Origin: Victivallales bacterium
GTDB lineage: Bacteria; Verrucomicrobiota; Lentisphaeria; Oligosphaerales; Oligosphaeraceae
DNA: 51,376 nt
Assembly: GCA_017535315.1 (NCBI GenBank)
Contig: JAFXUD010000006.1
Location: 1 to 51,376, forward strand
Direction of reading: 5' to 3'
This document shows positions 1 through 51,376 of this stretch, one piece after another. The stretch's first letter is position 1, and every line of letters starts with the position of its first letter. Below the pieces are notes generated by a model. The model had not been told where the DNA came from, ran no database searches, and saw only the letters and a list, made by a program, of their open reading frames with translations. Made by a program: the position numbers and the translations under genes.

Positions 1-363
1 GCTTCGCTCCACCCACGGCTATGCTCTTGCCGCCGCTTACGCGGCTCTTCTCTGTTGGTAAAGACCAATCGGCAACTAACTCAAGTATATAATTCCCCCC
101 CAAAAAAAGGGAATTATATACTTGAGTTTCCTGATGAAATATCCCTCACTGGTCGATAGCCAGGATGCGCCTTGCCGCTTCGCTGCGCTACGCGGCAAGG
201 CGCACGGGGACTGGGGGGTGGCATCTGACCGTGGGTTTCGCTTCGCCGCTGTCGCGGCTTCGCTCCACCCACGGCTATGCTCTTGCCGCCGCTTATGCGG
301 CTCTTCTTTGTTGGTAAAGTCCAATCGGCAACTAACTAAAGTATATAATTCCCCCCAAAAAAA
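1..363. repeat. Duplicated ~107-bp intergenic repeat with palindromic core
   Basis: Bases 1-107 recur at about 257-363 with only a few differences (offset 256). The second copy is preceded by CCGTGGGT (229-236) facing ACCCACGG (267-274), so the unit can fold into a long hairpin. A shorter relative of the same palindrome lies at 15962-16022. The short open frames across this stretch (76-388) have the low-complexity Arg/Cys/Ser translation typical of repeats and are not called as genes. Confidence 0.8.
78..128. repeat. Perfect 20-bp inverted repeat, 11-nt loop
   Basis: The arms 78-97 and 109-128 are exact reverse complements (AACTCAAGTATATAATTCCC against its complement) around a CCCC plus A7 loop. 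The second copy of the larger repeat (around 334-363) has the left arm but not the right one. A related half-arm, aattatacatttgag, occurs near 10882-10896. The arms contain a palindromic TATATA-like core, but no gene start suggests promoter use. It may be a small mobile or REP-like element. Confidence 0.75.
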
Positions 364-383
364 CGCGGCACTTGAGTGCCGCG
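357..383 (-). terminator. Rho-independent terminator of efpL
   Basis: Read on the minus strand, an 8-bp perfect GC-rich stem (CGCGGCAC / GTGCCGCG, 364-383, four-base loop) is followed at once by seven T (357-363). It lies 34 bases beyond the efpL stop, the expected place for transcript end. Confidence 0.85.
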
Positions 384-417
384 CATAGAACAGGCCAGTA
401 ACGGCCTTGCTACATCC

Positions 418-993
418 TTAGAAAGTCGTGCCGACGCGTCCGAGGAATTTACCTGTCTGGGTGTCGATTTTGACCGTTTCGCCGCTTTCCATGTATTCGG
501 GGACCTGGACAATCAGGCCTGTTTCGGTTTTGGCGGATTTGCCGCGGTTCGTGGCGCTCTGGCCCTTGATGGCAGGATCGCATTCGACCAGTTTCTGCTC
601 GACGACATCGGGGAGTTTGATGCCGACGACACGCTCTTCAAGAATAAGTGCCTGGATGCCTTCCATGTCCTCGATAAGGTAGTATTCGGCATCGCCGATG
701 ATGGATTTGTCCAGGCTGTACTGGTCGTAGTTTTCGAGGTCCATAAAGGTGAATGTGTCACCCTCCTTGTACATGAACTGGACTTCCGTCTGCCTGAAGT
801 CGGGTTCAGGGAAGCTGTCTTCACCTTTGCAGCTCAAATCGGTCTTGGTCTGGTCGATGAGATTTCTGCAGCGGATTTTGTAGATGGTTGCCGCGCCTCG
901 CGCCGATGGCGTGTGCTTTTCCACGTTTTCCACGATGTGCGGGGCGTTGTTGACAGTGATGATGGAACCAGTGTTAAATTGCTTTACTAGCAT
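418..993 (-). CDS. efpL: Elongation factor P-like protein, EfpL/YeiP subfamily
   Basis: The protein has 191 aa and the three-domain EF-P architecture: an N-terminal KOW-like domain, a central OB domain and a C-terminal OB domain ending in G-L-x-x-Q-V-P-E-Y. The loop that reaches the ribosomal peptidyl-transferase centre reads T28-P-S-A-R-G-A-A. This matches the T/S-P-T-A-R-G-A-A loop of E. coli YeiP (EfpL), with Arg32 at the tip, rather than the K-P-G-K-G loop of canonical EF-P. It therefore should not need lysyl modification. The family relieves ribosome stalling at polyproline and related motifs. The ATG at 993 is preceded by GAGAGAGAA; an in-frame ATG at 1047 gives an N-terminus without family similarity. 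It lies 102 bp downstream of pheT on the same strand and ends in a clear terminator. Gene name rests on loop similarity. Confidence 0.88.
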   Translation of the reverse strand: MLVKQFNTGSIITVNNAPHIVENVEKHTPSARGAATIYKIRCRNLIDQTKTDLSCKGEDSFPEPDFRQTEVQFMYKEGDTFTFMDLENYDQYSLDKSIIGDAEYYLIEDMEGIQALILEERVVGIKLPDVVEQKLVECDPAIKGQSATNRGKSAKTETGLIVQVPEYMESGETVKIDTQTGKFLGRVGTTF

Positions 994-1043
994 AAGTTCT
1001 CTCTCTTTTTTTGGGGGGGGAAGACCCAGCACTAAAGTACTGG

Positions 1044-1072
1044 GCACAGGACAGGTGGCACCTGTCCTGTGC
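1044..1072. repeat. 14-bp perfect palindrome between pheT and efpL
   Basis: GCACAGGACAGGTG and its complement flank a single central G, which allows a 13-bp stem with a 3-nt loop. A smaller hairpin (CCCAG..CTGGG, 1025-1044) adjoins it. There is no U-run on the efpL side, so it could be a processing or attenuating structure or a dispersed repeat. The string CGCACAGGACAG recurs near 33880 in the leader of the SPFH operon. Confidence 0.7.
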
Positions 1073-1095
1073 GCGGGGCTTCAGCCCTGCGGGGA

Positions 1096-3489
1096 TTACC
1101 TCAGCTCCACGCCAGGAATGGCGGCGAGGGCCTTGCGGATTTTCTCCTGGAGGGCGTTTCCCTCGTCATCGGTCATGGTGCGTTCGGGGTTGCGGAAGGT
1201 GATGTTGTAGGCGAGGCTGCGGCGGCCCTTGCCCAGGACCTTTTCGTCCTCGAAGATGTCGAAAAGCTGTATCTTCTCCAGATACTGGAGCTTGAGCCCT
1301 TGGATGAGGGCGACGATATCGCTGTGCTTCAGGTTGCTAGGTGCCACGAAGGAGACATCGCGCGAAGTACCTGGGAACTGCGGGATGGGCGTGTATTTGG
1401 AGGTGCCTTTGGACATCGCCATCAGTTTCTCCGTCTCCAGCAGGGCGATGAAAAGCGGGTAGCGGAGGCGCATGCCTTTCGTCAGGGCGGGTGCCGCCTC
1501 GCCGAAGGAGACGAGAACCTGTCCATTGACCTTCCAGGCTGCAGCCGCGCCTTTCTTGAAGGCGGGGGAGGCGATGGGCTCCCAGGCGACGTTCTTGTAG
1601 CCGCGGCGTGCCAGCCAGTCCTCCATAAGTCCCTTCATATCGTAGAAGTCGTAGGCGCGCGCGAGGTCTGCGCCGAAACGTCCTGGGTAGGGCCTGCCCG
1701 TCAGGGCGACGCCTGCCTGGGTGCGTTCGAGATATTTGCCGTTGTCGTTCTGGAAGACGCGACCCATTTCAAAGAGTCCGAGGTCGTGTTCGTTGCGGGC
1801 CACGTTGTGCGCGACAACCTCCAGCAAACCTGGCAGAATAGTGGGGCGCAGGTAGGCGGTGTCGATGCTGATGGGGTTATAGACCTTCAGGATGTTCTCC
1901 TCCGCCAGTTCCGTGCCAGCGAGGCACTGTGGAAGCGACCAGAGGCTGTAGTTGAAAATCTCGTCCAGTCCCAGGGCGAGGAAATCGGCGCGTGCCATCT
2001 CCTGCGGGATGAACTTGTCGTCCTTGAGGGTGCCGCCAAGACTGGCTTTGACGGGGGCTTCGGGGATGGTGTCCAGCCCGCACATCTGGGCGACCTCCTC
2101 GAAGAGGTCATGCTCCTCCTTGAGGTCAAAGCGCCATTCGGGGGTGCGGACAGTGATGGATTCTGCATCTTGTGAGAGGATGATCAGGCCGCGCCGTTTG
2201 AGGCAGTCGGTAATCTGCTCGTTGCTCAGGTTCAGTCCAAGGCGCGAGTTGCAGCGGGCGAACTTCATCGTGATGTCGTCGCACTGCCACTTTTTGCCGT
2301 AGCAGTCGATGATGCCCTTCCGCTGGGTGGCACCGCAGAGTTGACAGAGCAGGCTGGCCGCCCGCTCGCTGGCGAGTGCGGTCAGATAGGGGGAGACGCC
2401 ACGCTCATAGCGGTAGGAGCTGTCCGTGGCCTTGCCCAACGTGCGGGAGGAGATGCGGATGTTGGAGCGGTCGAAGGTGGCAGCCTCCAGCAGAACCGTG
2501 GTTGTGTCGTCGGTGATCATGCTGTTTTCACCGCCCATGATGCCAGCCAGGGCAACGCCGCGCTCGGCGTCGGCGATGAGCAGGTTGTCGTGGGAGAGGG
2601 TGAGCTTGGTTTCATCCAAGGTGGTGATGGTTTCGCCGTCAGCAGCTCTGCGGACGATGATTTTTGAGCCTGCCAGGGTACGCAGGTCGAAAGCATGGAG
2701 CGGGTTGCCGAATTCCAGCATCACGTAGTTGGTGATATCGACCACGTTGTTGATGGAACGCAGGCCGACCGCCTCCAGGTGGCGGACCATCCAGTCGGGG
2801 GAAGGACCGATTTTCACGTTGTCGAAGACACGTGCCATGTAGCGCGGGCAGAGCTCGCTGTCGCGCACCTCCACGGAGACGCTGTCATGGATGTCCTTGG
2901 TTTCGTCGATGGCTATTGGCATTTCGGGGAGGCGCAGTTCCGCACCCGAGACAGCGTGGATTTCACGTGCGATTCCAATGTGCGAAAGCCAGTCTGGACG
3001 GTTGGGGGTGACCTCCCAGTCAATGACGGAATCGGTCTTGACCATCGAGGTTAACGGCACGCCGAGCGGGGTGTCATCGGGCAGAATCATCAGGCCCGAG
3101 TGGTCTTCGCTCAGGCCCAGTTCCTTGGCAGAGCACATCATTCCGTTGGATTCGACGCCGCGCAGTTTCGCCTTTTTGATGGTGAAATCGCCGAATTTGG
3201 TGCCCAGCGTGGCCAGCGGGACAATCTTGTCCGCGTCGCAGTTGGGGGCGCCGCAGACAATCTGCAGCGGGTCGCCTGTGCCCGTCGTGACCTGGCAGAC
3301 ACTCAAATGGTCGGAGTTGGGGTGCGGCTCGCGGGAGAGGATTTTCGCAGTGACGACGCCGTCAGGGATGCTGCCTATGCTTTCAATGCCCTCGACTTCG
3401 AGCCCAGCGGCTGTCAGTCTGGATGCAAGTTCCCTTGGCTGCCAGGGAATGTCAATGTAATGGCTCAGCCAATCAACGGATGTTTTCAT
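1096..3489 (-). CDS. pheT: Phenylalanine--tRNA ligase beta subunit
   Basis: The 797-aa length is normal for bacterial PheT. Domains in order: N-terminal tRNA-binding OB fold (about 40-150, with the H-P-N-S-D-H-L motif), B3/B4 editing domain (about 210-380, with N-N-V-V-D-I-T-N-Y), B5 domain (about 400-475), catalytic-like core, and C-terminal FDX-ACB anticodon-binding domain (about 705-797, starting Q-F-P-G-T-S-R-D). It forms the alpha2-beta2 enzyme that charges tRNA-Phe. No pheS lies next to it; the upstream gene is a DUF6785 membrane protein, so the alpha subunit must be encoded outside the window. The ATG at 3489 directly abuts a heptamer repeat array, and no good promoter or Shine-Dalgarno is visible there. 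Confidence 0.97.
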   Translation of the reverse strand: MKTSVDWLSHYIDIPWQPRELASRLTAAGLEVEGIESIGSIPDGVVTAKILSREPHPNSDHLSVCQVTTGTGDPLQIVCGAPNCDADKIVPLATLGTKFGDFTIKKAKLRGVESNGMMCSAKELGLSEDHSGLMILPDDTPLGVPLTSMVKTDSVIDWEVTPNRPDWLSHIGIAREIHAVSGAELRLPEMPIAIDETKDIHDSVSVEVRDSELCPRYMARVFDNVKIGPSPDWMVRHLEAVGLRSINNVVDITNYVMLEFGNPLHAFDLRTLAGSKIIVRRAADGETITTLDETKLTLSHDNLLIADAERGVALAGIMGGENSMITDDTTTVLLEAATFDRSNIRISSRTLGKATDSSYRYERGVSPYLTALASERAASLLCQLCGATQRKGIIDCYGKKWQCDDITMKFARCNSRLGLNLSNEQITDCLKRRGLIILSQDAESITVRTPEWRFDLKEEHDLFEEVAQMCGLDTIPEAPVKASLGGTLKDDKFIPQEMARADFLALGLDEIFNYSLWSLPQCLAGTELAEENILKVYNPISIDTAYLRPTILPGLLEVVAHNVARNEHDLGLFEMGRVFQNDNGKYLERTQAGVALTGRPYPGRFGADLARAYDFYDMKGLMEDWLARRGYKNVAWEPIASPAFKKGAAAAWKVNGQVLVSFGEAAPALTKGMRLRYPLFIALLETEKLMAMSKGTSKYTPIPQFPGTSRDVSFVAPSNLKHSDIVALIQGLKLQYLEKIQLFDIFEDEKVLGKGRRSLAYNITFRNPERTMTDDEGNALQEKIRKALAAIPGVELR

Positions 3490-3490
3490 T

Positions 3491-3586
3491 AGTGGTTAGG
3501 GGTTAGTGGTTAGGGATTAGATTAGTGGTTAGTGATTAGTGATTAGTGGTTAGTGGTTAGTGGTTAGTGGTTAGTGGTCAGTGGTT
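3491..3586. repeat. AGTGGTT heptamer tandem array
   Basis: Ninety-six bases divide into thirteen heptamers with consensus AGTGGTT plus one 5-base remnant (agatt). Variants are aggggtt, agggatt, agtgatt and agtggtc. The array starts one base after the pheT start codon (minus strand), so it forms the immediate 5' leader of pheT. Four more units occur at 42341-42367. Its form resembles the heptanucleotide STRR repeats known from cyanobacteria. The rest of the gap, 3587-3656, holds only an imperfect GTCCTG/CAGGAC hairpin. Confidence 0.9.
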
Positions 3587-3656
3587 AGATTTGCTAGCTT
3601 CTTGCAACCACTCGGGGCAGCGTCCTGACTGCACGGTGCGTAGCAGCGCAGGACAA

Positions 3657-5744
3657 CTACCGTGGGAACCACCTGTAGGGCAGGGGCTTGTCGCCCGTGT
3701 TAATGTAGTAGATGAAACCGACTATCATGAAGATGACGGCGGAGAGCACTTCGCCAGCGATGACGCCGATCATCAACGGACGCATGTTCTTCGCCATCTT
3801 GATTCCGCCGAAGCGCAGGACGCATTTCTTAAGGAGCCAGCCGATGAGCATGGAGTGGGTAGTCATGCTCATCGGATAGGTGGCCCAGAGCAGGAACATC
3901 ACGGGATGGAGCGGCCATTTGGGAATGCGCAGGCGGAGGATACTGAAGAACCAGACTGCCACTATCCCGAATACAAAGGCACCCAGGAAGTTCTCCTTGG
4001 GCTGTATCATGCTGAAACGCTGCCACCAGGGAAGGGCGTTCGCATCCGCTAGAAGGCCCAGTGCCTTCAGGTTCATCACCTCGGTCAGCGCGGGACGGAA
4101 GGGCATGGTGGGAAGCCGCTGGTAGCCCCAGTTCATCGTGATGGGACCGCCGAACTCATAGACGGAGACCAGAATGGCAAATACCGCTATCACGCAGGCC
4201 ACAACGTACATGGAGATGGAGGCAACGCTGGCACCAGTCGTGTTGACCTTTGAGCGTTCGCAGAGCTTGAAGCCATTGGTCAGGAATGGCATGAAGCTCT
4301 GGCACTGGTCGATGCAGAGCATGACGCAGACAAAGCCGCAGGTGACAATCGCCTGGGGAGGAAAGGCATAGCTGCCAAGCCCTGCCACCAGAAGGCCGAA
4401 GATAGTCCAGCGCGGCTGGATGAAGAACAGCCCTGTCTCCGCGCTGATGCGAGAGACAACCACGAAGGAGAGGAGGGTGAGGGTGACGGTGATGATGGCG
4501 AAGGGCAGTTCAAGCCCGATGCGCCAGACCAGCCATATCATCACAAGATAGGTCACGATGAGGATGCGCATCGCCCAGGTTCCTGACGGCGGCGCGTCGG
4601 ATTTTGATGTCGGAAGCAGGGCCTTTCGCAGGAGGGAACCGTAGTAGTTTCTGCCAGTGTAGAGGAGGATGCAGAACATGGCGATGTAGGAGCCCGCACG
4701 CTGCCAGCCCTGCCATCCGCCAATCCAGTCGGTGCTCAAGTTCATGCCGATGGTCACCAGCGGGAGCGCGAAGAGCACCCAGCAGATTTGCGAAAGCCCC
4801 AGCGTCAGGGAGACCTCGGTGCTCAGGAAGAAGGCGAAGGCGATGACAAGCGGGAAGAAGGTGAAGCGCAAGAGTTCGCTGCCATACTGAACTCTGAAGA
4901 GTGACGGCCAGACCTTTGAGAAGGGGGCGAGGCTCCATTGGAGCGTCACAGGAATGTAGTAGTCTGGATACCAGACTACCAGTCCGTTGTTGATGCGGAT
5001 GACGAGAAGGATGATCAGCCCTGTCCAGAAGAGTCCGCTTTTGCAGATGCCTGGCAGCAGGTGACCCTCCCCACGTTCGATGAGCGCCGCATTGAAGGAG
5101 GCGATGGGGAAGCTGAGGAACTCATGTTCGGACCACTGCCTGAAGGTGATGAGTGCCAGGCAGACCGAGGCGAGGGCGCTCAGCAGGACCAGGGGCACCC
5201 AGGTCAACAGGGGGCGTTTCCACGCCTGCCAGGGAACACGGTGAACCGCCTGGGAGAAACGTTCGCCCATTGGAGGGTGTGTTTCAGTGGTTTTCGGAGC
5301 CCCGAAAATATAGGCGCTGACGGTTTCGTCGTAGTTCTGGTCATTGACATCGACGAGTGCGCACCGAGGCGCATAGTCCAAAAGGTTGTTTGGCTTCCAA
5401 CCCGCCGTGACCTTGTTCCAGTGGTAGGGCAGAATCATGGAATGGGTGAAATGCTCCAATAGCCCGCGCCCAGGGATGCTGCAGGAACCGCTCCAGAGGA
5501 GCACGATGAGGGCCAGTTCGCGGGATGACAGGGCGAGTTTGCGGTTGCAGAGACCCAGCAGAGGATTGACCAGCAGCACGAAAAGCACCAATATCCCTAC
5601 AACGATGATGGGGATGAGCTGGCCATTGGTGAAGCTCTCCAGCCCAAGCACCACATCGTTGATGTAGCCGAATGAGGCGATGAAGATGGCCCCGATGAAG
5701 CCGATGAGCAGGGCAATGATAGTCTTTATGCTGATTTTAGCCAT
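3657..5744 (-). CDS. DUF6785/DUF6784 family polytopic membrane protein
   Basis: The protein has 695 aa and roughly a dozen or more hydrophobic segments. The first (residues about 8-30) follows the basic start M-A-K-I-S-I-K-T. The pattern matches the PVC-type DUF6785 protein (conserved S-x-R-E-L-A-L-I, then long periplasmic and cytoplasmic loops) with a DUF6784 C-terminus (W-P-L-H-P-V near residue 610, then the L-K-K-C-V-L-R-F-G-G segment). The biochemical role is unknown; its size and topology suggest a transporter-like inner-membrane protein. Its start overlaps the stop of the upstream glycosyltransferase by 8 bp, so the two are translationally coupled and may act together on a surface glycan. 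I recognise the family from general pattern, not from a search. Confidence 0.75.
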   Translation of the reverse strand: MAKISIKTIIALLIGFIGAIFIASFGYINDVVLGLESFTNGQLIPIIVVGILVLFVLLVNPLLGLCNRKLALSSRELALIVLLWSGSCSIPGRGLLEHFTHSMILPYHWNKVTAGWKPNNLLDYAPRCALVDVNDQNYDETVSAYIFGAPKTTETHPPMGERFSQAVHRVPWQAWKRPLLTWVPLVLLSALASVCLALITFRQWSEHEFLSFPIASFNAALIERGEGHLLPGICKSGLFWTGLIILLVIRINNGLVVWYPDYYIPVTLQWSLAPFSKVWPSLFRVQYGSELLRFTFFPLVIAFAFFLSTEVSLTLGLSQICWVLFALPLVTIGMNLSTDWIGGWQGWQRAGSYIAMFCILLYTGRNYYGSLLRKALLPTSKSDAPPSGTWAMRILIVTYLVMIWLVWRIGLELPFAIITVTLTLLSFVVVSRISAETGLFFIQPRWTIFGLLVAGLGSYAFPPQAIVTCGFVCVMLCIDQCQSFMPFLTNGFKLCERSKVNTTGASVASISMYVVACVIAVFAILVSVYEFGGPITMNWGYQRLPTMPFRPALTEVMNLKALGLLADANALPWWQRFSMIQPKENFLGAFVFGIVAVWFFSILRLRIPKWPLHPVMFLLWATYPMSMTTHSMLIGWLLKKCVLRFGGIKMAKNMRPLMIGVIAGEVLSAVIFMIVGFIYYINTGDKPLPYRWFPR

Positions 5745-6609
5745 TTATGTCCAGTTCCAGTTCGGGTTCAAGTCCCAGTTCGCTGCGTTTCAGCCAACGA
5801 TATTCCTCTTGGGGCAGCGTATCGTCGATGGTCTTGAAAAGCTCATGGTATCTTTGTCGGAATTTCAGGGAATTGCGGGCGATGTTCATGGCGTATTCCT
5901 CCTTGCCGAAGGAGGCGGTCGTGATGCCCTCGAAATGGTACATCTCCACATTGGGGTCGTATGCCACCTCATAGCCCTTCAGGCGTGCACGGACGCATAA
6001 ATCCAGGTCTTCGTATTGGACGGGATGGAAGAGTTCGTCCAGCAGTCCGACACTGTCGCGAAGGTCGGTGCGCATCATCCAGCAGGCGCTGATAAGCGCC
6101 CAGCAGGGCCAGTATTCCTGATAGCGCGAATCAAACCTGTCCTGTCCGCGTCCCCTGAAGGCAATGCGTCCGAGGCGGCTGATGCCGACACCAGCGCACT
6201 GAATCTTATGCGGCTTGTAGGGATAAATCATTTTCGCGCCCAGAATGCCAAGTGTGGAAATGGCGTCAAAGCGTCGGATGAACATCTCCAGCCAGTTCGG
6301 GGTACAGACCACTGCGTCGTTGTCGATGAAGACCGTGTATTTGGAGGAGGCCTTGAGCCATGCCTCGTTGCGCGCTAGGGAGCATCCCTTGTTTTCGCTG
6401 TTGCGCCAGGTACGGAATTGGACGCCCGCCTGCGTGAAACGCGACCCATACTCCTGGATAAGAGCAGGCGTGTCGTCATCTGAGCAGTTATCGACAAGGA
6501 AGATTTCCCAGGGCAGGGTACTTGCGTTTAGGATTCCGTCCAGCGCGTATCGGGTAAACTGGGCGCCGTTGTGGGCAAGCATTACAATGCTGACATCACA
6601 GAAGCTCAT
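5737..6609 (-). CDS. Family 2 glycosyltransferase
   Basis: The protein has 290 aa and a GT-A fold. It opens with V-S-I-V-M-L-A-H-N (nucleotide-binding strand), then L-V-D-N-C-S-D-D-D-T, and has the metal-binding D-N-D in F-I-D-N-D-A-V near residue 95. A later segment, D-E-L-F-H-P-V-Q-Y-E-D-L-D-L-C-V-R, is the usual E-D-x-D acceptor and base region. It should transfer a sugar from a nucleotide-sugar donor; acceptor unknown. There is no membrane segment, so it is cytosolic or peripheral. The ATG at 6609 has AAAGG upstream and lies only 8 bases after the topA stop. An earlier in-frame ATG at 6747 lies inside topA and gives a non-homologous extension. It overlaps the DUF6785 gene by 8 bp. Confidence 0.88.
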   Translation of the reverse strand: MSFCDVSIVMLAHNGAQFTRYALDGILNASTLPWEIFLVDNCSDDDTPALIQEYGSRFTQAGVQFRTWRNSENKGCSLARNEAWLKASSKYTVFIDNDAVVCTPNWLEMFIRRFDAISTLGILGAKMIYPYKPHKIQCAGVGISRLGRIAFRGRGQDRFDSRYQEYWPCWALISACWMMRTDLRDSVGLLDELFHPVQYEDLDLCVRARLKGYEVAYDPNVEMYHFEGITTASFGKEEYAMNIARNSLKFRQRYHELFKTIDDTLPQEEYRWLKRSELGLEPELELDING

Positions 6610-6617
6610 GATTGCCT

Positions 6618-9413
6618 TTATGCGTTTGTGGTAGGGGGCTTCGGAGTGGATGCATTGACACTCTGGGTGTACTTGCACTTGGGATATGCAGAGCAGGCGA
6701 TAAAACTGCGGCCACGGGAGAAGCGGCGCACCAGTTGAGCGCCACACAACGGGCAGGGCATGTCAAGCGCATTGTCCTTCGACTGTGGTTGTGGCATGTT
6801 CAAGTTTTTGGTGCGGGCTTGGTAGTCGGGAATCTGGTCTGCATATTTGGCGATGGTTTTCATCAGAGCTGTCATCTGTTTGGACGTAAGGGTTCCCCTT
6901 TGTTCAAACTGCTGCCTGATGGAGTCAACGAAGGACTGGTCGTTGAAGCGACCGCGCGGGGTTTTCCATTTGTCAGGGGCGATTTCACTGGCCAGCTCCA
7001 GCAGAGTTTTGATCGTGTTCTTGTCCGAGTCGGACATCTCCTGCGGTGGCGGCACGACAATCGGCTCCTCTTCAGTTTGCGGGAGCGTGGCGGCCAAATC
7101 GGAAGTCAGCTTCTGGTAGTCAGGAATCATCGCAGAATAGTTGGCGGCCAGCTTGAGCAGTGCACGGGATTGGGCCTCGCTCAAGGCTTTTCCGCTTTCA
7201 GTCTGTTTGGCAAGTGACTTGATGAATCTACCGTCATCAAAACGCCTTTTTTTACCTGATGCGGCGGGGGTGCTGAACTTCAGCTTGGACATGGCGTTCA
7301 GCAGTGCTAGTGCCTCTGGTGCGACGGGGATTTTCATGCTTTCCTCCGAGCGCTTGATTTCCGCGAGAATCGCCTCGGTTTCCGTGTCAAGCCCATTGTC
7401 GTGCATGACCTGGATGATTTCGGGATGATCTTTTGAATAGCGCAGGGCAGTCGTCAACAGGGCGTTCCATTGACGTTCTGAAAGCGTGTTGCGGGTGGCA
7501 AGGTGTTCACGGATGCTTTCCATGAACTTGGCGTCATCGTATTTTCGATGACCTTTCGAGACAGGCTCCGCATATTTGAAGTCTGGCGGGAAGCACTTGA
7601 GGATGTTTTCAACCACCGTTGCATTGTCGGACGACCCAGAGAGGGAGTGCATGCCCAGCCATGTCTTGAATCTTTCGTAGAACTCATTGAGCATTGCAAT
7701 CCAATTCAGATGTCCCTCTTCAATCTGGTCCAGCTCATTTTCCATCTCCGCCGTGAACTTGACCTCGAACAGGGTTTGAATCTGCTTGAGGAGGAAGTCG
7801 CAGACTTTGAATCCCAGTTCCGTCGGAACTAGGCTGCCGCCGCTTTTGCTCACATATTCGCGCTCCTGGATGGTGTTGACCGTTGTGGCGTATGTGGATG
7901 GGCGGCCGACCCCATTTTGTTCCAGGGCCTTGACGAGCGAGGCTTCCGAATAGCGCGGCGGCGGCTGGGAGAAGGTCTGTTCGCGCTTCAGTTCCACCAA
8001 GTTGCAAGGAGTGCCAAGAGGAAGTTTTGGAAGGGTATTCAGGAGTGGGTCGTCATCTTCTTCTCCAACCTCGCGGAACTTGTAGGCCATGAGGAAGCCA
8101 GGGAAGATGGTTTCGCGGGCGGTTGCGCGGAAGGTGCAGGTGATGCCAGTGGAGTTGTCCTGCTTGACGGTAAGGCCGTTGGCGTTTACTGTGGCTAGAT
8201 TGCCGCCCTGGCTGTCCACCTCGATGAGGTGGTCCATCTGCCTTGCGGGGGCCATTTGGCTGGCGATGAAGCGGTTCCAGATAATCGTGTAAACCTTGAG
8301 CTGTTGGGAGGTCAGGTGTCCTTTGATGAGCTCTGGGGCATATTGCATGCTGGTCGGACGGATGGCCTCATGGGCCTCCTGCGCGTTTTTGTTTGCGCGG
8401 TAGATGTTGGGTTTGGCTGGAACGTATTCACGCCCGTATTTTGTCGAGATATACTCCAGCGCTTGTGCCTGCGCCTCCTTCGAGATGTTGAAGGAGTCGG
8501 TTCGCATGTAAGTGATGAGACCGACCTGTCCGCTGCCCAGGTCGATGCCTTCATAGAGTTCTTGGGCGATGCGCATGGTCTGGGAGGCTCCTAGCCCAAG
8601 GTTGCTGCCTGCTGCCTGCTGGAGCGTACTGGTGATGAAGGGCGGCGGCGGGTTCTTGGTCCTGGGCGTCGAGGTGACTTTGCTTACGGCGTGAAGCACT
8701 CCGCTGGACTGCAAGGCATCCGCCACTCTCGCGGCATCTTCTCCATTAGAGATTTTGACGTTGCTGCCGTTGATTTTGGCAAGGCGTGCTTTTAGTGTGG
8801 ATTTGGGTGAATTGGTTTCAAAGCGTGCATCCAGGTTCCAGGATTCGACTGGCACGAAAGCCTGGATTTCCCGTTCGCGTTCCACGACCAGGCGCAAGGC
8901 GACGGTTTGGACTCGTCCCGCGCTGGTTGCTCCATGGATGTTTCGCCATAGAAGGGGGGAGACCTGATAGCCGACGATGCGGTCCAGGACACGGCGTGCC
9001 TGCTGTGCATCCACCATGTTCAAGTCAAGTTGTCCTGGCTTCTGGAAGGAGTTCTGAATGGCGCTTTGAGTGATTTCGTGAAAGGTGATTCTATGGAAGT
9101 CGGCTTTGCTGGATGGCTTCAAGACCTCTTCCAGATGCCAGGCAATGGCCTCCCCCTCTCTATCAGGGTCGGTTGCCAGGTAGATGTCGGAGGCGTTTTT
9201 GGCCGCCTGCTTCAACTGGACCATGATTTTTTTGCCGTTGGGCGTCAATTCATATGCAGGGGTGAAGTTATGGTCAACATCCACGCCAAGGGAATGCTCA
9301 GGCAAATCGCGTATGTGCCCTTGGGAGGCCAATACCTGCACGGAATTGCCCAGGAAACGGGTGATGGTTTTTGCTTTGGTCGGTGATTCAACAATGACTA
9401 GTTTCGAGCTCAT
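6618..9413 (-). CDS. topA: DNA topoisomerase I with triple-repeat C-terminal insertion
   Basis: The protein has 931 aa. The Toprim domain (1 to about 140) contains V-E-S-P-T-K-A-K and D-P-D-R-E-G-E-A. The catalytic tyrosine sits in G-L-I-T-Y-M-R-T-D-S near residue 310. A single C4 zinc ribbon (C-P-x-C-G.....C-x-x-Y-P-x-C) lies at about 885-919. Between core and zinc ribbon (about 600-866; bases about 6815-7610) are three copies of a ~65-aa helical unit of pattern R-[FY]-[DN]-D-x-x-F-[MIV]-x-S-[IL]...L-[ST]-x-x-Q-x-x-A-L-x-x-x-A-x-x-Y, which replaces the extra zinc ribbons common in TopA. It relaxes negative supercoils. The ATG at 9413 has AAAGGA upstream; longer in-frame starts lack homology. 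dprA upstream is a widespread arrangement. Confidence 0.96.
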   Translation of the reverse strand: MSSKLVIVESPTKAKTITRFLGNSVQVLASQGHIRDLPEHSLGVDVDHNFTPAYELTPNGKKIMVQLKQAAKNASDIYLATDPDREGEAIAWHLEEVLKPSSKADFHRITFHEITQSAIQNSFQKPGQLDLNMVDAQQARRVLDRIVGYQVSPLLWRNIHGATSAGRVQTVALRLVVEREREIQAFVPVESWNLDARFETNSPKSTLKARLAKINGSNVKISNGEDAARVADALQSSGVLHAVSKVTSTPRTKNPPPPFITSTLQQAAGSNLGLGASQTMRIAQELYEGIDLGSGQVGLITYMRTDSFNISKEAQAQALEYISTKYGREYVPAKPNIYRANKNAQEAHEAIRPTSMQYAPELIKGHLTSQQLKVYTIIWNRFIASQMAPARQMDHLIEVDSQGGNLATVNANGLTVKQDNSTGITCTFRATARETIFPGFLMAYKFREVGEEDDDPLLNTLPKLPLGTPCNLVELKREQTFSQPPPRYSEASLVKALEQNGVGRPSTYATTVNTIQEREYVSKSGGSLVPTELGFKVCDFLLKQIQTLFEVKFTAEMENELDQIEEGHLNWIAMLNEFYERFKTWLGMHSLSGSSDNATVVENILKCFPPDFKYAEPVSKGHRKYDDAKFMESIREHLATRNTLSERQWNALLTTALRYSKDHPEIIQVMHDNGLDTETEAILAEIKRSEESMKIPVAPEALALLNAMSKLKFSTPAASGKKRRFDDGRFIKSLAKQTESGKALSEAQSRALLKLAANYSAMIPDYQKLTSDLAATLPQTEEEPIVVPPPQEMSDSDKNTIKTLLELASEIAPDKWKTPRGRFNDQSFVDSIRQQFEQRGTLTSKQMTALMKTIAKYADQIPDYQARTKNLNMPQPQSKDNALDMPCPLCGAQLVRRFSRGRSFIACSAYPKCKYTQSVNASTPKPPTTNA

Positions 9414-9553
9414 CAGTATTCCTTTATGTTGGAAAAGAGAATTTTGATATATAATATATAGCAATAGAGTTTTTTTTCTACTTTTCTGATGGGAAACAGG
9501 CTTGATGACCGCAAATCGTGGGTGAATTTCCCCGTCTTTTATCGTCGTTGGCC

Positions 9554-10675
9554 CTATGCAAGGGACTTGAGTTTTCTGCCAGGGAGTTGTTTGATAAGTC
9601 TTTTCAGTTCCAGAGTGAGAAGGGCGGCACTGACGCATGTCGGCTCTTCATCTGCATTGTCGATGATTTCATCGATGTCGGTATGCCCTGCCTGAATGAG
9701 GTTCCAGAGTTTCTGCTCCAGGTCTGAAAGTCCTGTCGGAGTAGGGGGAGCCAGCGGGGTGGATTGTCTTTCCTTTGGTGGCGGCTTCATTCCAGGCAGT
9801 CCTGTGAATTCGTTGATGACATCTGCGAAACTCTCTGTCAGGACAGCACCGTCCCGCAGGAGGGCATGGCATCCTTTTGAAAAGGCGGAGTCGGCCTGTC
9901 CTGGCACGGCGAAAACCGTCCTGTTCTGCTCAAGTGCCTGTGCGGCTGTAATGAGACTGCCAGATTTTATGCCCGCCTCCACGACGATGACGCCGCGTGT
10001 CATGCCAGAGATGATTCTGTTCCTCATGGGAAAGGTGTGCCTGTCGGCGCGGAACATCATGGGAAACTCTGAAACCACGGCGCCAGATGCGTTGACAATG
10101 GCGTTTGCCAGGCCGATGTTTTCTGGCGGATAGATATTGTACAGGCCGCTGCCGATGACGGCTATGGTTTTCCCGCCTGCATTCAGGGTGGCCGCATGTG
10201 CGGCGGAATCAATGCCGCGCGCCAGCCCCGATACCACTACGGCCCCTGCATAGCTGGCATCCCGTGCAAGGTTGGAGGCCATGCGAATACCATAGCTGGT
10301 GGCTCCTCTGGAACCAACGACACCAACGGATATTTCTGATTGTTGCAAAGATTGCAATGAACCACGCAGATACAGGCAGATCGGCGGATCATGTATCTCT
10401 TTCAATAAAGGTGGGTATTCGCTATCTTCTTCCGTGATAATGCGGACACCAGCTTGGTAGGCCATCCTCTGCTCTGCAACAGGGTCGCAGTAACGCTGCC
10501 AGTCGTGGACAATGGGAGCCAGTTTTATTCCTATTCCTGGAAGACGGCACAGTTCATCTGTTGAAGCGGCCAATGCTGCCTCAGGGCTGCCAAAATAGGC
10601 GACGAGTGCTTGTTTCCTGCCTGGACCTATCCCTGGCAGCATGTTGAGGGTAATAAGCGCTTCACGATGATTCAT
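9554..10675 (-). CDS. dprA: DNA-processing protein DprA (Smf)
   Basis: The protein has 373 aa. A helix-hairpin-helix region (M-L-P-G-I-G-P-G-R and L-P-G-I-G, residues about 13-50) is followed by the Rossmann-like DNA_processg_A domain (about 80-290) with G-S-R-x-x-[ST]-x-Y-G, S-G-L-A-R-G-I-D-S-x-A-H, F-P-M-R-N-R-I-I-S-G and G-S-L-I-T-A. A C-terminal winged-helix domain (about 315-373) completes it. DprA loads RecA on incoming single-stranded DNA during transformation; in non-competent bacteria its role is less clear. A promoter lies 58 bases upstream. The 140-bp gap to topA (9414-9553) shows no further gene, and the two are probably cotranscribed. The pseudopilins elsewhere in the window are not evidence of competence pili. 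Confidence 0.96.
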   Translation of the reverse strand: MNHREALITLNMLPGIGPGRKQALVAYFGSPEAALAASTDELCRLPGIGIKLAPIVHDWQRYCDPVAEQRMAYQAGVRIITEEDSEYPPLLKEIHDPPICLYLRGSLQSLQQSEISVGVVGSRGATSYGIRMASNLARDASYAGAVVVSGLARGIDSAAHAATLNAGGKTIAVIGSGLYNIYPPENIGLANAIVNASGAVVSEFPMMFRADRHTFPMRNRIISGMTRGVIVVEAGIKSGSLITAAQALEQNRTVFAVPGQADSAFSKGCHALLRDGAVLTESFADVINEFTGLPGMKPPPKERQSTPLAPPTPTGLSDLEQKLWNLIQAGHTDIDEIIDNADEEPTCVSAALLTLELKRLIKQLPGRKLKSLA

Positions 10676-10732
10676 GGCCGATTATTGAGCTATTATTGAT
10701 TTGTTTTGCTTTTCTATTCTTAAAATAGTATT

Positions 10733-10760
10733 AATATATGTATTTATTGATCTCTGTCAA
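10733..10760 (-). promoter_or_regulatory. Sigma70-type promoter for dprA-topA
   Basis: On the minus strand TTGACA (10755-10760) and TATATT (10733-10738) are separated by 16 bases. The flanking DNA is very AT-rich. It would start the dprA-topA-glycosyltransferase-DUF6785 run with a leader of about 50 bases. Confidence 0.65.
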
Positions 10761-10918
10761 ATGCTATTTATTATCTTTTTTAGATTTGAAAAAGTGAAAT
10801 CTCGATATTATATTTGGGGTGGTTGGGTGGGGGTGGACCACCCTATGTGAGTTGGATGACGCGTGGTCAACCAAAAAACGGGAATTATACATTTGAGTCG
10901 CCTGAATATACTCTCTGT

Positions 10919-11170
10919 TAGGTTCTCTAGGGTTAGTCCTCAAGGTCTGCTAGGGAGTAAGTCTTCTAGGGTAAGTCCGCTAGGTCCTCTAGGGTAAGTC
11001 CGCTAGGTTTTCTAGGTCTGCTAGGGAGTAAGTTTTCTAGGGTAAGTCCGCTAGGTCCTCTAGGTCTGCTAGGGAGTAAGTTTTCTAGGAGGTAAGTCTT
11101 CTAGGTTGTTTTGGTCTTTTGTCAGCATCGGCAATGTCTGCACGTCATCGTTGTGGTAAGTCTTCTAGGT
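10919..11170. repeat. CTAGG-rich irregular tandem array
   Basis: About 15 CTAGG cores occur in 250 bases, spaced mostly by 9, 14 or 16 bases, with recurrent blocks such as ctagggtaagtccg and ctagggagtaagtttt. It lies between divergent dprA and the GH39-like gene. The rest of this 650-bp gap holds a G-rich stretch (about 10812-10844) and the two promoters. A smaller CTAG cluster occurs at 27968-28010. Confidence 0.85.
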
Positions 11171-11209
11171 TGTTTAGGTCTTTTGTCAATTCTTGGGGAA
11201 CAGGGCGAA

Positions 11210-11237
11210 TTGCAAAAGCGTATTATCGAATTATAAT
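11210..11237 (+). promoter_or_regulatory. Sigma70-type promoter for the GH39-like gene
   Basis: TTGCAA (11210-11215), 16 bases, then a perfect TATAAT (11232-11237). Transcription would begin near 11244, which rules out in-frame starts before that point and supports the ATG at 11328 with a leader of about 84 bases. Confidence 0.75.
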
Positions 11238-11327
11238 ATGTTAATTTCTATATTTCTTGTTGTGTTTGTTATAGAAGAACTACATGAAAATCGATGGCTT
11301 ATTTGTTTTTTTATGGAGAAGAATTTG

Positions 11328-12704
11328 ATGAGGGCTCATATTGAAATTGCTTATCCGTTGCTGGGCGAGTTGGTTTTGAAGACGGCGGCTTCGACGGGGC
11401 GTGAATGCTGGACGCTTGGATGCGAGACGCTGGATCGCGACTATGCGGATTTTGATGCGTACAAAGGGTATATTCCGCAACTGGCGGTGGGGACACTTCG
11501 TTTTCAGGCTGGATGGGCGAAGACGGAGAAGACGCCAGGCGTCTATGACTTCTCCTGGCTGGATGCACAGGTGGATGTGGCGATTTCAATGGGAATGAAT
11601 CCCCTTCTGGAGACTGGCTACGGCAATTCAATCTATCCAGGCGGAGGCGGCCCCGACATTGGCTGCGGGCTGCCGACAGGGGAAGGACGCCAGGCGTATT
11701 TCCGCTGGGTGCGGGAAATGGTGAGGCATTTCCGCGGGCGGGTGCGTGACTACGCAATGTGGAATGAACCTGACAGTGGACGGCAGAACCAGACTGATGT
11801 GGAGATTGTGGAGTTCAATATCGACACGGCCCGTGTCATTCGTGAGGAATTGCCCGATGCGCGCATAGGGGCTTTATCGATTGCGGATTTTTCCAATGTA
11901 TTGCGTTTTGGACGCTATATTAACCTCTTCCATGAGCGTGGTGCCCTGAATGAATTTGATTGGTTCATTTTCCACTCCTATAAAAGCAACCCTGACTATA
12001 TAGGGGATGTTTACCGCACTATGAAATCAACACTTGCGTTCTACGGAGCACGCGGAAAGCTGCGTCAGGGTGAAGCAGGATGTCCTTCTGAACTGACGAC
12101 ACGTTTTGCCATGCGCGGCTATGACTGGACTGAACTCAGCCAGTGCAAATGGGATCTGCGTCATTATATCACCGATCATGCACTCGGAGTGGATTCCTCG
12201 ATTTTCACCATTTGCGATTTCAATCATCCGCAGCGCATCAAGGGCGGGCCAGGCGGTGAAATCAACCGCAAGGGGCTGTTGCTGGCGGACGCGGAACATC
12301 GCGTCATCCGCCCAAAGCAGTCATTCCACGCGATGCGCTGCATGACAACGCTCTTTGATGCGGACACTCTACCAGTGGAAGGTAGCAAGGTCAACGTCCT
12401 TGCAGAGCGGTTCAGTACTGCATACGCGTGGCGGCGCAGGGAGACGGGTGACGGTGTGCTGGCCTATTGGGACCGAAGCGAGGTTCCTGGCAATGGCACG
12501 CAGCCTGGCACGGCGGTGGTTGTCACGCGCGATTTTTCCTTCAAGGAGCCTGTCTTAGTCGATCCCGTGACTGGTCGAGTTTTCGAGATTCCCGCTGATT
12601 GTATTCGGCGGGACGGTGATTTGCAGTGGTTCCTTGATTTGCCGTGGCTTGATTCGCCGTTGGTGATTGTGGAACGTCGTGCTTTTGGCTGCATTATGAG
12701 ATGA
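11328..12704 (+). CDS. GH39-like TIM-barrel glycoside hydrolase
   Basis: The protein has 458 aa from the ATG at 11328, which has GGAG 9 bases upstream. The barrel begins R-F-Q-A-G-W-A and P-G-V-Y-D-F-S-W-L-D, typical of clan GH-A. The acid/base glutamate is in Y-A-M-W-N-E-P-D (N-E-P motif, about residue 145), and a likely nucleophile is the Glu in L-R-Q-G-E-A-G-C-P-S (about residue 250). A beta-rich C-terminal part follows (about 360-458). There is no signal peptide at this start, so it should be intracellular; starting upstream would add a hydrophobic stretch but falls before the predicted transcription start. Substrate is unknown (beta-xyloside or related). Family level (GH39 or a neighbour) is inference. 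Confidence 0.75.
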   Translation: MRAHIEIAYPLLGELVLKTAASTGRECWTLGCETLDRDYADFDAYKGYIPQLAVGTLRFQAGWAKTEKTPGVYDFSWLDAQVDVAISMGMNPLLETGYGNSIYPGGGGPDIGCGLPTGEGRQAYFRWVREMVRHFRGRVRDYAMWNEPDSGRQNQTDVEIVEFNIDTARVIREELPDARIGALSIADFSNVLRFGRYINLFHERGALNEFDWFIFHSYKSNPDYIGDVYRTMKSTLAFYGARGKLRQGEAGCPSELTTRFAMRGYDWTELSQCKWDLRHYITDHALGVDSSIFTICDFNHPQRIKGGPGGEINRKGLLLADAEHRVIRPKQSFHAMRCMTTLFDADTLPVEGSKVNVLAERFSTAYAWRRRETGDGVLAYWDRSEVPGNGTQPGTAVVVTRDFSFKEPVLVDPVTGRVFEIPADCIRRDGDLQWFLDLPWLDSPLVIVERRAFGCIMR

Positions 12705-12725
12705 TGAGATAATTCCTCTCTCATC
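12703..12725. other. 7-bp hairpin between convergent genes
   Basis: GATGAGA (12703-12709) pairs with TCTCATC (12719-12725) around a 9-base loop, starting in the stop codon of the GH39-like gene. It lies between that gene and the convergent small protein gene (12774-13217). There is no long U-run, so it is only a possible weak bidirectional terminator. Confidence 0.4.
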
Positions 12726-12773
12726 GAAATGCGTCAGAATTGGTGAAGGAACACGGAGAGACAGGCGCTTCCG

Positions 12774-13217
12774 TTATTGTTGGACTTCCATAAGGGAGGA
12801 TACTTTGAAGGAGTCTTTGATACCTTCAATGGTGAAGAGGTAGTCCTTTTTGCGTTTGGTGCTGAACACCTTGACTTCAAAGAATACCTCGTTATTTGCA
12901 CTGCGCGTGAGTTTTCGGTATTCCTTTATTTCGGCTGGGCAGAAGTCCTGCTCCGTGAAAAACCTCTTCAAGTAGTTGCGGTTGAATGCCATCGCATCGC
13001 CAGAGCCGAAGAACTCGTAAAGTCCACGTTGGTCATTGCTTGCAATGGCGTTAAGCACCTTTTCCATGAACGCCTGGATGTCGGCCTGGTTTTCCATAAC
13101 CTCTACCTTTGCCTCCTTGTAGGCTGCGAGGGGGTCGGTGACGTAGGAATGCCATAGGCCAGTAGCAATCAAGGCCAATACGGCAAGCACAATCCACTTG
13201 ATTCTCTGTTTCTTCAT
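12774..13217 (-). CDS. Small membrane-anchored protein, pseudopilin-cassette paralogue A
   Basis: The protein has 147 aa and an unknown function. One N-terminal membrane segment (about 9-27) follows K-K-Q-R-I-K, so the rest should face the periplasm. The soluble part shares a pattern with the proteins at 14112 and 14547: an amphipathic helix (V-L-N-A-I-A-S-N-D-Q-R-G-L-Y-E-F), a D-F-C-P-A-E-I turn, and closing strands (Y-L-F-T-I-E-G-I...F-K-V-S-S-L). Helix plus curved sheet recalls NTF2-like or DUF4878-type folds, but this is inference. There is no lipobox. It lies 30 bp downstream of a pseudopilin gene and is the last gene of the cassette. Confidence 0.7.
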   Translation of the reverse strand: MKKQRIKWIVLAVLALIATGLWHSYVTDPLAAYKEAKVEVMENQADIQAFMEKVLNAIASNDQRGLYEFFGSGDAMAFNRNYLKRFFTEQDFCPAEIKEYRKLTRSANNEVFFEVKVFSTKRKKDYLFTIEGIKDSFKVSSLMEVQQ

Positions 13218-13247
13218 GTTATCTTCTTTCCCTCTTGAGATGAGCGA

Positions 13248-14018
13248 TTAATTTTCTGCGTAAACGGCCTCCTGGCTTTTGGTGAGAAGCCAGTATTTTG
13301 TGTTGGTGCGAACCCAGCCGATGTTATTGTTGACCTCGTTGGTGGAGGTCCCCAGTTTTTCAGGGCGTTCACTGGAGACGTGTCCATCAGCCCAGCCGAT
13401 GTTGGTCATGCCGCCATGGCGAAACTGCGAGTTGGGGGACATGGCGCTGACAGTGTACCAGTTGACACACTTGTCATACGGATAGAGGCGGATGACATAG
13501 CCGTAGGAGGCGTCCCAGGCATAATCGAAGGTATCGCCGAAGAGAATCTTGCTGGAGGCGCTGTCAACTGAGCTGATGAGAACGGGGGAGGATTTTCCAG
13601 ACCAGCCGACATTGCCGTTCATGCCGTATCCTCCGCCGAAGCACCAGCCATTTTTGTTTTGGCAGTCGGTGACGAAGTTCTTGATGGCGGGGCAGAGCTT
13701 GACGTTGAAGTCGTCGGCGAAATAGGTGCTGATGAGACCTTTTCCTTTCAGGTTGTACTCGCGTTCCCCGATGTCGCCTGTTCCGTTCCATGCAGTTCCG
13801 TCGCAGCATTTGACGGCGTCGTTGATGGGGGCGAGGGTGCTGTCGTTGTCATCTGCGTACTGGATGGCGGCCAGTCCGTGCTGCTTCAGGTTGTTGACGC
13901 AACTGATGGTGCGCGCCTTCTCGCGCGCTTTGCTTAGGGCTGGCAAAAGCATTGCCGCGAGGATGGCGATTATTGCTATCACGACCAGCAGTTCGATGAG
14001 GGTGAATCTCTTTCTCAT
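13248..14018 (-). CDS. Type II secretion-like pseudopilin, H-X9-DG type (B)
   Basis: The protein has 256 aa. A short basic leader M-R-K-R precedes [16 protein letters not shown], the prepilin peptidase site and N-methylation helix with its Glu5 equivalent. Next comes the [11 protein letters not shown] segment and a C-terminal domain with W-A-D-G-H-V near residue 215. This large-C-domain form is multiplied in Lentisphaerota, Planctomycetes and Verrucomicrobia; its role there is largely unknown. Cysteines (C-C near residue 75) may form disulfides. The ATG at 14018 puts the leader at the usual length; upstream in-frame codons are spurious. AAAGGAT lies upstream. It is flanked by paralogous small proteins. 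Confidence 0.88.
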
Positions 14019-14111
14019 AAAACGATTATCCTTTTGGGTTTTGAGAACGCCTTTCAATAGGCGAATGAGCGGATGTAAGCCTTTGATTAACCAATCCTAA
14101 TTTGTTTGTTT

Positions 14112-14537
14112 TTAACGAATACCTTCGATGAGATATTTGCCTTTTCGCTGGATGAGGTTGAACTCGTAATCCTTGTCGCGGGGTTGCGAGTGGACGATGA
14201 CGGCAATGCCTCCAAGGGTGCTTTTCTCGTTTTTGCGAGCGCCCGTGATGTTCGCTGGCATGAACTCGTCTCCTTTGAAAAGCTCCTCTGTGTATGCCTC
14301 CAGCATGACTTCGTCACGATTTGACATGACGGGGAGGAGTTTTTTTGCACTCTTGGACTTGATGGCCGCCAGGGCGGCCTCGACAGTCGCCTTGACGGAC
14401 GGCTCTATCGCCTCGGGGGCGAGCAGATTCGTAGCCTTCAGTTCAGTATTTGGCGCGGGGGACAGCTTGATGGTGGCAAGCATTCCCGCTGCCGCGACAA
14501 GTACGATGATAAGCCAGATGGTTCCTTTTGATTTCAT
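14112..14537 (-). CDS. Small membrane-anchored protein, pseudopilin-cassette paralogue B
   Basis: The protein has 141 aa and is unrecognised. An N-terminal membrane segment (about 6-24) is followed by a linker and a small alpha/beta domain that aligns with its two neighbours: A-A-L-A-A-I-K-S-K-S-A-K-K-L, then E-F-M-P-A-N-I, then Y-E-F-N-L-I-Q-R-K-G-K-Y-L-I-E-G-I. It is the most divergent of the three. It lies 9 bp after the 14547 gene and 93 bp before the next pseudopilin. A periplasmic partner or chaperone role for pseudopilins is only an inference from context. Confidence 0.7.
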   Translation of the reverse strand: MKSKGTIWLIIVLVAAAGMLATIKLSPAPNTELKATNLLAPEAIEPSVKATVEAALAAIKSKSAKKLLPVMSNRDEVMLEAYTEELFKGDEFMPANITGARKNEKSTLGGIAVIVHSQPRDKDYEFNLIQRKGKYLIEGIR

Positions 14538-14546
14538 AGGTGACTC

Positions 14547-15008
14547 CTAAATCCCTTCAGGCAGCTTTCGCCAACTGCCGATTTCGCTGACCTTGTATTC
14601 GCCCATGCCGTTTTTCAGCATCACGAACTGGTAGTTCTGCCCTTTTTTCTCGCTACGATAGTAGAAGGATATGTTGTCGCTCCTGTGGCTGTGGGCCAGT
14701 TTGCCTGTCGCCTTCAGTTCCAACGGGAGTAGATCCGAATCATTGACCAAGGGACCGAACATCTTCTGGTATTCCGTTCCGTCCCTGATGAGCATCATTT
14801 CATAGAGCCTCTTCTGGTCTTTTCGAGCAAGAGCTTCCAGGATTTCCGTCATGGCCGCACTTGCATCATCCAGTCCCTCGGTGACGGGCTCGAATCTCTT
14901 CAATTCCTTGAGATAGCCAGGCGTGTACCAGAGCCATACGGCCAGAATCGCCAAGAGGATTAGGATGACGCAGTATGCCGTGTAGCGTCTATTCCATTTC
15001 ATTTTCAT
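14547..15008 (-). CDS. Small membrane-anchored protein, pseudopilin-cassette paralogue C
   Basis: The protein has 153 aa with a single membrane anchor (about 10-29) after a basic start (M-K-M-K-W-N-R-R). The soluble region repeats the family pattern: I-L-E-A-L-A-R-K-D-Q-K-R-L-Y-E-M (helix), D-L-L-P-L-E-L-K, and Y-Q-F-V-M-L-K-N-G-M-G-E-Y-K-V-S-E-I. The match to the 12774 protein is clear by eye (A-x-x-D-Q-[RK]-[GR]-L-Y-E). It follows a pseudopilin gene after 40 bp and precedes paralogue B by 9 bp, so all belong to one transcription unit. Confidence 0.72.
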   Translation of the reverse strand: MKMKWNRRYTAYCVILILLAILAVWLWYTPGYLKELKRFEPVTEGLDDASAAMTEILEALARKDQKRLYEMMLIRDGTEYQKMFGPLVNDSDLLPLELKATGKLAHSHRSDNISFYYRSEKKGQNYQFVMLKNGMGEYKVSEIGSWRKLPEGI

Positions 15009-15048
15009 GGTGTATTTTTCCTTGAATGAAACTGGGTTGGAAAATTCC

Positions 15049-15855
15049 TCAGTGGGTCAGGTTTGCCGCGGCAAAGTCCTCGCGGATGACGCAATAGACG
15101 GAATCGTCGTTACCAGTCCAGCCGATATTGTTGTCCAAAGCGAAGGAGCTGCTTCCGAACTCAGTGGGACAAACCGAGGAGACGTGGCCGTCCGCCCATG
15201 CAACGTTTGACATGCCATTATGGCGGAAGTTCTGGGTTGCGCTCCATCCACCCGTCCTGTCAGTTAGATAGTAGGGATAGACGTTGACGCCCGCTGACCA
15301 TTCCATATAGGTGTCGGCGACCATGATGCAGTCGGAGGGATGGACGATGGCAGAGGCCGTGACGCGCGAGGGCAGATAGTTTCCGTTGGAATCTGAGTTT
15401 CTGAAGCCGAAGTTGATGTTCATGCCATACCCCCCACCGCGACAGGTGCCTACGGAATTGCTTGTGACGGTATTGATGTCACCTGTCGCGGGGCCAAGCT
15501 GCTCCATTGCCTCGTTGTAGGCGTCTGGGCAGCATTTTGCCTTGACATCATCGCTCATATAGCAGGTGACAGTGCCGTATGTACGGAGGTCAACACGGCG
15601 CTGGTTGACGTTTTTGCCGCACCAGGTGCCTTTGTTGCAGCACCAGCCGCCTGTCGCGCCCGACATCCAGTCGTCGTTGTCCGCACTGTAGAGGACTGCG
15701 GCTGTGCCGATTTGCTTGAGATTGCTTACACAGGAGATTGCGCGTGCCTTGCCACGTGCCTTGCTTAACGCGGGCAACAGCATTGCCGCCAGGATGGCGA
15801 TGATGGCGATGACCACCAGCAGTTCGATGAGTGTGAAGTAGGGATGTTTTTTCAT
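15049..15855 (-). CDS. Type II secretion-like pseudopilin, H-X9-DG type (A)
   Basis: The protein has 268 aa. The leader M-K-K-H-P-Y precedes [27 protein letters not shown], an almost exact match to the other pseudopilin. The C-terminal domain has several Cys (C-C-N-K-G-T-W-C-G near 73-81) and ends with [10 protein letters not shown]. After cleavage by a prepilin peptidase (not in the window) it would sit in the inner membrane or assemble into a short pseudopilus. The ATG at 15855 gives the correct short leader. It is the first gene of the cassette. The 222-bp gap upstream holds a dispersed palindrome. Confidence 0.88.
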
Positions 15856-15961
15856 AGGTGTGCTCTTGTCTGTTGTGAATTGGTTGTTTTCGCGGTTTGT
15901 AACTATATCAGAAGAGGGCATATTGCCATAAGGAGCAGAGAAACTGGGGAGTATCGCCCGC

Positions 15962-16022
15962 CCGTGGGTTTCGTTCACATCAGAAGTGCTCGCTCCACCC
16001 ACGGCTATATTCTTGCCGCTAC
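15962..16022. repeat. Dispersed palindromic repeat, third copy
   Basis: CCGTGGGT (15962-15969) faces ACCCACGG (15997-16004), followed by ctatattcttgccgct. It is related to the unit at 229-300 and at the left edge, but with a different loop. It occupies the gap between the pseudopilin cassette and the Gly/Cys/His-rich protein. Confidence 0.7.
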
Positions 16023-16077
16023 ACGACTAACTCTTCTGAAAAGCTACTGCGGTTTTTCCATGTGGATATGAACAGGT

Positions 16078-16677
16078 TTATTTGGCTTCGGGGGGTGTGG
16101 GGGCTTCAGGCTTCTTTTCAGCCTGTTTGCATCCACCCATGCCGTCTTTTTTGCATCCGCCCATGCCGCCTTTTTTGCATCCGCCCATGCCGCCATGTCC
16201 GCCGCATCCGCCCATGCCGTCGTGACCGCCCATCATGGCACCGTGTCCGCCGCATCCTCCTTCCTTTGGCCCTTGTCCGCCGCATCCACCTTCCTTTGGT
16301 CCGTGTCCGCCCATCAAAGTAGGCTTGTTGTCGTCTCCAACAATGATTTTAACGTCATGGCCGCAGGGAAGGACCAGGGTGATGGTGGAGGAGTCACAAC
16401 CGCTTTTTTGGGGCATCATGCCGCCCTCCTTTGGCCCGTGTCCACCGCATCCACCCATGCCGCCTTTTTTGCATCCGCCCATGGCAGGGGCTGTGGCTTC
16501 AGTTGGTTTCAAGGCATCCTTTGTGGCTGGGGCTTTCAGAAAGTCTGGCTTGCAGCAGTCAGGCACTTCGTCGTTTTTTGCAGGTACTGCTGGTTTGGCA
16601 GGTTCCGCCGCGAATGCTCCAAAGCAGATAAAAGCACTTGCCGCCATGATGGACATCATTCCAGTACGAATGTTCAT
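16078..16677 (-). CDS. Secreted Gly/Cys/His/Lys/Met-rich protein, candidate metal binder
   Basis: The protein has 199 aa. A signal peptide (M-N-I-R-T-G-M-M-S-I... cleaved after A-F-A-A, about residue 24) precedes a Pro/Ala/Lys linker with a C-C pair. Most of the chain is short repeats of G-G-C-[KG]-[KG]-G-[MH]-G and G-G-H-G-P-K-E-G-G, with many Cys, His and Met spaced for soft-metal binding. In the middle a small non-repetitive part (S-T-I-T-L-V-L-P-C-G-H-D-V-K-I-I-V-G-D) looks like two beta strands. No family recognised. AGGAGA lies 6 bases before the ATG at 16677. Possible roles are periplasmic metal storage or a structural Gly-rich protein; neither is proven. Confidence 0.75.
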   Translation of the reverse strand: MNIRTGMMSIMAASAFICFGAFAAEPAKPAVPAKNDEVPDCCKPDFLKAPATKDALKPTEATAPAMGGCKKGGMGGCGGHGPKEGGMMPQKSGCDSSTITLVLPCGHDVKIIVGDDNKPTLMGGHGPKEGGCGGQGPKEGGCGGHGAMMGGHDGMGGCGGHGGMGGCKKGGMGGCKKDGMGGCKQAEKKPEAPTPPEAK

Positions 16678-17029
16678 TGGTGTTCTCCTTTTTTGTTAAA
16701 TTTGGAATAACTAATTATGATTTCATGCATAAAATCTTGCGTTTTTATTTAATTTAACGCTCAAAAATCAAAATTCAATTAGGCAAAGCAAATTTTTATT
16801 TTTTCAAACGATTTGTTTCCCAAGAGGGTAGGTAACGGCAACGTTTTTTGATGCGCCTTTGCGGGTGCTAAGTTCAGGGGGCATCCATCCCCCCACGCTT
16901 TCTTTTCAAAAATGTGGAGGGTACGTATGATTGCGTACTCGCGTGTGCAGCCGCATAATTAGCAATTACCAATTGACTATTGGAACTATTTACCTCTGGA
17001 GAACAGCATTCACTTCCTTTTTCCTGTTC

Positions 17030-17043
17030 AATTGCTAATTGCT
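17030..17043. repeat. AATTGCT heptamer pair
   Basis: Two AATTGCT units are followed by a partial third. A degenerate copy in the opposite orientation lies near 16959-16975, and three further units are at 28027-28047. The rest of 16678-17140 shows no gene. Confidence 0.6.
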
Positions 17044-17146
17044 AATTCAATCGGTGAGGGCCTTCATTTTGTTTGGAAATTTTTTAAAAATTAGGAATTA
17101 CTAATTGACAAATGAATTTTGGGGTGTAAATTAAAGAATGTTCCAA

Positions 17147-17256
17147 TTGCAGAGGTGAGCCTGATTTTTCCTTTCAACCACTGGGTGGTCTTTCTCCGTA
17201 AGGCGAATCTTTCTGCAGCAATCCCGCAGGTAGAACTTGCCTGCGGGATTTTTTTT
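17147..17256 (+). ncRNA. Candidate structured RNA ending in a terminator
   Basis: An outer stem TGCAGA (17148-17153) / TCTGCA (17212-17217) encloses GCCT (17159-17162) / AGGC (17201-17204) and a perfect hairpin ACCAC-TGG-GTGGT (17177-17189). An 11-bp terminator follows at once. It lies 340 bases before the propeller gene at 17596, which has its own promoter after the terminator. It could be a small RNA or a leader that ends prematurely. I tried to match it to lysine, SAM, T-box and THF classes without success. Confidence 0.4.
17220..17256 (+). terminator. Strong rho-independent terminator
   Basis: AATCCCGCAGG (17220-17230) pairs perfectly with CCTGCGGGATT (17240-17250) around a 9-base loop, followed by a run of eight T ending at 17256. 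No protein gene on this strand ends nearby (the previous one stops at 12704), which is why an RNA gene is suspected. Confidence 0.85.
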
Positions 17257-17508
17257 ACGGTTATTAAGCAAATGCTCTGTTTCCCATGTAGGGCGGTAGT
17301 GGAATGTTATTTGTTGCGCCTGGGGGCAGGTTCTTGTGGGGCATCTCTTCGCTGGCTGCGTACCCTACGGGGCATTTGCCAGCGGTTTTGCATGGTCGTG
17401 CACTGACGTGCGCTGGCCGCTTTTGAAAAACGATTCTCTTTGGAAACAGAGCGTTTTTTGTCAATGCAAGCAGATTTCGGGTGCTCCCAACAAAAAAAGC
17501 TATATTGA

Positions 17509-17537
17509 TTGGCAATACGTTGATTTTGTGGTATTGT
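17509..17537 (+). promoter_or_regulatory. Sigma70-type promoter for the first propeller gene
   Basis: TTGGCA (17509-17514), 17 bases, TATTGT (17532-17537). It would give a leader of about 50 bases before the ATG at 17596. Confidence 0.55.
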
Positions 17538-17595
17538 TTCATATGAGAGGTGAATGGAGGATGGTTGGTGATGATGAGGCAGATGGGATGACGGA

Positions 17596-19956
17596 ATGAT
17601 GAAAATAAAAACGATAGCAGTTGTATTAATTTTGGGGATCACCATGTTCAGCGCTGAGTTATGGGATGGGCTTGCATCAAGTTGCAAGATGATGTCGAGG
17701 CAGAAGAACGCATCTGTGACTATGGAGCAGGGGAGAGTGGTCTTCAAGGCGGATATGGAGCCCCAGAAAGACCGCTATATGCAGTTTGCTATTGAGACGA
17801 CGCCCTTCAGGATGGGGGACAAAAGCCTCTCCCTTAGAGTTCACAACCGAAAGCCGCGCGAGGGCAGTTGCTTTTACGTGAAGGGGGTGAACAAGGAGGG
17901 GAAGATTGTCATTTCCTTTTATACCCAGAATGCATTGTCTGCGGAGACGGAACTGGTGCTGGTGCCTGAAGAGGACAGGCAATCCATCCGCTGGTTTGCA
18001 TCGGATATAAGGGCCCCGCTTGAGGATGAGATTGTCAGCCTTCGTTTCTTCCAGCATTGCACGGAGGAGGCGGATTTGGAGATAGCCGTCTCCGACATCA
18101 AGCTGGTTCCGACACCCGAGATGCCGAAGCCCATTGAGGCGAAGGACTACGGCATGACCGTCAAGGGCGGTACGGCGCGCGGAGTTTTTGCCGTGGCGGC
18201 GGATGATGGACGCGAATATGTGCTGGTCTGGCTGATGGACAACCTCAACAAGCGCAATTTGCAGATTGACATTGAGACAGGGGAGACGACCGTGGTGACC
18301 ATTCCGAATACCCAGCACGGTGATGCGGTCTATTCCTCCATTCTTGCCAGCAATGGGAAGTGCTATACGGAGTTTGGAAATCGCTTCTACGAGTACGACG
18401 TGACGAAGAAGGCGTTCACGGCGGATTTCGGATGCACGCCCCATCAGGCGGCGATGTCGATGTGCGAGGGGCCTGATGGCGTAGTCTGGGCGGCCATCTA
18501 TCCCGATTGCGGACTGGTTTCCTACAATCCCAAGGACGGAAAGTTTACGGACTACGGCTCGATCAACCAGGAGAACTGGGCGCAGTATCCGCGTACGATG
18601 GTGGCGGGGAAAGATGGCTGGATATATGTTGGCATTGGGGAGACGCGCGGGCAAATAGTCGCCTTCAATCCCGTGACGCGTGAGGCGAAGCCGCTGCTTT
18701 CTCTGGAAGAGCGACCCGCGCCTTCCTCTTTCTATGTACGACTTTTTACGGATGGTGTCATCTACGGGCGCTATTACGACAATGCCTATCGCCTGGAGAA
18801 TGGCAAGGCCATCAAGACCACTTTGCCTGAGAATGAGACAATGACGTATCAGCGCACGGGTACCCAGGGCTATGTCCTCAGGGATTTCCCATCTGGACGT
18901 ACGCTGAAGAACCTTGATTTGATGGAGGGCGAGCTGGAAATCGGCGAAAAGGACGGGAGCGTACGCAAGGTCAAGTTTGAATTTGAGAATCTAGGCATCG
19001 GGATGATGGCTATTGACGTCACAGAAGACGGTATCGTGGGTGGCGGAGGCTTCTTCCCATTCCGCTTTGGGACGCTGAACCCCGCCACGGGGGCAAAGAC
19101 CGACGAACGTTGCGACCTCCAGTGCAACACCATCGTCGCGCATGGAAAATACTTCTACATTGGTGGCTACAGCGGCGGGCAAGTTGTTCGTCTGGACCCG
19201 ACGAAGCCCTGGACGTTGGCGAAGCCAATGTCTCTCAAGGAGCAGAATCTCGACACGAATCCGCGCTACTACGGCAAGGCGCATCCCGACGTTAACCGTC
19301 CGCACTGCATCGCGGTCTCGCCAGACGGAAGGTACTGCGTAATGGGCGGGACCCCTAGCTATGGTTTAACGGGTGGCGGCATTGCCATCGTCGATTTGGA
19401 GAGCAACGCAATGACGGTCATCGGCCATAAGCAACTGGCAGAGAACGAGGCCCCCAGTGCCGTGACCATCACCAAGGGTAATTTGGTCGTCATCGGGACG
19501 ACTACCGCCCCAGGCACGGGCGGTGAACGGCTTGCAACTACCACCAGCCTGATGATCTACGACATCGTTGCAAAAAAACTGCTGTGGAAGGAGCTCTTCT
19601 CTGCCAATGCGGAGCCAGTCAATGGGCTATACGCCTTGCCGTTCGGCAAGGTCATTGGCCTTGCTGGATCGAGCCGTCTGTTTCTGTTCGATGTGTCGAT
19701 GCGGAAAGTCGAGAAGAGCGTTTCCATTGGGGAGTATGGTGGCATTGTCGGGGCACAGGGGCCTCGGGTCTTCATGAACGATGGCGACAGAGTATATGTG
19801 CTTCAGCACCTAGGGCTTGGACTTCTGGATACGGAGAACTGCGCCGTGAAGGAGTTTTACTATCTTCCAGGTCCTATCAGCACGGGTGGCGGTATTCACA
19901 ACGGTGTATTCTACTACGCCAGCGGAACCCACTGGAAGAGCGCAGTCATCGAGTGA
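17596..19956 (+). CDS. Secreted beta-propeller protein (paralogue 1)
   Basis: The protein has 786 aa. It starts with an M-M-K-I-K-T signal peptide (hydrophobic to about residue 20, ending F-S-A). An N-terminal beta-rich domain (about 25-180) is followed by a propeller built from repeated blades of the form D-G-x-x-Y-x-G-x-G...[IV]-V-x-[FY]-[ND]-P (for example W-I-Y-V-G-I-G-E-T-R-G-Q-I-V-A-F-N-P). The whole protein aligns with the 923-aa protein at 22982. Such PVC proteins often accompany polysaccharide utilisation, but no catalytic residues can be named. The propeller may bind ligand or act as a lyase-like scaffold. The second ATG (17599) is an equally possible start. Confidence 0.72.
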   Translation: MMKIKTIAVVLILGITMFSAELWDGLASSCKMMSRQKNASVTMEQGRVVFKADMEPQKDRYMQFAIETTPFRMGDKSLSLRVHNRKPREGSCFYVKGVNKEGKIVISFYTQNALSAETELVLVPEEDRQSIRWFASDIRAPLEDEIVSLRFFQHCTEEADLEIAVSDIKLVPTPEMPKPIEAKDYGMTVKGGTARGVFAVAADDGREYVLVWLMDNLNKRNLQIDIETGETTVVTIPNTQHGDAVYSSILASNGKCYTEFGNRFYEYDVTKKAFTADFGCTPHQAAMSMCEGPDGVVWAAIYPDCGLVSYNPKDGKFTDYGSINQENWAQYPRTMVAGKDGWIYVGIGETRGQIVAFNPVTREAKPLLSLEERPAPSSFYVRLFTDGVIYGRYYDNAYRLENGKAIKTTLPENETMTYQRTGTQGYVLRDFPSGRTLKNLDLMEGELEIGEKDGSVRKVKFEFENLGIGMMAIDVTEDGIVGGGGFFPFRFGTLNPATGAKTDERCDLQCNTIVAHGKYFYIGGYSGGQVVRLDPTKPWTLAKPMSLKEQNLDTNPRYYGKAHPDVNRPHCIAVSPDGRYCVMGGTPSYGLTGGGIAIVDLESNAMTVIGHKQLAENEAPSAVTITKGNLVVIGTTTAPGTGGERLATTTSLMIYDIVAKKLLWKELFSANAEPVNGLYALPFGKVIGLAGSSRLFLFDVSMRKVEKSVSIGEYGGIVGAQGPRVFMNDGDRVYVLQHLGLGLLDTENCAVKEFYYLPGPISTGGGIHNGVFYYASGTHWKSAVIE

Positions 19957-20116
19957 AAAGAGGGTGATGATGGTTTGTAACTCCTAATGGGACTGGAGGG
20001 ACTGGAGGGACGGTGCGGAGTACCAAGCTTCCCCCGATATTTATGCACCTGCACGTCTTTTCCACTATCCGCTTTCTGCTTACGGGGGAAGAGGGCATAA
20101 TATCCTTTTTCCCTGT

Positions 20117-20145
20117 TTGACGGTTCTATGTTTCCGTACTATATT
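20117..20145 (+). promoter_or_regulatory. Sigma70-type promoter before the inverted repeat
   Basis: TTGACG (20117-20122), 17 bases, TATATT (20140-20145). Transcription from about 20152 would include the whole 18-bp inverted repeat in the leader of the ATPase gene. The remainder of 19957-20116 shows no gene. Confidence 0.7.
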
Positions 20146-20186
20146 GTTTTTAGATGGAATGACAGTATGATACGCTTAGAGTATTG

Positions 20187-20245
20187 GAGGTAATTTCAAA
20201 ACTATCATGTCAACGCGCAAATCGCGCTAGTTTTGAAATTACCTC
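20187..20245. repeat. 18-bp perfect inverted repeat with SD-like arm
   Basis: GAGGTAATTTCAAAACTA (20187-20204) and its exact complement (20228-20245) flank a 23-base loop that has its own CGCG/CGCG mini-stem. The right arm begins 26 bases before the ATPase start. The left arm carries GGAGGT, which would pair with ACCTC of the right arm in RNA. A 24-base exact match to the right half (as complement) is at 43662-43685, and 15 bases match at 33735-33749. It may be an end of a mobile element or a regulatory hairpin. Confidence 0.85.
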
Positions 20246-20253
20246 TTGAGAAA

Positions 20254-21840
20254 ATGGAAATGAAGACACTTCAACCGATTGCCATAGATACAAATTCTTT
20301 TCCCGAGCTGCGGAGGAAAGAGTGTGTTTACGTGGATAAGACGGGCTATTTTCACAGGCTGATTACCCGTCTTGACGCAAGTCGTTTTTTTCTTGCGCGT
20401 CCTCGTCGCTTTGGCAAATCGCTGATGATCAGCACGTTGCAGGCAATCTTCGAGGGCAGGCGCGAACTATTCGACGGGCTCGACATCTCGCGGACGGACT
20501 GGAAGTGGGAGAAGTACCCCGTGCTCTACTTTAACATGGGTTTTGTTGCTTCAAACGCAGTGGACAGGTTTATTCAGAAATTCCCGTGTTATATCAAGGA
20601 AGTGATTGAAGGTGTTGAGATTACATATAATGACCAACAGCCGCCTGACATGAACTTTGGGCTCGCCATCGAGAAACTAAGCAAATTCAGTGACGGCAAG
20701 GGCCTGGTCATTCTCATCGACGAGTACGACGACCCTGTAGCGCAGTTGCTTGCAAAGCCCGACGAGGCTGAGAAAGTGCGCGAATGCCTTGCGGACTTCT
20801 ATCGCCAGATGAAGGATCGTGCGGAGAAGATCCGCTTCCTGATGATCACGGGCGTGTCGAAGTTCACGAAGATGTCGGTCTTTTCCGCCCTCTCGAACCT
20901 AGTGGATCTCTCGTTTGAGGACGAATGCGCGACGATGCTCGGCTACACGGAGGAGGAGCTGGACAGGTATTTTGGCGAGCACATGCGTTCCCACGCGCAG
21001 AAAATGGGGCTTTCGGAGGAGGCTTACCGCGCGGAGCTCAAGCGTTGGTTCAACGGATACCGCTTTGGAAAGTTCAACAAGGAGACTGTTTACAACCCTG
21101 TGTCGATAGGCGTGAACCTCTCCCAGCAGAAGCCTGTTTTCAGCTCCTATTGGTCTTCGACAGGCAAGGCTTCCATGCTGATGAACTTCCTCAAGAGGCA
21201 GGAGTTCCTGGGTGTCGATATGGACAGAGTGCAGAACGTGCGCGAGCGTGACTTCGATGTGTCGGACAACCGTGCCCTGCGGACGGTGCCCATGCTTTTC
21301 CAGACGGGCTACCTGACCATCAAGGACTATGACCCATGTCGCCAGAGCTATACCTTGGGTGTGCCCGATGTCGAGGTGCGGCAGGATTTAGCCACGCTGA
21401 CAACATCCGTTATTGCAAATCAGGACAGCACCTGGGTTTCCCAGCTTTCCGACAAGCTGCTTGACGCGGACTGGGATGCTTTTTTCACAGGGCTCAAGTC
21501 CCTCTATGCGGCGATGCCCTACGGGCCGACGGAGGGGAACATCCAGGAGTATTCCTTTGAGCGGGTGTTGCTGACGTTGCTGTGGTCGCAGGCCATTGAG
21601 TGCCGTACGGAGGAGCGTCAGGCGAACGGCCAGGCGGACATTGTCGCCGAGCACCCCTGCGGCATCACCATCTTTGAGCTGAAGGTGAACGAACCCGTGG
21701 AGGCCGCGCTGGAGCAGGTGCGGCGGAAGGGCTACGATGCACCCTACCGCGCCAAGGGGGTGCCTGTCTGGCTGGTCGGCCTCAGCTTCGACCGCCAGAC
21801 GCGCCAGTTGCTCGATGCCAAGGCCGAGAAGGTGGTTTGA
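20254..21840 (+). CDS. AAA-ATPase-like / PD-(D/E)XK nuclease-superfamily protein
   Basis: The protein has about 528 aa. The N-terminus shows the family signature: E-L-R-x-x-x-x-V-Y-V-D-K-T, then P-R-R-F-G-K-S-L (Walker A-like P-loop, about residues 48-55) and L-V-I-L-I-D-E-Y-D-D-P (Walker B-like). The C-terminus has a degenerate nuclease core: E-Y-S-F-E, then G-Q-A-D-I-V and I-T-I-F-E-L-K-V. This AAA-ATPase-like plus DUF1703 family is present in many copies in gut Bacteroidota and PVC bacteria; function is unknown (defence or mobile roles proposed). The start is uncertain: ATG at 20254 or 20260; neither has a good Shine-Dalgarno, and a TTG at 20233 lies inside the inverted repeat arm. It sits between two propeller paralogues, which suggests insertion. 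Confidence 0.85.
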   Translation: MEMKTLQPIAIDTNSFPELRRKECVYVDKTGYFHRLITRLDASRFFLARPRRFGKSLMISTLQAIFEGRRELFDGLDISRTDWKWEKYPVLYFNMGFVASNAVDRFIQKFPCYIKEVIEGVEITYNDQQPPDMNFGLAIEKLSKFSDGKGLVILIDEYDDPVAQLLAKPDEAEKVRECLADFYRQMKDRAEKIRFLMITGVSKFTKMSVFSALSNLVDLSFEDECATMLGYTEEELDRYFGEHMRSHAQKMGLSEEAYRAELKRWFNGYRFGKFNKETVYNPVSIGVNLSQQKPVFSSYWSSTGKASMLMNFLKRQEFLGVDMDRVQNVRERDFDVSDNRALRTVPMLFQTGYLTIKDYDPCRQSYTLGVPDVEVRQDLATLTTSVIANQDSTWVSQLSDKLLDADWDAFFTGLKSLYAAMPYGPTEGNIQEYSFERVLLTLLWSQAIECRTEERQANGQADIVAEHPCGITIFELKVNEPVEAALEQVRRKGYDAPYRAKGVPVWLVGLSFDRQTRQLLDAKAEKVV

Positions 21841-21907
21841 ACTGAAGAGGAGTTCAACTGGATTCTAATTTAGCTTATTTCATATATTAATTCAACAGGA
21901 GATTTCA

Positions 21908-22969
21908 ATGGAAGAAATGAGATTTGAATCGAAGTACAGGGACAAGTTTGTGACGCGCACCATCAACCATGCGCAGCCGCGTCCGTCCTGGTGGCGTGTG
22001 CGTATTGAGGAGTTGGTTGAAGAGATGAAGAAGGTCAAGAAGGGCAAGTTGGAGATCATCACTCGCACGCCAGGCGACTTCCCCGTCTTTGCCGTCAGCT
22101 ATGGTAAAACCTCGCCGCATCGCAAGGTCAACTGGCCGAGCGCAACGGGTTCGCCGAATCCGAGTGTATATGCGAACAATGACCCACAGGTAATTATGGC
22201 GGTGGCGGGCATTCACTCCGAGGAGTGCGAGGGGATTGTGACGCTGCTGAACCTGATTTCCCTATTGGAGACGGGCAAGGACCTGCGGGGTAAGGAAAAC
22301 CCGCATCTGGTGGAACTCTGCTCGCATTACCGTCTTGTCATACTGCCGTGCGTCAACATGGACGGACGCGCCGTCGCTCCCGACTGCCTGTGCGGCTGCA
22401 CGCACGACGACTATCTTCCGCTGCATTCTGTCCTCAAAAATGGCGAGCAGCTCAAGTGGCCCGCGCTGAAGGAGTATTTCCCGATGCCGATGGATGAGCT
22501 TTCGCAGTTGGGCACCTACTACAACTCCGAAGGGTACAACATCATGCTGGACTGCGCGCCTGGCAACATCAAGACGCCTGAGGCGAAGGCCATTCTGCAA
22601 CTGGCGGACCGCGAGCGTGTCGATTGCTTTCTCAACTTCCACTCCTGCGGCGGTGGCTCGCATGTCATACCGCCCAGCCATCTGAACTATCCGCGAAATA
22701 TGAAGACCGTCTTTGACATCCGCAACGCCTGGCTGGAGAAGCAGGGGCGCGAAACGGACAAGGAGATGAAGGTGCGTGACGGGCAGAGCGACATCAATGT
22801 CGCTGTCACCCTCGCGACAGGTGCGGTTGCGTTGACATTCGAGATGGACGCGCTCACGCTTGAGCCGTTTGACAACAAGCTCAAGTACGGCTACGACCTG
22901 TTGGAGGCCGCGATGGAACACGGTCTGAAGGAGCCACTTTGCCCCAGAAACGAGCTTCTTGGAAAATAA
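21908..22969 (+). CDS. M14-like zinc carboxypeptidase
   Basis: The protein has 353 aa. Predicted zinc ligands are H103 and E106 in G-I-H-S-E-E and H245 in F-L-N-F-H-S-C-G-G-G; the likely catalytic Glu is E312 in A-L-T-F-E-M-D. N-M-D-G (near 150-153) matches the usual N-x-D-G substrate-binding motif of M14 enzymes. There is no signal peptide, so cytosolic action on a peptide or amide substrate is likely. AGGAG lies 8 bases before the ATG at 21908. It is 12 bp upstream of the second propeller gene and clearly cotranscribed with it and the two amidohydrolase-like genes. The substrate may be a peptidoglycan- or glycan-linked amide, which is inference. Confidence 0.85.
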   Translation: MEEMRFESKYRDKFVTRTINHAQPRPSWWRVRIEELVEEMKKVKKGKLEIITRTPGDFPVFAVSYGKTSPHRKVNWPSATGSPNPSVYANNDPQVIMAVAGIHSEECEGIVTLLNLISLLETGKDLRGKENPHLVELCSHYRLVILPCVNMDGRAVAPDCLCGCTHDDYLPLHSVLKNGEQLKWPALKEYFPMPMDELSQLGTYYNSEGYNIMLDCAPGNIKTPEAKAILQLADRERVDCFLNFHSCGGGSHVIPPSHLNYPRNMKTVFDIRNAWLEKQGRETDKEMKVRDGQSDINVAVTLATGAVALTFEMDALTLEPFDNKLKYGYDLLEAAMEHGLKEPLCPRNELLGK

Positions 22970-22981
22970 AAAGGAGGCATT

Positions 22982-25753
22982 ATGCTTAAAAAAGTTATGA
23001 TGGCAATGATGACGCTTGCGGCTGGGACGCTTCTGGCGGGCGAGACGCTTTGGAACGGGGAACCGAAGGCAGTGAAGCCAGCAAGTGGCAGCCTGGCCGA
23101 CACGAAACTGGTCGTCGAAAACGGTGAAGTAATCGCTTCTGGCACCAATGTCAGTGAAGGGTATGCCTATCTAATATTTGACATTCTAGTGGAGCCATTT
23201 GTCATAGGCGACAAATGCATCGGCGTGGAGTTTTTCACGGAGAAGCAGGAGGAAGGAGACAGTTTTTACGTCAAAGCCATGAATAAACAAGGGCATAATG
23301 TGCTCTCGTTCATGACCTACAACGTGCAGGAGAACTACAAGAGCTACATTTGCATCCCTGATTGCAACAGCCGCGACGGGATGAAGTGGTTCAAGAACGA
23401 CATCCACGCGGAGCGCGAGGAGCCGATCGTCAGATTCCGCATATTCCTCGGCCGTAGAAAAGGTCTTGGCATGATACGCGCCCATTTGCGGAATTTGGCG
23501 CTGACCGAGCCGCCGCCCTTTCCTAAGAAGGCGGAGTGTGTTGATTTGGGCGTGGGCATCGCCTCCGCCGAACTGCGTAACTATACCGCTTTCACGGATG
23601 CAAAAGGCCATCCGTACGTCCTCTCCATGCTGCTGGACATGGGGAAGCCATACGTTCTGCTGACGGATGCCATGACGGGCGAAAACCTGCAATACTACGT
23701 GCCTGACGGGGTTCACGGGCAGGTCTTCGGCGGTGTCCTGACGGGCGACGGGAAATTTGTCTGGGGTTTGAACAAGGCGGTCATCTTTGACGTGAATACG
23801 CGTGAGTTCGAGGTATCGGGCAGGGCGCCTGGCTCCACATTGTGTGCGTATGATTCCAAGGACGGCACCGTCTATCTGGGCAGTGCGCCGCAGGCGCGCA
23901 TGGTTTCCGTGAACCCGAAGACAGGAGAATACCACGACTGGGGACGCATGGACGACCAGGAGGACTACCTCAGCCATCTGGCGGAGGACAAGGAAGGCTA
24001 CATCTACTGTGGAATCGGCACGGCTCGCGGCAACATCGTCGCGTTCAATCCGAAGACAGGCGAGCGCATTCAGATGGTGCCCGAGGAGATACGCGCCCTC
24101 GGTACTGCGCATGTCTATGCGGGGACGGACGGTTATGTCTATGGTAACTTCAAGGGCTTCCAGGCAAAAATGCTGGCTGGCAAAATTGTGGAGAAGAATG
24201 CCCAAAGTCCAGGCAGGGAGGTTGACCGCTCCGTCCACTACGGTACGCGTCATTCGGAGTTCGGCAACGGCATGAAGGTGAGGGAATATAACCTGAACGA
24301 GCGTTACATGGTTATCCAGTACCAGGACGGTACCACCAAAAGGTTCGCGGTCGATTACGTTTCTGGTGGCTTGGATTTAACCAGCATGGCTCGTGGTCCG
24401 CAGAACGACGTCTATTTTTCCAGCGCGCATCCGCACCACCTGGGTCACATTGTTCCATTTGAGGACAAGGTCGTCAACCTGGGCTACAACAGCATTGTTT
24501 CGGGCGGCAACTTCTGCAACATGGTCTCGGCGGCGGGCAAGTTATACGCAGGGCAGTATTCGCATGGGTATATGTGGATGTATGATCCCTCGAAGCCCTA
24601 TTATGTTGGGGCGAACACCTCCACGATGAAGAACTTCGGCGTTCCCTTCTCGGAGATCGTAAGTAACAGCGATGTCACCAACGGACATTGGACCATCCTC
24701 GGCATGGGGGTGCTGTTTGGCTATGGCGAGAACAGCGACAACTCCTTCAAAGTGAATCTGAATGTGCCCTCGCCAGGCTCTTACTACCTCAATTTCCAGT
24801 TCTTCAAGTACGGCAGCTATGGCACGGTGACCGTGAAGGCGGGCGGGATTGAAAAGAGCTATAACGTGCAAGACGACAAGGAGAATACTGGCCCCATCGT
24901 GAACCTTGGCCCGTTCGATGTGAAAGAGAAGGTCTTTCCTGTCGAGTTTTCCGTGAAGAGGAACGCCAACGCCACCAGCAGCCACTTCTTCTCGCTCATC
25001 GGCCTGGAACTCTCCAAGACGGCTGCGGTGGAAGAGAAGAAGGAGCCGACGGTCGAGAACAATCCCTGCATCCTAGGGCGTTGGTCGAACCTGGTGACGC
25101 GTCCTCGCACCATCGTGGTTCATCCGTCTGGCGACTATGTGGTAATGGGCGGTTTCGCGAACTACGGTATGACGGGCGGTGGCTTGGGCATCCACAACCT
25201 GAAGACTGGTGAGAACACCGAAATCACCAACGAAAACATGATTCCAGGCGAGAGCTGCATCTGCATGGAGTTCATGCCCGACGGCAACATTGTCGGCGGC
25301 ACCAGCATGGATGCCCCTGGCGGGGGGCATCTTCTCTCCAAGACAGGCAGCGTCTTCGTGCTGGACTGGAATGCCCGCAAGGTTGACCGCTTCGTCCACA
25401 TGGAGAAGGCGACCAACGTCATCGCCATTGCCTACTGGAACGGGCTGGTTTTTGCGGGCGCGAATGACAACAAACTGCATGTCATTGATCCTGCAACGAT
25501 GAAGATTCTTGCTTCGCACGATGTGAGCTCTGGCGGCTTTATGCTGCGCAACGGCCTCCAGAAGAGCGAAGACGGCAAAGAGCTCTACCTCGTCATGAAC
25601 AAGGAGATTTTCAGAATCAACTCCCAGACGAACGCCCCCGAAGAGTATCTGCTGCCGACAGCGGGGATCTCGGGCGGCGGTCCCATCATCGGCGACAGGA
25701 TGTATCTTATCCTCAACACTGTCAAGGTCGGCTACGTCAAAATGCTGAAATAG
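22982..25753 (+). CDS. Secreted beta-propeller protein with inserted sandwich domain (paralogue 2)
   Basis: The protein has 923 aa. The signal peptide is M-L-K-K-V-M-M-A-M-M-T-L-A-A-G-T-L-L-A-G (cleavage about residue 20). An N-terminal beta domain (about 25-180) and propeller blades (for example Y-I-Y-C-G-I-G-T-A-R-G-N-I-V-A-F-N-P) follow the layout of the 786-aa paralogue at 17596. A segment absent from that paralogue (about residues 558-680) has the look of a carbohydrate-binding beta sandwich (N-V-P-S-P-G-S-Y-Y-L-N-F-Q-F-F-K...) inserted between blades. AAGGAGG lies 5 bases before the ATG. The arrangement with a peptidase and amidohydrolases suggests a catabolic operon. No catalytic residue can be assigned. 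Confidence 0.75.
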   Translation: MLKKVMMAMMTLAAGTLLAGETLWNGEPKAVKPASGSLADTKLVVENGEVIASGTNVSEGYAYLIFDILVEPFVIGDKCIGVEFFTEKQEEGDSFYVKAMNKQGHNVLSFMTYNVQENYKSYICIPDCNSRDGMKWFKNDIHAEREEPIVRFRIFLGRRKGLGMIRAHLRNLALTEPPPFPKKAECVDLGVGIASAELRNYTAFTDAKGHPYVLSMLLDMGKPYVLLTDAMTGENLQYYVPDGVHGQVFGGVLTGDGKFVWGLNKAVIFDVNTREFEVSGRAPGSTLCAYDSKDGTVYLGSAPQARMVSVNPKTGEYHDWGRMDDQEDYLSHLAEDKEGYIYCGIGTARGNIVAFNPKTGERIQMVPEEIRALGTAHVYAGTDGYVYGNFKGFQAKMLAGKIVEKNAQSPGREVDRSVHYGTRHSEFGNGMKVREYNLNERYMVIQYQDGTTKRFAVDYVSGGLDLTSMARGPQNDVYFSSAHPHHLGHIVPFEDKVVNLGYNSIVSGGNFCNMVSAAGKLYAGQYSHGYMWMYDPSKPYYVGANTSTMKNFGVPFSEIVSNSDVTNGHWTILGMGVLFGYGENSDNSFKVNLNVPSPGSYYLNFQFFKYGSYGTVTVKAGGIEKSYNVQDDKENTGPIVNLGPFDVKEKVFPVEFSVKRNANATSSHFFSLIGLELSKTAAVEEKKEPTVENNPCILGRWSNLVTRPRTIVVHPSGDYVVMGGFANYGMTGGGLGIHNLKTGENTEITNENMIPGESCICMEFMPDGNIVGGTSMDAPGGGHLLSKTGSVFVLDWNARKVDRFVHMEKATNVIAIAYWNGLVFAGANDNKLHVIDPATMKILASHDVSSGGFMLRNGLQKSEDGKELYLVMNKEIFRINSQTNAPEEYLLPTAGISGGGPIIGDRMYLILNTVKVGYVKMLK

Positions 25754-25765
25754 GAGAAGTATAGC

Positions 25766-26506
25766 ATGATATTGGACATTCACACGCATAATTTCAAAGG
25801 GCGCGCCGACGAGGTGGCGGCCTCCGCCGCCGCCCACGGCATCGACCGCTTCATTTTCCTGGGGGATGTGTTGCGGTACGGCGACCAACCAACCACCGAG
25901 CAGATTCGGCAGCTCAATAACGAGACGCAGGCGGATGTGAGACGGCATTTCGACCACTGCCGCGGATTCTGCTTCCTCAACCCCGACAATCCACCCGAAT
26001 TTCTCGTGGAGGAGGCGAACCGATGCCTTGACATGCCAGAATTCATTGGCATCAAGATGGAGGTATGCACCAACTGCCGCAGCACGAAGCTGGACCCGTT
26101 CATGAAGATACTGGAGGAACGCAACCTGGTACTGCTGCATCACTGCTGGTACAAGACCACTGGCAAGCACCGCTTTGAATCCGACCCGTCGGACATCGCG
26201 GATCTGGCGCGCCGCTTCCCCAAGGTGAAAATTGTTATGGCGCATCTCTGCGGCATCGGCATCAGAGGTGTCGAGGACGTTGTTGACTGCCCCAATGTCT
26301 GCATCGACACGTCGGGTGCGCAGCCAGAGGCTGGATTGGTAGAGTATGCCGTGAAGCGCATTGGCGCGGAGCGCATCGTCTATGGCTCCGATGCCACCTG
26401 CCGCACCTTTGGTGCACAGCTGGCGAAAATCCGTGAGGCGGACATCACGGAAGCGGAACGGAATCTTATCTTCTGCGAAAATGCAAGGAGGCTATTGGGA
26501 TGGTAA
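25766..26506 (+). CDS. Amidohydrolase-family metal-dependent hydrolase (active-type)
   Basis: The protein has 246 aa and an Amidohydro_2-like TIM barrel. Metal motif D-I-H-T-H (D4, H6, H8) is at the N-terminus, G-I-K-M-E-V in the middle, L-L-H-H-C-W (candidate His ligand) near residue 125, V-M-A-H-L-C-G near 155, and Y-G-S-D (catalytic Asp) near 212. It should hydrolyse an amide, lactone or carboxyl-linked substrate in the cytosol. AGGAGA lies 9 bases before the ATG. It follows the propeller gene by 12 bp and overlaps the next, related gene by 7 bp. Confidence 0.85.
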   Translation: MILDIHTHNFKGRADEVAASAAAHGIDRFIFLGDVLRYGDQPTTEQIRQLNNETQADVRRHFDHCRGFCFLNPDNPPEFLVEEANRCLDMPEFIGIKMEVCTNCRSTKLDPFMKILEERNLVLLHHCWYKTTGKHRFESDPSDIADLARRFPKVKIVMAHLCGIGIRGVEDVVDCPNVCIDTSGAQPEAGLVEYAVKRIGAERIVYGSDATCRTFGAQLAKIREADITEAERNLIFCENARRLLGW

Positions 26507-27231
26507 AGGTTGCAGCATTTGACGTGAATCTTTCGACGGGCCGTTGGCCCTTCAGGCCATATCGCTATCAAACCATGGAGAGGATGGTGCCGCATCTGGC
26601 ACTGTACGGCATCAAGGGCGGACTCGTCCGTTCCTGTCAGGCGGCCTTCTCGTCGGATTTGCTGGCAGAGAACGAGGAGCTGGAGCAGGCCTGTAAATCC
26701 TTTGCAGGTTTTGCGCCGTTGCCTGTCGTAAATCCTGCGTATGGCTTCTGGCGTGATATGCAGTCCCATGCCCTTCTGCTCCTTCCCTCCTTTCAGAATT
26801 ATTCCTTGTTGGACGGGCGTACGGTTGACATGGCACGTGCACTGGCTGCGAAGGGACACTGCTTCGTCATCTCCTTACGTGAGGAGGATGAGAGAGCACA
26901 GCATCCCCTCTGCCAAGTCAAGGCACCGACGGCTGACATCCAGGGCTTTGCGGAAGCCGTCCCGAATACACCTGTTGTTGTCCTGAATTGTTATGCAGGC
27001 GAAAACAAGCGATGGAGCGCCCCGAATGTTTATTTCGACATCGCCTTTTTCGAGCCTTTCGACATTACCGCTGCTCTTCGCGACGCTCCAAAGGGACGCG
27101 TTCTCTTTGGTAGCCATGCCCCCTTCTTTACCGTCAGTGCTGCACTTTCGAAGTTGGAAGATGGTCTTACACAGGAGGAGGCGCAGGCCATTGCCTCCGA
27201 TAACGCCAAGGCACTCAAATTGTCTCTCTGA
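26500..27231 (+). CDS. Amidohydrolase-like protein lacking metal motifs
   Basis: The protein has 243 aa with the same barrel length and strand pattern as its upstream neighbour, but with decayed active-site motifs. The N-terminal strand reads F-D-V-N-L-S-T-G-R-W-P in place of D-x-H-x-H, and the final motif is F-G-S-H-A-P in place of Y-G-S-D. The middle His motif is V-V-V-L-N-C-Y-A-G. It should therefore be non-catalytic or use different chemistry. Overlap with the active-type gene (ATGGTAA, 26500-26506) implies coupled translation and perhaps a heteromer. The family assignment comes from context and motif position and is moderate. Confidence 0.65.
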   Translation: MVKVAAFDVNLSTGRWPFRPYRYQTMERMVPHLALYGIKGGLVRSCQAAFSSDLLAENEELEQACKSFAGFAPLPVVNPAYGFWRDMQSHALLLLPSFQNYSLLDGRTVDMARALAAKGHCFVISLREEDERAQHPLCQVKAPTADIQGFAEAVPNTPVVVLNCYAGENKRWSAPNVYFDIAFFEPFDITAALRDAPKGRVLFGSHAPFFTVSAALSKLEDGLTQEEAQAIASDNAKALKLSL

Positions 27232-27399
27232 GACAAGACAAATTAAGACAGAATACGACAGAAATCCTGCAAATGACAAAAATAATTGCATTTTTGCCAA
27301 CAGCGATTATATTTATGAAAAATAAATAAAAATAGGGACAAATAAACGAGTTGTTTATTCGTTTCGATGCGTCAATTATAACAATCAGGTGAGGAAAAA

Positions 27400-27882
27400 A
27401 TGTCTTTTTGGGATTCAATTATGAGCCTGTTCGGCAAGAAGCCGACAGTTGTACCAGACCCGAAAGCTCAAGCTAGCGGGGGAAATTCCACCGTGGCCAG
27501 GCCAAAGAATCGGCAGGTCTATGAAGGTCGCCCTGTTCAGGCTCCTGAATGGGCGTTGGATAAATCCGTGTCTGAACTGATTGCAGAGATTCCAAAGCAT
27601 GTTGTCTGCAAGTATGTTCCGAAGTTTGAACTAAAGAAGATCATGTCCACGCAGGTTGGCAAAGACGGAAACATGATTCCCGAGTATAACGGTGTGGCTG
27701 GCGACTGCGGTGCCTTGAAGCAGCATGGACGCAAAGTTGCAGAGCATAACGGCCTGACGATGCCCTATCGCTATGTTGATTTGAACATTGCCTATCGTGC
27801 TTGCTGCGGCAATCCGCAAAAATGCCCCTTCTACCTTCATGCTGAAGGCGAAATGGATGCTGTGAACTCCCACAGACGCTGA
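27400..27882 (+). CDS. Orphan protein with C-terminal cysteine cluster
   Basis: The protein has 160 aa and no recognised family. It starts M-S-F-W-D-S-I-M-S-L-F-G-K-K (amphipathic, not a signal peptide), then a low-complexity Ala/Ser/Pro/Lys linker to about residue 40. The remainder looks folded and has six Cys: V-V-C-K-Y, G-D-C-G-A-L, Y-R-A-C-C-G-N-P-Q-K-C-P-F-Y. The last four residues of that set could bind metal or a cluster. AGGTGAGG lies before the ATG at 27400. It is monocistronic, ending in a terminator. The 168-bp gap upstream (27232-27399) is AT-rich with no further gene. Confidence 0.65.
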   Translation: MSFWDSIMSLFGKKPTVVPDPKAQASGGNSTVARPKNRQVYEGRPVQAPEWALDKSVSELIAEIPKHVVCKYVPKFELKKIMSTQVGKDGNMIPEYNGVAGDCGALKQHGRKVAEHNGLTMPYRYVDLNIAYRACCGNPQKCPFYLHAEGEMDAVNSHRR

Positions 27883-27906
27883 GTTTATTCCCTACACGGG
27901 AACCAG

Positions 27907-27951
27907 GGCCAGATGGCGATTTCAAATCGACCGTCTGGCCTGCGTGTTTTT
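27907..27951 (+). terminator. Hairpin terminator after the Cys-rich gene
   Basis: GGCCAGA (27907-27913) pairs with TCTGGCC (27934-27940), with an inner CGATT/AATCG stem, followed by tgcgtg and a run of T. Just beyond it an isolated AGGAGGT (27953-27959) has no start codon after it, suggesting that a coding region once followed. Confidence 0.7.
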
Positions 27952-27967
27952 AGGAGGTATTCAGAAA

Positions 27968-28047
27968 ACTAGAAGCTCTAGAACCTCTAGACGCTCTAGA
28001 ACCTTTAGGCTACCATTTCTCATTCCAATTGCTAATTGCTAATTGCT
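27968..28047. repeat. CTAGA cluster followed by three AATTGCT heptamers
   Basis: Between 27968 and 28010 four CTAGA-type cores occur (ctctagaacctctagacgc...). Then three exact AATTGCT units (28027-28047) run into the start codon of the permease. Both motifs resemble arrays elsewhere in the window (10919-11170; 17030-17043). Confidence 0.8.
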
Positions 28048-28048
28048 A

Positions 28049-29098
28049 ATGAACCGAATTGACTATCTCATACGCAGATTGCTTCTGGTGATTCCAACCT
28101 TCATTGGCATCACCTTTCTGTGTTTCTGCGTCATTCAGTTTGTGCCTGGTGGTCCTGTGGAGCAGGCGATGCTTCGCATGAAAGGCGGTGGTGCGGGTGG
28201 TGAATCGACAGGAACTGCAACGGAGGGGGCGGAGGCCATCTCCCCCGAGCAGCGGGAGGCTATCCGTCGCTACTATGGATTTGACAAGCCTTTTCTGCAA
28301 CGCTATGCCCATTGGCTGTGGAAAGACCGCATTGGCATGGCGATGGATTCCTACAAGTACCCAAACAAGACTGCCTGGCAACTCATCAGCGAGCGCTTCC
28401 CCGTCTCCCTGATATTCGGTTTGACGGGGTTTCTGCTCACCTATCTTGTCTGCATTCCCCTGGGGCTGGTGAAGGCGCTCAAACATGGCAGCGCCTTTGA
28501 TCTTTTCTCAAGTGCCATTGTCTTCATCGGCTACTCCATTCCCGCATTTGCGTTGGGGATGGTTTTGAAGATGGCCTTCTGCGGAACGGTCGAGCAGTTG
28601 TGGGACGTATTGCCTGCGACGGGCGTTCATTCCATGAACTACGACACATTGTCCGCCTGGGGGAAGGTAGTTGATACCGCGACCCACATGTTTCTGCCTG
28701 TGCTTTGCTATATGGTGGGCAGTTTTGCCGTGCTAACGATGCTGATGAAAAACAGCATTCTGGAGCAGATCAACAGTGATTATGTGCGGACAGTCTATGC
28801 AAAGGGAGCGGGTACCGCGCGTGTTTTAGTGGTGCATGTCCTTCGCAACGCGCTTATCCCTGTGGCGACTGGTTTTGGCGGTGTGCTGACGCTGATATTC
28901 GCGGGCTCTGTCATTATTGAAAGCGTCTTTGAAATCCCTGGCATGGGGACGCTCAGCCTGGAGGCGATTGTGGGCAGGGACTACCCTGTCTTCATGGGCG
29001 TACTCTCCCTCACGGCTATCCTTGGCCTCCTTGGCAACATCCTCTCCGATTTTGCCTATATCACCATCGACCCCAGAATCTCTTTCGGGAGGAATTGA
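28049..29098 (+). CDS. YejB/DppB-like ABC transporter permease (orphan)
   Basis: The protein has 349 aa from the ATG at 28049 (a TTG at 28043 is also in frame). It has about six membrane segments: R-R-L-L-L-V-I-P-T-F-I-G-I at the N-terminus and P-R-I-S-F at the C-terminus are typical of the YejB branch. The EAA loop is Y-V-R-T-V-Y-A-K-G-A-G, then R-N-A-L-I-P. It should form the inner-membrane channel for peptides together with a second permease. But neither a binding protein (A), a second permease (E/C) nor ATPases lie nearby; the next gene is convergent 31 bp later. No Shine-Dalgarno precedes the start, which is replaced by heptamer repeats. It may be a remnant of a broken operon or be complemented elsewhere. 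Confidence 0.85.
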   Translation: MNRIDYLIRRLLLVIPTFIGITFLCFCVIQFVPGGPVEQAMLRMKGGGAGGESTGTATEGAEAISPEQREAIRRYYGFDKPFLQRYAHWLWKDRIGMAMDSYKYPNKTAWQLISERFPVSLIFGLTGFLLTYLVCIPLGLVKALKHGSAFDLFSSAIVFIGYSIPAFALGMVLKMAFCGTVEQLWDVLPATGVHSMNYDTLSAWGKVVDTATHMFLPVLCYMVGSFAVLTMLMKNSILEQINSDYVRTVYAKGAGTARVLVVHVLRNALIPVATGFGGVLTLIFAGSVIIESVFEIPGMGTLSLEAIVGRDYPVFMGVLSLTAILGLLGNILSDFAYITIDPRISFGRN

Positions 29099-29129
29099 TC
29101 TTGATAGCGCATGGCAAGAAGGGGATGAA

Positions 29130-32100
29130 TCATGGTTCAATCTCGAGGGAATAAATGAGCAAGGCACCTTGGGGGAGATGAACGAGGTATGTTCCTACTG
29201 CGTCGGTCTGGCCGCTGACGGGGATGCGAACCTGCTGGCGCCCCGAGGCCGTGAGGGTGGCCATGCCGACTTGGCGCTCATTGAACAGGAGACGTACTGT
29301 GTCCCCTGCCTTTGCATCCAAATCTACCACAGCCGCCTTGCCCAAGAAGACCTTGTTGAACGAGAAGCTTGCGCCAGGGGCAATCCAGCCTGCGAAGGCC
29401 CCATTGTCGGCGGCCGAGGCACCCTTAATGCGGTCGGCATCCTGCACCGTCAGCTTGCGTCCAGTGCGCTTCTGTGCCTCGGCTTTGTCATTAGCCACAC
29501 CAGGTTCGACAAAGGTCTTGATTCTGGCTAGGGTTCTGTGCAAGGTTTCTGCCTCAGCCTGTGGCACGCGATTCAGCAGCAGCGCTGTCTCGAATGGAGC
29601 AAGCGCAATTTCGCTGCCATCCGTGAAGGGCGTGATTCCTGCGGCGGAGACCAAAATGCTCCCTACCTCCACCTCTTTGGGGCTGAAGTGCTGAGGGGAA
29701 TCGACGGTGTTCGCAAACAGGGTGAAAATCGCCTGGTCAGAGAGCCTGCGCCAGCGGCCCTGCTGCACGACTGGGGTGGAAATCGGCTTGTCGCCTCCGC
29801 CAGAACCGCCTTTGTAAGCGTTCCACACCGTGGCGATGTGGGGCATTGGAGTGGCGTACTCGACATTTTTCAGCATCTGCCCCGTGTTGAAAACGCTTAA
29901 CAGCGCGTTGCGCAGATGCGCGTTCCGTTTGATTTGAAGCGCAGCAGCTGGGTTTTGGATGTCGCTCAAATTGAAGTATCCCAGTTGCTCGCCGCGCACC
30001 AGCTGTTCGCCGAGCTTGGCGTAAAGCGCCTTGATGTCGCACTTTGGGCCTGTGTCGCCATAGAGGCGATTGCCCAATTGGATGGCGCCTCCGCCATAGA
30101 CTGCATCGACCAAGGGAATCTGCTCATGGGTCCAGCGCCAGCAGAAGGCATGGTCGAATTCGCGCAGATATGGCTCGGCAAAATCTTCGCTGGAATGGGT
30201 CAAATCAGGATAGCGAAGCTTCAATTTGCGGCGCATTCTTTTCAGCATCGGATAATAGCCGTCGCGCACCCACGTTTGTGCATCGCCGAGGTCATGCCCA
30301 TGTTCGGGATTGTAGCAGAGGTGCGGCGAGGCGGCCATCACCTGGTCGTGGTAAATGCCCGTGACGCCATAGCCCGCCACCCGTTCGCACAGCCAGAGTA
30401 TCCACTCTTGCCATCCCGCTGCCGCAGGGCACTGTACGGCGTAACGGTGGCGCTCGCTGTACCAGCCGCGTTTGCCAGGGCCAGGCTCATGGAACCAGAT
30501 GGTATAGCTCTCAAACGGTATGTTGTTTTCTGCCGTGCGGACTGCATAATGCTCACCCAATGGGGAATACATCCAAGAGGAGCGGCGGTCTGGACCGTCG
30601 TTTTCCGCCCACAGACGGGTATCGATGTAAACCTCGCAATGAATGTCGTTTTTCTTGAGTTCGGGAATCACCTCCAGAGCGGAATCCTTTGCGAAGAAAT
30701 GCGGCCAAGAGCCTTTGGAGATGTCATCCCACCAGGTCCAGTGAATCAAGTAGGGCAGCTCCAGATAGTTGCGGAAGACAATGGCGTCTTGGAGCATCTT
30801 GTCTGGTGTATATTCATAGCGGCTCAGCATAATGATGGAGACGCAGTTGTCCCGCAGCCATTGCGGCGTGTCCTGGCGCGGCAGTTCCGTGATGCCCCAG
30901 GCGGATTTCTGCTGTACAAAACGGCGGTAAATCTGCGCTGCCTCATACCAGTTTCCCTGGAAAATCTCCACGGCGGCGATGCCGCTCAACGTGTAGCTGT
31001 TGCCGCCAGAACCGTCAATCGGCTGCCCGACAGAGGTGGTGTATGCCGCATCCAGGTCGCCACGTTTCCCCATGGTTGTGACACGCTTGACGGCGCCCGA
31101 CGGGTCCTCGTGGGCGAAGTAGATGCCGCTTTTCGCATCATAATAGGCGTGGAACTGCATATTCACATCACTGGTCGGATACCAGTAATCCTGCTGGGCG
31201 ATCGTAGAGGCCGCCACGGTGGGGTTGTCAAGCTCCACGCCCGACATGAATGGAATGACCAACTTGTCCGTTCCGCTGTCGAGCTTTCGGAAACTGAAGC
31301 GTGGGAAGGTCACCGCTTCTAGGATGGTGTTGCTGTTGTTGTTTATGACCTTCAGGCCTGCCTCCAGGCGCGCCCCTATGAGTTTTATCGGCATTTCGAC
31401 ACACAGGCCATCTCCGCACTCCCAGACGAGAATCGCGGAGCCGTTGGCCTGCTCTTGCACCTTGGCTTCAAATGCGCTTTCCTGCAGGTATTCATTGACC
31501 TTGCTCTTGCGAAGCCTCAGCTCCCATCCGAGGGAACGCCGACCGAAAATCTCCCGTTGTGCGTGCTTGTCATAGAGGGAGATGAGCGGAAACACCGTAT
31601 TGCCGCCACGGACGATGAACATCGCCTCCAATTGTTCGGTGGAAAGCAGGCGGATGGCATCTTGTTTTTGCCCATGCGAGAGCATTTCCGCCGCCTTGCC
31701 TAGAAGCGACTGGTCAGCCCCTGCGCGGCCAGCCCTTTCCAAAGCCGCCCTTTGATGGGGCGGCAGGTCCTGCAATGCCTTGATGAACAGAGCGGTCAAC
31801 TCTGCTTTGATAGTGCCTGAGGTTTTGACTTTCCCGCAGGCGATGGCATCCTGTTCCACCTCGTCGTCGCTCCAGGCGCGTTTTTCGATGGTGAACTCTG
31901 CCGCTTCTCCAACCATTGCCCAGGCGTCTTTGGCTAGTCCATAGCCGAAAACAACTGGCTCGTCGCTTTTCAGCGGTTCAACATCTAGAACCTGCGCCTG
32001 CCCGACCTGCTCGCCGTTGATGAAAACTTTCTGCAGATAGCCTGTCTCTCCCTGGCCCTGCCTCTGAATGCGGCTGAATACGGCGGCATAATGCGCCCAT

Positions 32101-32510
32101 TCCCCAGCAGGGATGACTCTGCCAGAGCGGATTCCACCATGGAACTTTTTGCCGTCGCCTGAATGGCTGAGGTAGAGGGTTCCGTTACCATGGCGTGAGA
32201 AAAGCCATTCGTGCCCCTTGCTGAAAATATCTTCACCGAGGTCGTGTCCCTGCGGCTTTGGCGCAAAGCGCAGGACGGCGGTCATGGTCAGGCCTGCTGG
32301 CGTGATGTGAAATTGGGCGCTGTTTGGCAAAACTGCCTGACCAGGGCCGTTGAAGACCAGCAGTCCGTCTTTGACGGAGGCGTTACCTGAGAGAGCCAGG
32401 CCTGGATTGCCCTGGTCAAAGCGGTATGACGCCTTGGCGGTATCGGCGCCTTGAGCAACTTGGACAAAATAAACTAGCGCGGCCAGTGTTATTGCAAAGA
32501 TTGTTTTCAT
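29130..32510 (-). CDS. Secreted LamG plus DUF6259-like TIM-barrel protein
   Basis: The protein has 1126 aa. The signal peptide is M-K-T-I-F-A-I-T-L-A-A-L-V-Y-F-V-Q-V-A-Q-G. A LamG/concanavalin-like domain (about 25-230) is followed by a beta-sandwich (about 280-520) and a large TIM-barrel (about 550-900) with L-I-H-W-T-W-W-D-D, G-I-Y-H-D-Q-V, H-S-S-E-D-F-A-E-P and W-R-W-T-H-E. The acidic residues in the D-Q and S-E-D motifs are candidate catalytic residues. This matches DUF6259-type glycoside-hydrolase-like proteins of PVC bacteria. A C-terminal beta region (about 930-1126) closes it. It is periplasmic or exported and probably acts on a complex glycan. It follows the LamG gene by 10 bp on the same strand. 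Confidence 0.72.
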   Translation of the reverse strand: MKTIFAITLAALVYFVQVAQGADTAKASYRFDQGNPGLALSGNASVKDGLLVFNGPGQAVLPNSAQFHITPAGLTMTAVLRFAPKPQGHDLGEDIFSKGHEWLFSRHGNGTLYLSHSGDGKKFHGGIRSGRVIPAGEWAHYAAVFSRIQRQGQGETGYLQKVFINGEQVGQAQVLDVEPLKSDEPVVFGYGLAKDAWAMVGEAAEFTIEKRAWSDDEVEQDAIACGKVKTSGTIKAELTALFIKALQDLPPHQRAALERAGRAGADQSLLGKAAEMLSHGQKQDAIRLLSTEQLEAMFIVRGGNTVFPLISLYDKHAQREIFGRRSLGWELRLRKSKVNEYLQESAFEAKVQEQANGSAILVWECGDGLCVEMPIKLIGARLEAGLKVINNNSNTILEAVTFPRFSFRKLDSGTDKLVIPFMSGVELDNPTVAASTIAQQDYWYPTSDVNMQFHAYYDAKSGIYFAHEDPSGAVKRVTTMGKRGDLDAAYTTSVGQPIDGSGGNSYTLSGIAAVEIFQGNWYEAAQIYRRFVQQKSAWGITELPRQDTPQWLRDNCVSIIMLSRYEYTPDKMLQDAIVFRNYLELPYLIHWTWWDDISKGSWPHFFAKDSALEVIPELKKNDIHCEVYIDTRLWAENDGPDRRSSWMYSPLGEHYAVRTAENNIPFESYTIWFHEPGPGKRGWYSERHRYAVQCPAAAGWQEWILWLCERVAGYGVTGIYHDQVMAASPHLCYNPEHGHDLGDAQTWVRDGYYPMLKRMRRKLKLRYPDLTHSSEDFAEPYLREFDHAFCWRWTHEQIPLVDAVYGGGAIQLGNRLYGDTGPKCDIKALYAKLGEQLVRGEQLGYFNLSDIQNPAAALQIKRNAHLRNALLSVFNTGQMLKNVEYATPMPHIATVWNAYKGGSGGGDKPISTPVVQQGRWRRLSDQAIFTLFANTVDSPQHFSPKEVEVGSILVSAAGITPFTDGSEIALAPFETALLLNRVPQAEAETLHRTLARIKTFVEPGVANDKAEAQKRTGRKLTVQDADRIKGASAADNGAFAGWIAPGASFSFNKVFLGKAAVVDLDAKAGDTVRLLFNERQVGMATLTASGRQQVRIPVSGQTDAVGTYLVHLPQGALLIYSLEIEP

Positions 32511-32520
32511 GTCTATAGTC

Positions 32521-33201
32521 CTAAAACTTAGTCACCACATCATCGGAAAGGGGTTCTGCATAAATCGCCACTTGGCGGACATCGCCGCCGAAGAGCCATT
32601 GCTTGCCCCAGCCTATGAAGAGCCGCAGGGGATTGTCGGTGGCAATGTATTTACCTTTGCTTTCGCCTTTGGCGACCTCCTTGCCATCGATGAAGAGCTT
32701 GTAAGTGTACTGCTCTTCAGCTGCCTTGGCAAGCACGACGGCTAGTTTGACAAATTGTCCGACGGGCGGCTGCGGAGCGTTTATGCGCAGAGCCCAGTCG
32801 CCGTTCAGCGCGAGATTGAAATAAAGTCCCTTCTGGGAACGGCCCAGCAGAAACTCCTTGTCCTTGAAGATGATCATGTCATAGAGTTTGTTGTCCTTGT
32901 CATCGACAGGCTGGTTGAATCTGACCTCGGCGAAGAGTGTCAGCCCTGCGTCACCGTGGAGAGCACGGGCGTCGGGGAGTTCCAGATAGGTTCGCCTCTT
33001 CAAACCTGCCGCCCAGGAGCCGTCGTCTAGCACACGGATCAACGGTGTTTTCCCCAGCAGCCATTGCGGGGCGACGGCGTATTGCCCCTTCATACCAATC
33101 TCTTTGCCTGAAAACGTATATGCCAGTGCGGGCTCTGCCGCGTTAGCTTGCCACAGCGCTGCAAGCAGCGTGGCGATGGTCAATGCTATTGCTTGTTTCA
33201 T
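32521..33201 (-). CDS. Secreted LamG/concanavalin-like domain protein
   Basis: The protein has 226 aa. The start at 33201 (M-K-Q-A-I-A-L-T-I-A-T-L-L-A-A-L-W-Q-A-N-A) is preceded by GGAGAA; an in-frame codon upstream (33267) would add a non-signal extension. The remaining chain is a single LamG-like jelly roll: L-T-L-F-A-E-V-R-F, L-L-G-R-S-Q-K-G-L-Y-F-N-L and Y-K-L-F-I-D-G-K-E-V-A-K-G, then L-F-I-G-W-G. It resembles the N-terminal part of the downstream 1126-aa protein. It probably binds a glycan as an accessory to that enzyme. Cotranscribed (10-bp gap). Confidence 0.75.
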   Translation of the reverse strand: MKQAIALTIATLLAALWQANAAEPALAYTFSGKEIGMKGQYAVAPQWLLGKTPLIRVLDDGSWAAGLKRRTYLELPDARALHGDAGLTLFAEVRFNQPVDDKDNKLYDMIIFKDKEFLLGRSQKGLYFNLALNGDWALRINAPQPPVGQFVKLAVVLAKAAEEQYTYKLFIDGKEVAKGESKGKYIATDNPLRLFIGWGKQWLFGGDVRQVAIYAEPLSDDVVTKF

Positions 33202-33225
33202 TGGACATTCTCCTTTTTTTAGCAT

Positions 33226-33253
33226 AAAATACACGAAAATGAGGTTTTTACAA
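33226..33253 (-). promoter_or_regulatory. Possible promoter for the LamG operon
   Basis: On the minus strand TTGTAA (33248-33253), 16 bases, TATTTT (33226-33231). The -10 is only a fair match. It overlaps the gap next to the DUF1016 remnant. Confidence 0.4.
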
Positions 33254-33261
33254 GACCTGAT

Positions 33262-33810
33262 TTGCACGATAACGAGGTTTCCTCACGAAATCTTAAGTAT
33301 ATGAGGCTATTCGCGAGTGTTTGGACTGATGTTGAAATTGTGCAAGCACCACTTGGACAATTGACGTGGTATCACCACCTCACCTTACTGGACAAACTGG
33401 ATACCAAGGAACAGCGTCTGGCTTATGCACGATTAGCGGCGGTGAACGGCTGGTCACGCAATGTAATGGTTCATCACATCGAACTGAAGACCGCGGAGCG
33501 CGTCGGTAAGGCGCAGACAAATTTCCAGGCGACGCTCCCCGCCTCAGACTCCGATTTGGCGCAGCAGACACTGAAGGACCCGTATAAACTGGAGTTTCTT
33601 GGACTGACGGAGGGCGTCAAAGAGAACAAACTGCGTCAGGCATTGGTGGACAGAGTGGCTGATTTTCTGTTGGAACTCGGAACAGGCTTTGCATTCGTCG
33701 GCAAAAAGGTTCCACTGGAGGCTGGGGGTGATCCTTTTGAAATTACCTCATATAATTTTGGGAAAAACGCCCGCAAAGCTAGAATTTTGCCCCTACCAAC
33801 TTGCAATTAG
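33262..33810 (+). pseudogene. DUF1016 (YhcG-type) PD-(D/E)XK nuclease remnant
   Basis: About 155 codons match the middle of DUF1016 nucleases: S-S-R-N-L-K-Y-M-R-L-F-A, L-T-W-Y-H-H-L-T-L-L-D-K-L, A-V-N-G-W-S-R-N-V-M-V-H-H-I, L-P-A-S-D-S-D-L-A-Q-Q-T-L-K-D-P-Y-K, and F-L-L-E-L-G-T-G-F-A-F-V-G-K-K-V-P-L-E-A-G-G-D-P-F. The N-terminal DUF1016_N domain (about 150 aa) is missing. The match stops just before the catalytic F-x-I-D-L-L-F-Y-H strand. At that point (33735-33749) lies a 15-base copy of the inverted repeat found at 20231-20245, so a repeat-mediated event probably broke the gene. The last codons also carry the SPFH-operon promoter. Intact members act in DNA cleavage or defence. Confidence 0.82.
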
Positions 33811-33829
33811 TATAATCTTATAGTATAAT
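33801..33829 (+). promoter_or_regulatory. Strong sigma70-type promoter of the SPFH operon
   Basis: TTGCAA (33801-33806), 17 bases, perfect TATAAT (33824-33829). It overlaps the stop codon of the DUF1016 remnant. The leader carries a GCGGAG/CTCCGC hairpin (33846-33864) and the dispersed motif cgcgcacaggacag. The first gene starts at 33910. Confidence 0.8.
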
Positions 33830-33909
33830 CTCCAGTGGAATAATCGCGGAGTTTTTAGCTCCGCTCACAGGACAAAATCCGCGCACAGGACAGAATAGGC
33901 TAGAGAAAC

Positions 33910-35904
33910 ATGCAAATCAAGGACACAAGCACACGTCCACGCAATTTATGCTGGGCGATTTCGGTGGCAGGCGCACTGCTTTTTGCAGTGGGCATTGTCA
34001 TCAAGAACAGCGGATTCAGTTCCGTGATGACCCCGACATTGGTTTCGGCGTTGAATGTGATACTGTTGGGTATTCTAGGAGCCTGGCGCTGCTCCTTTGC
34101 CAGGAATCAGGCGATTGAGGAGGCTGGAGTTGCTGAATATCGCAAGACCCATGGCGACACGGAGTTCTTTGCCGATGCTGACGAGGCGGTTCGCCTTGCC
34201 ACGCGCGCCAATCAGCAGTTTACTAAGTTCGGCGTTCCGATAGCCACCATTCTTTTGGGCATTGTGGAATCTGTGTTCTGTCTGATTGTCTGGCGTGGCT
34301 GGAGCAAGATTGAAGTATTTCCAAAGGCTCCGAATCCGATGCCGCTGGCCATTCTGGGTGTCTGCTGCTGCATAGCGGTTCTGATAGCTGGCAGTTTCTT
34401 TGTTGGGGCCAGCCGCGAGCCTGGCTGCCGCTGGCTGCGTCCTGCTGGCGCCTGGCTTTTCTTCACGGGCTTTCTCTTCTTGGCAGGCGGCATTGCATTG
34501 TTCCTGGAGTTCTTCGGCAAAGCCGCCGATGTGGCGGACATTTTAGTCGCCAGGGTTGCCTTGGTCATCGTTTTCATTTTGGCGGTGGAGCTTATTCTGA
34601 GTTTTGTCATTGAGTTCTACCGTCCGCGAATGCCTGGCGAGGAGGAGCGTCCCTTGCCTGAAAGCCGTCTGCTGGCTCTGTTCACGGAGCCTGGCGGCGT
34701 GGCTCGCAATGTGGCCGCCTCACTGGACTACCAGTTTGGCTTCCAGGTCTCCGAGGTCTGGTTCTATCGTTTTCTGGAGCGCACCGTCATTCCGCTGCTC
34801 ATCATCATGGCGATTGCCCTGTGGCTTCAGACCTGCATAGTGGTGGTCAGCACGGAGGAAAATGGCATCATGGAGCGGTTTGGCAGCGTGGTTTCGCGCG
34901 AGCCGCTGAAGCCAGGCCTCTATTTCAAGCTACCTGCTCCCTTTGAGCAGTTGAACCGCTTCCCTGTCGAGCACATCCAGAGCATCACCATCGGTGAGCA
35001 CGAAGAGGAACATGAAGAGGAAGAGGAGGAAGAGGTGCAGGATGACGGCCACGGCCATGAGGCGCCCAAGAAAAAGAAGAAGGAAGAGCACGATGAATCC
35101 ATCGTCCTCTGGTCAAGCCAGCATGCAGAGGAGGAGAAGCCCTTCATCGTCGCCATGAAACAGATTGAGAGCGTGGAGAAGCGCAAGAGCGACAGTGGTC
35201 CCGCCCCACTGAGCATCGGGCTTTTGGCGGCGCATATCCCGTTGTACTACAAGGTGAACGACCTCTACAACTACTCCTACAACCACAATGACCCGAACAA
35301 GACCCTGAAGAACATCGCGACGCGCGAGTTCGTTCGCTACATGGCCTCCACGGACTTCCATGAGGTGCTTGGTTCCCAGCGGCACCAGGCGGGCGAATTG
35401 CTTCGCAAGCGCATTCAGGCAGCGGCGGAAGAGGCGAACCTGGGCATTGAAGTGATCTTCGTGAGTCTGGCGGGTCTGCATCCGCCCGTGGTGGTGGGCA
35501 CGGCCTACGACCAGGTAGTTGCCTCCCGCGAGGCGAAGGCGGAGCAGATTCTGAAGGCGGAAGCATACGCCGCGGGTCGCGGCCCTGCCGTGCAGGGGGA
35601 GGCGACGACGCTGCTCAATATGGCGGTTGCCTACAAGCAAAGCAAGACCCAGGTCTCCAAGGCGGAGGCGGAACGGTTCGAGAGCCAGTTGCGCGGCTAT
35701 TTGGCAGCCCCCAGGATTTTCATGTTGAATTCCTTTCTGGATGTGATGCTGACCAATGGCAAGAACACGCGCAAGTATGTGATGGCGGGCAACACGGCGA
35801 AGGAGGTCTTCAATCTCAACCTGGAAAAGAAGCTCAACGCCAGCCTGCTTGATTTGAACTTGGATTCGGACGACGACCAGAACGCTGCACAACAAAACAA
35901 TTAA
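33910..35904 (+). CDS. Polytopic SPFH-domain protein, HflK-like
   Basis: The protein has 664 aa, much larger than usual HflK (about 400). The N-terminal half has about seven membrane segments (roughly 16-35, 45-62, 100-122, 140-162, 176-198, 213-234, 294-316). An SPFH/band-7 domain begins at S-T-E-E-N-G-I-M-E-R-F-G and P-G-L-Y-F-K-L-P-A-P. It is interrupted at about 363-397 by a very acidic then Lys-rich stretch (E/H-rich, then K-K-K-K-K). The C-terminus has the long helix A-S-R-E-A-K-A-E-Q-I-L-K-A-E-A-Y-A typical of band-7 oligomers. It is the first gene of the SPFH/P-ATPase/ABC operon; 21 bp separate it from the next. HflK/C regulate FtsH, but this variant may instead scaffold the neighbouring transporter. 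Membrane fusion to seven helices is unusual. Confidence 0.8.
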   Translation: MQIKDTSTRPRNLCWAISVAGALLFAVGIVIKNSGFSSVMTPTLVSALNVILLGILGAWRCSFARNQAIEEAGVAEYRKTHGDTEFFADADEAVRLATRANQQFTKFGVPIATILLGIVESVFCLIVWRGWSKIEVFPKAPNPMPLAILGVCCCIAVLIAGSFFVGASREPGCRWLRPAGAWLFFTGFLFLAGGIALFLEFFGKAADVADILVARVALVIVFILAVELILSFVIEFYRPRMPGEEERPLPESRLLALFTEPGGVARNVAASLDYQFGFQVSEVWFYRFLERTVIPLLIIMAIALWLQTCIVVVSTEENGIMERFGSVVSREPLKPGLYFKLPAPFEQLNRFPVEHIQSITIGEHEEEHEEEEEEEVQDDGHGHEAPKKKKKEEHDESIVLWSSQHAEEEKPFIVAMKQIESVEKRKSDSGPAPLSIGLLAAHIPLYYKVNDLYNYSYNHNDPNKTLKNIATREFVRYMASTDFHEVLGSQRHQAGELLRKRIQAAAEEANLGIEVIFVSLAGLHPPVVVGTAYDQVVASREAKAEQILKAEAYAAGRGPAVQGEATTLLNMAVAYKQSKTQVSKAEAERFESQLRGYLAAPRIFMLNSFLDVMLTNGKNTRKYVMAGNTAKEVFNLNLEKKLNASLLDLNLDSDDDQNAAQQNN

Positions 35905-35925
35905 TCATATTGAGGAGTACGGAAA

Positions 35926-36891
35926 ATGAGTGAAGAAATGAAAGGACAGGGCATCAAGCATCATTGGCCCATCGTGGCTCTTGCTTGCGCAGTCGTCGTG
36001 ATTTTCATGGTTGCCATGATGACCTTCCAGGTCAAGGAGACTGAATACGCCGTCATCAAGACCTTCGGAAAGGCGAAGGTCGATGCAGGCGGCGAAATCA
36101 TCACCTATGCACCAGGGCTCCATTTCAAATGGCCATTCGTCGATCAGGTATGGCGCTACGACAAGCGCCTTCAGTGCTACGAACTCACCAAGGGTCATCT
36201 GGAGCAGTTGACCACCAAGGACCAGTACCAGATTGTCGTCTCAACATATGTCCTCTGGAGAGTTGGCAATCCCGCCATCTTCCTGAAGCGTTTGAAATCA
36301 GCGGAGGAAGTCGATGAGAAGCTGGACGCCACCGTTCGCGACAGCCGCAATAGCATCATTCCGATGCACAACTTCTCGGAGCTAGTCAATACTGAGACGG
36401 GCGAGAGTAAGATGGACATCATCGAGAAGGCGATGCTTGACGATGTGAAGAAGAAGACGATGGATGACTTCGGCATTGAGGTCACCAAGATCGGCTTCCG
36501 CCAGATTGGCTTCCCCGAAATGGTCACGACAAAGGTCTTTGACCGTATGCGCGCCGAACGCGAAAACCACTCTGAAAAGCTGTTGGCCGAAGGGAAGTCC
36601 GAGGCGCAGAGAATCCGTTCTGAGGCTGATCGCAAGGCTGCGGAGACCATCTCGCAGGCCGAGGCCGAAGCCAAGAAGATCCGCGGTGAAGGCGACGAAC
36701 TGGCGGCAAAGAACTACGCGGTCTTCCAGAAGAACCCTGAACTGGCGCTTTTCCTGCGCAACCTTGAGGCGCTCAAGATCAGCTTGACCGACAAGGACAC
36801 CCTGATTCTTGACACCGACACCCCGCCCTTCACCCTGCTGAAGCCAGGTGCCGTCAATCTGAAGTCTGCTCCCGCTCCGCAGTCCAAGTGA
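35926..36891 (+). CDS. hflC: SPFH-domain protein, HflC-like
   Basis: The protein has 321 aa, close to E. coli HflC (334). A single membrane segment (about 16-38) is followed by the SPFH domain: E-Y-A-V-I-K-T-F-G-K, P-G-L-H-F-K-W-P-F-V-D, then L-T-T-K-D-Q-Y-Q-I. The C-terminal helix A-E-R-E-N-H-S-E-K-L-L-A-E-G-K-S-E-A-Q-R-I-R-S-E-A-D is a canonical HflC coiled coil. In E. coli HflC with HflK surrounds FtsH and restrains it. GAGGAG lies upstream of the ATG at 35926. Operon partners are two further SPFH proteins. HflC is the best name, though paralogues make it tentative. Confidence 0.88.
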   Translation: MSEEMKGQGIKHHWPIVALACAVVVIFMVAMMTFQVKETEYAVIKTFGKAKVDAGGEIITYAPGLHFKWPFVDQVWRYDKRLQCYELTKGHLEQLTTKDQYQIVVSTYVLWRVGNPAIFLKRLKSAEEVDEKLDATVRDSRNSIIPMHNFSELVNTETGESKMDIIEKAMLDDVKKKTMDDFGIEVTKIGFRQIGFPEMVTTKVFDRMRAERENHSEKLLAEGKSEAQRIRSEADRKAAETISQAEAEAKKIRGEGDELAAKNYAVFQKNPELALFLRNLEALKISLTDKDTLILDTDTPPFTLLKPGAVNLKSAPAPQSK

Positions 36892-36914
36892 ACGGCCGAA
36901 AAGGGAGTGCCAAT

Positions 36915-38084
36915 ATGGAAGAACTAGAAAAGAACCACCAGCCCGACGGGCAGGAATACCAGGACGGAGGAATGAAGGCCCTCGTCAGGATGCTTCGCAT
37001 TCTGTTCCAAGGGTTGCGCCTTCTCATCATCCTCATATTTGTTTACCTCATCTTCAGCGGAATGTTCCGGGTGGACGATCAGAACGAGGCGATGCTTTTC
37101 CGCTTTGGAAAACTCCAGCGCCGCGTCATCGACCCTGAGCGCGGGGAATCCCCCATTCTCACCAGCGGACGCTGGTACTGGGCGTGGCCCTATCCCATCG
37201 ACTGGGTGAAGGAGATTCCCGCGCAGAAATCCGTCACCGTCTCTTCAGACACCACCTTCATGCCATGGACGCCGCCGAACATGGCGGGGCAGCAGCCTCC
37301 CGCGAACAACTTCCTGCGGCCTGGCTCCGACGGCTATCTCCTCACAGGCGACACCAACATCATCCACGCACGTTGGGACGTGAACTACCGCGTTGTCAAC
37401 TCTGAAAAATACTACCTCAATTTCTTCGACGACAGCGATGTGGAGAAGGTGCATGGCAAACCGCAGATCAAGCGCGGAACAGAGGCCATCATCCGCAACC
37501 TGCTTTCCAATGCCGTCATCCGCGAGGTAGGCACTTGGAAGATCGAGGACCTGCTGAAGACCACGCGCACGCTGGCAGACGGCAAGGTCGAGAACATCAA
37601 GGACAAAGTGCAGGCGCGTCTGGCTGTCCTGCTGGACGAAGTCGGCTTGGGTGTGCAGATCCAGTCTGTCAATCTGGTTGACATTCGGACTTCCGTCGCC
37701 GTGCAGGATGCCTTCCGCAAGGTGAATGAGGCTGCTGAAACGGGGCGCGCGGAAATGCTCAAGGCACGCAGCTATGCCGAGGGCGTGGAGCTTGCGGCGC
37801 AGGGTGCTGCCTACCGTATTCTGGATGAGGCGCGTTCCTACAAGACGCGCGTTGTCGAGACCATCAAGGCCGACAGCTCCTACTTTGACACGGTTCTGGC
37901 TGAATACAACAAAAACCAGGAGACGATGCTGACCACCCTCTATATGGATGCTTTGCGCGAGGTGCTTGCGAAGACTCCGAACAAGTATGTCATCCATAAG
38001 CATGATGGGGTTGAGCAGGAGTTGCGCCTGCGCATCAGCCAGGTTCCTGAAGAGAAGAAGCAGCAGGCTGTTCCGCAGGAGTAG
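36915..38084 (+). CDS. hflK: SPFH-domain protein, HflK-like
   Basis: The protein has 389 aa, near the usual HflK length. The start ATG at 36915 is preceded by GGGAG; a GTG at 36888 overlapping the previous stop is possible. One membrane segment lies at about 36-58 after a charged, Gln/Gly-rich N-terminus. The SPFH domain follows: F-R-V-D-D-Q-N-E-A-M-L-F-R-F-G-K-L, then W-Y-W-A-W-P-Y-P-I-D and L-T-G-D-T-N-I-I-H-A-R-W-D-V-N-Y-R. The C-terminal region has V-Q-D-A-F-R-K-V-N-E-A-A-E and Y-A-E-G-V-E-L-A-A-Q-G. It pairs with the HflC-like protein just upstream. Confidence 0.85.
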   Translation: MEELEKNHQPDGQEYQDGGMKALVRMLRILFQGLRLLIILIFVYLIFSGMFRVDDQNEAMLFRFGKLQRRVIDPERGESPILTSGRWYWAWPYPIDWVKEIPAQKSVTVSSDTTFMPWTPPNMAGQQPPANNFLRPGSDGYLLTGDTNIIHARWDVNYRVVNSEKYYLNFFDDSDVEKVHGKPQIKRGTEAIIRNLLSNAVIREVGTWKIEDLLKTTRTLADGKVENIKDKVQARLAVLLDEVGLGVQIQSVNLVDIRTSVAVQDAFRKVNEAAETGRAEMLKARSYAEGVELAAQGAAYRILDEARSYKTRVVETIKADSSYFDTVLAEYNKNQETMLTTLYMDALREVLAKTPNKYVIHKHDGVEQELRLRISQVPEEKKQQAVPQE

Positions 38085-38124
38085 TCCTCTCCCAATAACC
38101 AGGTTTTAAACAGCGAGACGAAAG

Positions 38125-40074
38125 ATGTCCGAAGTACAAGCGAATATACAGAAAGAGCAGACGCCCAAGAACGCCAAATCGGCGAATGCGATGCGCCCTG
38201 AGATCATACGCCTTGGCATAGCCCTGCTAGGAGGCATTCTGGTATTGAACGCCTACCTTGCCAAGGTGCTTTTCCCGAATGCGGTTGATCCCGTTGCGCG
38301 TGAGTTCAGCTCATTTATCGGGGCGTTGATGCTGAGTTTGCCCATTTTCTGGGAGGCGGTCTGCGATCTGCTGAAGGGCAAGGTTCACATGAACGAGCTG
38401 GTTGGTCTTGCTTTGCTGGCCGCATTTGCCATGGGCGACTACAGCACGGCAGGTGCCGTCGCTTTCTTCATGCTCATCACCATCACCATTGAAAAACGCA
38501 CGGCAATCGGTGCCGAGGCGGCTATTGAGGCGGTTGTTCGCCTGACGCCCAGGCAGGCGCGCCGTCTGAAGAACAACGGTACGGAGGAAGAGGTCGTGGA
38601 TGCCTTCAACGACCTGAAGGCGGGTGATGTCTGCCGTGTGCGTCCAGGTGAAAACTTCCCTGCGGACGGCGTTATCGTCAAGGGCACAAGCACTGTCAAC
38701 CAGGCCACTATCACGGGTGAATCGCTGCCAGCTGACAAGTCCGAGGGGAGCGAGGTTTACGCAGGTACCCAGAACCTGACGGGACTGGTTGATTTCAAGG
38801 TCACCCGCATCGGAAAGGACACCACGCTGGGCAAGGTCCGCAACCTCATTGCGGACGCGGAACGCTCCAAGACTCCCATCATGCGCATGATTGACAACTA
38901 CGTCGGCTACTATACGCCTACCATCCTGATGATTGCCGCGCTGGCATGGTTCATCACGGAGAAGATCGACCGTGTCATTGCGGTGCTGGTGATGTCCGTG
39001 CCCGCTGCGCTGGTCATCGCGACGCCGAGTGCCGTCATCGCCGCCATTGCGGCTGCCTCCCGCCTGGGCATCCTCATCAAGGACGTTTCCCACATTGAGT
39101 TGGCGGCCAAAATCAAGGCCATTATTTTTGACAAGACTGGTACATTGACTGAAGGGAAGCTGAAAGTCGCCACATTAGTTCCCGTGGAGGGAGTGGAGCT
39201 TTCCGATTTGCTCAGCGTCGCAACAAGTGCAGAGCATCACAGCAACCATCCGACGGCCGAGGCGATGAAGGCGTTGGCGAGCGAAGCAGGTGTCCAGTGT
39301 GTGACACCTGATTCATACGAGGAGGTTGCGGGCCGAGGCGTTAAAGCCGTCTTCAACGGGCGTTCCGTCATGGTTGGGCGTGCCGCCTGGCTGGAGAGTG
39401 CTGGTATCAATTTGGACGATGTCAAGGATAGCCTGTCAGATGGGGAATCTCAGGGCATGAGTGTGGTTTGTGTCGCGAGGGACGGCAAATTGATGGGCTG
39501 GATTGGTCTGAGCGACGCCATCCGCAAGATATCCGAAGAGGCCATCTCTATGCTGAAAGAGTTGGGCGTCTCCCAGTGCTGCATGGTTACAGGTGACAAT
39601 GAGCGTGTCGCGCAGGCTGTAGCCGCCAAGATTGGCATCACGGAGGTCAAGTCGGGATGCCTTCCCGAGGAGAAGGAGGCCTACGTCCATGAACTGAAGA
39701 AGAAGGGGCTGCTGGTTGCGGTGGTCGGCGATGGTGTCAACGATGCACCCGCGCTGGCTGCTGGCGACATGGGTGTCGCGATGGGTGCGTTCGGCAGTGA
39801 CATCGCGGTTCAGAGTGCATCTGTCGCCCTGATGAACAACGACTTGCGTCGCATACCGTTCCTGATTGGACTTGCGCGTAAGACGCGCGTCCTGATGAAT
39901 CAGAACCTGGCCATCGGTTTGGGCTTCATCGTGGTGGGCGTCTATTTTGCCACATTGGGTCACATCACGCCGATTGGCGCTGCGCTTCTGCATAGTGTAA
40001 GTTCTCTGTTTGTCATTTTCAACAGTGCGCGTCTGGTTCGCTCTGGTGAATCCATGCAGCAGGTCGAGGAGTAA
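38125..40074 (+). CDS. P1B-like P-type ATPase lacking the CPC motif
   Basis: The protein has 649 aa and no N-terminal metal-binding domain. The actuator loop has T-G-E-S (197-200), the phosphorylation site D-K-T-G-T (D336), the nucleotide domain S-N-H-P-T-A (H375-P376), and the hinge G-D-G-V-N-D (535-540). These P1B-specific HP and TM layouts argue for a heavy-metal-type pump. The transmembrane metal site, normally C-P-C or S-P-C, reads S-V-P-A-A-L (291-296) with no Cys. The last two TM segments end L-L-H-S-V-S-S-L-F-V-I-F-N-S-A-R-L. Substrate is therefore unclear; it could be another cation. Operonic with SPFH proteins (40 bp) and an ABC ATPase (35 bp). The symbol zntA/copA would be unjustified. 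Confidence 0.88.
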   Translation: MSEVQANIQKEQTPKNAKSANAMRPEIIRLGIALLGGILVLNAYLAKVLFPNAVDPVAREFSSFIGALMLSLPIFWEAVCDLLKGKVHMNELVGLALLAAFAMGDYSTAGAVAFFMLITITIEKRTAIGAEAAIEAVVRLTPRQARRLKNNGTEEEVVDAFNDLKAGDVCRVRPGENFPADGVIVKGTSTVNQATITGESLPADKSEGSEVYAGTQNLTGLVDFKVTRIGKDTTLGKVRNLIADAERSKTPIMRMIDNYVGYYTPTILMIAALAWFITEKIDRVIAVLVMSVPAALVIATPSAVIAAIAAASRLGILIKDVSHIELAAKIKAIIFDKTGTLTEGKLKVATLVPVEGVELSDLLSVATSAEHHSNHPTAEAMKALASEAGVQCVTPDSYEEVAGRGVKAVFNGRSVMVGRAAWLESAGINLDDVKDSLSDGESQGMSVVCVARDGKLMGWIGLSDAIRKISEEAISMLKELGVSQCCMVTGDNERVAQAVAAKIGITEVKSGCLPEEKEAYVHELKKKGLLVAVVGDGVNDAPALAAGDMGVAMGAFGSDIAVQSASVALMNNDLRRIPFLIGLARKTRVLMNQNLAIGLGFIVVGVYFATLGHITPIGAALLHSVSSLFVIFNSARLVRSGESMQQVEE

Positions 40075-40109
40075 TATTTTCAATTCAAATACAAAAGGCA
40101 TAACCGATT

Positions 40110-41285
40110 ATGACTGAAGAAAAAAACGCCAATGTTGTCGTCGAGGCAGTTGGGCTGACGAAGGTGTTCAATGATTTCTGGGGGCGTGCGAAGGCTCATG
40201 CCGTCAATGGCATTGACTTCAAGGTCAGACAGGGACAGGTGTTTGGTTTTCTGGGGCCGAATGGTTCTGGCAAATCCACGACCATCAAGATGATTCTTGG
40301 GTTGCTTTATCCCACACGCGGAACCCTGAAGGTTTTTGACAAGGACCCGCAGAATGTCGATATCAAGTCCCGTATTGGCTATCTGCCTGAGGAAACCTAT
40401 CTCTACAAGTACCTGACGGCCTTTGAAACGCTGGACTTCTTTGGCGCCCTTTTTGGCCAGCCCCCTGAAATGAGGCATGAGAGAAGCAAGCAGCTTTTGG
40501 AGATGGTGGGTCTGGCGCATGCCTACAACCGCCCCGTGGGCGAATTCTCCAAGGGAATGGCACGCCGCATTGGCCTGGCGCAGGCGCTGGTGAATGACCC
40601 TGATTTGGTGATTCTGGATGAGCCGACCAGTGGTCTCGATCCAATTGGATGCCGTGAGGTCAAGGACATCATTCGCATTCTCGCCAGCCGCGGCAAGACC
40701 ATCATCCTGTGCAGCCATTTGCTGGCGGACGTACAGGATGTCTGTGACGATATGATGGTGCTCTATGGCGGAAAGATTCGCGCCAGCGGCAAACTGGCTG
40801 AAATCCTCCAGGAGGAGGAGAAGACCCGCATGGTCTGCCCGACGCTCAGCGACGCGACGGTTGCGGAACTTAAGCAGTGGCTTGAAGCCAAGGGCATCAA
40901 GGAACTCGACCAGATCAAGATTGACCACCCCGTGAAGAATCTGGAGGATTTCTTCCTCAATGTCGTGAAGCAGGCACGTGAACAGAGCATGGACACGGCT
41001 GGCGCACAGGCAGGCGGAGAGATACCCGATTACCTTGCAGACCCAGGCAACGCCGTGCTGGACCAGTTGCGCCGTCGCGAGCCGACGGCAGCCAAGGTCG
41101 AAGAGCAGAAACCTGCGGAACCTGCTGTCAACCAAGAGCTGCTTGACAAACTTTCCAACAAGCAGAAGGTTGAACCTGCTGTGAAGGAGCAGACGGACGA
41201 AGAGAAGTCTAAGGAACAGGCTCTTCAGGAGGCCAACAAAAAGGCCAATGAGAATCTGGCGGCACAATTTGGCAAGAAAGACTGA
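40110..41285 (+). CDS. ABC transporter ATP-binding protein with charged C-terminal tail
   Basis: The protein has 391 aa. Walker A G-P-N-G-S-G-K-S-T (about 50-58), signature F-S-K-G-M-A-R-R-I (variant LSGGQ), Walker B L-V-I-L-D-E-P-T-S-G-L-D-P, and H-loop L-C-S-H-L-L are all present, so ATP hydrolysis is expected. After about residue 245 a degenerate regulatory part is followed by a Lys/Glu/Ala/Pro-rich tail (about 310-391) of low complexity. No permease lies next to it, unlike CcmA- or NatA-type exporters of this size. It may serve a distant permease or act with the SPFH/P-ATPase proteins. The next gene starts 14 bases later. Confidence 0.9.
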   Translation: MTEEKNANVVVEAVGLTKVFNDFWGRAKAHAVNGIDFKVRQGQVFGFLGPNGSGKSTTIKMILGLLYPTRGTLKVFDKDPQNVDIKSRIGYLPEETYLYKYLTAFETLDFFGALFGQPPEMRHERSKQLLEMVGLAHAYNRPVGEFSKGMARRIGLAQALVNDPDLVILDEPTSGLDPIGCREVKDIIRILASRGKTIILCSHLLADVQDVCDDMMVLYGGKIRASGKLAEILQEEEKTRMVCPTLSDATVAELKQWLEAKGIKELDQIKIDHPVKNLEDFFLNVVKQAREQSMDTAGAQAGGEIPDYLADPGNAVLDQLRRREPTAAKVEEQKPAEPAVNQELLDKLSNKQKVEPAVKEQTDEEKSKEQALQEANKKANENLAAQFGKKD

Positions 41286-41299
41286 AGGATTTGACGGCG

Positions 41300-42343
41300 A
41301 TGTCGGAAAAAATACGTTTTGGAGTTGCAGGTTTAGGGCGCATCGGGTGGGCTTTTCACTGTGCCAAGCTGGGGAATCATCCCGATTGCACATTGGCTGC
41401 TGTGGCGGACACCGATGCTGCACGCCGTGCCGAGGCAGAGGAGAAGTTTGGCTGCAAGGCATTTGCAGACTTCAATGAGATGATTACATCGGGGCTGGTC
41501 GATGCCGTGACCATCGCAACGCCCACACATTTGCACGAGACGATGGCGACGGCGGCTTTTGAAAAGGGGCTGCATGTCATTTTGGAAAAGCCTATGGCTC
41601 CGACCTACGAGGCCGCCGAGCGCATTGCAGCCGCTGCCGAAAAGGCGGGGCGTAAACTGACTATTTATCAGCCCCACCGCCTGAACGCCTATTTCCAGCA
41701 TATCAGGAAGATCATTGACAGCGGAAGTATTGGGCGCATCTATTCTGTCCAGCGTTCCTCCTTTACGTTTGCACGCAGAAATGACTGGCAGAGCCTGAAG
41801 AAGTTCGGCGGGGGGATGCTGAACAACTATGGTGCGCATTTTGTTGACCAGCTTCTTCAGTTGACTGGCTATGATATCGCACAGATTTTCTGTTCATTGC
41901 AGTTGGTTGCCACGATGGGAGACGCAGACGACGTGGTGAAGATTACATACATCACGAAGCAAGGCATGGTGGGGGATCTGCTTATCAGCCAGGCCAGCGT
42001 GGCGAAGCCATACGAGTTTGTCGTGCTTGGAAGACACGGCTCCATTGAGATGCAGGGGGGCAAGCTGAAGGTTCGCTCCTTTGACCCTGCCACGCTGGCA
42101 GACAAGTCTGTCGATGAAAGTCTCGCCAGTGCCGACCGTAAATATCCCAGCGATGCCCTGGATGTGAAAGAGGAGATTTTCCCCGTTGACCCGACGTTGC
42201 AGATTGACCTTTACGCGGACTTTGCCAAGGCAATCCGCAACAACACTTCTCCCTATGTTCCACCGACGCAGACCCTTGCCCTGATGAAGATTTTGGCGAA
42301 TTGCCGTCAGCTTGCAGGCAAGGAGGCCGATATGAGAGGCTAG
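41300..42343 (+). CDS. Gfo/Idh/MocA-family NAD(P)-dependent oxidoreductase
   Basis: The protein has 347 aa. The Rossmann fold opens F-G-V-A-G-L-G-R-I-G (nucleotide-binding G-x-G-x-x-G) and contains the E-K-P motif (H-V-I-L-E-K-P-M, Lys about residue 97), then the C-terminal alpha/beta domain with G-G-G-M-L-N-N-Y-G-A-H-F-V-D (catalytic His-Asp pair). It oxidises or reduces a sugar or inositol-type substrate. An ATG at 41300 preceded by AAGGA is chosen over an in-frame TTG at 41291. Its stop codon starts a heptamer repeat. It probably acts in cytosolic sugar metabolism with the kinase-like gene that follows. Confidence 0.88.
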   Translation: MSEKIRFGVAGLGRIGWAFHCAKLGNHPDCTLAAVADTDAARRAEAEEKFGCKAFADFNEMITSGLVDAVTIATPTHLHETMATAAFEKGLHVILEKPMAPTYEAAERIAAAAEKAGRKLTIYQPHRLNAYFQHIRKIIDSGSIGRIYSVQRSSFTFARRNDWQSLKKFGGGMLNNYGAHFVDQLLQLTGYDIAQIFCSLQLVATMGDADDVVKITYITKQGMVGDLLISQASVAKPYEFVVLGRHGSIEMQGGKLKVRSFDPATLADKSVDESLASADRKYPSDALDVKEEIFPVDPTLQIDLYADFAKAIRNNTSPYVPPTQTLALMKILANCRQLAGKEADMRG

Positions 42344-42367
42344 TGGTTAGTAGTTAGTGGTTAGTGG
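42341..42367. repeat. AGTGGTT heptamer repeat, second site
   Basis: Nearly four units (AGTGGTT, AGTAGTT, AGTGGTT, AGTGG) begin with the TAG stop codon of the oxidoreductase. The remaining gap to the kinase start (42368-42480) shows no obvious promoter. Confidence 0.85.
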
Positions 42368-42480
42368 AAAAGTGTTGAAGGTGCGTTGGAACATAGGCGT
42401 GGGTGAAGCGTGTTGCATGGTGTGCAAATACCGTGTTGAATTGTAGCGAGCGAAACCTATGGGACTTGGGGAGAAAGATT

Positions 42481-43626
42481 ATGCAGAGTAACCGTCAGAC
42501 CACAGATCCGAAGATAGCCCAGAAGCTCCATGATGTGGGAGTGGCGTTTCATTTGCCTGGCCTGTTTTTTTCTTATGATGAAATTAGCATGGGCAATGTG
42601 AACCAGACCTACAAGGTCAACTACATCATGGACGATGGGACAGGCATGGCGAAAATCAAGTCCTTCTTGGCCCAGAAGCTCAACACATATGCCTTCAAGC
42701 AGCCCATTCAGGTGATGGAGAACATTGAGAAGGTGACGGAGTTCATCCGCCAGAAGCGTCCAGATGGCATTAACCTTCATTTTCACCACACGGATGTGAC
42801 GGGCGAACGGAAAACCTATCTTTTCGACGGCGACGATGTCTGGCGCATTGTCAATTATGTGCCCTCGGTAACCTTTGACAGCAGCGATGATTTGACAATC
42901 GTCCATAATACTGGTGAGGCTTTCGGTGATTTTCAGACCGTGCTTTCCGATTTCGATGCTTCCCAGCTTTTCTACACCATCGTCGATTTCCACAATACGA
43001 GAAAACGCTATGATACGTTGCTGGCCGATATTCAGCGTGATGCGGCGGGGCGTGTCAAGGATGTCCAGACGGAGATAGACTACCTGCTGTCGGTGCGTGA
43101 GCAGGCGTGCATTTTGACAACCCTCTATGACAAGGGTGACTTACCTCTGCGCGTCACTCATAATGACACGAAAATCAACAATGTGCTGTTTGATGAGGCG
43201 ACGCATAATGCGCTTGTGGTGATTGACCTAGATACCGTTATGCCTGGACTTGTGGGATATGATTTCGGAGATGCCATCCGCTTTGCTGCCAATTTCACGG
43301 AGGAGGACAGTTGCAATACTTCAAAAACAGGTCTTGACCTGAATACCTTCTGGGCGTTTGCAGATGGTTTCCTTAGCAAAACCGCAAGGGAATTGACGGA
43401 TACGGAAATTGAGACCCTTGGAGGCTCCTGTTTTGCCATTACCTGTGAGTTGGCGGTTCGTTTCCTGAATGACTACATCAATGGCGACGTATATTTTAAG
43501 ACCAAATATCCTGAACACAATCTTATACGTGCACGTTGCCAAATAGCTCTCGCCAAAGATATGCTTGTCAAGATGGATGCCATGAACTCCATCGTCAAGG
43601 GGTGTGCTGTAAAGTACAAGGGGTGA
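42481..43626 (+). CDS. APH-like sugar kinase, N-acetylhexosamine 1-kinase (NahK)-like
   Basis: The protein has 381 aa with a protein-kinase-like/aminoglycoside phosphotransferase fold. The Brenner motif L-R-V-T-H-N-D-T-K-I-N-N-V-L-F-D (H-N-D...N) supplies the catalytic Asp, and V-V-I-D-L-D-T-V-M-P-G-L is the metal-binding D-x-D. N-terminal G-N-V-N-Q-T-Y-K-V resembles the ATP-binding strand. These features match anomeric sugar kinases of the NahK/LNB pathway, which phosphorylate HexNAc at C1. The ATG at 42481 has GGGAG upstream (TTGGGGAGAAAGATT). It follows a Gfo/Idh oxidoreductase, in keeping with a glycan-use role. Assignment to NahK rather than another APH is moderate. Confidence 0.75.
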   Translation: MQSNRQTTDPKIAQKLHDVGVAFHLPGLFFSYDEISMGNVNQTYKVNYIMDDGTGMAKIKSFLAQKLNTYAFKQPIQVMENIEKVTEFIRQKRPDGINLHFHHTDVTGERKTYLFDGDDVWRIVNYVPSVTFDSSDDLTIVHNTGEAFGDFQTVLSDFDASQLFYTIVDFHNTRKRYDTLLADIQRDAAGRVKDVQTEIDYLLSVREQACILTTLYDKGDLPLRVTHNDTKINNVLFDEATHNALVVIDLDTVMPGLVGYDFGDAIRFAANFTEEDSCNTSKTGLDLNTFWAFADGFLSKTARELTDTEIETLGGSCFAITCELAVRFLNDYINGDVYFKTKYPEHNLIRARCQIALAKDMLVKMDAMNSIVKGCAVKYKG

Positions 43627-43660
43627 AAGAGGAAGCGGTGCCTTGTGTCTTTTTGTCACT

Positions 43661-43695
43661 TGAGGTAATTTCAAAACTAGCGCGAAATTAGCTCA
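43661..43695. repeat. Inverted repeat sharing 24 bases with the 20187 element
   Basis: TGAGGTAATTTC (43661-43672) and GAAATTAGCTCA (43684-43695) form an imperfect hairpin with one mismatch; the loop is aaaactagcgc. Bases 43662-43685 are an exact complement match of 20222-20245. The right arm contains the stop codon of the M50-like gene (43688-43690). It lies between convergent genes and could serve as a bidirectional terminator or be an element end. Confidence 0.8.
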
Positions 43696-44374
43696 CTTTT
43701 AAAAAAGCGGAAGCGATGGCCTTTAGTGCATCGAGCTGAAGGGAAAGGAGCCGCATAAAAGCGCGGGCTGCCTCTTTCCACTGCGAGGTGGTGATAAGCA
43801 TGGCGAGCAACAGGAAAAGAGTATTTCCAGAAAGGATAAATGCATAGGAAAGCACTTTGCCGTAAACCTCCACATCGGTCTGGTTGTTTCGCAATGCGTA
43901 GATATTCAGCATGATATGATAGGCGTATGTCAGTCCTAGCAGAGCGGAAACCAGATGGACTGTCCAGATGGGGGATGGAAACACAAACAGTTGACTAAGG
44001 CCGAATGCACCGACAACCACCATTAGATAGAAGGGGATGATATAGGGTGCAAGGGTGATGGCGATGTTGGGGTTGTAAATTTCTGTGGAGCCACTGAGGC
44101 GATGGATGCGGATATGCCCTGTTTTCTTGAAGAAGAGTTTGGCTGTTACCCAGTGTGTTAACTCATGACCGAAGACATATATGGATGGAAAGTGCTTGTA
44201 GTGGAAGAAAATAGCCGACAATACAAAGACGGTAATTCCCGTCAGGATGGCTTTGTTTTTCAGAAAGAGGGAAGGTTGGAAGGCGAGAAGGGTCGTTGCC
44301 AGCAGCATCATGGCCAGCCAAAACAGAAAAAGAATGGCCATACCGTGTTTGCAAGCTTTGAGTATTTTCCCCAT
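43688..44374 (-). CDS. M50-like integral-membrane metalloprotease
   Basis: The protein has 228 aa and about five or six membrane segments. H70-E-L-T-H74 (V-F-G-H-E-L-T-H-W-V) is the zinc motif of site-2-type proteases, placed in a membrane helix after S-I-Y. The second conserved region is less clear: N-P-N-I-A-I-T-L-A-P (about 103-112) resembles the usual post-motif helix but lacks a plain L-D-G. It is therefore probably a divergent M50 or DUF3267-like member. It starts 5 bp after recR stops, so it is cotranscribed with dnaX and recR. Its stop lies inside the 43661-43695 hairpin. Substrate unknown. Confidence 0.65.
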   Translation of the reverse strand: MGKILKACKHGMAILFLFWLAMMLLATTLLAFQPSLFLKNKAILTGITVFVLSAIFFHYKHFPSIYVFGHELTHWVTAKLFFKKTGHIRIHRLSGSTEIYNPNIAITLAPYIIPFYLMVVVGAFGLSQLFVFPSPIWTVHLVSALLGLTYAYHIMLNIYALRNNQTDVEVYGKVLSYAFILSGNTLFLLLAMLITTSQWKEAARAFMRLLSLQLDALKAIASAFLKVS

Positions 44375-44379
44375 AGCTG

Positions 44380-45000
44380 CTAGTTGGGTTTGATAATCCT
44401 GCGTCCAGATATGGCGGTGGCAAGGGTTGCGGAATCCGCAAAAGTAAGGTCGGCGCCGATAGGCACGCCAGCTGCAATTCTTGATATGGTAAGTCCTGGG
44501 CGTGCGAAGAGCTGTGCCAGGTAGTTGGCGGTTGCTTCGCCTTCGATGTCAGGAGATAGCGCGATAAGCAGCTCCTTGACGGTTTCGTTCTCAAGGCGTC
44601 TGCCAAGCTCCTCGATACGCAGGTCGTTGGGACCTTTCCCATTCATGGGGGAAAGCTTTCCACCCAGAACGTGATACATCCCCTTGTATGAACCCGATTT
44701 TTCAATGATATGTAATTGCGGCACTTGTTCGACAACACAGATGATGTCTTGCTGGCGTCCATCTGACGAGCATATTTTGCAGGTAGTTCCTGCCTCTGTG
44801 TAATTGCCGCAAATTGGGCAGAGACCGACGTTGTGGCCCAGTGCCGTGACCACTGCCCCGAATCCTTCCAGTTCTTCAGGTTTCCATGACATCATGGAAA
44901 GCACCATGCGCTCGGCGGAGCGGTTGCCGATGCCTGGAAGGTGGCTTAGATAGGCAATCGCCTTTTGTATCGGTTCAGGATATGCGCTGGAAATTGGCAT
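44380..45000 (-). CDS. recR: Recombination mediator protein RecR
   Basis: The protein has 206 aa, normal length. A helix-hairpin-helix (L-P-G-I-G-N-R-S-A-E-R, about 20-30) is followed by a C4 zinc finger (C-P-I-C-G...C-K-I-C) and a Toprim domain (I-I-C-V-V-E-Q, then H-V-L-G-G-K-L-S-P-M-N-G). RecR with RecO loads RecA at gaps. The ATG at 45000 follows the dnaX stop by 21 bp. The dnaX-recR pair is widespread in bacteria. Confidence 0.97.
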   Translation of the reverse strand: MPISSAYPEPIQKAIAYLSHLPGIGNRSAERMVLSMMSWKPEELEGFGAVVTALGHNVGLCPICGNYTEAGTTCKICSSDGRQQDIICVVEQVPQLHIIEKSGSYKGMYHVLGGKLSPMNGKGPNDLRIEELGRRLENETVKELLIALSPDIEGEATANYLAQLFARPGLTISRIAAGVPIGADLTFADSATLATAISGRRIIKPN

Positions 45001-45021
45001 GGATGGCTCCTGTTGGGGAAA

Positions 45022-47274
45022 TCATTTTTCTTGGATACGGCCTTCGGTCAGTTTGGTGGAAAGAATCCTGTTGGCGGTTTGGATAAAGGGGGTTTCTTGG
45101 AGCATGCGTTGGACTTCCAGGATGCTGGCAGGTCGGTATTTAACGCGTCCGCCTTCTTCCTGTGAATCGTTAGTGTAGTTGATTTTTACTTTGCCCGATA
45201 GATTCAGTGAACGGAAGGCGTTGTTGATGAATGTCTGGGTCTTGGAATTGCCAAGATATTCCACGTCATCAGAGGATATTTGGTTCTTGTCGCACGTAAG
45301 TGTTAACCCATATTGTCCGAAGCCTTTAGGCTGCATCTGGGCAACCAGGTCATAAACCCGCGTGTCTTCGGTCATGTCTGCAAGTTTTTCAAGCAGTCTT
45401 CCATAAATGGCCTCTGGCGTGTAGGAGTCCATGATGGAATTGCTGGTAGTAGCCAAGGCGGGATCGATTTCATCCTCTATGTCAATGCTGCTTGAAGAGG
45501 CCTGCATCAGAAGGTCGTTTAGCGATGGGCCTGAACTTTCCTCGGTCGCCTCTGTTTCATTTGGCTCTTCAGGTGTCTCAACGGCTATAGGGGCTTCTGG
45601 TATCCCAATAGCCGTTGAGGTTGCCATCGTTTCAGGTGCCTCAACAGGCTTTTTCGCTTCAGATGCCTCAACAGGCTTTTTCGCTTCAGGTGCCTCAACA
45701 GGTTTTGCGGTCGCAGATGCCTCAACTGACTTTGCTTCTTTAGGTGCCTCAACAGGCTTTGCTTCTTTAGGCGCCTCAACAGGCTTTGCGTTCTCAGGTG
45801 CCTCAACAGGCTTTGCTGCCTCAGGTGTTTCAACAGGCTTTTGATTCTCTGGTGACTTGGCTATTTTGGGTGCCTCTGCTGCCTTCGATGCGTCTATAGT
45901 CTCGACAACCTGTACTGCCTCAGGTGCCTTGGTTACCTTTGTGGCTTCTTGCAGTACTATTGCCTTTGAAGATTCCGTCGTGGCGATCGCGGTTTGTGCA
46001 TTTGCCTGTTCCGATGCGGTGGTCGGAACAGGCGACTTAGGGTTTTGCAGGGTGGAAACCTGTATGACTGGCGGCGGGATGACGATTTGGGGACGCGGTT
46101 GAATGGGCGTCGTGGGAATGGTGCCGCTGATTTGGTTCAACTGCGTGAATATGTCGTCCAGTTGAACGCTATGGACCTCCAGCATAACCTTTGCTAGTGT
46201 TGCTTCGAAATAGATGCGTTTGTTGAGGGCGCTACGGAAGGCCCACTCCTGTGCAATGAGCTGTTGCAGGGCACGCTGGACCATCTGCGGATCTAGTGCC
46301 TTGCCGATATTGGTCAGGTCGGCCAACTCCGTGTCGCTGACTTCCAGGATGTCGTTGGCGCTGGAGCAGAGGCCCGCCACCATGATTTTGCGCACATATT
46401 CGATAAGGTCTGCATAAAGCCGTTCCAGGTCGCGTCCTGCATCTGCGAGTTTCTGGAGGATTTTCAGAGCGCCGTTGAGGTCGTTAGTGAAGATGGCAGC
46501 CGCGATTTCACGAAGTTCCATGCCTGATGCCAGCCCGAACACGTCGATGACATCCTTTTCACGGATTAGTTCGTTGGCATCTGTTCCGCCACAGAAGGCG
46601 ATGATTTGGTCGAAGATGGACTGTGCATCGCGCATACCGCCGTCCGCAGCGCGTGCGATGGCAGCCAAGGCCGCATCCTCGATGTTGATTTTCTCACCAT
46701 CGGCAATCTGGCGCAAGCGGGACATGATCAGAGGAACGGAGAGCCTTTTCAAGTCGAAGCGCTGGCAGCGGGAGATGATTGTGGGCAGCACTTTGTGGGG
46801 CTCGGTAGTGGCGAACAGGAATTTCACATGAGGCGGAGGCTCTTCCAGGGTTTTGAGGAGAGCATTCCACGCTTGGGTGGTCAGCATGTGGACTTCGTCG
46901 ATGATGTAGATTTTGTAGCGTCCACGTGTAGGGGCGTATTGGACGTTGTCGCGTATGTCGCGCACATCCTCTACCTTGTTGTGGGAAGCGCCGTCGATTT
47001 CAATGACGTCCATTGAGGAGCCGTTCATCACTTCACGGCAGCTTTCACATTCGCAGCAGGGCTCGCCGTCCTTGTTGTTGGGGCAGTTCAGGGCCTTGGC
47101 GAAGATTCGCGCCGTTGTGGTCTTGCCGATACCGCGTGAGCCGACGAAGAGATAGGCATGTCCGATTCTGTTCTGCACAATGGCGTTTTTGAGTGTGCGG
47201 CTAATGTGCTCCTGCCCGACCACTTCCGAAAACTTCTGCGGTCTCCATTTTCTTGCCAGTACCTGATAAGCCAT
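45022..47274 (-). CDS. dnaX: DNA polymerase III subunit gamma/tau
   Basis: The protein has 750 aa. The AAA+ clamp-loader core (1 to about 240) has Walker A in G-S-R-G-I-G-K-T-T, a Zn finger C-P-N-N-K-D-G-E-P-C-C-E-C-E-S-C, Walker B I-I-D-E-V-H, and sensor 1 A-T-T-E-P-H-K. The collar domain (about 250-370) follows. Residues about 470-560 form a nonamer-based low-complexity linker of K-P-V-E-A-P-x-x-A type. The C-terminal part is shorter and differs from E. coli tau domains IV-V. No A-rich slippery frameshift signal was seen. An ffs gene lies upstream on the same strand, with recR 21 bp downstream. Confidence 0.96.
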   Translation of the reverse strand: MAYQVLARKWRPQKFSEVVGQEHISRTLKNAIVQNRIGHAYLFVGSRGIGKTTTARIFAKALNCPNNKDGEPCCECESCREVMNGSSMDVIEIDGASHNKVEDVRDIRDNVQYAPTRGRYKIYIIDEVHMLTTQAWNALLKTLEEPPPHVKFLFATTEPHKVLPTIISRCQRFDLKRLSVPLIMSRLRQIADGEKINIEDAALAAIARAADGGMRDAQSIFDQIIAFCGGTDANELIREKDVIDVFGLASGMELREIAAAIFTNDLNGALKILQKLADAGRDLERLYADLIEYVRKIMVAGLCSSANDILEVSDTELADLTNIGKALDPQMVQRALQQLIAQEWAFRSALNKRIYFEATLAKVMLEVHSVQLDDIFTQLNQISGTIPTTPIQPRPQIVIPPPVIQVSTLQNPKSPVPTTASEQANAQTAIATTESSKAIVLQEATKVTKAPEAVQVVETIDASKAAEAPKIAKSPENQKPVETPEAAKPVEAPENAKPVEAPKEAKPVEAPKEAKSVEASATAKPVEAPEAKKPVEASEAKKPVEAPETMATSTAIGIPEAPIAVETPEEPNETEATEESSGPSLNDLLMQASSSSIDIEDEIDPALATTSNSIMDSYTPEAIYGRLLEKLADMTEDTRVYDLVAQMQPKGFGQYGLTLTCDKNQISSDDVEYLGNSKTQTFINNAFRSLNLSGKVKINYTNDSQEEGGRVKYRPASILEVQRMLQETPFIQTANRILSTKLTEGRIQEK
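45615..45845. repeat. 27-bp coding repeat inside dnaX
   Basis: About eight units of 27 bases (nine codons; consensus E-A-P-x-x-A-K-P-V) encode the linker. Units such as gcctcaacaggctttgcttc recur almost exactly (plus-strand view), so copy number may vary by slippage or recombination. Confidence 0.9.
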
Positions 47275-47335
47275 CTTCAGCCATTCCTGTTTTGTGATGC
47301 GACAGTATTTTGAATCGCTTAGAATTACAAAAAAA

Positions 47336-47454
47336 CCGCATCGCTTGCCCTAGAGTGTCCTGGCGCCCAGGTCGGCTGCTTAGGGCTGCTTGGTTCCCCA
47401 CCTGACCCGGTTCACAACGTCCCTGCCGCACAGGTTCCAAAACAAACGACACGG
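47336..47454 (-). ncRNA. ffs: Signal recognition particle RNA (small, bacterial)
   Basis: On the minus strand the apical part reads GTCAGGTGGGGAACCAAGCAGCC: a GGAA tetraloop closed by TGG/CCA, flanked by the GTCAGG/AGCAGCC symmetric loop that binds Ffh. A 12-bp terminal stem joins CCGTGTCGTTTG (5' end, 47443-47454) with CAAGCGATGCGG (47336-47347), and CCUG/CAGG closes an inner stem. The 3' stem runs into T7 (47329-47335), which serves as terminator. Length is about 119 nt. Position directly upstream of dnaX recalls the Firmicutes arrangement. Confidence 0.93.
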
Positions 47455-47462
47455 CAAAACTA

Positions 47463-47490
47463 AATATATTGATATTTCGACACTATGCAA
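47463..47490 (-). promoter_or_regulatory. Promoter of ffs
   Basis: On the minus strand TTGCAT (47485-47490), 16 bases, TATATT (47463-47468). The -10 ends 8 bases before the RNA 5' end predicted from the terminal stem (47454-47455), a good independent agreement. Confidence 0.75.
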
Positions 47491-47551
47491 ATGCATTGGA
47501 CATTTTTTTTTGCAATTTCCACTATAGACATATCTGCAAAATGGATTACAT

Positions 47552-47557
47552 TATAAT
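47552..47557 (+). promoter_or_regulatory. -10 element for pyrE
   Basis: A perfect TATAAT lies 36 bases before the pyrE start. No convincing -35 is found at 16-18 bases (candidates such as TTGCAA at 47510 are too far), so it may be weak or activator-dependent. Confidence 0.45.
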
Positions 47558-47592
47558 CGGCGTTTTTTATAGTTATTAAATGAGGTAATGGT

Positions 47593-48162
47593 ATGAAAGA
47601 ATCAGAGATACTTGAGAGTTTTTGCAGTACAGGTGCTTTGCTGACGGGGCATTTTCAGCTTCGCAGCGGTCTGCACAGCGACCACTATTTCCAGGCGGCG
47701 TTAGTGCTTCAGCACACGCTCATTGCCGCTAGGCTTTGCGCGGCGATGGCGGAGCCTTGGAAAGAGATGGGGATCGAGACGGTCATCTCCCCCGCTGTCG
47801 GTGGCATCATCGTCGGCCAGGAGGTCGGGCGTGCCCTTGGAATCAGGGCCGTCTTTGCGGAGAAAGATGATGATTCAAACCTGGTTCTCCGCCGCGGATT
47901 TACCTTCAAGCCTGGCGAGAAGGTGCTAGTGGCAGAGGATGTGGTGACGAAAGGGGGCCGCGTTCAGCAGACCATTGACTTGGTACGCGCACACGGGGCT
48001 GTTCCTGTCGGCGTCACGGTCATGGTCGATAGAAGCCTTGAACCCGTTGATTTCGGCATTCCCTTCAAGTCGCTCCTCAAACTCGATCTGCAGACCTTCG
48101 ACCCCGCCGAGTGCCCGCTCTGCAAGAAAGGTCTTCCCATTGACCACCCTGGGTCAAAATAA
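47593..48162 (+). CDS. pyrE: Orotate phosphoribosyltransferase
   Basis: The protein has 189 aa. The PRPP-binding motif V-L-V-A-E-D-V-V-T-K-G-G (about 115-126) and G-H-F-x-L-R-S-G-L-H-S (about 20-30) match PyrE, which converts orotate and PRPP to OMP. The C-terminus C-P-L-C-K-K-G-x-P-I-x-x-P-G-S-K is typical of a PyrE branch in thermophiles, PVC and other phyla. GAGGTAATGGT lies just before the ATG at 47593. It precedes secA by 57 bp. Confidence 0.95.
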   Translation: MKESEILESFCSTGALLTGHFQLRSGLHSDHYFQAALVLQHTLIAARLCAAMAEPWKEMGIETVISPAVGGIIVGQEVGRALGIRAVFAEKDDDSNLVLRRGFTFKPGEKVLVAEDVVTKGGRVQQTIDLVRAHGAVPVGVTVMVDRSLEPVDFGIPFKSLLKLDLQTFDPAECPLCKKGLPIDHPGSK

Positions 48163-48219
48163 ACTCTGGTGTTTTGAACAACCTGCCTGCCAACAAATCG
48201 TTAACCGTTATTTACATAT

Positions 48220-51200
48220 ATGATAATCGACTGGATATTAAAGAAAATCTTCGGTGATAGGAACCAACGGCGCATCAAGAAAATGATGCCGACACTGAAT
48301 CGAATCAACGAACTCGCCGAACAGTACAAATCTCTGACGGACGAGCAGTTGAAAGCGAAGACCGACGAATTCCGCGCACGCCTCAAAAACGGCGAGACAA
48401 CCGATGACATCCTCCCCGAGGCATACGCCACGGTCAAGGATGCTTGCCGCCGCCTCATGGGGACTACCTTGAATGTCACGGGACATGAAATCAAGTGGGA
48501 CATGATCCCATTCGACGTACAGATCATCGGCGGCATTGCCCTCCACCAGCGCAACATCGCTGAAATGGCCACTGGCGAAGGCAAGACGCTGGTCGCCATC
48601 ATGCCCCTTTATCTGAATGCCTTGACGGGGCGCAACGTCCAGCTGGTCACCGTCAACGACTATCTGGCGCGGCGCGACTCCGAATGGATGGGGCATGTCT
48701 ATAAGTGGCTGGGGCTGACCGTCGGCTGCATCCAGAATCCAATGAACCCCGAGCAACGCCGTCAGCAGTACGCCTGCGACATCACCTATGGCACCAACAG
48801 TGAATTCGGATTCGACTACCTGCGCGACATGGGCATGGCGATGAACAAGAACGAGCTGGTGCAGCGGGACTACTATTTTGCCATTGTCGATGAAATCGAC
48901 AGCATCCTCATCGACGAGGCGAGAACCCCCCTGATCATCGCGGGTCCCGCAAAAGTCTCCACCCACATGTTTGATAAGTTCAAACCTGCGGTCGCAGCAC
49001 TCTATGAGCAGCAGACCAAGCTGGTCGAGAAGATGATGGATTCCGCGAAGAAGGTGCTGGACAACCCCGAATCCACGCCTGAGGATATGGAGGACGCCTA
49101 CCTGACCCTAGCCAAGGTTCAGATGGGTATGCCGAAGCATAAGGGACTGCTTGCGCTCATGGAAGATGCGACGATTCGCAAGGCACTTGACCGCAAGGAT
49201 ATGGAGATTCACAGCGAGAAGAACCGCAGGGGGTTCCTTCAGGAGTGCAAGGAAGACCTCTACTTCTCCATCAACGAAAGGGACAACGAGGCGGAACTCA
49301 GTTCCAAGGGCCGCAGTTTCCTGCGGCCAGGCGAGGAGGATGCTTTCGTCATACCCGACCTGCCTTCCCAGCTCTCCGAAGTCGATGCCGACGACACGCT
49401 GGATGAAAACCAGAAGATGGAGAAGCGGAAGATGTACCAGGTGGAGTTCGACAAGAAGTCGGAGATCATCCACAACATCTCCCAGCTTCTCCGCGCCTAT
49501 TGTCTCTTTGAGCGGGATACCCACTACATCGTGCAGGACAACAAGGTCATCATCGTGGATGAATTCACGGGGCGTCCACAGCCTGGGCGCCGTTTCAGCG
49601 AGGGTCTCCATCAGGCGCTTGAGGCGAAGGAGGGCGTCAAAATCGAGCGTGAGACGCAGACGCTGGCCTCCATCACCATCCAGAACTACTTCCGCATGTA
49701 CGAGAAGCTGGCGGGCATGACGGGTACGGCAGAGACCGAGGCCAACGAATTCAAGTCCATCTACAATTTGGATGTTTTGGTTATCCCGACCAACAAGCCC
49801 TGCATACGGCACGATGACGACGACCGTGTTTATAAGACGCAGCGCGCCAAATACGAGGCGATCATCAATGAGATTATCGAGTGCAACAAACGTGGACAGC
49901 CTGTCCTGGTTGGCACCATCTCCGTGGAGGTTTCCGAAATCCTAAGTCGGATGCTGACGGCAAGGCGCATTGTCCATAACGTGCTGAATGCCAAGCACCA
50001 CGAAAGCGAAGCGGAAATCGTTGCCCGCGCAGGTCAGTTGGGGGCCGTGACCATCGCCACCAACATGGCGGGACGTGGAACCGATATCAAACTTGGGCCA
50101 GGCGTCAAGGAGGTTGGCGGTCTGCACGTCATCGGCAGCGAGCGCCATGATTCGCGCCGCATTGACAGGCAGCTCCGCGGGCGCTGCGCACGTCAGGGCG
50201 ACCCAGGTTCCTCGCGCTTCTATGTCTCCTTGGAAGACAATCTCATGCGCTTGTTCGCATCCGACAGGGTGGCGACCATCATGGACAAGATGGGCATGTC
50301 CGATGATGACGAGCTTTCGCATCCTCTTCTCAACCATACGATTGAGAATTCCCAGCGCAAGGTTGAGCAGCAGCATTTCGCCATCCGCAAGCATACCCTC
50401 GAATATGACGATGTCATGAACAAGCAGCGTGCCACCATCTACGGCTGGCGCAAAAAGGTCCTGCTGGCAGAGAATACCCGCGACCTACTGATGGACTACA
50501 TCTACACCACGGTCAGCGACCATGTGGAGGCGGCATACGCGACTCGTGTGAAACGGGTTCCCATCGATTTTACGCCATTGGCTGGCTGGCTCGCCAAGAC
50601 CTTCCCCATCTCCTTCCCGAAGGAGCTGCTTGTCGAGACGGGCGACCCTGATGAGTTCAAGGAAGAACTGGATCCACCGCGTGCTGAGAAGCTCTCGGAG
50701 GAGCTGACAAAGATTATCGTTGCGGCGTACAATGTGAAGGTGAAGGAGATTCCGTTGGAAGCCATCACCTGGCTAGAGCGCTTCATTATGCTCAATGGCA
50801 TTGATTCTCTTTATCAGGACCATCTCTATGCCATGGATGCCCTCCGCCAAAGCGTCCATCTGCGCTCGTATGGACAGCGCGATCCGCTGGTGGAGTACAA
50901 GCAGGAGGCCTATAAGCTCTTTGATGGTCTTATGACGCAGATCAAGGAGACCATCTGCCTGAACTCCTTCCGACTGGCTCCTGCTGTTTCCTCCTCGCAG
51001 GAGGATGATGACGATGACAGCGGTGAGAAAAAGTCCCCTGTCTTCGTGGAGCCCAAGGTTGAAAGACGTGAGATGCATACCAATCAGGCGGATTTGGACC
51101 CTGCTTTCAACAGTCTGCTGGACGGCACACCCCAGCAGAACAAATCGCAGGTGCCAAGCGCCTCTGTCACCGTCAAGCGGCAGCAGCCCAAGATTGGGCG

Positions 51201-51258
51201 GAACGACCCGTGCCCTTGCGGCAGCGGCAAGAAATACAAGAATTGCTGCGGGAAGTAG
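48220..51258 (+). CDS. secA: Preprotein translocase ATPase SecA
   Basis: The protein has 1012 aa, within the longer range for SecA. Walker A A-T-G-E-G-K-T-L (about 112-119), Walker B region I-V-D-E-I-D-S-I-L-I-D-E-A-R-T-P, the preprotein crosslinking domain (about 240-400, with an inserted acidic helix), NBD2 (about 430-640; G-R-G-T-D-I-K-L, R-Q-L-R-G-R-x-x-R-Q-G-D-P), helical scaffold and wing follow. The C-terminus has the zinc-binding SEC-C motif D-P-C-P-C-G-S-G-K-K-Y-K-N-C-C. It drives export of preproteins through SecYEG. The ATG at 48220 fits the family N-terminus, yet no Shine-Dalgarno is visible (ttatttacatat). Confidence 0.97.
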   Translation: MIIDWILKKIFGDRNQRRIKKMMPTLNRINELAEQYKSLTDEQLKAKTDEFRARLKNGETTDDILPEAYATVKDACRRLMGTTLNVTGHEIKWDMIPFDVQIIGGIALHQRNIAEMATGEGKTLVAIMPLYLNALTGRNVQLVTVNDYLARRDSEWMGHVYKWLGLTVGCIQNPMNPEQRRQQYACDITYGTNSEFGFDYLRDMGMAMNKNELVQRDYYFAIVDEIDSILIDEARTPLIIAGPAKVSTHMFDKFKPAVAALYEQQTKLVEKMMDSAKKVLDNPESTPEDMEDAYLTLAKVQMGMPKHKGLLALMEDATIRKALDRKDMEIHSEKNRRGFLQECKEDLYFSINERDNEAELSSKGRSFLRPGEEDAFVIPDLPSQLSEVDADDTLDENQKMEKRKMYQVEFDKKSEIIHNISQLLRAYCLFERDTHYIVQDNKVIIVDEFTGRPQPGRRFSEGLHQALEAKEGVKIERETQTLASITIQNYFRMYEKLAGMTGTAETEANEFKSIYNLDVLVIPTNKPCIRHDDDDRVYKTQRAKYEAIINEIIECNKRGQPVLVGTISVEVSEILSRMLTARRIVHNVLNAKHHESEAEIVARAGQLGAVTIATNMAGRGTDIKLGPGVKEVGGLHVIGSERHDSRRIDRQLRGRCARQGDPGSSRFYVSLEDNLMRLFASDRVATIMDKMGMSDDDELSHPLLNHTIENSQRKVEQQHFAIRKHTLEYDDVMNKQRATIYGWRKKVLLAENTRDLLMDYIYTTVSDHVEAAYATRVKRVPIDFTPLAGWLAKTFPISFPKELLVETGDPDEFKEELDPPRAEKLSEELTKIIVAAYNVKVKEIPLEAITWLERFIMLNGIDSLYQDHLYAMDALRQSVHLRSYGQRDPLVEYKQEAYKLFDGLMTQIKETICLNSFRLAPAVSSSQEDDDDDSGEKKSPVFVEPKVERREMHTNQADLDPAFNSLLDGTPQQNKSQVPSASVTVKRQQPKIGRNDPCPCGSGKKYKNCCGK

Positions 51259-51268
51259 ATGGATGTGG

Positions 51269-51376
51269 CGACGGCGTCCCGTCGTCGGATGGGGGTGTGG
51301 CGACGGCGTCCCGTCGTCGGATGGGGGTGTGGCGACGGCGTCCCGTCGTCGGATGGGGGTGTGGCGACGGCGTCCC
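51269..51376. repeat. 32-bp tandem array of hairpins, runs off the window
   Basis: A 32-base unit (gatgggggtgtgg followed by the palindrome CGACGGCGTCCCGTCG) occurs at 51269, 51301, 51333 and 51365, the last cut by the window end. Each palindrome is a perfect 6-bp stem with a 4-base loop. It starts 10 bases after the secA stop. Without spacers it is not a CRISPR array. Confidence 0.92.

Follow-up and report, generated by a model that had tools for sequence, protein, structure and literature searches.

A fragment of a DUF1016/YhcG nuclease gene meets a single end of a miniature inverted-repeat element in a Victivallales genome

TIMEs and mobile insertion cassettes are non-autonomous elements whose inverted ends are able to bracket host genes. 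The locus described here also has a likeness in MITEAba12, one of the bacterial miniature inverted-repeat elements, which has target duplications in 40% of its copies and one copy fused to the 3' end of a gene, truncating that gene (PMC6382973). Our elements resemble MITEAba12 in being short and non-coding and in having terminal inverted repeats and target duplications of a fixed length (here in 31 of 70 pairs). They differ from it in that the duplications are 4 bp rather than 9 bp long, the ends are different, several inner sequences are found with the same ends, no parental insertion sequence came to light, and what adjoins the DUF1016 gene is a single end, by its inner side. The gene at this locus belongs to the DUF1016/YhcG family, for which an E-D-ExK motif is given (PMC1189080). 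It is like the YhcG/DUF1016 PD-(D/E)XK nucleases in that the surviving fragment is 59% identical to the nearest intact genes, and unlike them it has no N-terminal part, no catalytic D and no ExK residues.

The window, by which we mean the whole stretch of 51,376 nucleotides that was analyzed (contig JAFXUD010000006.1 of assembly GCA_017535315.1, from a Victivallales bacterium), contains the following features.

20187..20245, no strand: complete 59-bp member of the element family, its two 15-base arms perfect and inverted to each other; no exact 4-bp duplication
29109..33758, no strand: block of a DUF6259/lectin gene, a lectin gene, the DUF1016 fragment and the arm, with no counterpart at this place in the congener G001
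33241..33255, plus strand: possible degenerate left arm GAGGTTTTTACAAGA, 11 of 15 bases, facing the right arm; uncertain
33256..33744, plus strand: probable DUF1016/YhcG pseudogene fragment, delimited from Pfam, 24 relatives and an alignment with 6 intact proteins
33735..33749, plus strand: arm TTTTGAAATTACCTC, the right-hand end of the miniature element family, with no close partner
43662..43694, no strand: short 33-bp member, with one perfect and one degenerate arm

The preliminary description of this DNA had reported a match of 15 bases between 33735-33749 and 20231-20245. This match is real, and TTTTGAAATTACCTC occurs four times in the window, the two remaining sites being 20187-20201 and 43662-43676, both on the minus strand. 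The view that such a match would hardly arise by chance is also borne out by the counts: with up to two mismatches the window has 4 matches against 0.08 expected, a number reached in no shuffle, and the proposed search for all copies of the arm gave 229 arms with at most one mismatch (104 of them exact) in the whole source genome of 4.9 Mb, compared to 0 in the reversed control. Exact copies number 36 in the congener G001 and 23 in the congener G002, and 7 of the 40 genomes searched, the source genome included, have any. In G012, which represents another genus of the same family, the 16-base form gave 125 matches when one mismatch was allowed, and nearly all places listed there read GAGGTAATTGCAAAAC. 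The end sequence of the element family can be written as GAGGTAATT(T/G)CAAAA. The G012 elements (L147-L156), with their GAGGTAATTGCAAAAC ends, form a sibling family in another genus.

Arm copies were compared from 60 fetched stretches of the source genome, leaving out the listed places C66:721 and C74:2851. In the commonest layout two arms face each other as GAGGTAATTTCAAAA...TTTTGAAATTACCTC, that is, GAGG...CCTC. The facing pairs that were measured span 22-191 bp, and by size there are a long class of about 154 bp, whose inside is conserved, a middle class (about 112 bp) and short palindromes (22-59 bp). Among 70 pairs, 56 from the source genome and 14 from G002 and G012, 31 are flanked by an exact 4-bp target duplication (the L155 pair, which has no comparable right flank, is scored as a miss), whereas 200 shuffles gave a mean of 1.4 and a maximum of 5. 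Duplications of 2 and 3 bp are not clearly in excess (8 and 4 pairs versus 7.4 and 2.3), 5-bp duplications were seen in 3 pairs versus 0.1, and lengths of 6-10 bp in none. The 191-bp elements of G012 have exact 4-bp duplications in 5 of the 6 cases measured, and in the window the element at 43662-43694 is flanked by a duplicated ACTT (43658-43661 and 43695-43698) and is missing from the aligned place in G001. The family consists of miniature inverted-repeat elements (MITEs) with a 4-bp target duplication, and its facing 15-bp ends, 4-bp target duplications and more than 200 arms show that it transposes or has transposed. The facing pairs and their duplications likewise establish the arm as a genuine end of a dispersed inverted-repeat element. 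Several different inner sequences carry identical ends, and the ends are common to at least two genera in which the inner sequences differ.

None of the arm pairs is long enough to encode a transposase. No parental insertion sequence or transposase with the ends of this family was found near 14 transposase-domain loci, for which PF01609 loci were taken from G000, G001, G002, G012 and G024, and PF13586 and PF00665 loci from the first four of these genomes; an arm pair flanked 0 of the 14. One locus (L159) has a single arm, but an inverted repeat of its own that is different. C113 of G012 was considered as a long element and rejected, as its arms are parts of two separate short elements. Searches of the open PMC literature turned up no account of the element family. 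Directly after the 59-bp element in the window starts an AAA-ATPase_like/PDDEXK_9 gene (element and gene together 20187-21840), the first listed start codon of which (20233) lies inside the right arm of the element.

The open reading frame at 33262-33810 matches Pfam YhcG_C (positions 1-61 of 157) and DUF1016_N (positions 64-137 of 137), and its homology to YhcG/DUF1016 proteins (PF06250, PF17761) extends over up to 163 residues. The N-terminal part is missing, and so is the C-terminal half with the catalytic residues. At the 5' side, homology starts at 33250-33280 in those of the 24 relatives that cover the start, a break that was absent from the preliminary description. At the 3' side, 10 of the 24 align up to query residue 168, encoded by ATT at 33742-33744. 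The closest intact gene among the 59 genomes searched is L086 in G011, with 59% identity over query residues 14-168; scanning genome contigs for a closer intact DUF1016 gene gave two relatives, at 59% and 52%, and neither the plasmid nor the phage records yielded one at 60% or more. The source genome has no second DUF1016 copy at E<=0.01, and no 3' half of the gene was found beyond the arm, the matches of the intact relatives (E below 0.01) all ending before 33800. Six intact proteins that were aligned keep the run GGDxFxIDLLFYH...ELK with small changes, and the window protein reads GGDPFEI followed by unrelated sequence in which the D of IDLL and the ELK are missing. Because the window departs from the conserved run after GGDPFEI, the E-D-ExK motif is incomplete in the fragment. 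A functional nuclease of this type would have DUF1016_N together with a PD-(D/E)XK domain carrying the catalytic D and ExK, a combination not found here, and judging from its sequence the fragment is probably a non-functional relic rather than an active nuclease.

The gene and the arm share bases. Homology had been thought to stop at GGDPF, but the alignment runs through FEI to 33744 in those 10 relatives. The first ten bases of the arm lie in the DUF1016 frame, coding for F-E-I, and 10 of the 15 matching bases are DUF1016-homologous; only ACCTC (33745-33749) lies beyond the homology. Hence the statement that the gene is broken exactly at the arm stands insofar as DUF1016 does break there, with loss of the catalytic D and ExK, and needs amending for the ten arm bases within the homologous frame. 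Intact genes have a codon for D and then one for L after the place of FEI. The same bases in frame in an intact gene would have spoken against a break at the arm, and this objection holds in part: L086 does encode FEI (TTC GAA ATC) at this place, but continues with GAC CTT instead of ACCTC. Since most relatives have F or Y, not E, as the middle residue, gene and arm may in truth share 4 bases instead of 10. The arm has its inner side towards the DUF1016 fragment, and the gene abuts this inner (TTTTGAAATT) end, not the outer GAGG/CCTC end. No facing arm was found within 420 bp of 33735-33749, and in place of a complete member, with two arms and a duplication, the site presents an element end only.

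The proposed alignment of the junction with an intact gene could be made with L086 (59%) and others, but not with the sister genome G001, which lacks the whole block. There the ABC permease gene (window 28199-29108) adjoins the Band_7 gene (window 33910 on), and the intergenic sequence is homologous from window 33759 on. The right edge of the missing block (29109-33758) is within about 9 bp of the outer end of the arm, and no arm was found at its left edge. G001 was rejected as an empty site for the DUF1016 junction, since with all 4.65 kb missing the junction is unreadable. In G002 the ABC permease gene was not found in the stretch examined beside the Band_7 gene.

Lone arms occur elsewhere in the genome. 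A partner was sought within 420 bp for 133 arms, which were located in the window and L009-L068 with no more than one mismatch, and 25 of the 133 had none. These 25 single arms keep at most 4 bp of inner sequence in 16 cases, 5-20 bp in 7 and more in 2; bare arms of the source genome are found, for example, in L014 at 11850, L027 at 3491, L060 at 3573 and L064 at 3563. Several partnerless arms lie directly at the stop codons of genes, and a prepilin-like protein is encoded near the arm in L064. Because the genes inspected beside other single arms mostly appear complete, as judged by reading their translations, DUF1016 would seem to be an atypical case among the single arms. The family is dense and has an unusual number of bare ends, which makes the genus usable for studying how elements are trimmed.

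We give roughly even odds to the reading that illegitimate recombination fused a decayed YhcG-type PD-(D/E)XK nuclease gene with an end of a miniature element resident in the genome. An element would once have been located downstream of the DUF1016 gene; illegitimate recombination, by deletion or otherwise, would then have joined the TTTTGAAATT-like FEI codons to the same bases in the right end of the element, removing the catalytic half of the gene plus the remainder of the element; what is left of DUF1016 would be a non-functional relic. Consistent with this, FEI is present in the closest intact relative and IDLLFYH...ELK is lost just after it, the 25 partnerless arms among 133 indicate that loss of one arm is not rare, and the resumption of G001 homology about 9 bp outside the arm, with the block missing, fits a rearrangement point at the junction. 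Against it count that the ancestral arrangement of intact gene and complete element was not found, that the bases shared by gene and arm may be 4 and not 10, that in 16 of the 25 single arms the break comes no more than 4 bp from the 15-mer, which random deletions do not predict, and that the difference between G001 and G000 is a 4.65-kb block without polarity. Recombination at the shared stretch is favored by the inner-side orientation, which at the same time contradicts the idea that the element entered an intact DUF1016 gene and broke it there. The break does coincide with an element end, but a gene broken by simple insertion abuts the outer (GAGG/CCTC) end of the element, and here it is the inner side of the arm that meets the gene; simple insertion therefore cannot have made the junction and is ruled out. 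The 3' half that should follow the arm is not found (E below 0.01), the 5' side of the gene shows a break as well, and we regard this origin as extremely improbable. The link of the repeat to gene disruption made in the preliminary description remains plausible, with insertion as the direct cause not supported. The observation in that description was largely right, and its interpretation is plausible but needs correction: the gene itself shares part of the match and has a break at either end, and simple insertion is incompatible with the orientation.

The break might also have nothing to do with the element, TTTTGAAATT being native DUF1016 coding sequence and ACCTC coming from GACCTN by loss of one base or by chance. 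The L086 sequence TTC GAA ATC GAC CTT lends itself to this, the arm being a synonymous version of it minus one base and with the wobble base of CTT changed. However, exact agreement of all 15 bases would be needed together with a gene break at their end, while unrelated matches with up to two mismatches are expected only 0.08 times per window, and we hold such a coincidence to be unlikely. It is similarly doubtful that 15-bp arms arise or move by a one-ended process of their own and that one of them landed in or beside an already broken DUF1016 gene. In its favor, those 16 of the 25 single arms resemble the long element no further than 4 bp from the 15-mer, and bare arms are present in other intergenic regions beside apparently complete genes; but a one-ended insertion has no demonstrated mechanism or empty site, the sole bare arm compared with congeners (L026 at 12017) is in a region too diverged to show a junction, and the in-frame FEI overlap is left unexplained. 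The fragment could instead have been captured, a piece of DUF1016 between facing arms making up a 509-bp non-autonomous element, the distance from arm 33241 to arm 33749, in the manner of the TIMEs and mobile insertion cassettes. The site at 33241 sits where the DUF1016 homology starts, and the arms 33241-33255 and 33735-33749, taken to their outer edges, enclose the homologous stretch 33256-33744. Sites as good as 33241 that are not arms number 15 and 40 in about 1.06 million with two weight matrices (1.4e-5 to 3.8e-5 per oriented position), giving a chance of about 0.001-0.002, for a boundary chosen after the fact, of finding one within 30 bp. Yet this best distant partner matches at 11 of 15 positions only, though the right end is perfect, the would-be duplication AAAT/ATAT agrees at only 3 of 4, and the fragment has no second copy in the genome; compared to TIMEs and mobile insertion cassettes the left end is weak and the cargo is a broken gene fragment in single copy. 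Moreover, among the 25 single arms, partners this good within 1.5 kb (full arms of other elements excluded) number 2, the window's own and one at L023, against about 1.4 expected. Capture at this locus is therefore improbable in our estimate, and gene capture as a general habit was rejected, as partners up to 1.5 kb from single arms are not above chance. We would put at quite long odds the broader idea that, in the way of the Pack-type elements of plants, the miniature elements in this genus pick up pieces of host genes between their 15-bp ends (at this site a piece of a DUF1016 nuclease gene), with chance end-like matches inside a gene serving as the substitute end; if true, it would provide a small bacterial counterpart of the gene-carrying elements known from plants.

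Apart from its unusual number of loose ends, the locus is a case of ordinary genome decay, in which a decayed gene meets the end of a common small mobile element. On the preferred reading, illegitimate recombination at the shared bases, it illustrates one route by which small mobile elements may become entangled with gene decay, a YhcG-type gene being cut to a fragment at an element end. In L018 at 3493, L022 at 11005 and L031 at 2545 the sequence next to the inner side of the arm is similar, GGGAATTATATA(C/T)TT, and may be part of a further repeat. L026 carries, at about 10767-10962, another dispersed repeat of a different kind; it is about 200 bp long and has dozens of matches in G001 and G002.
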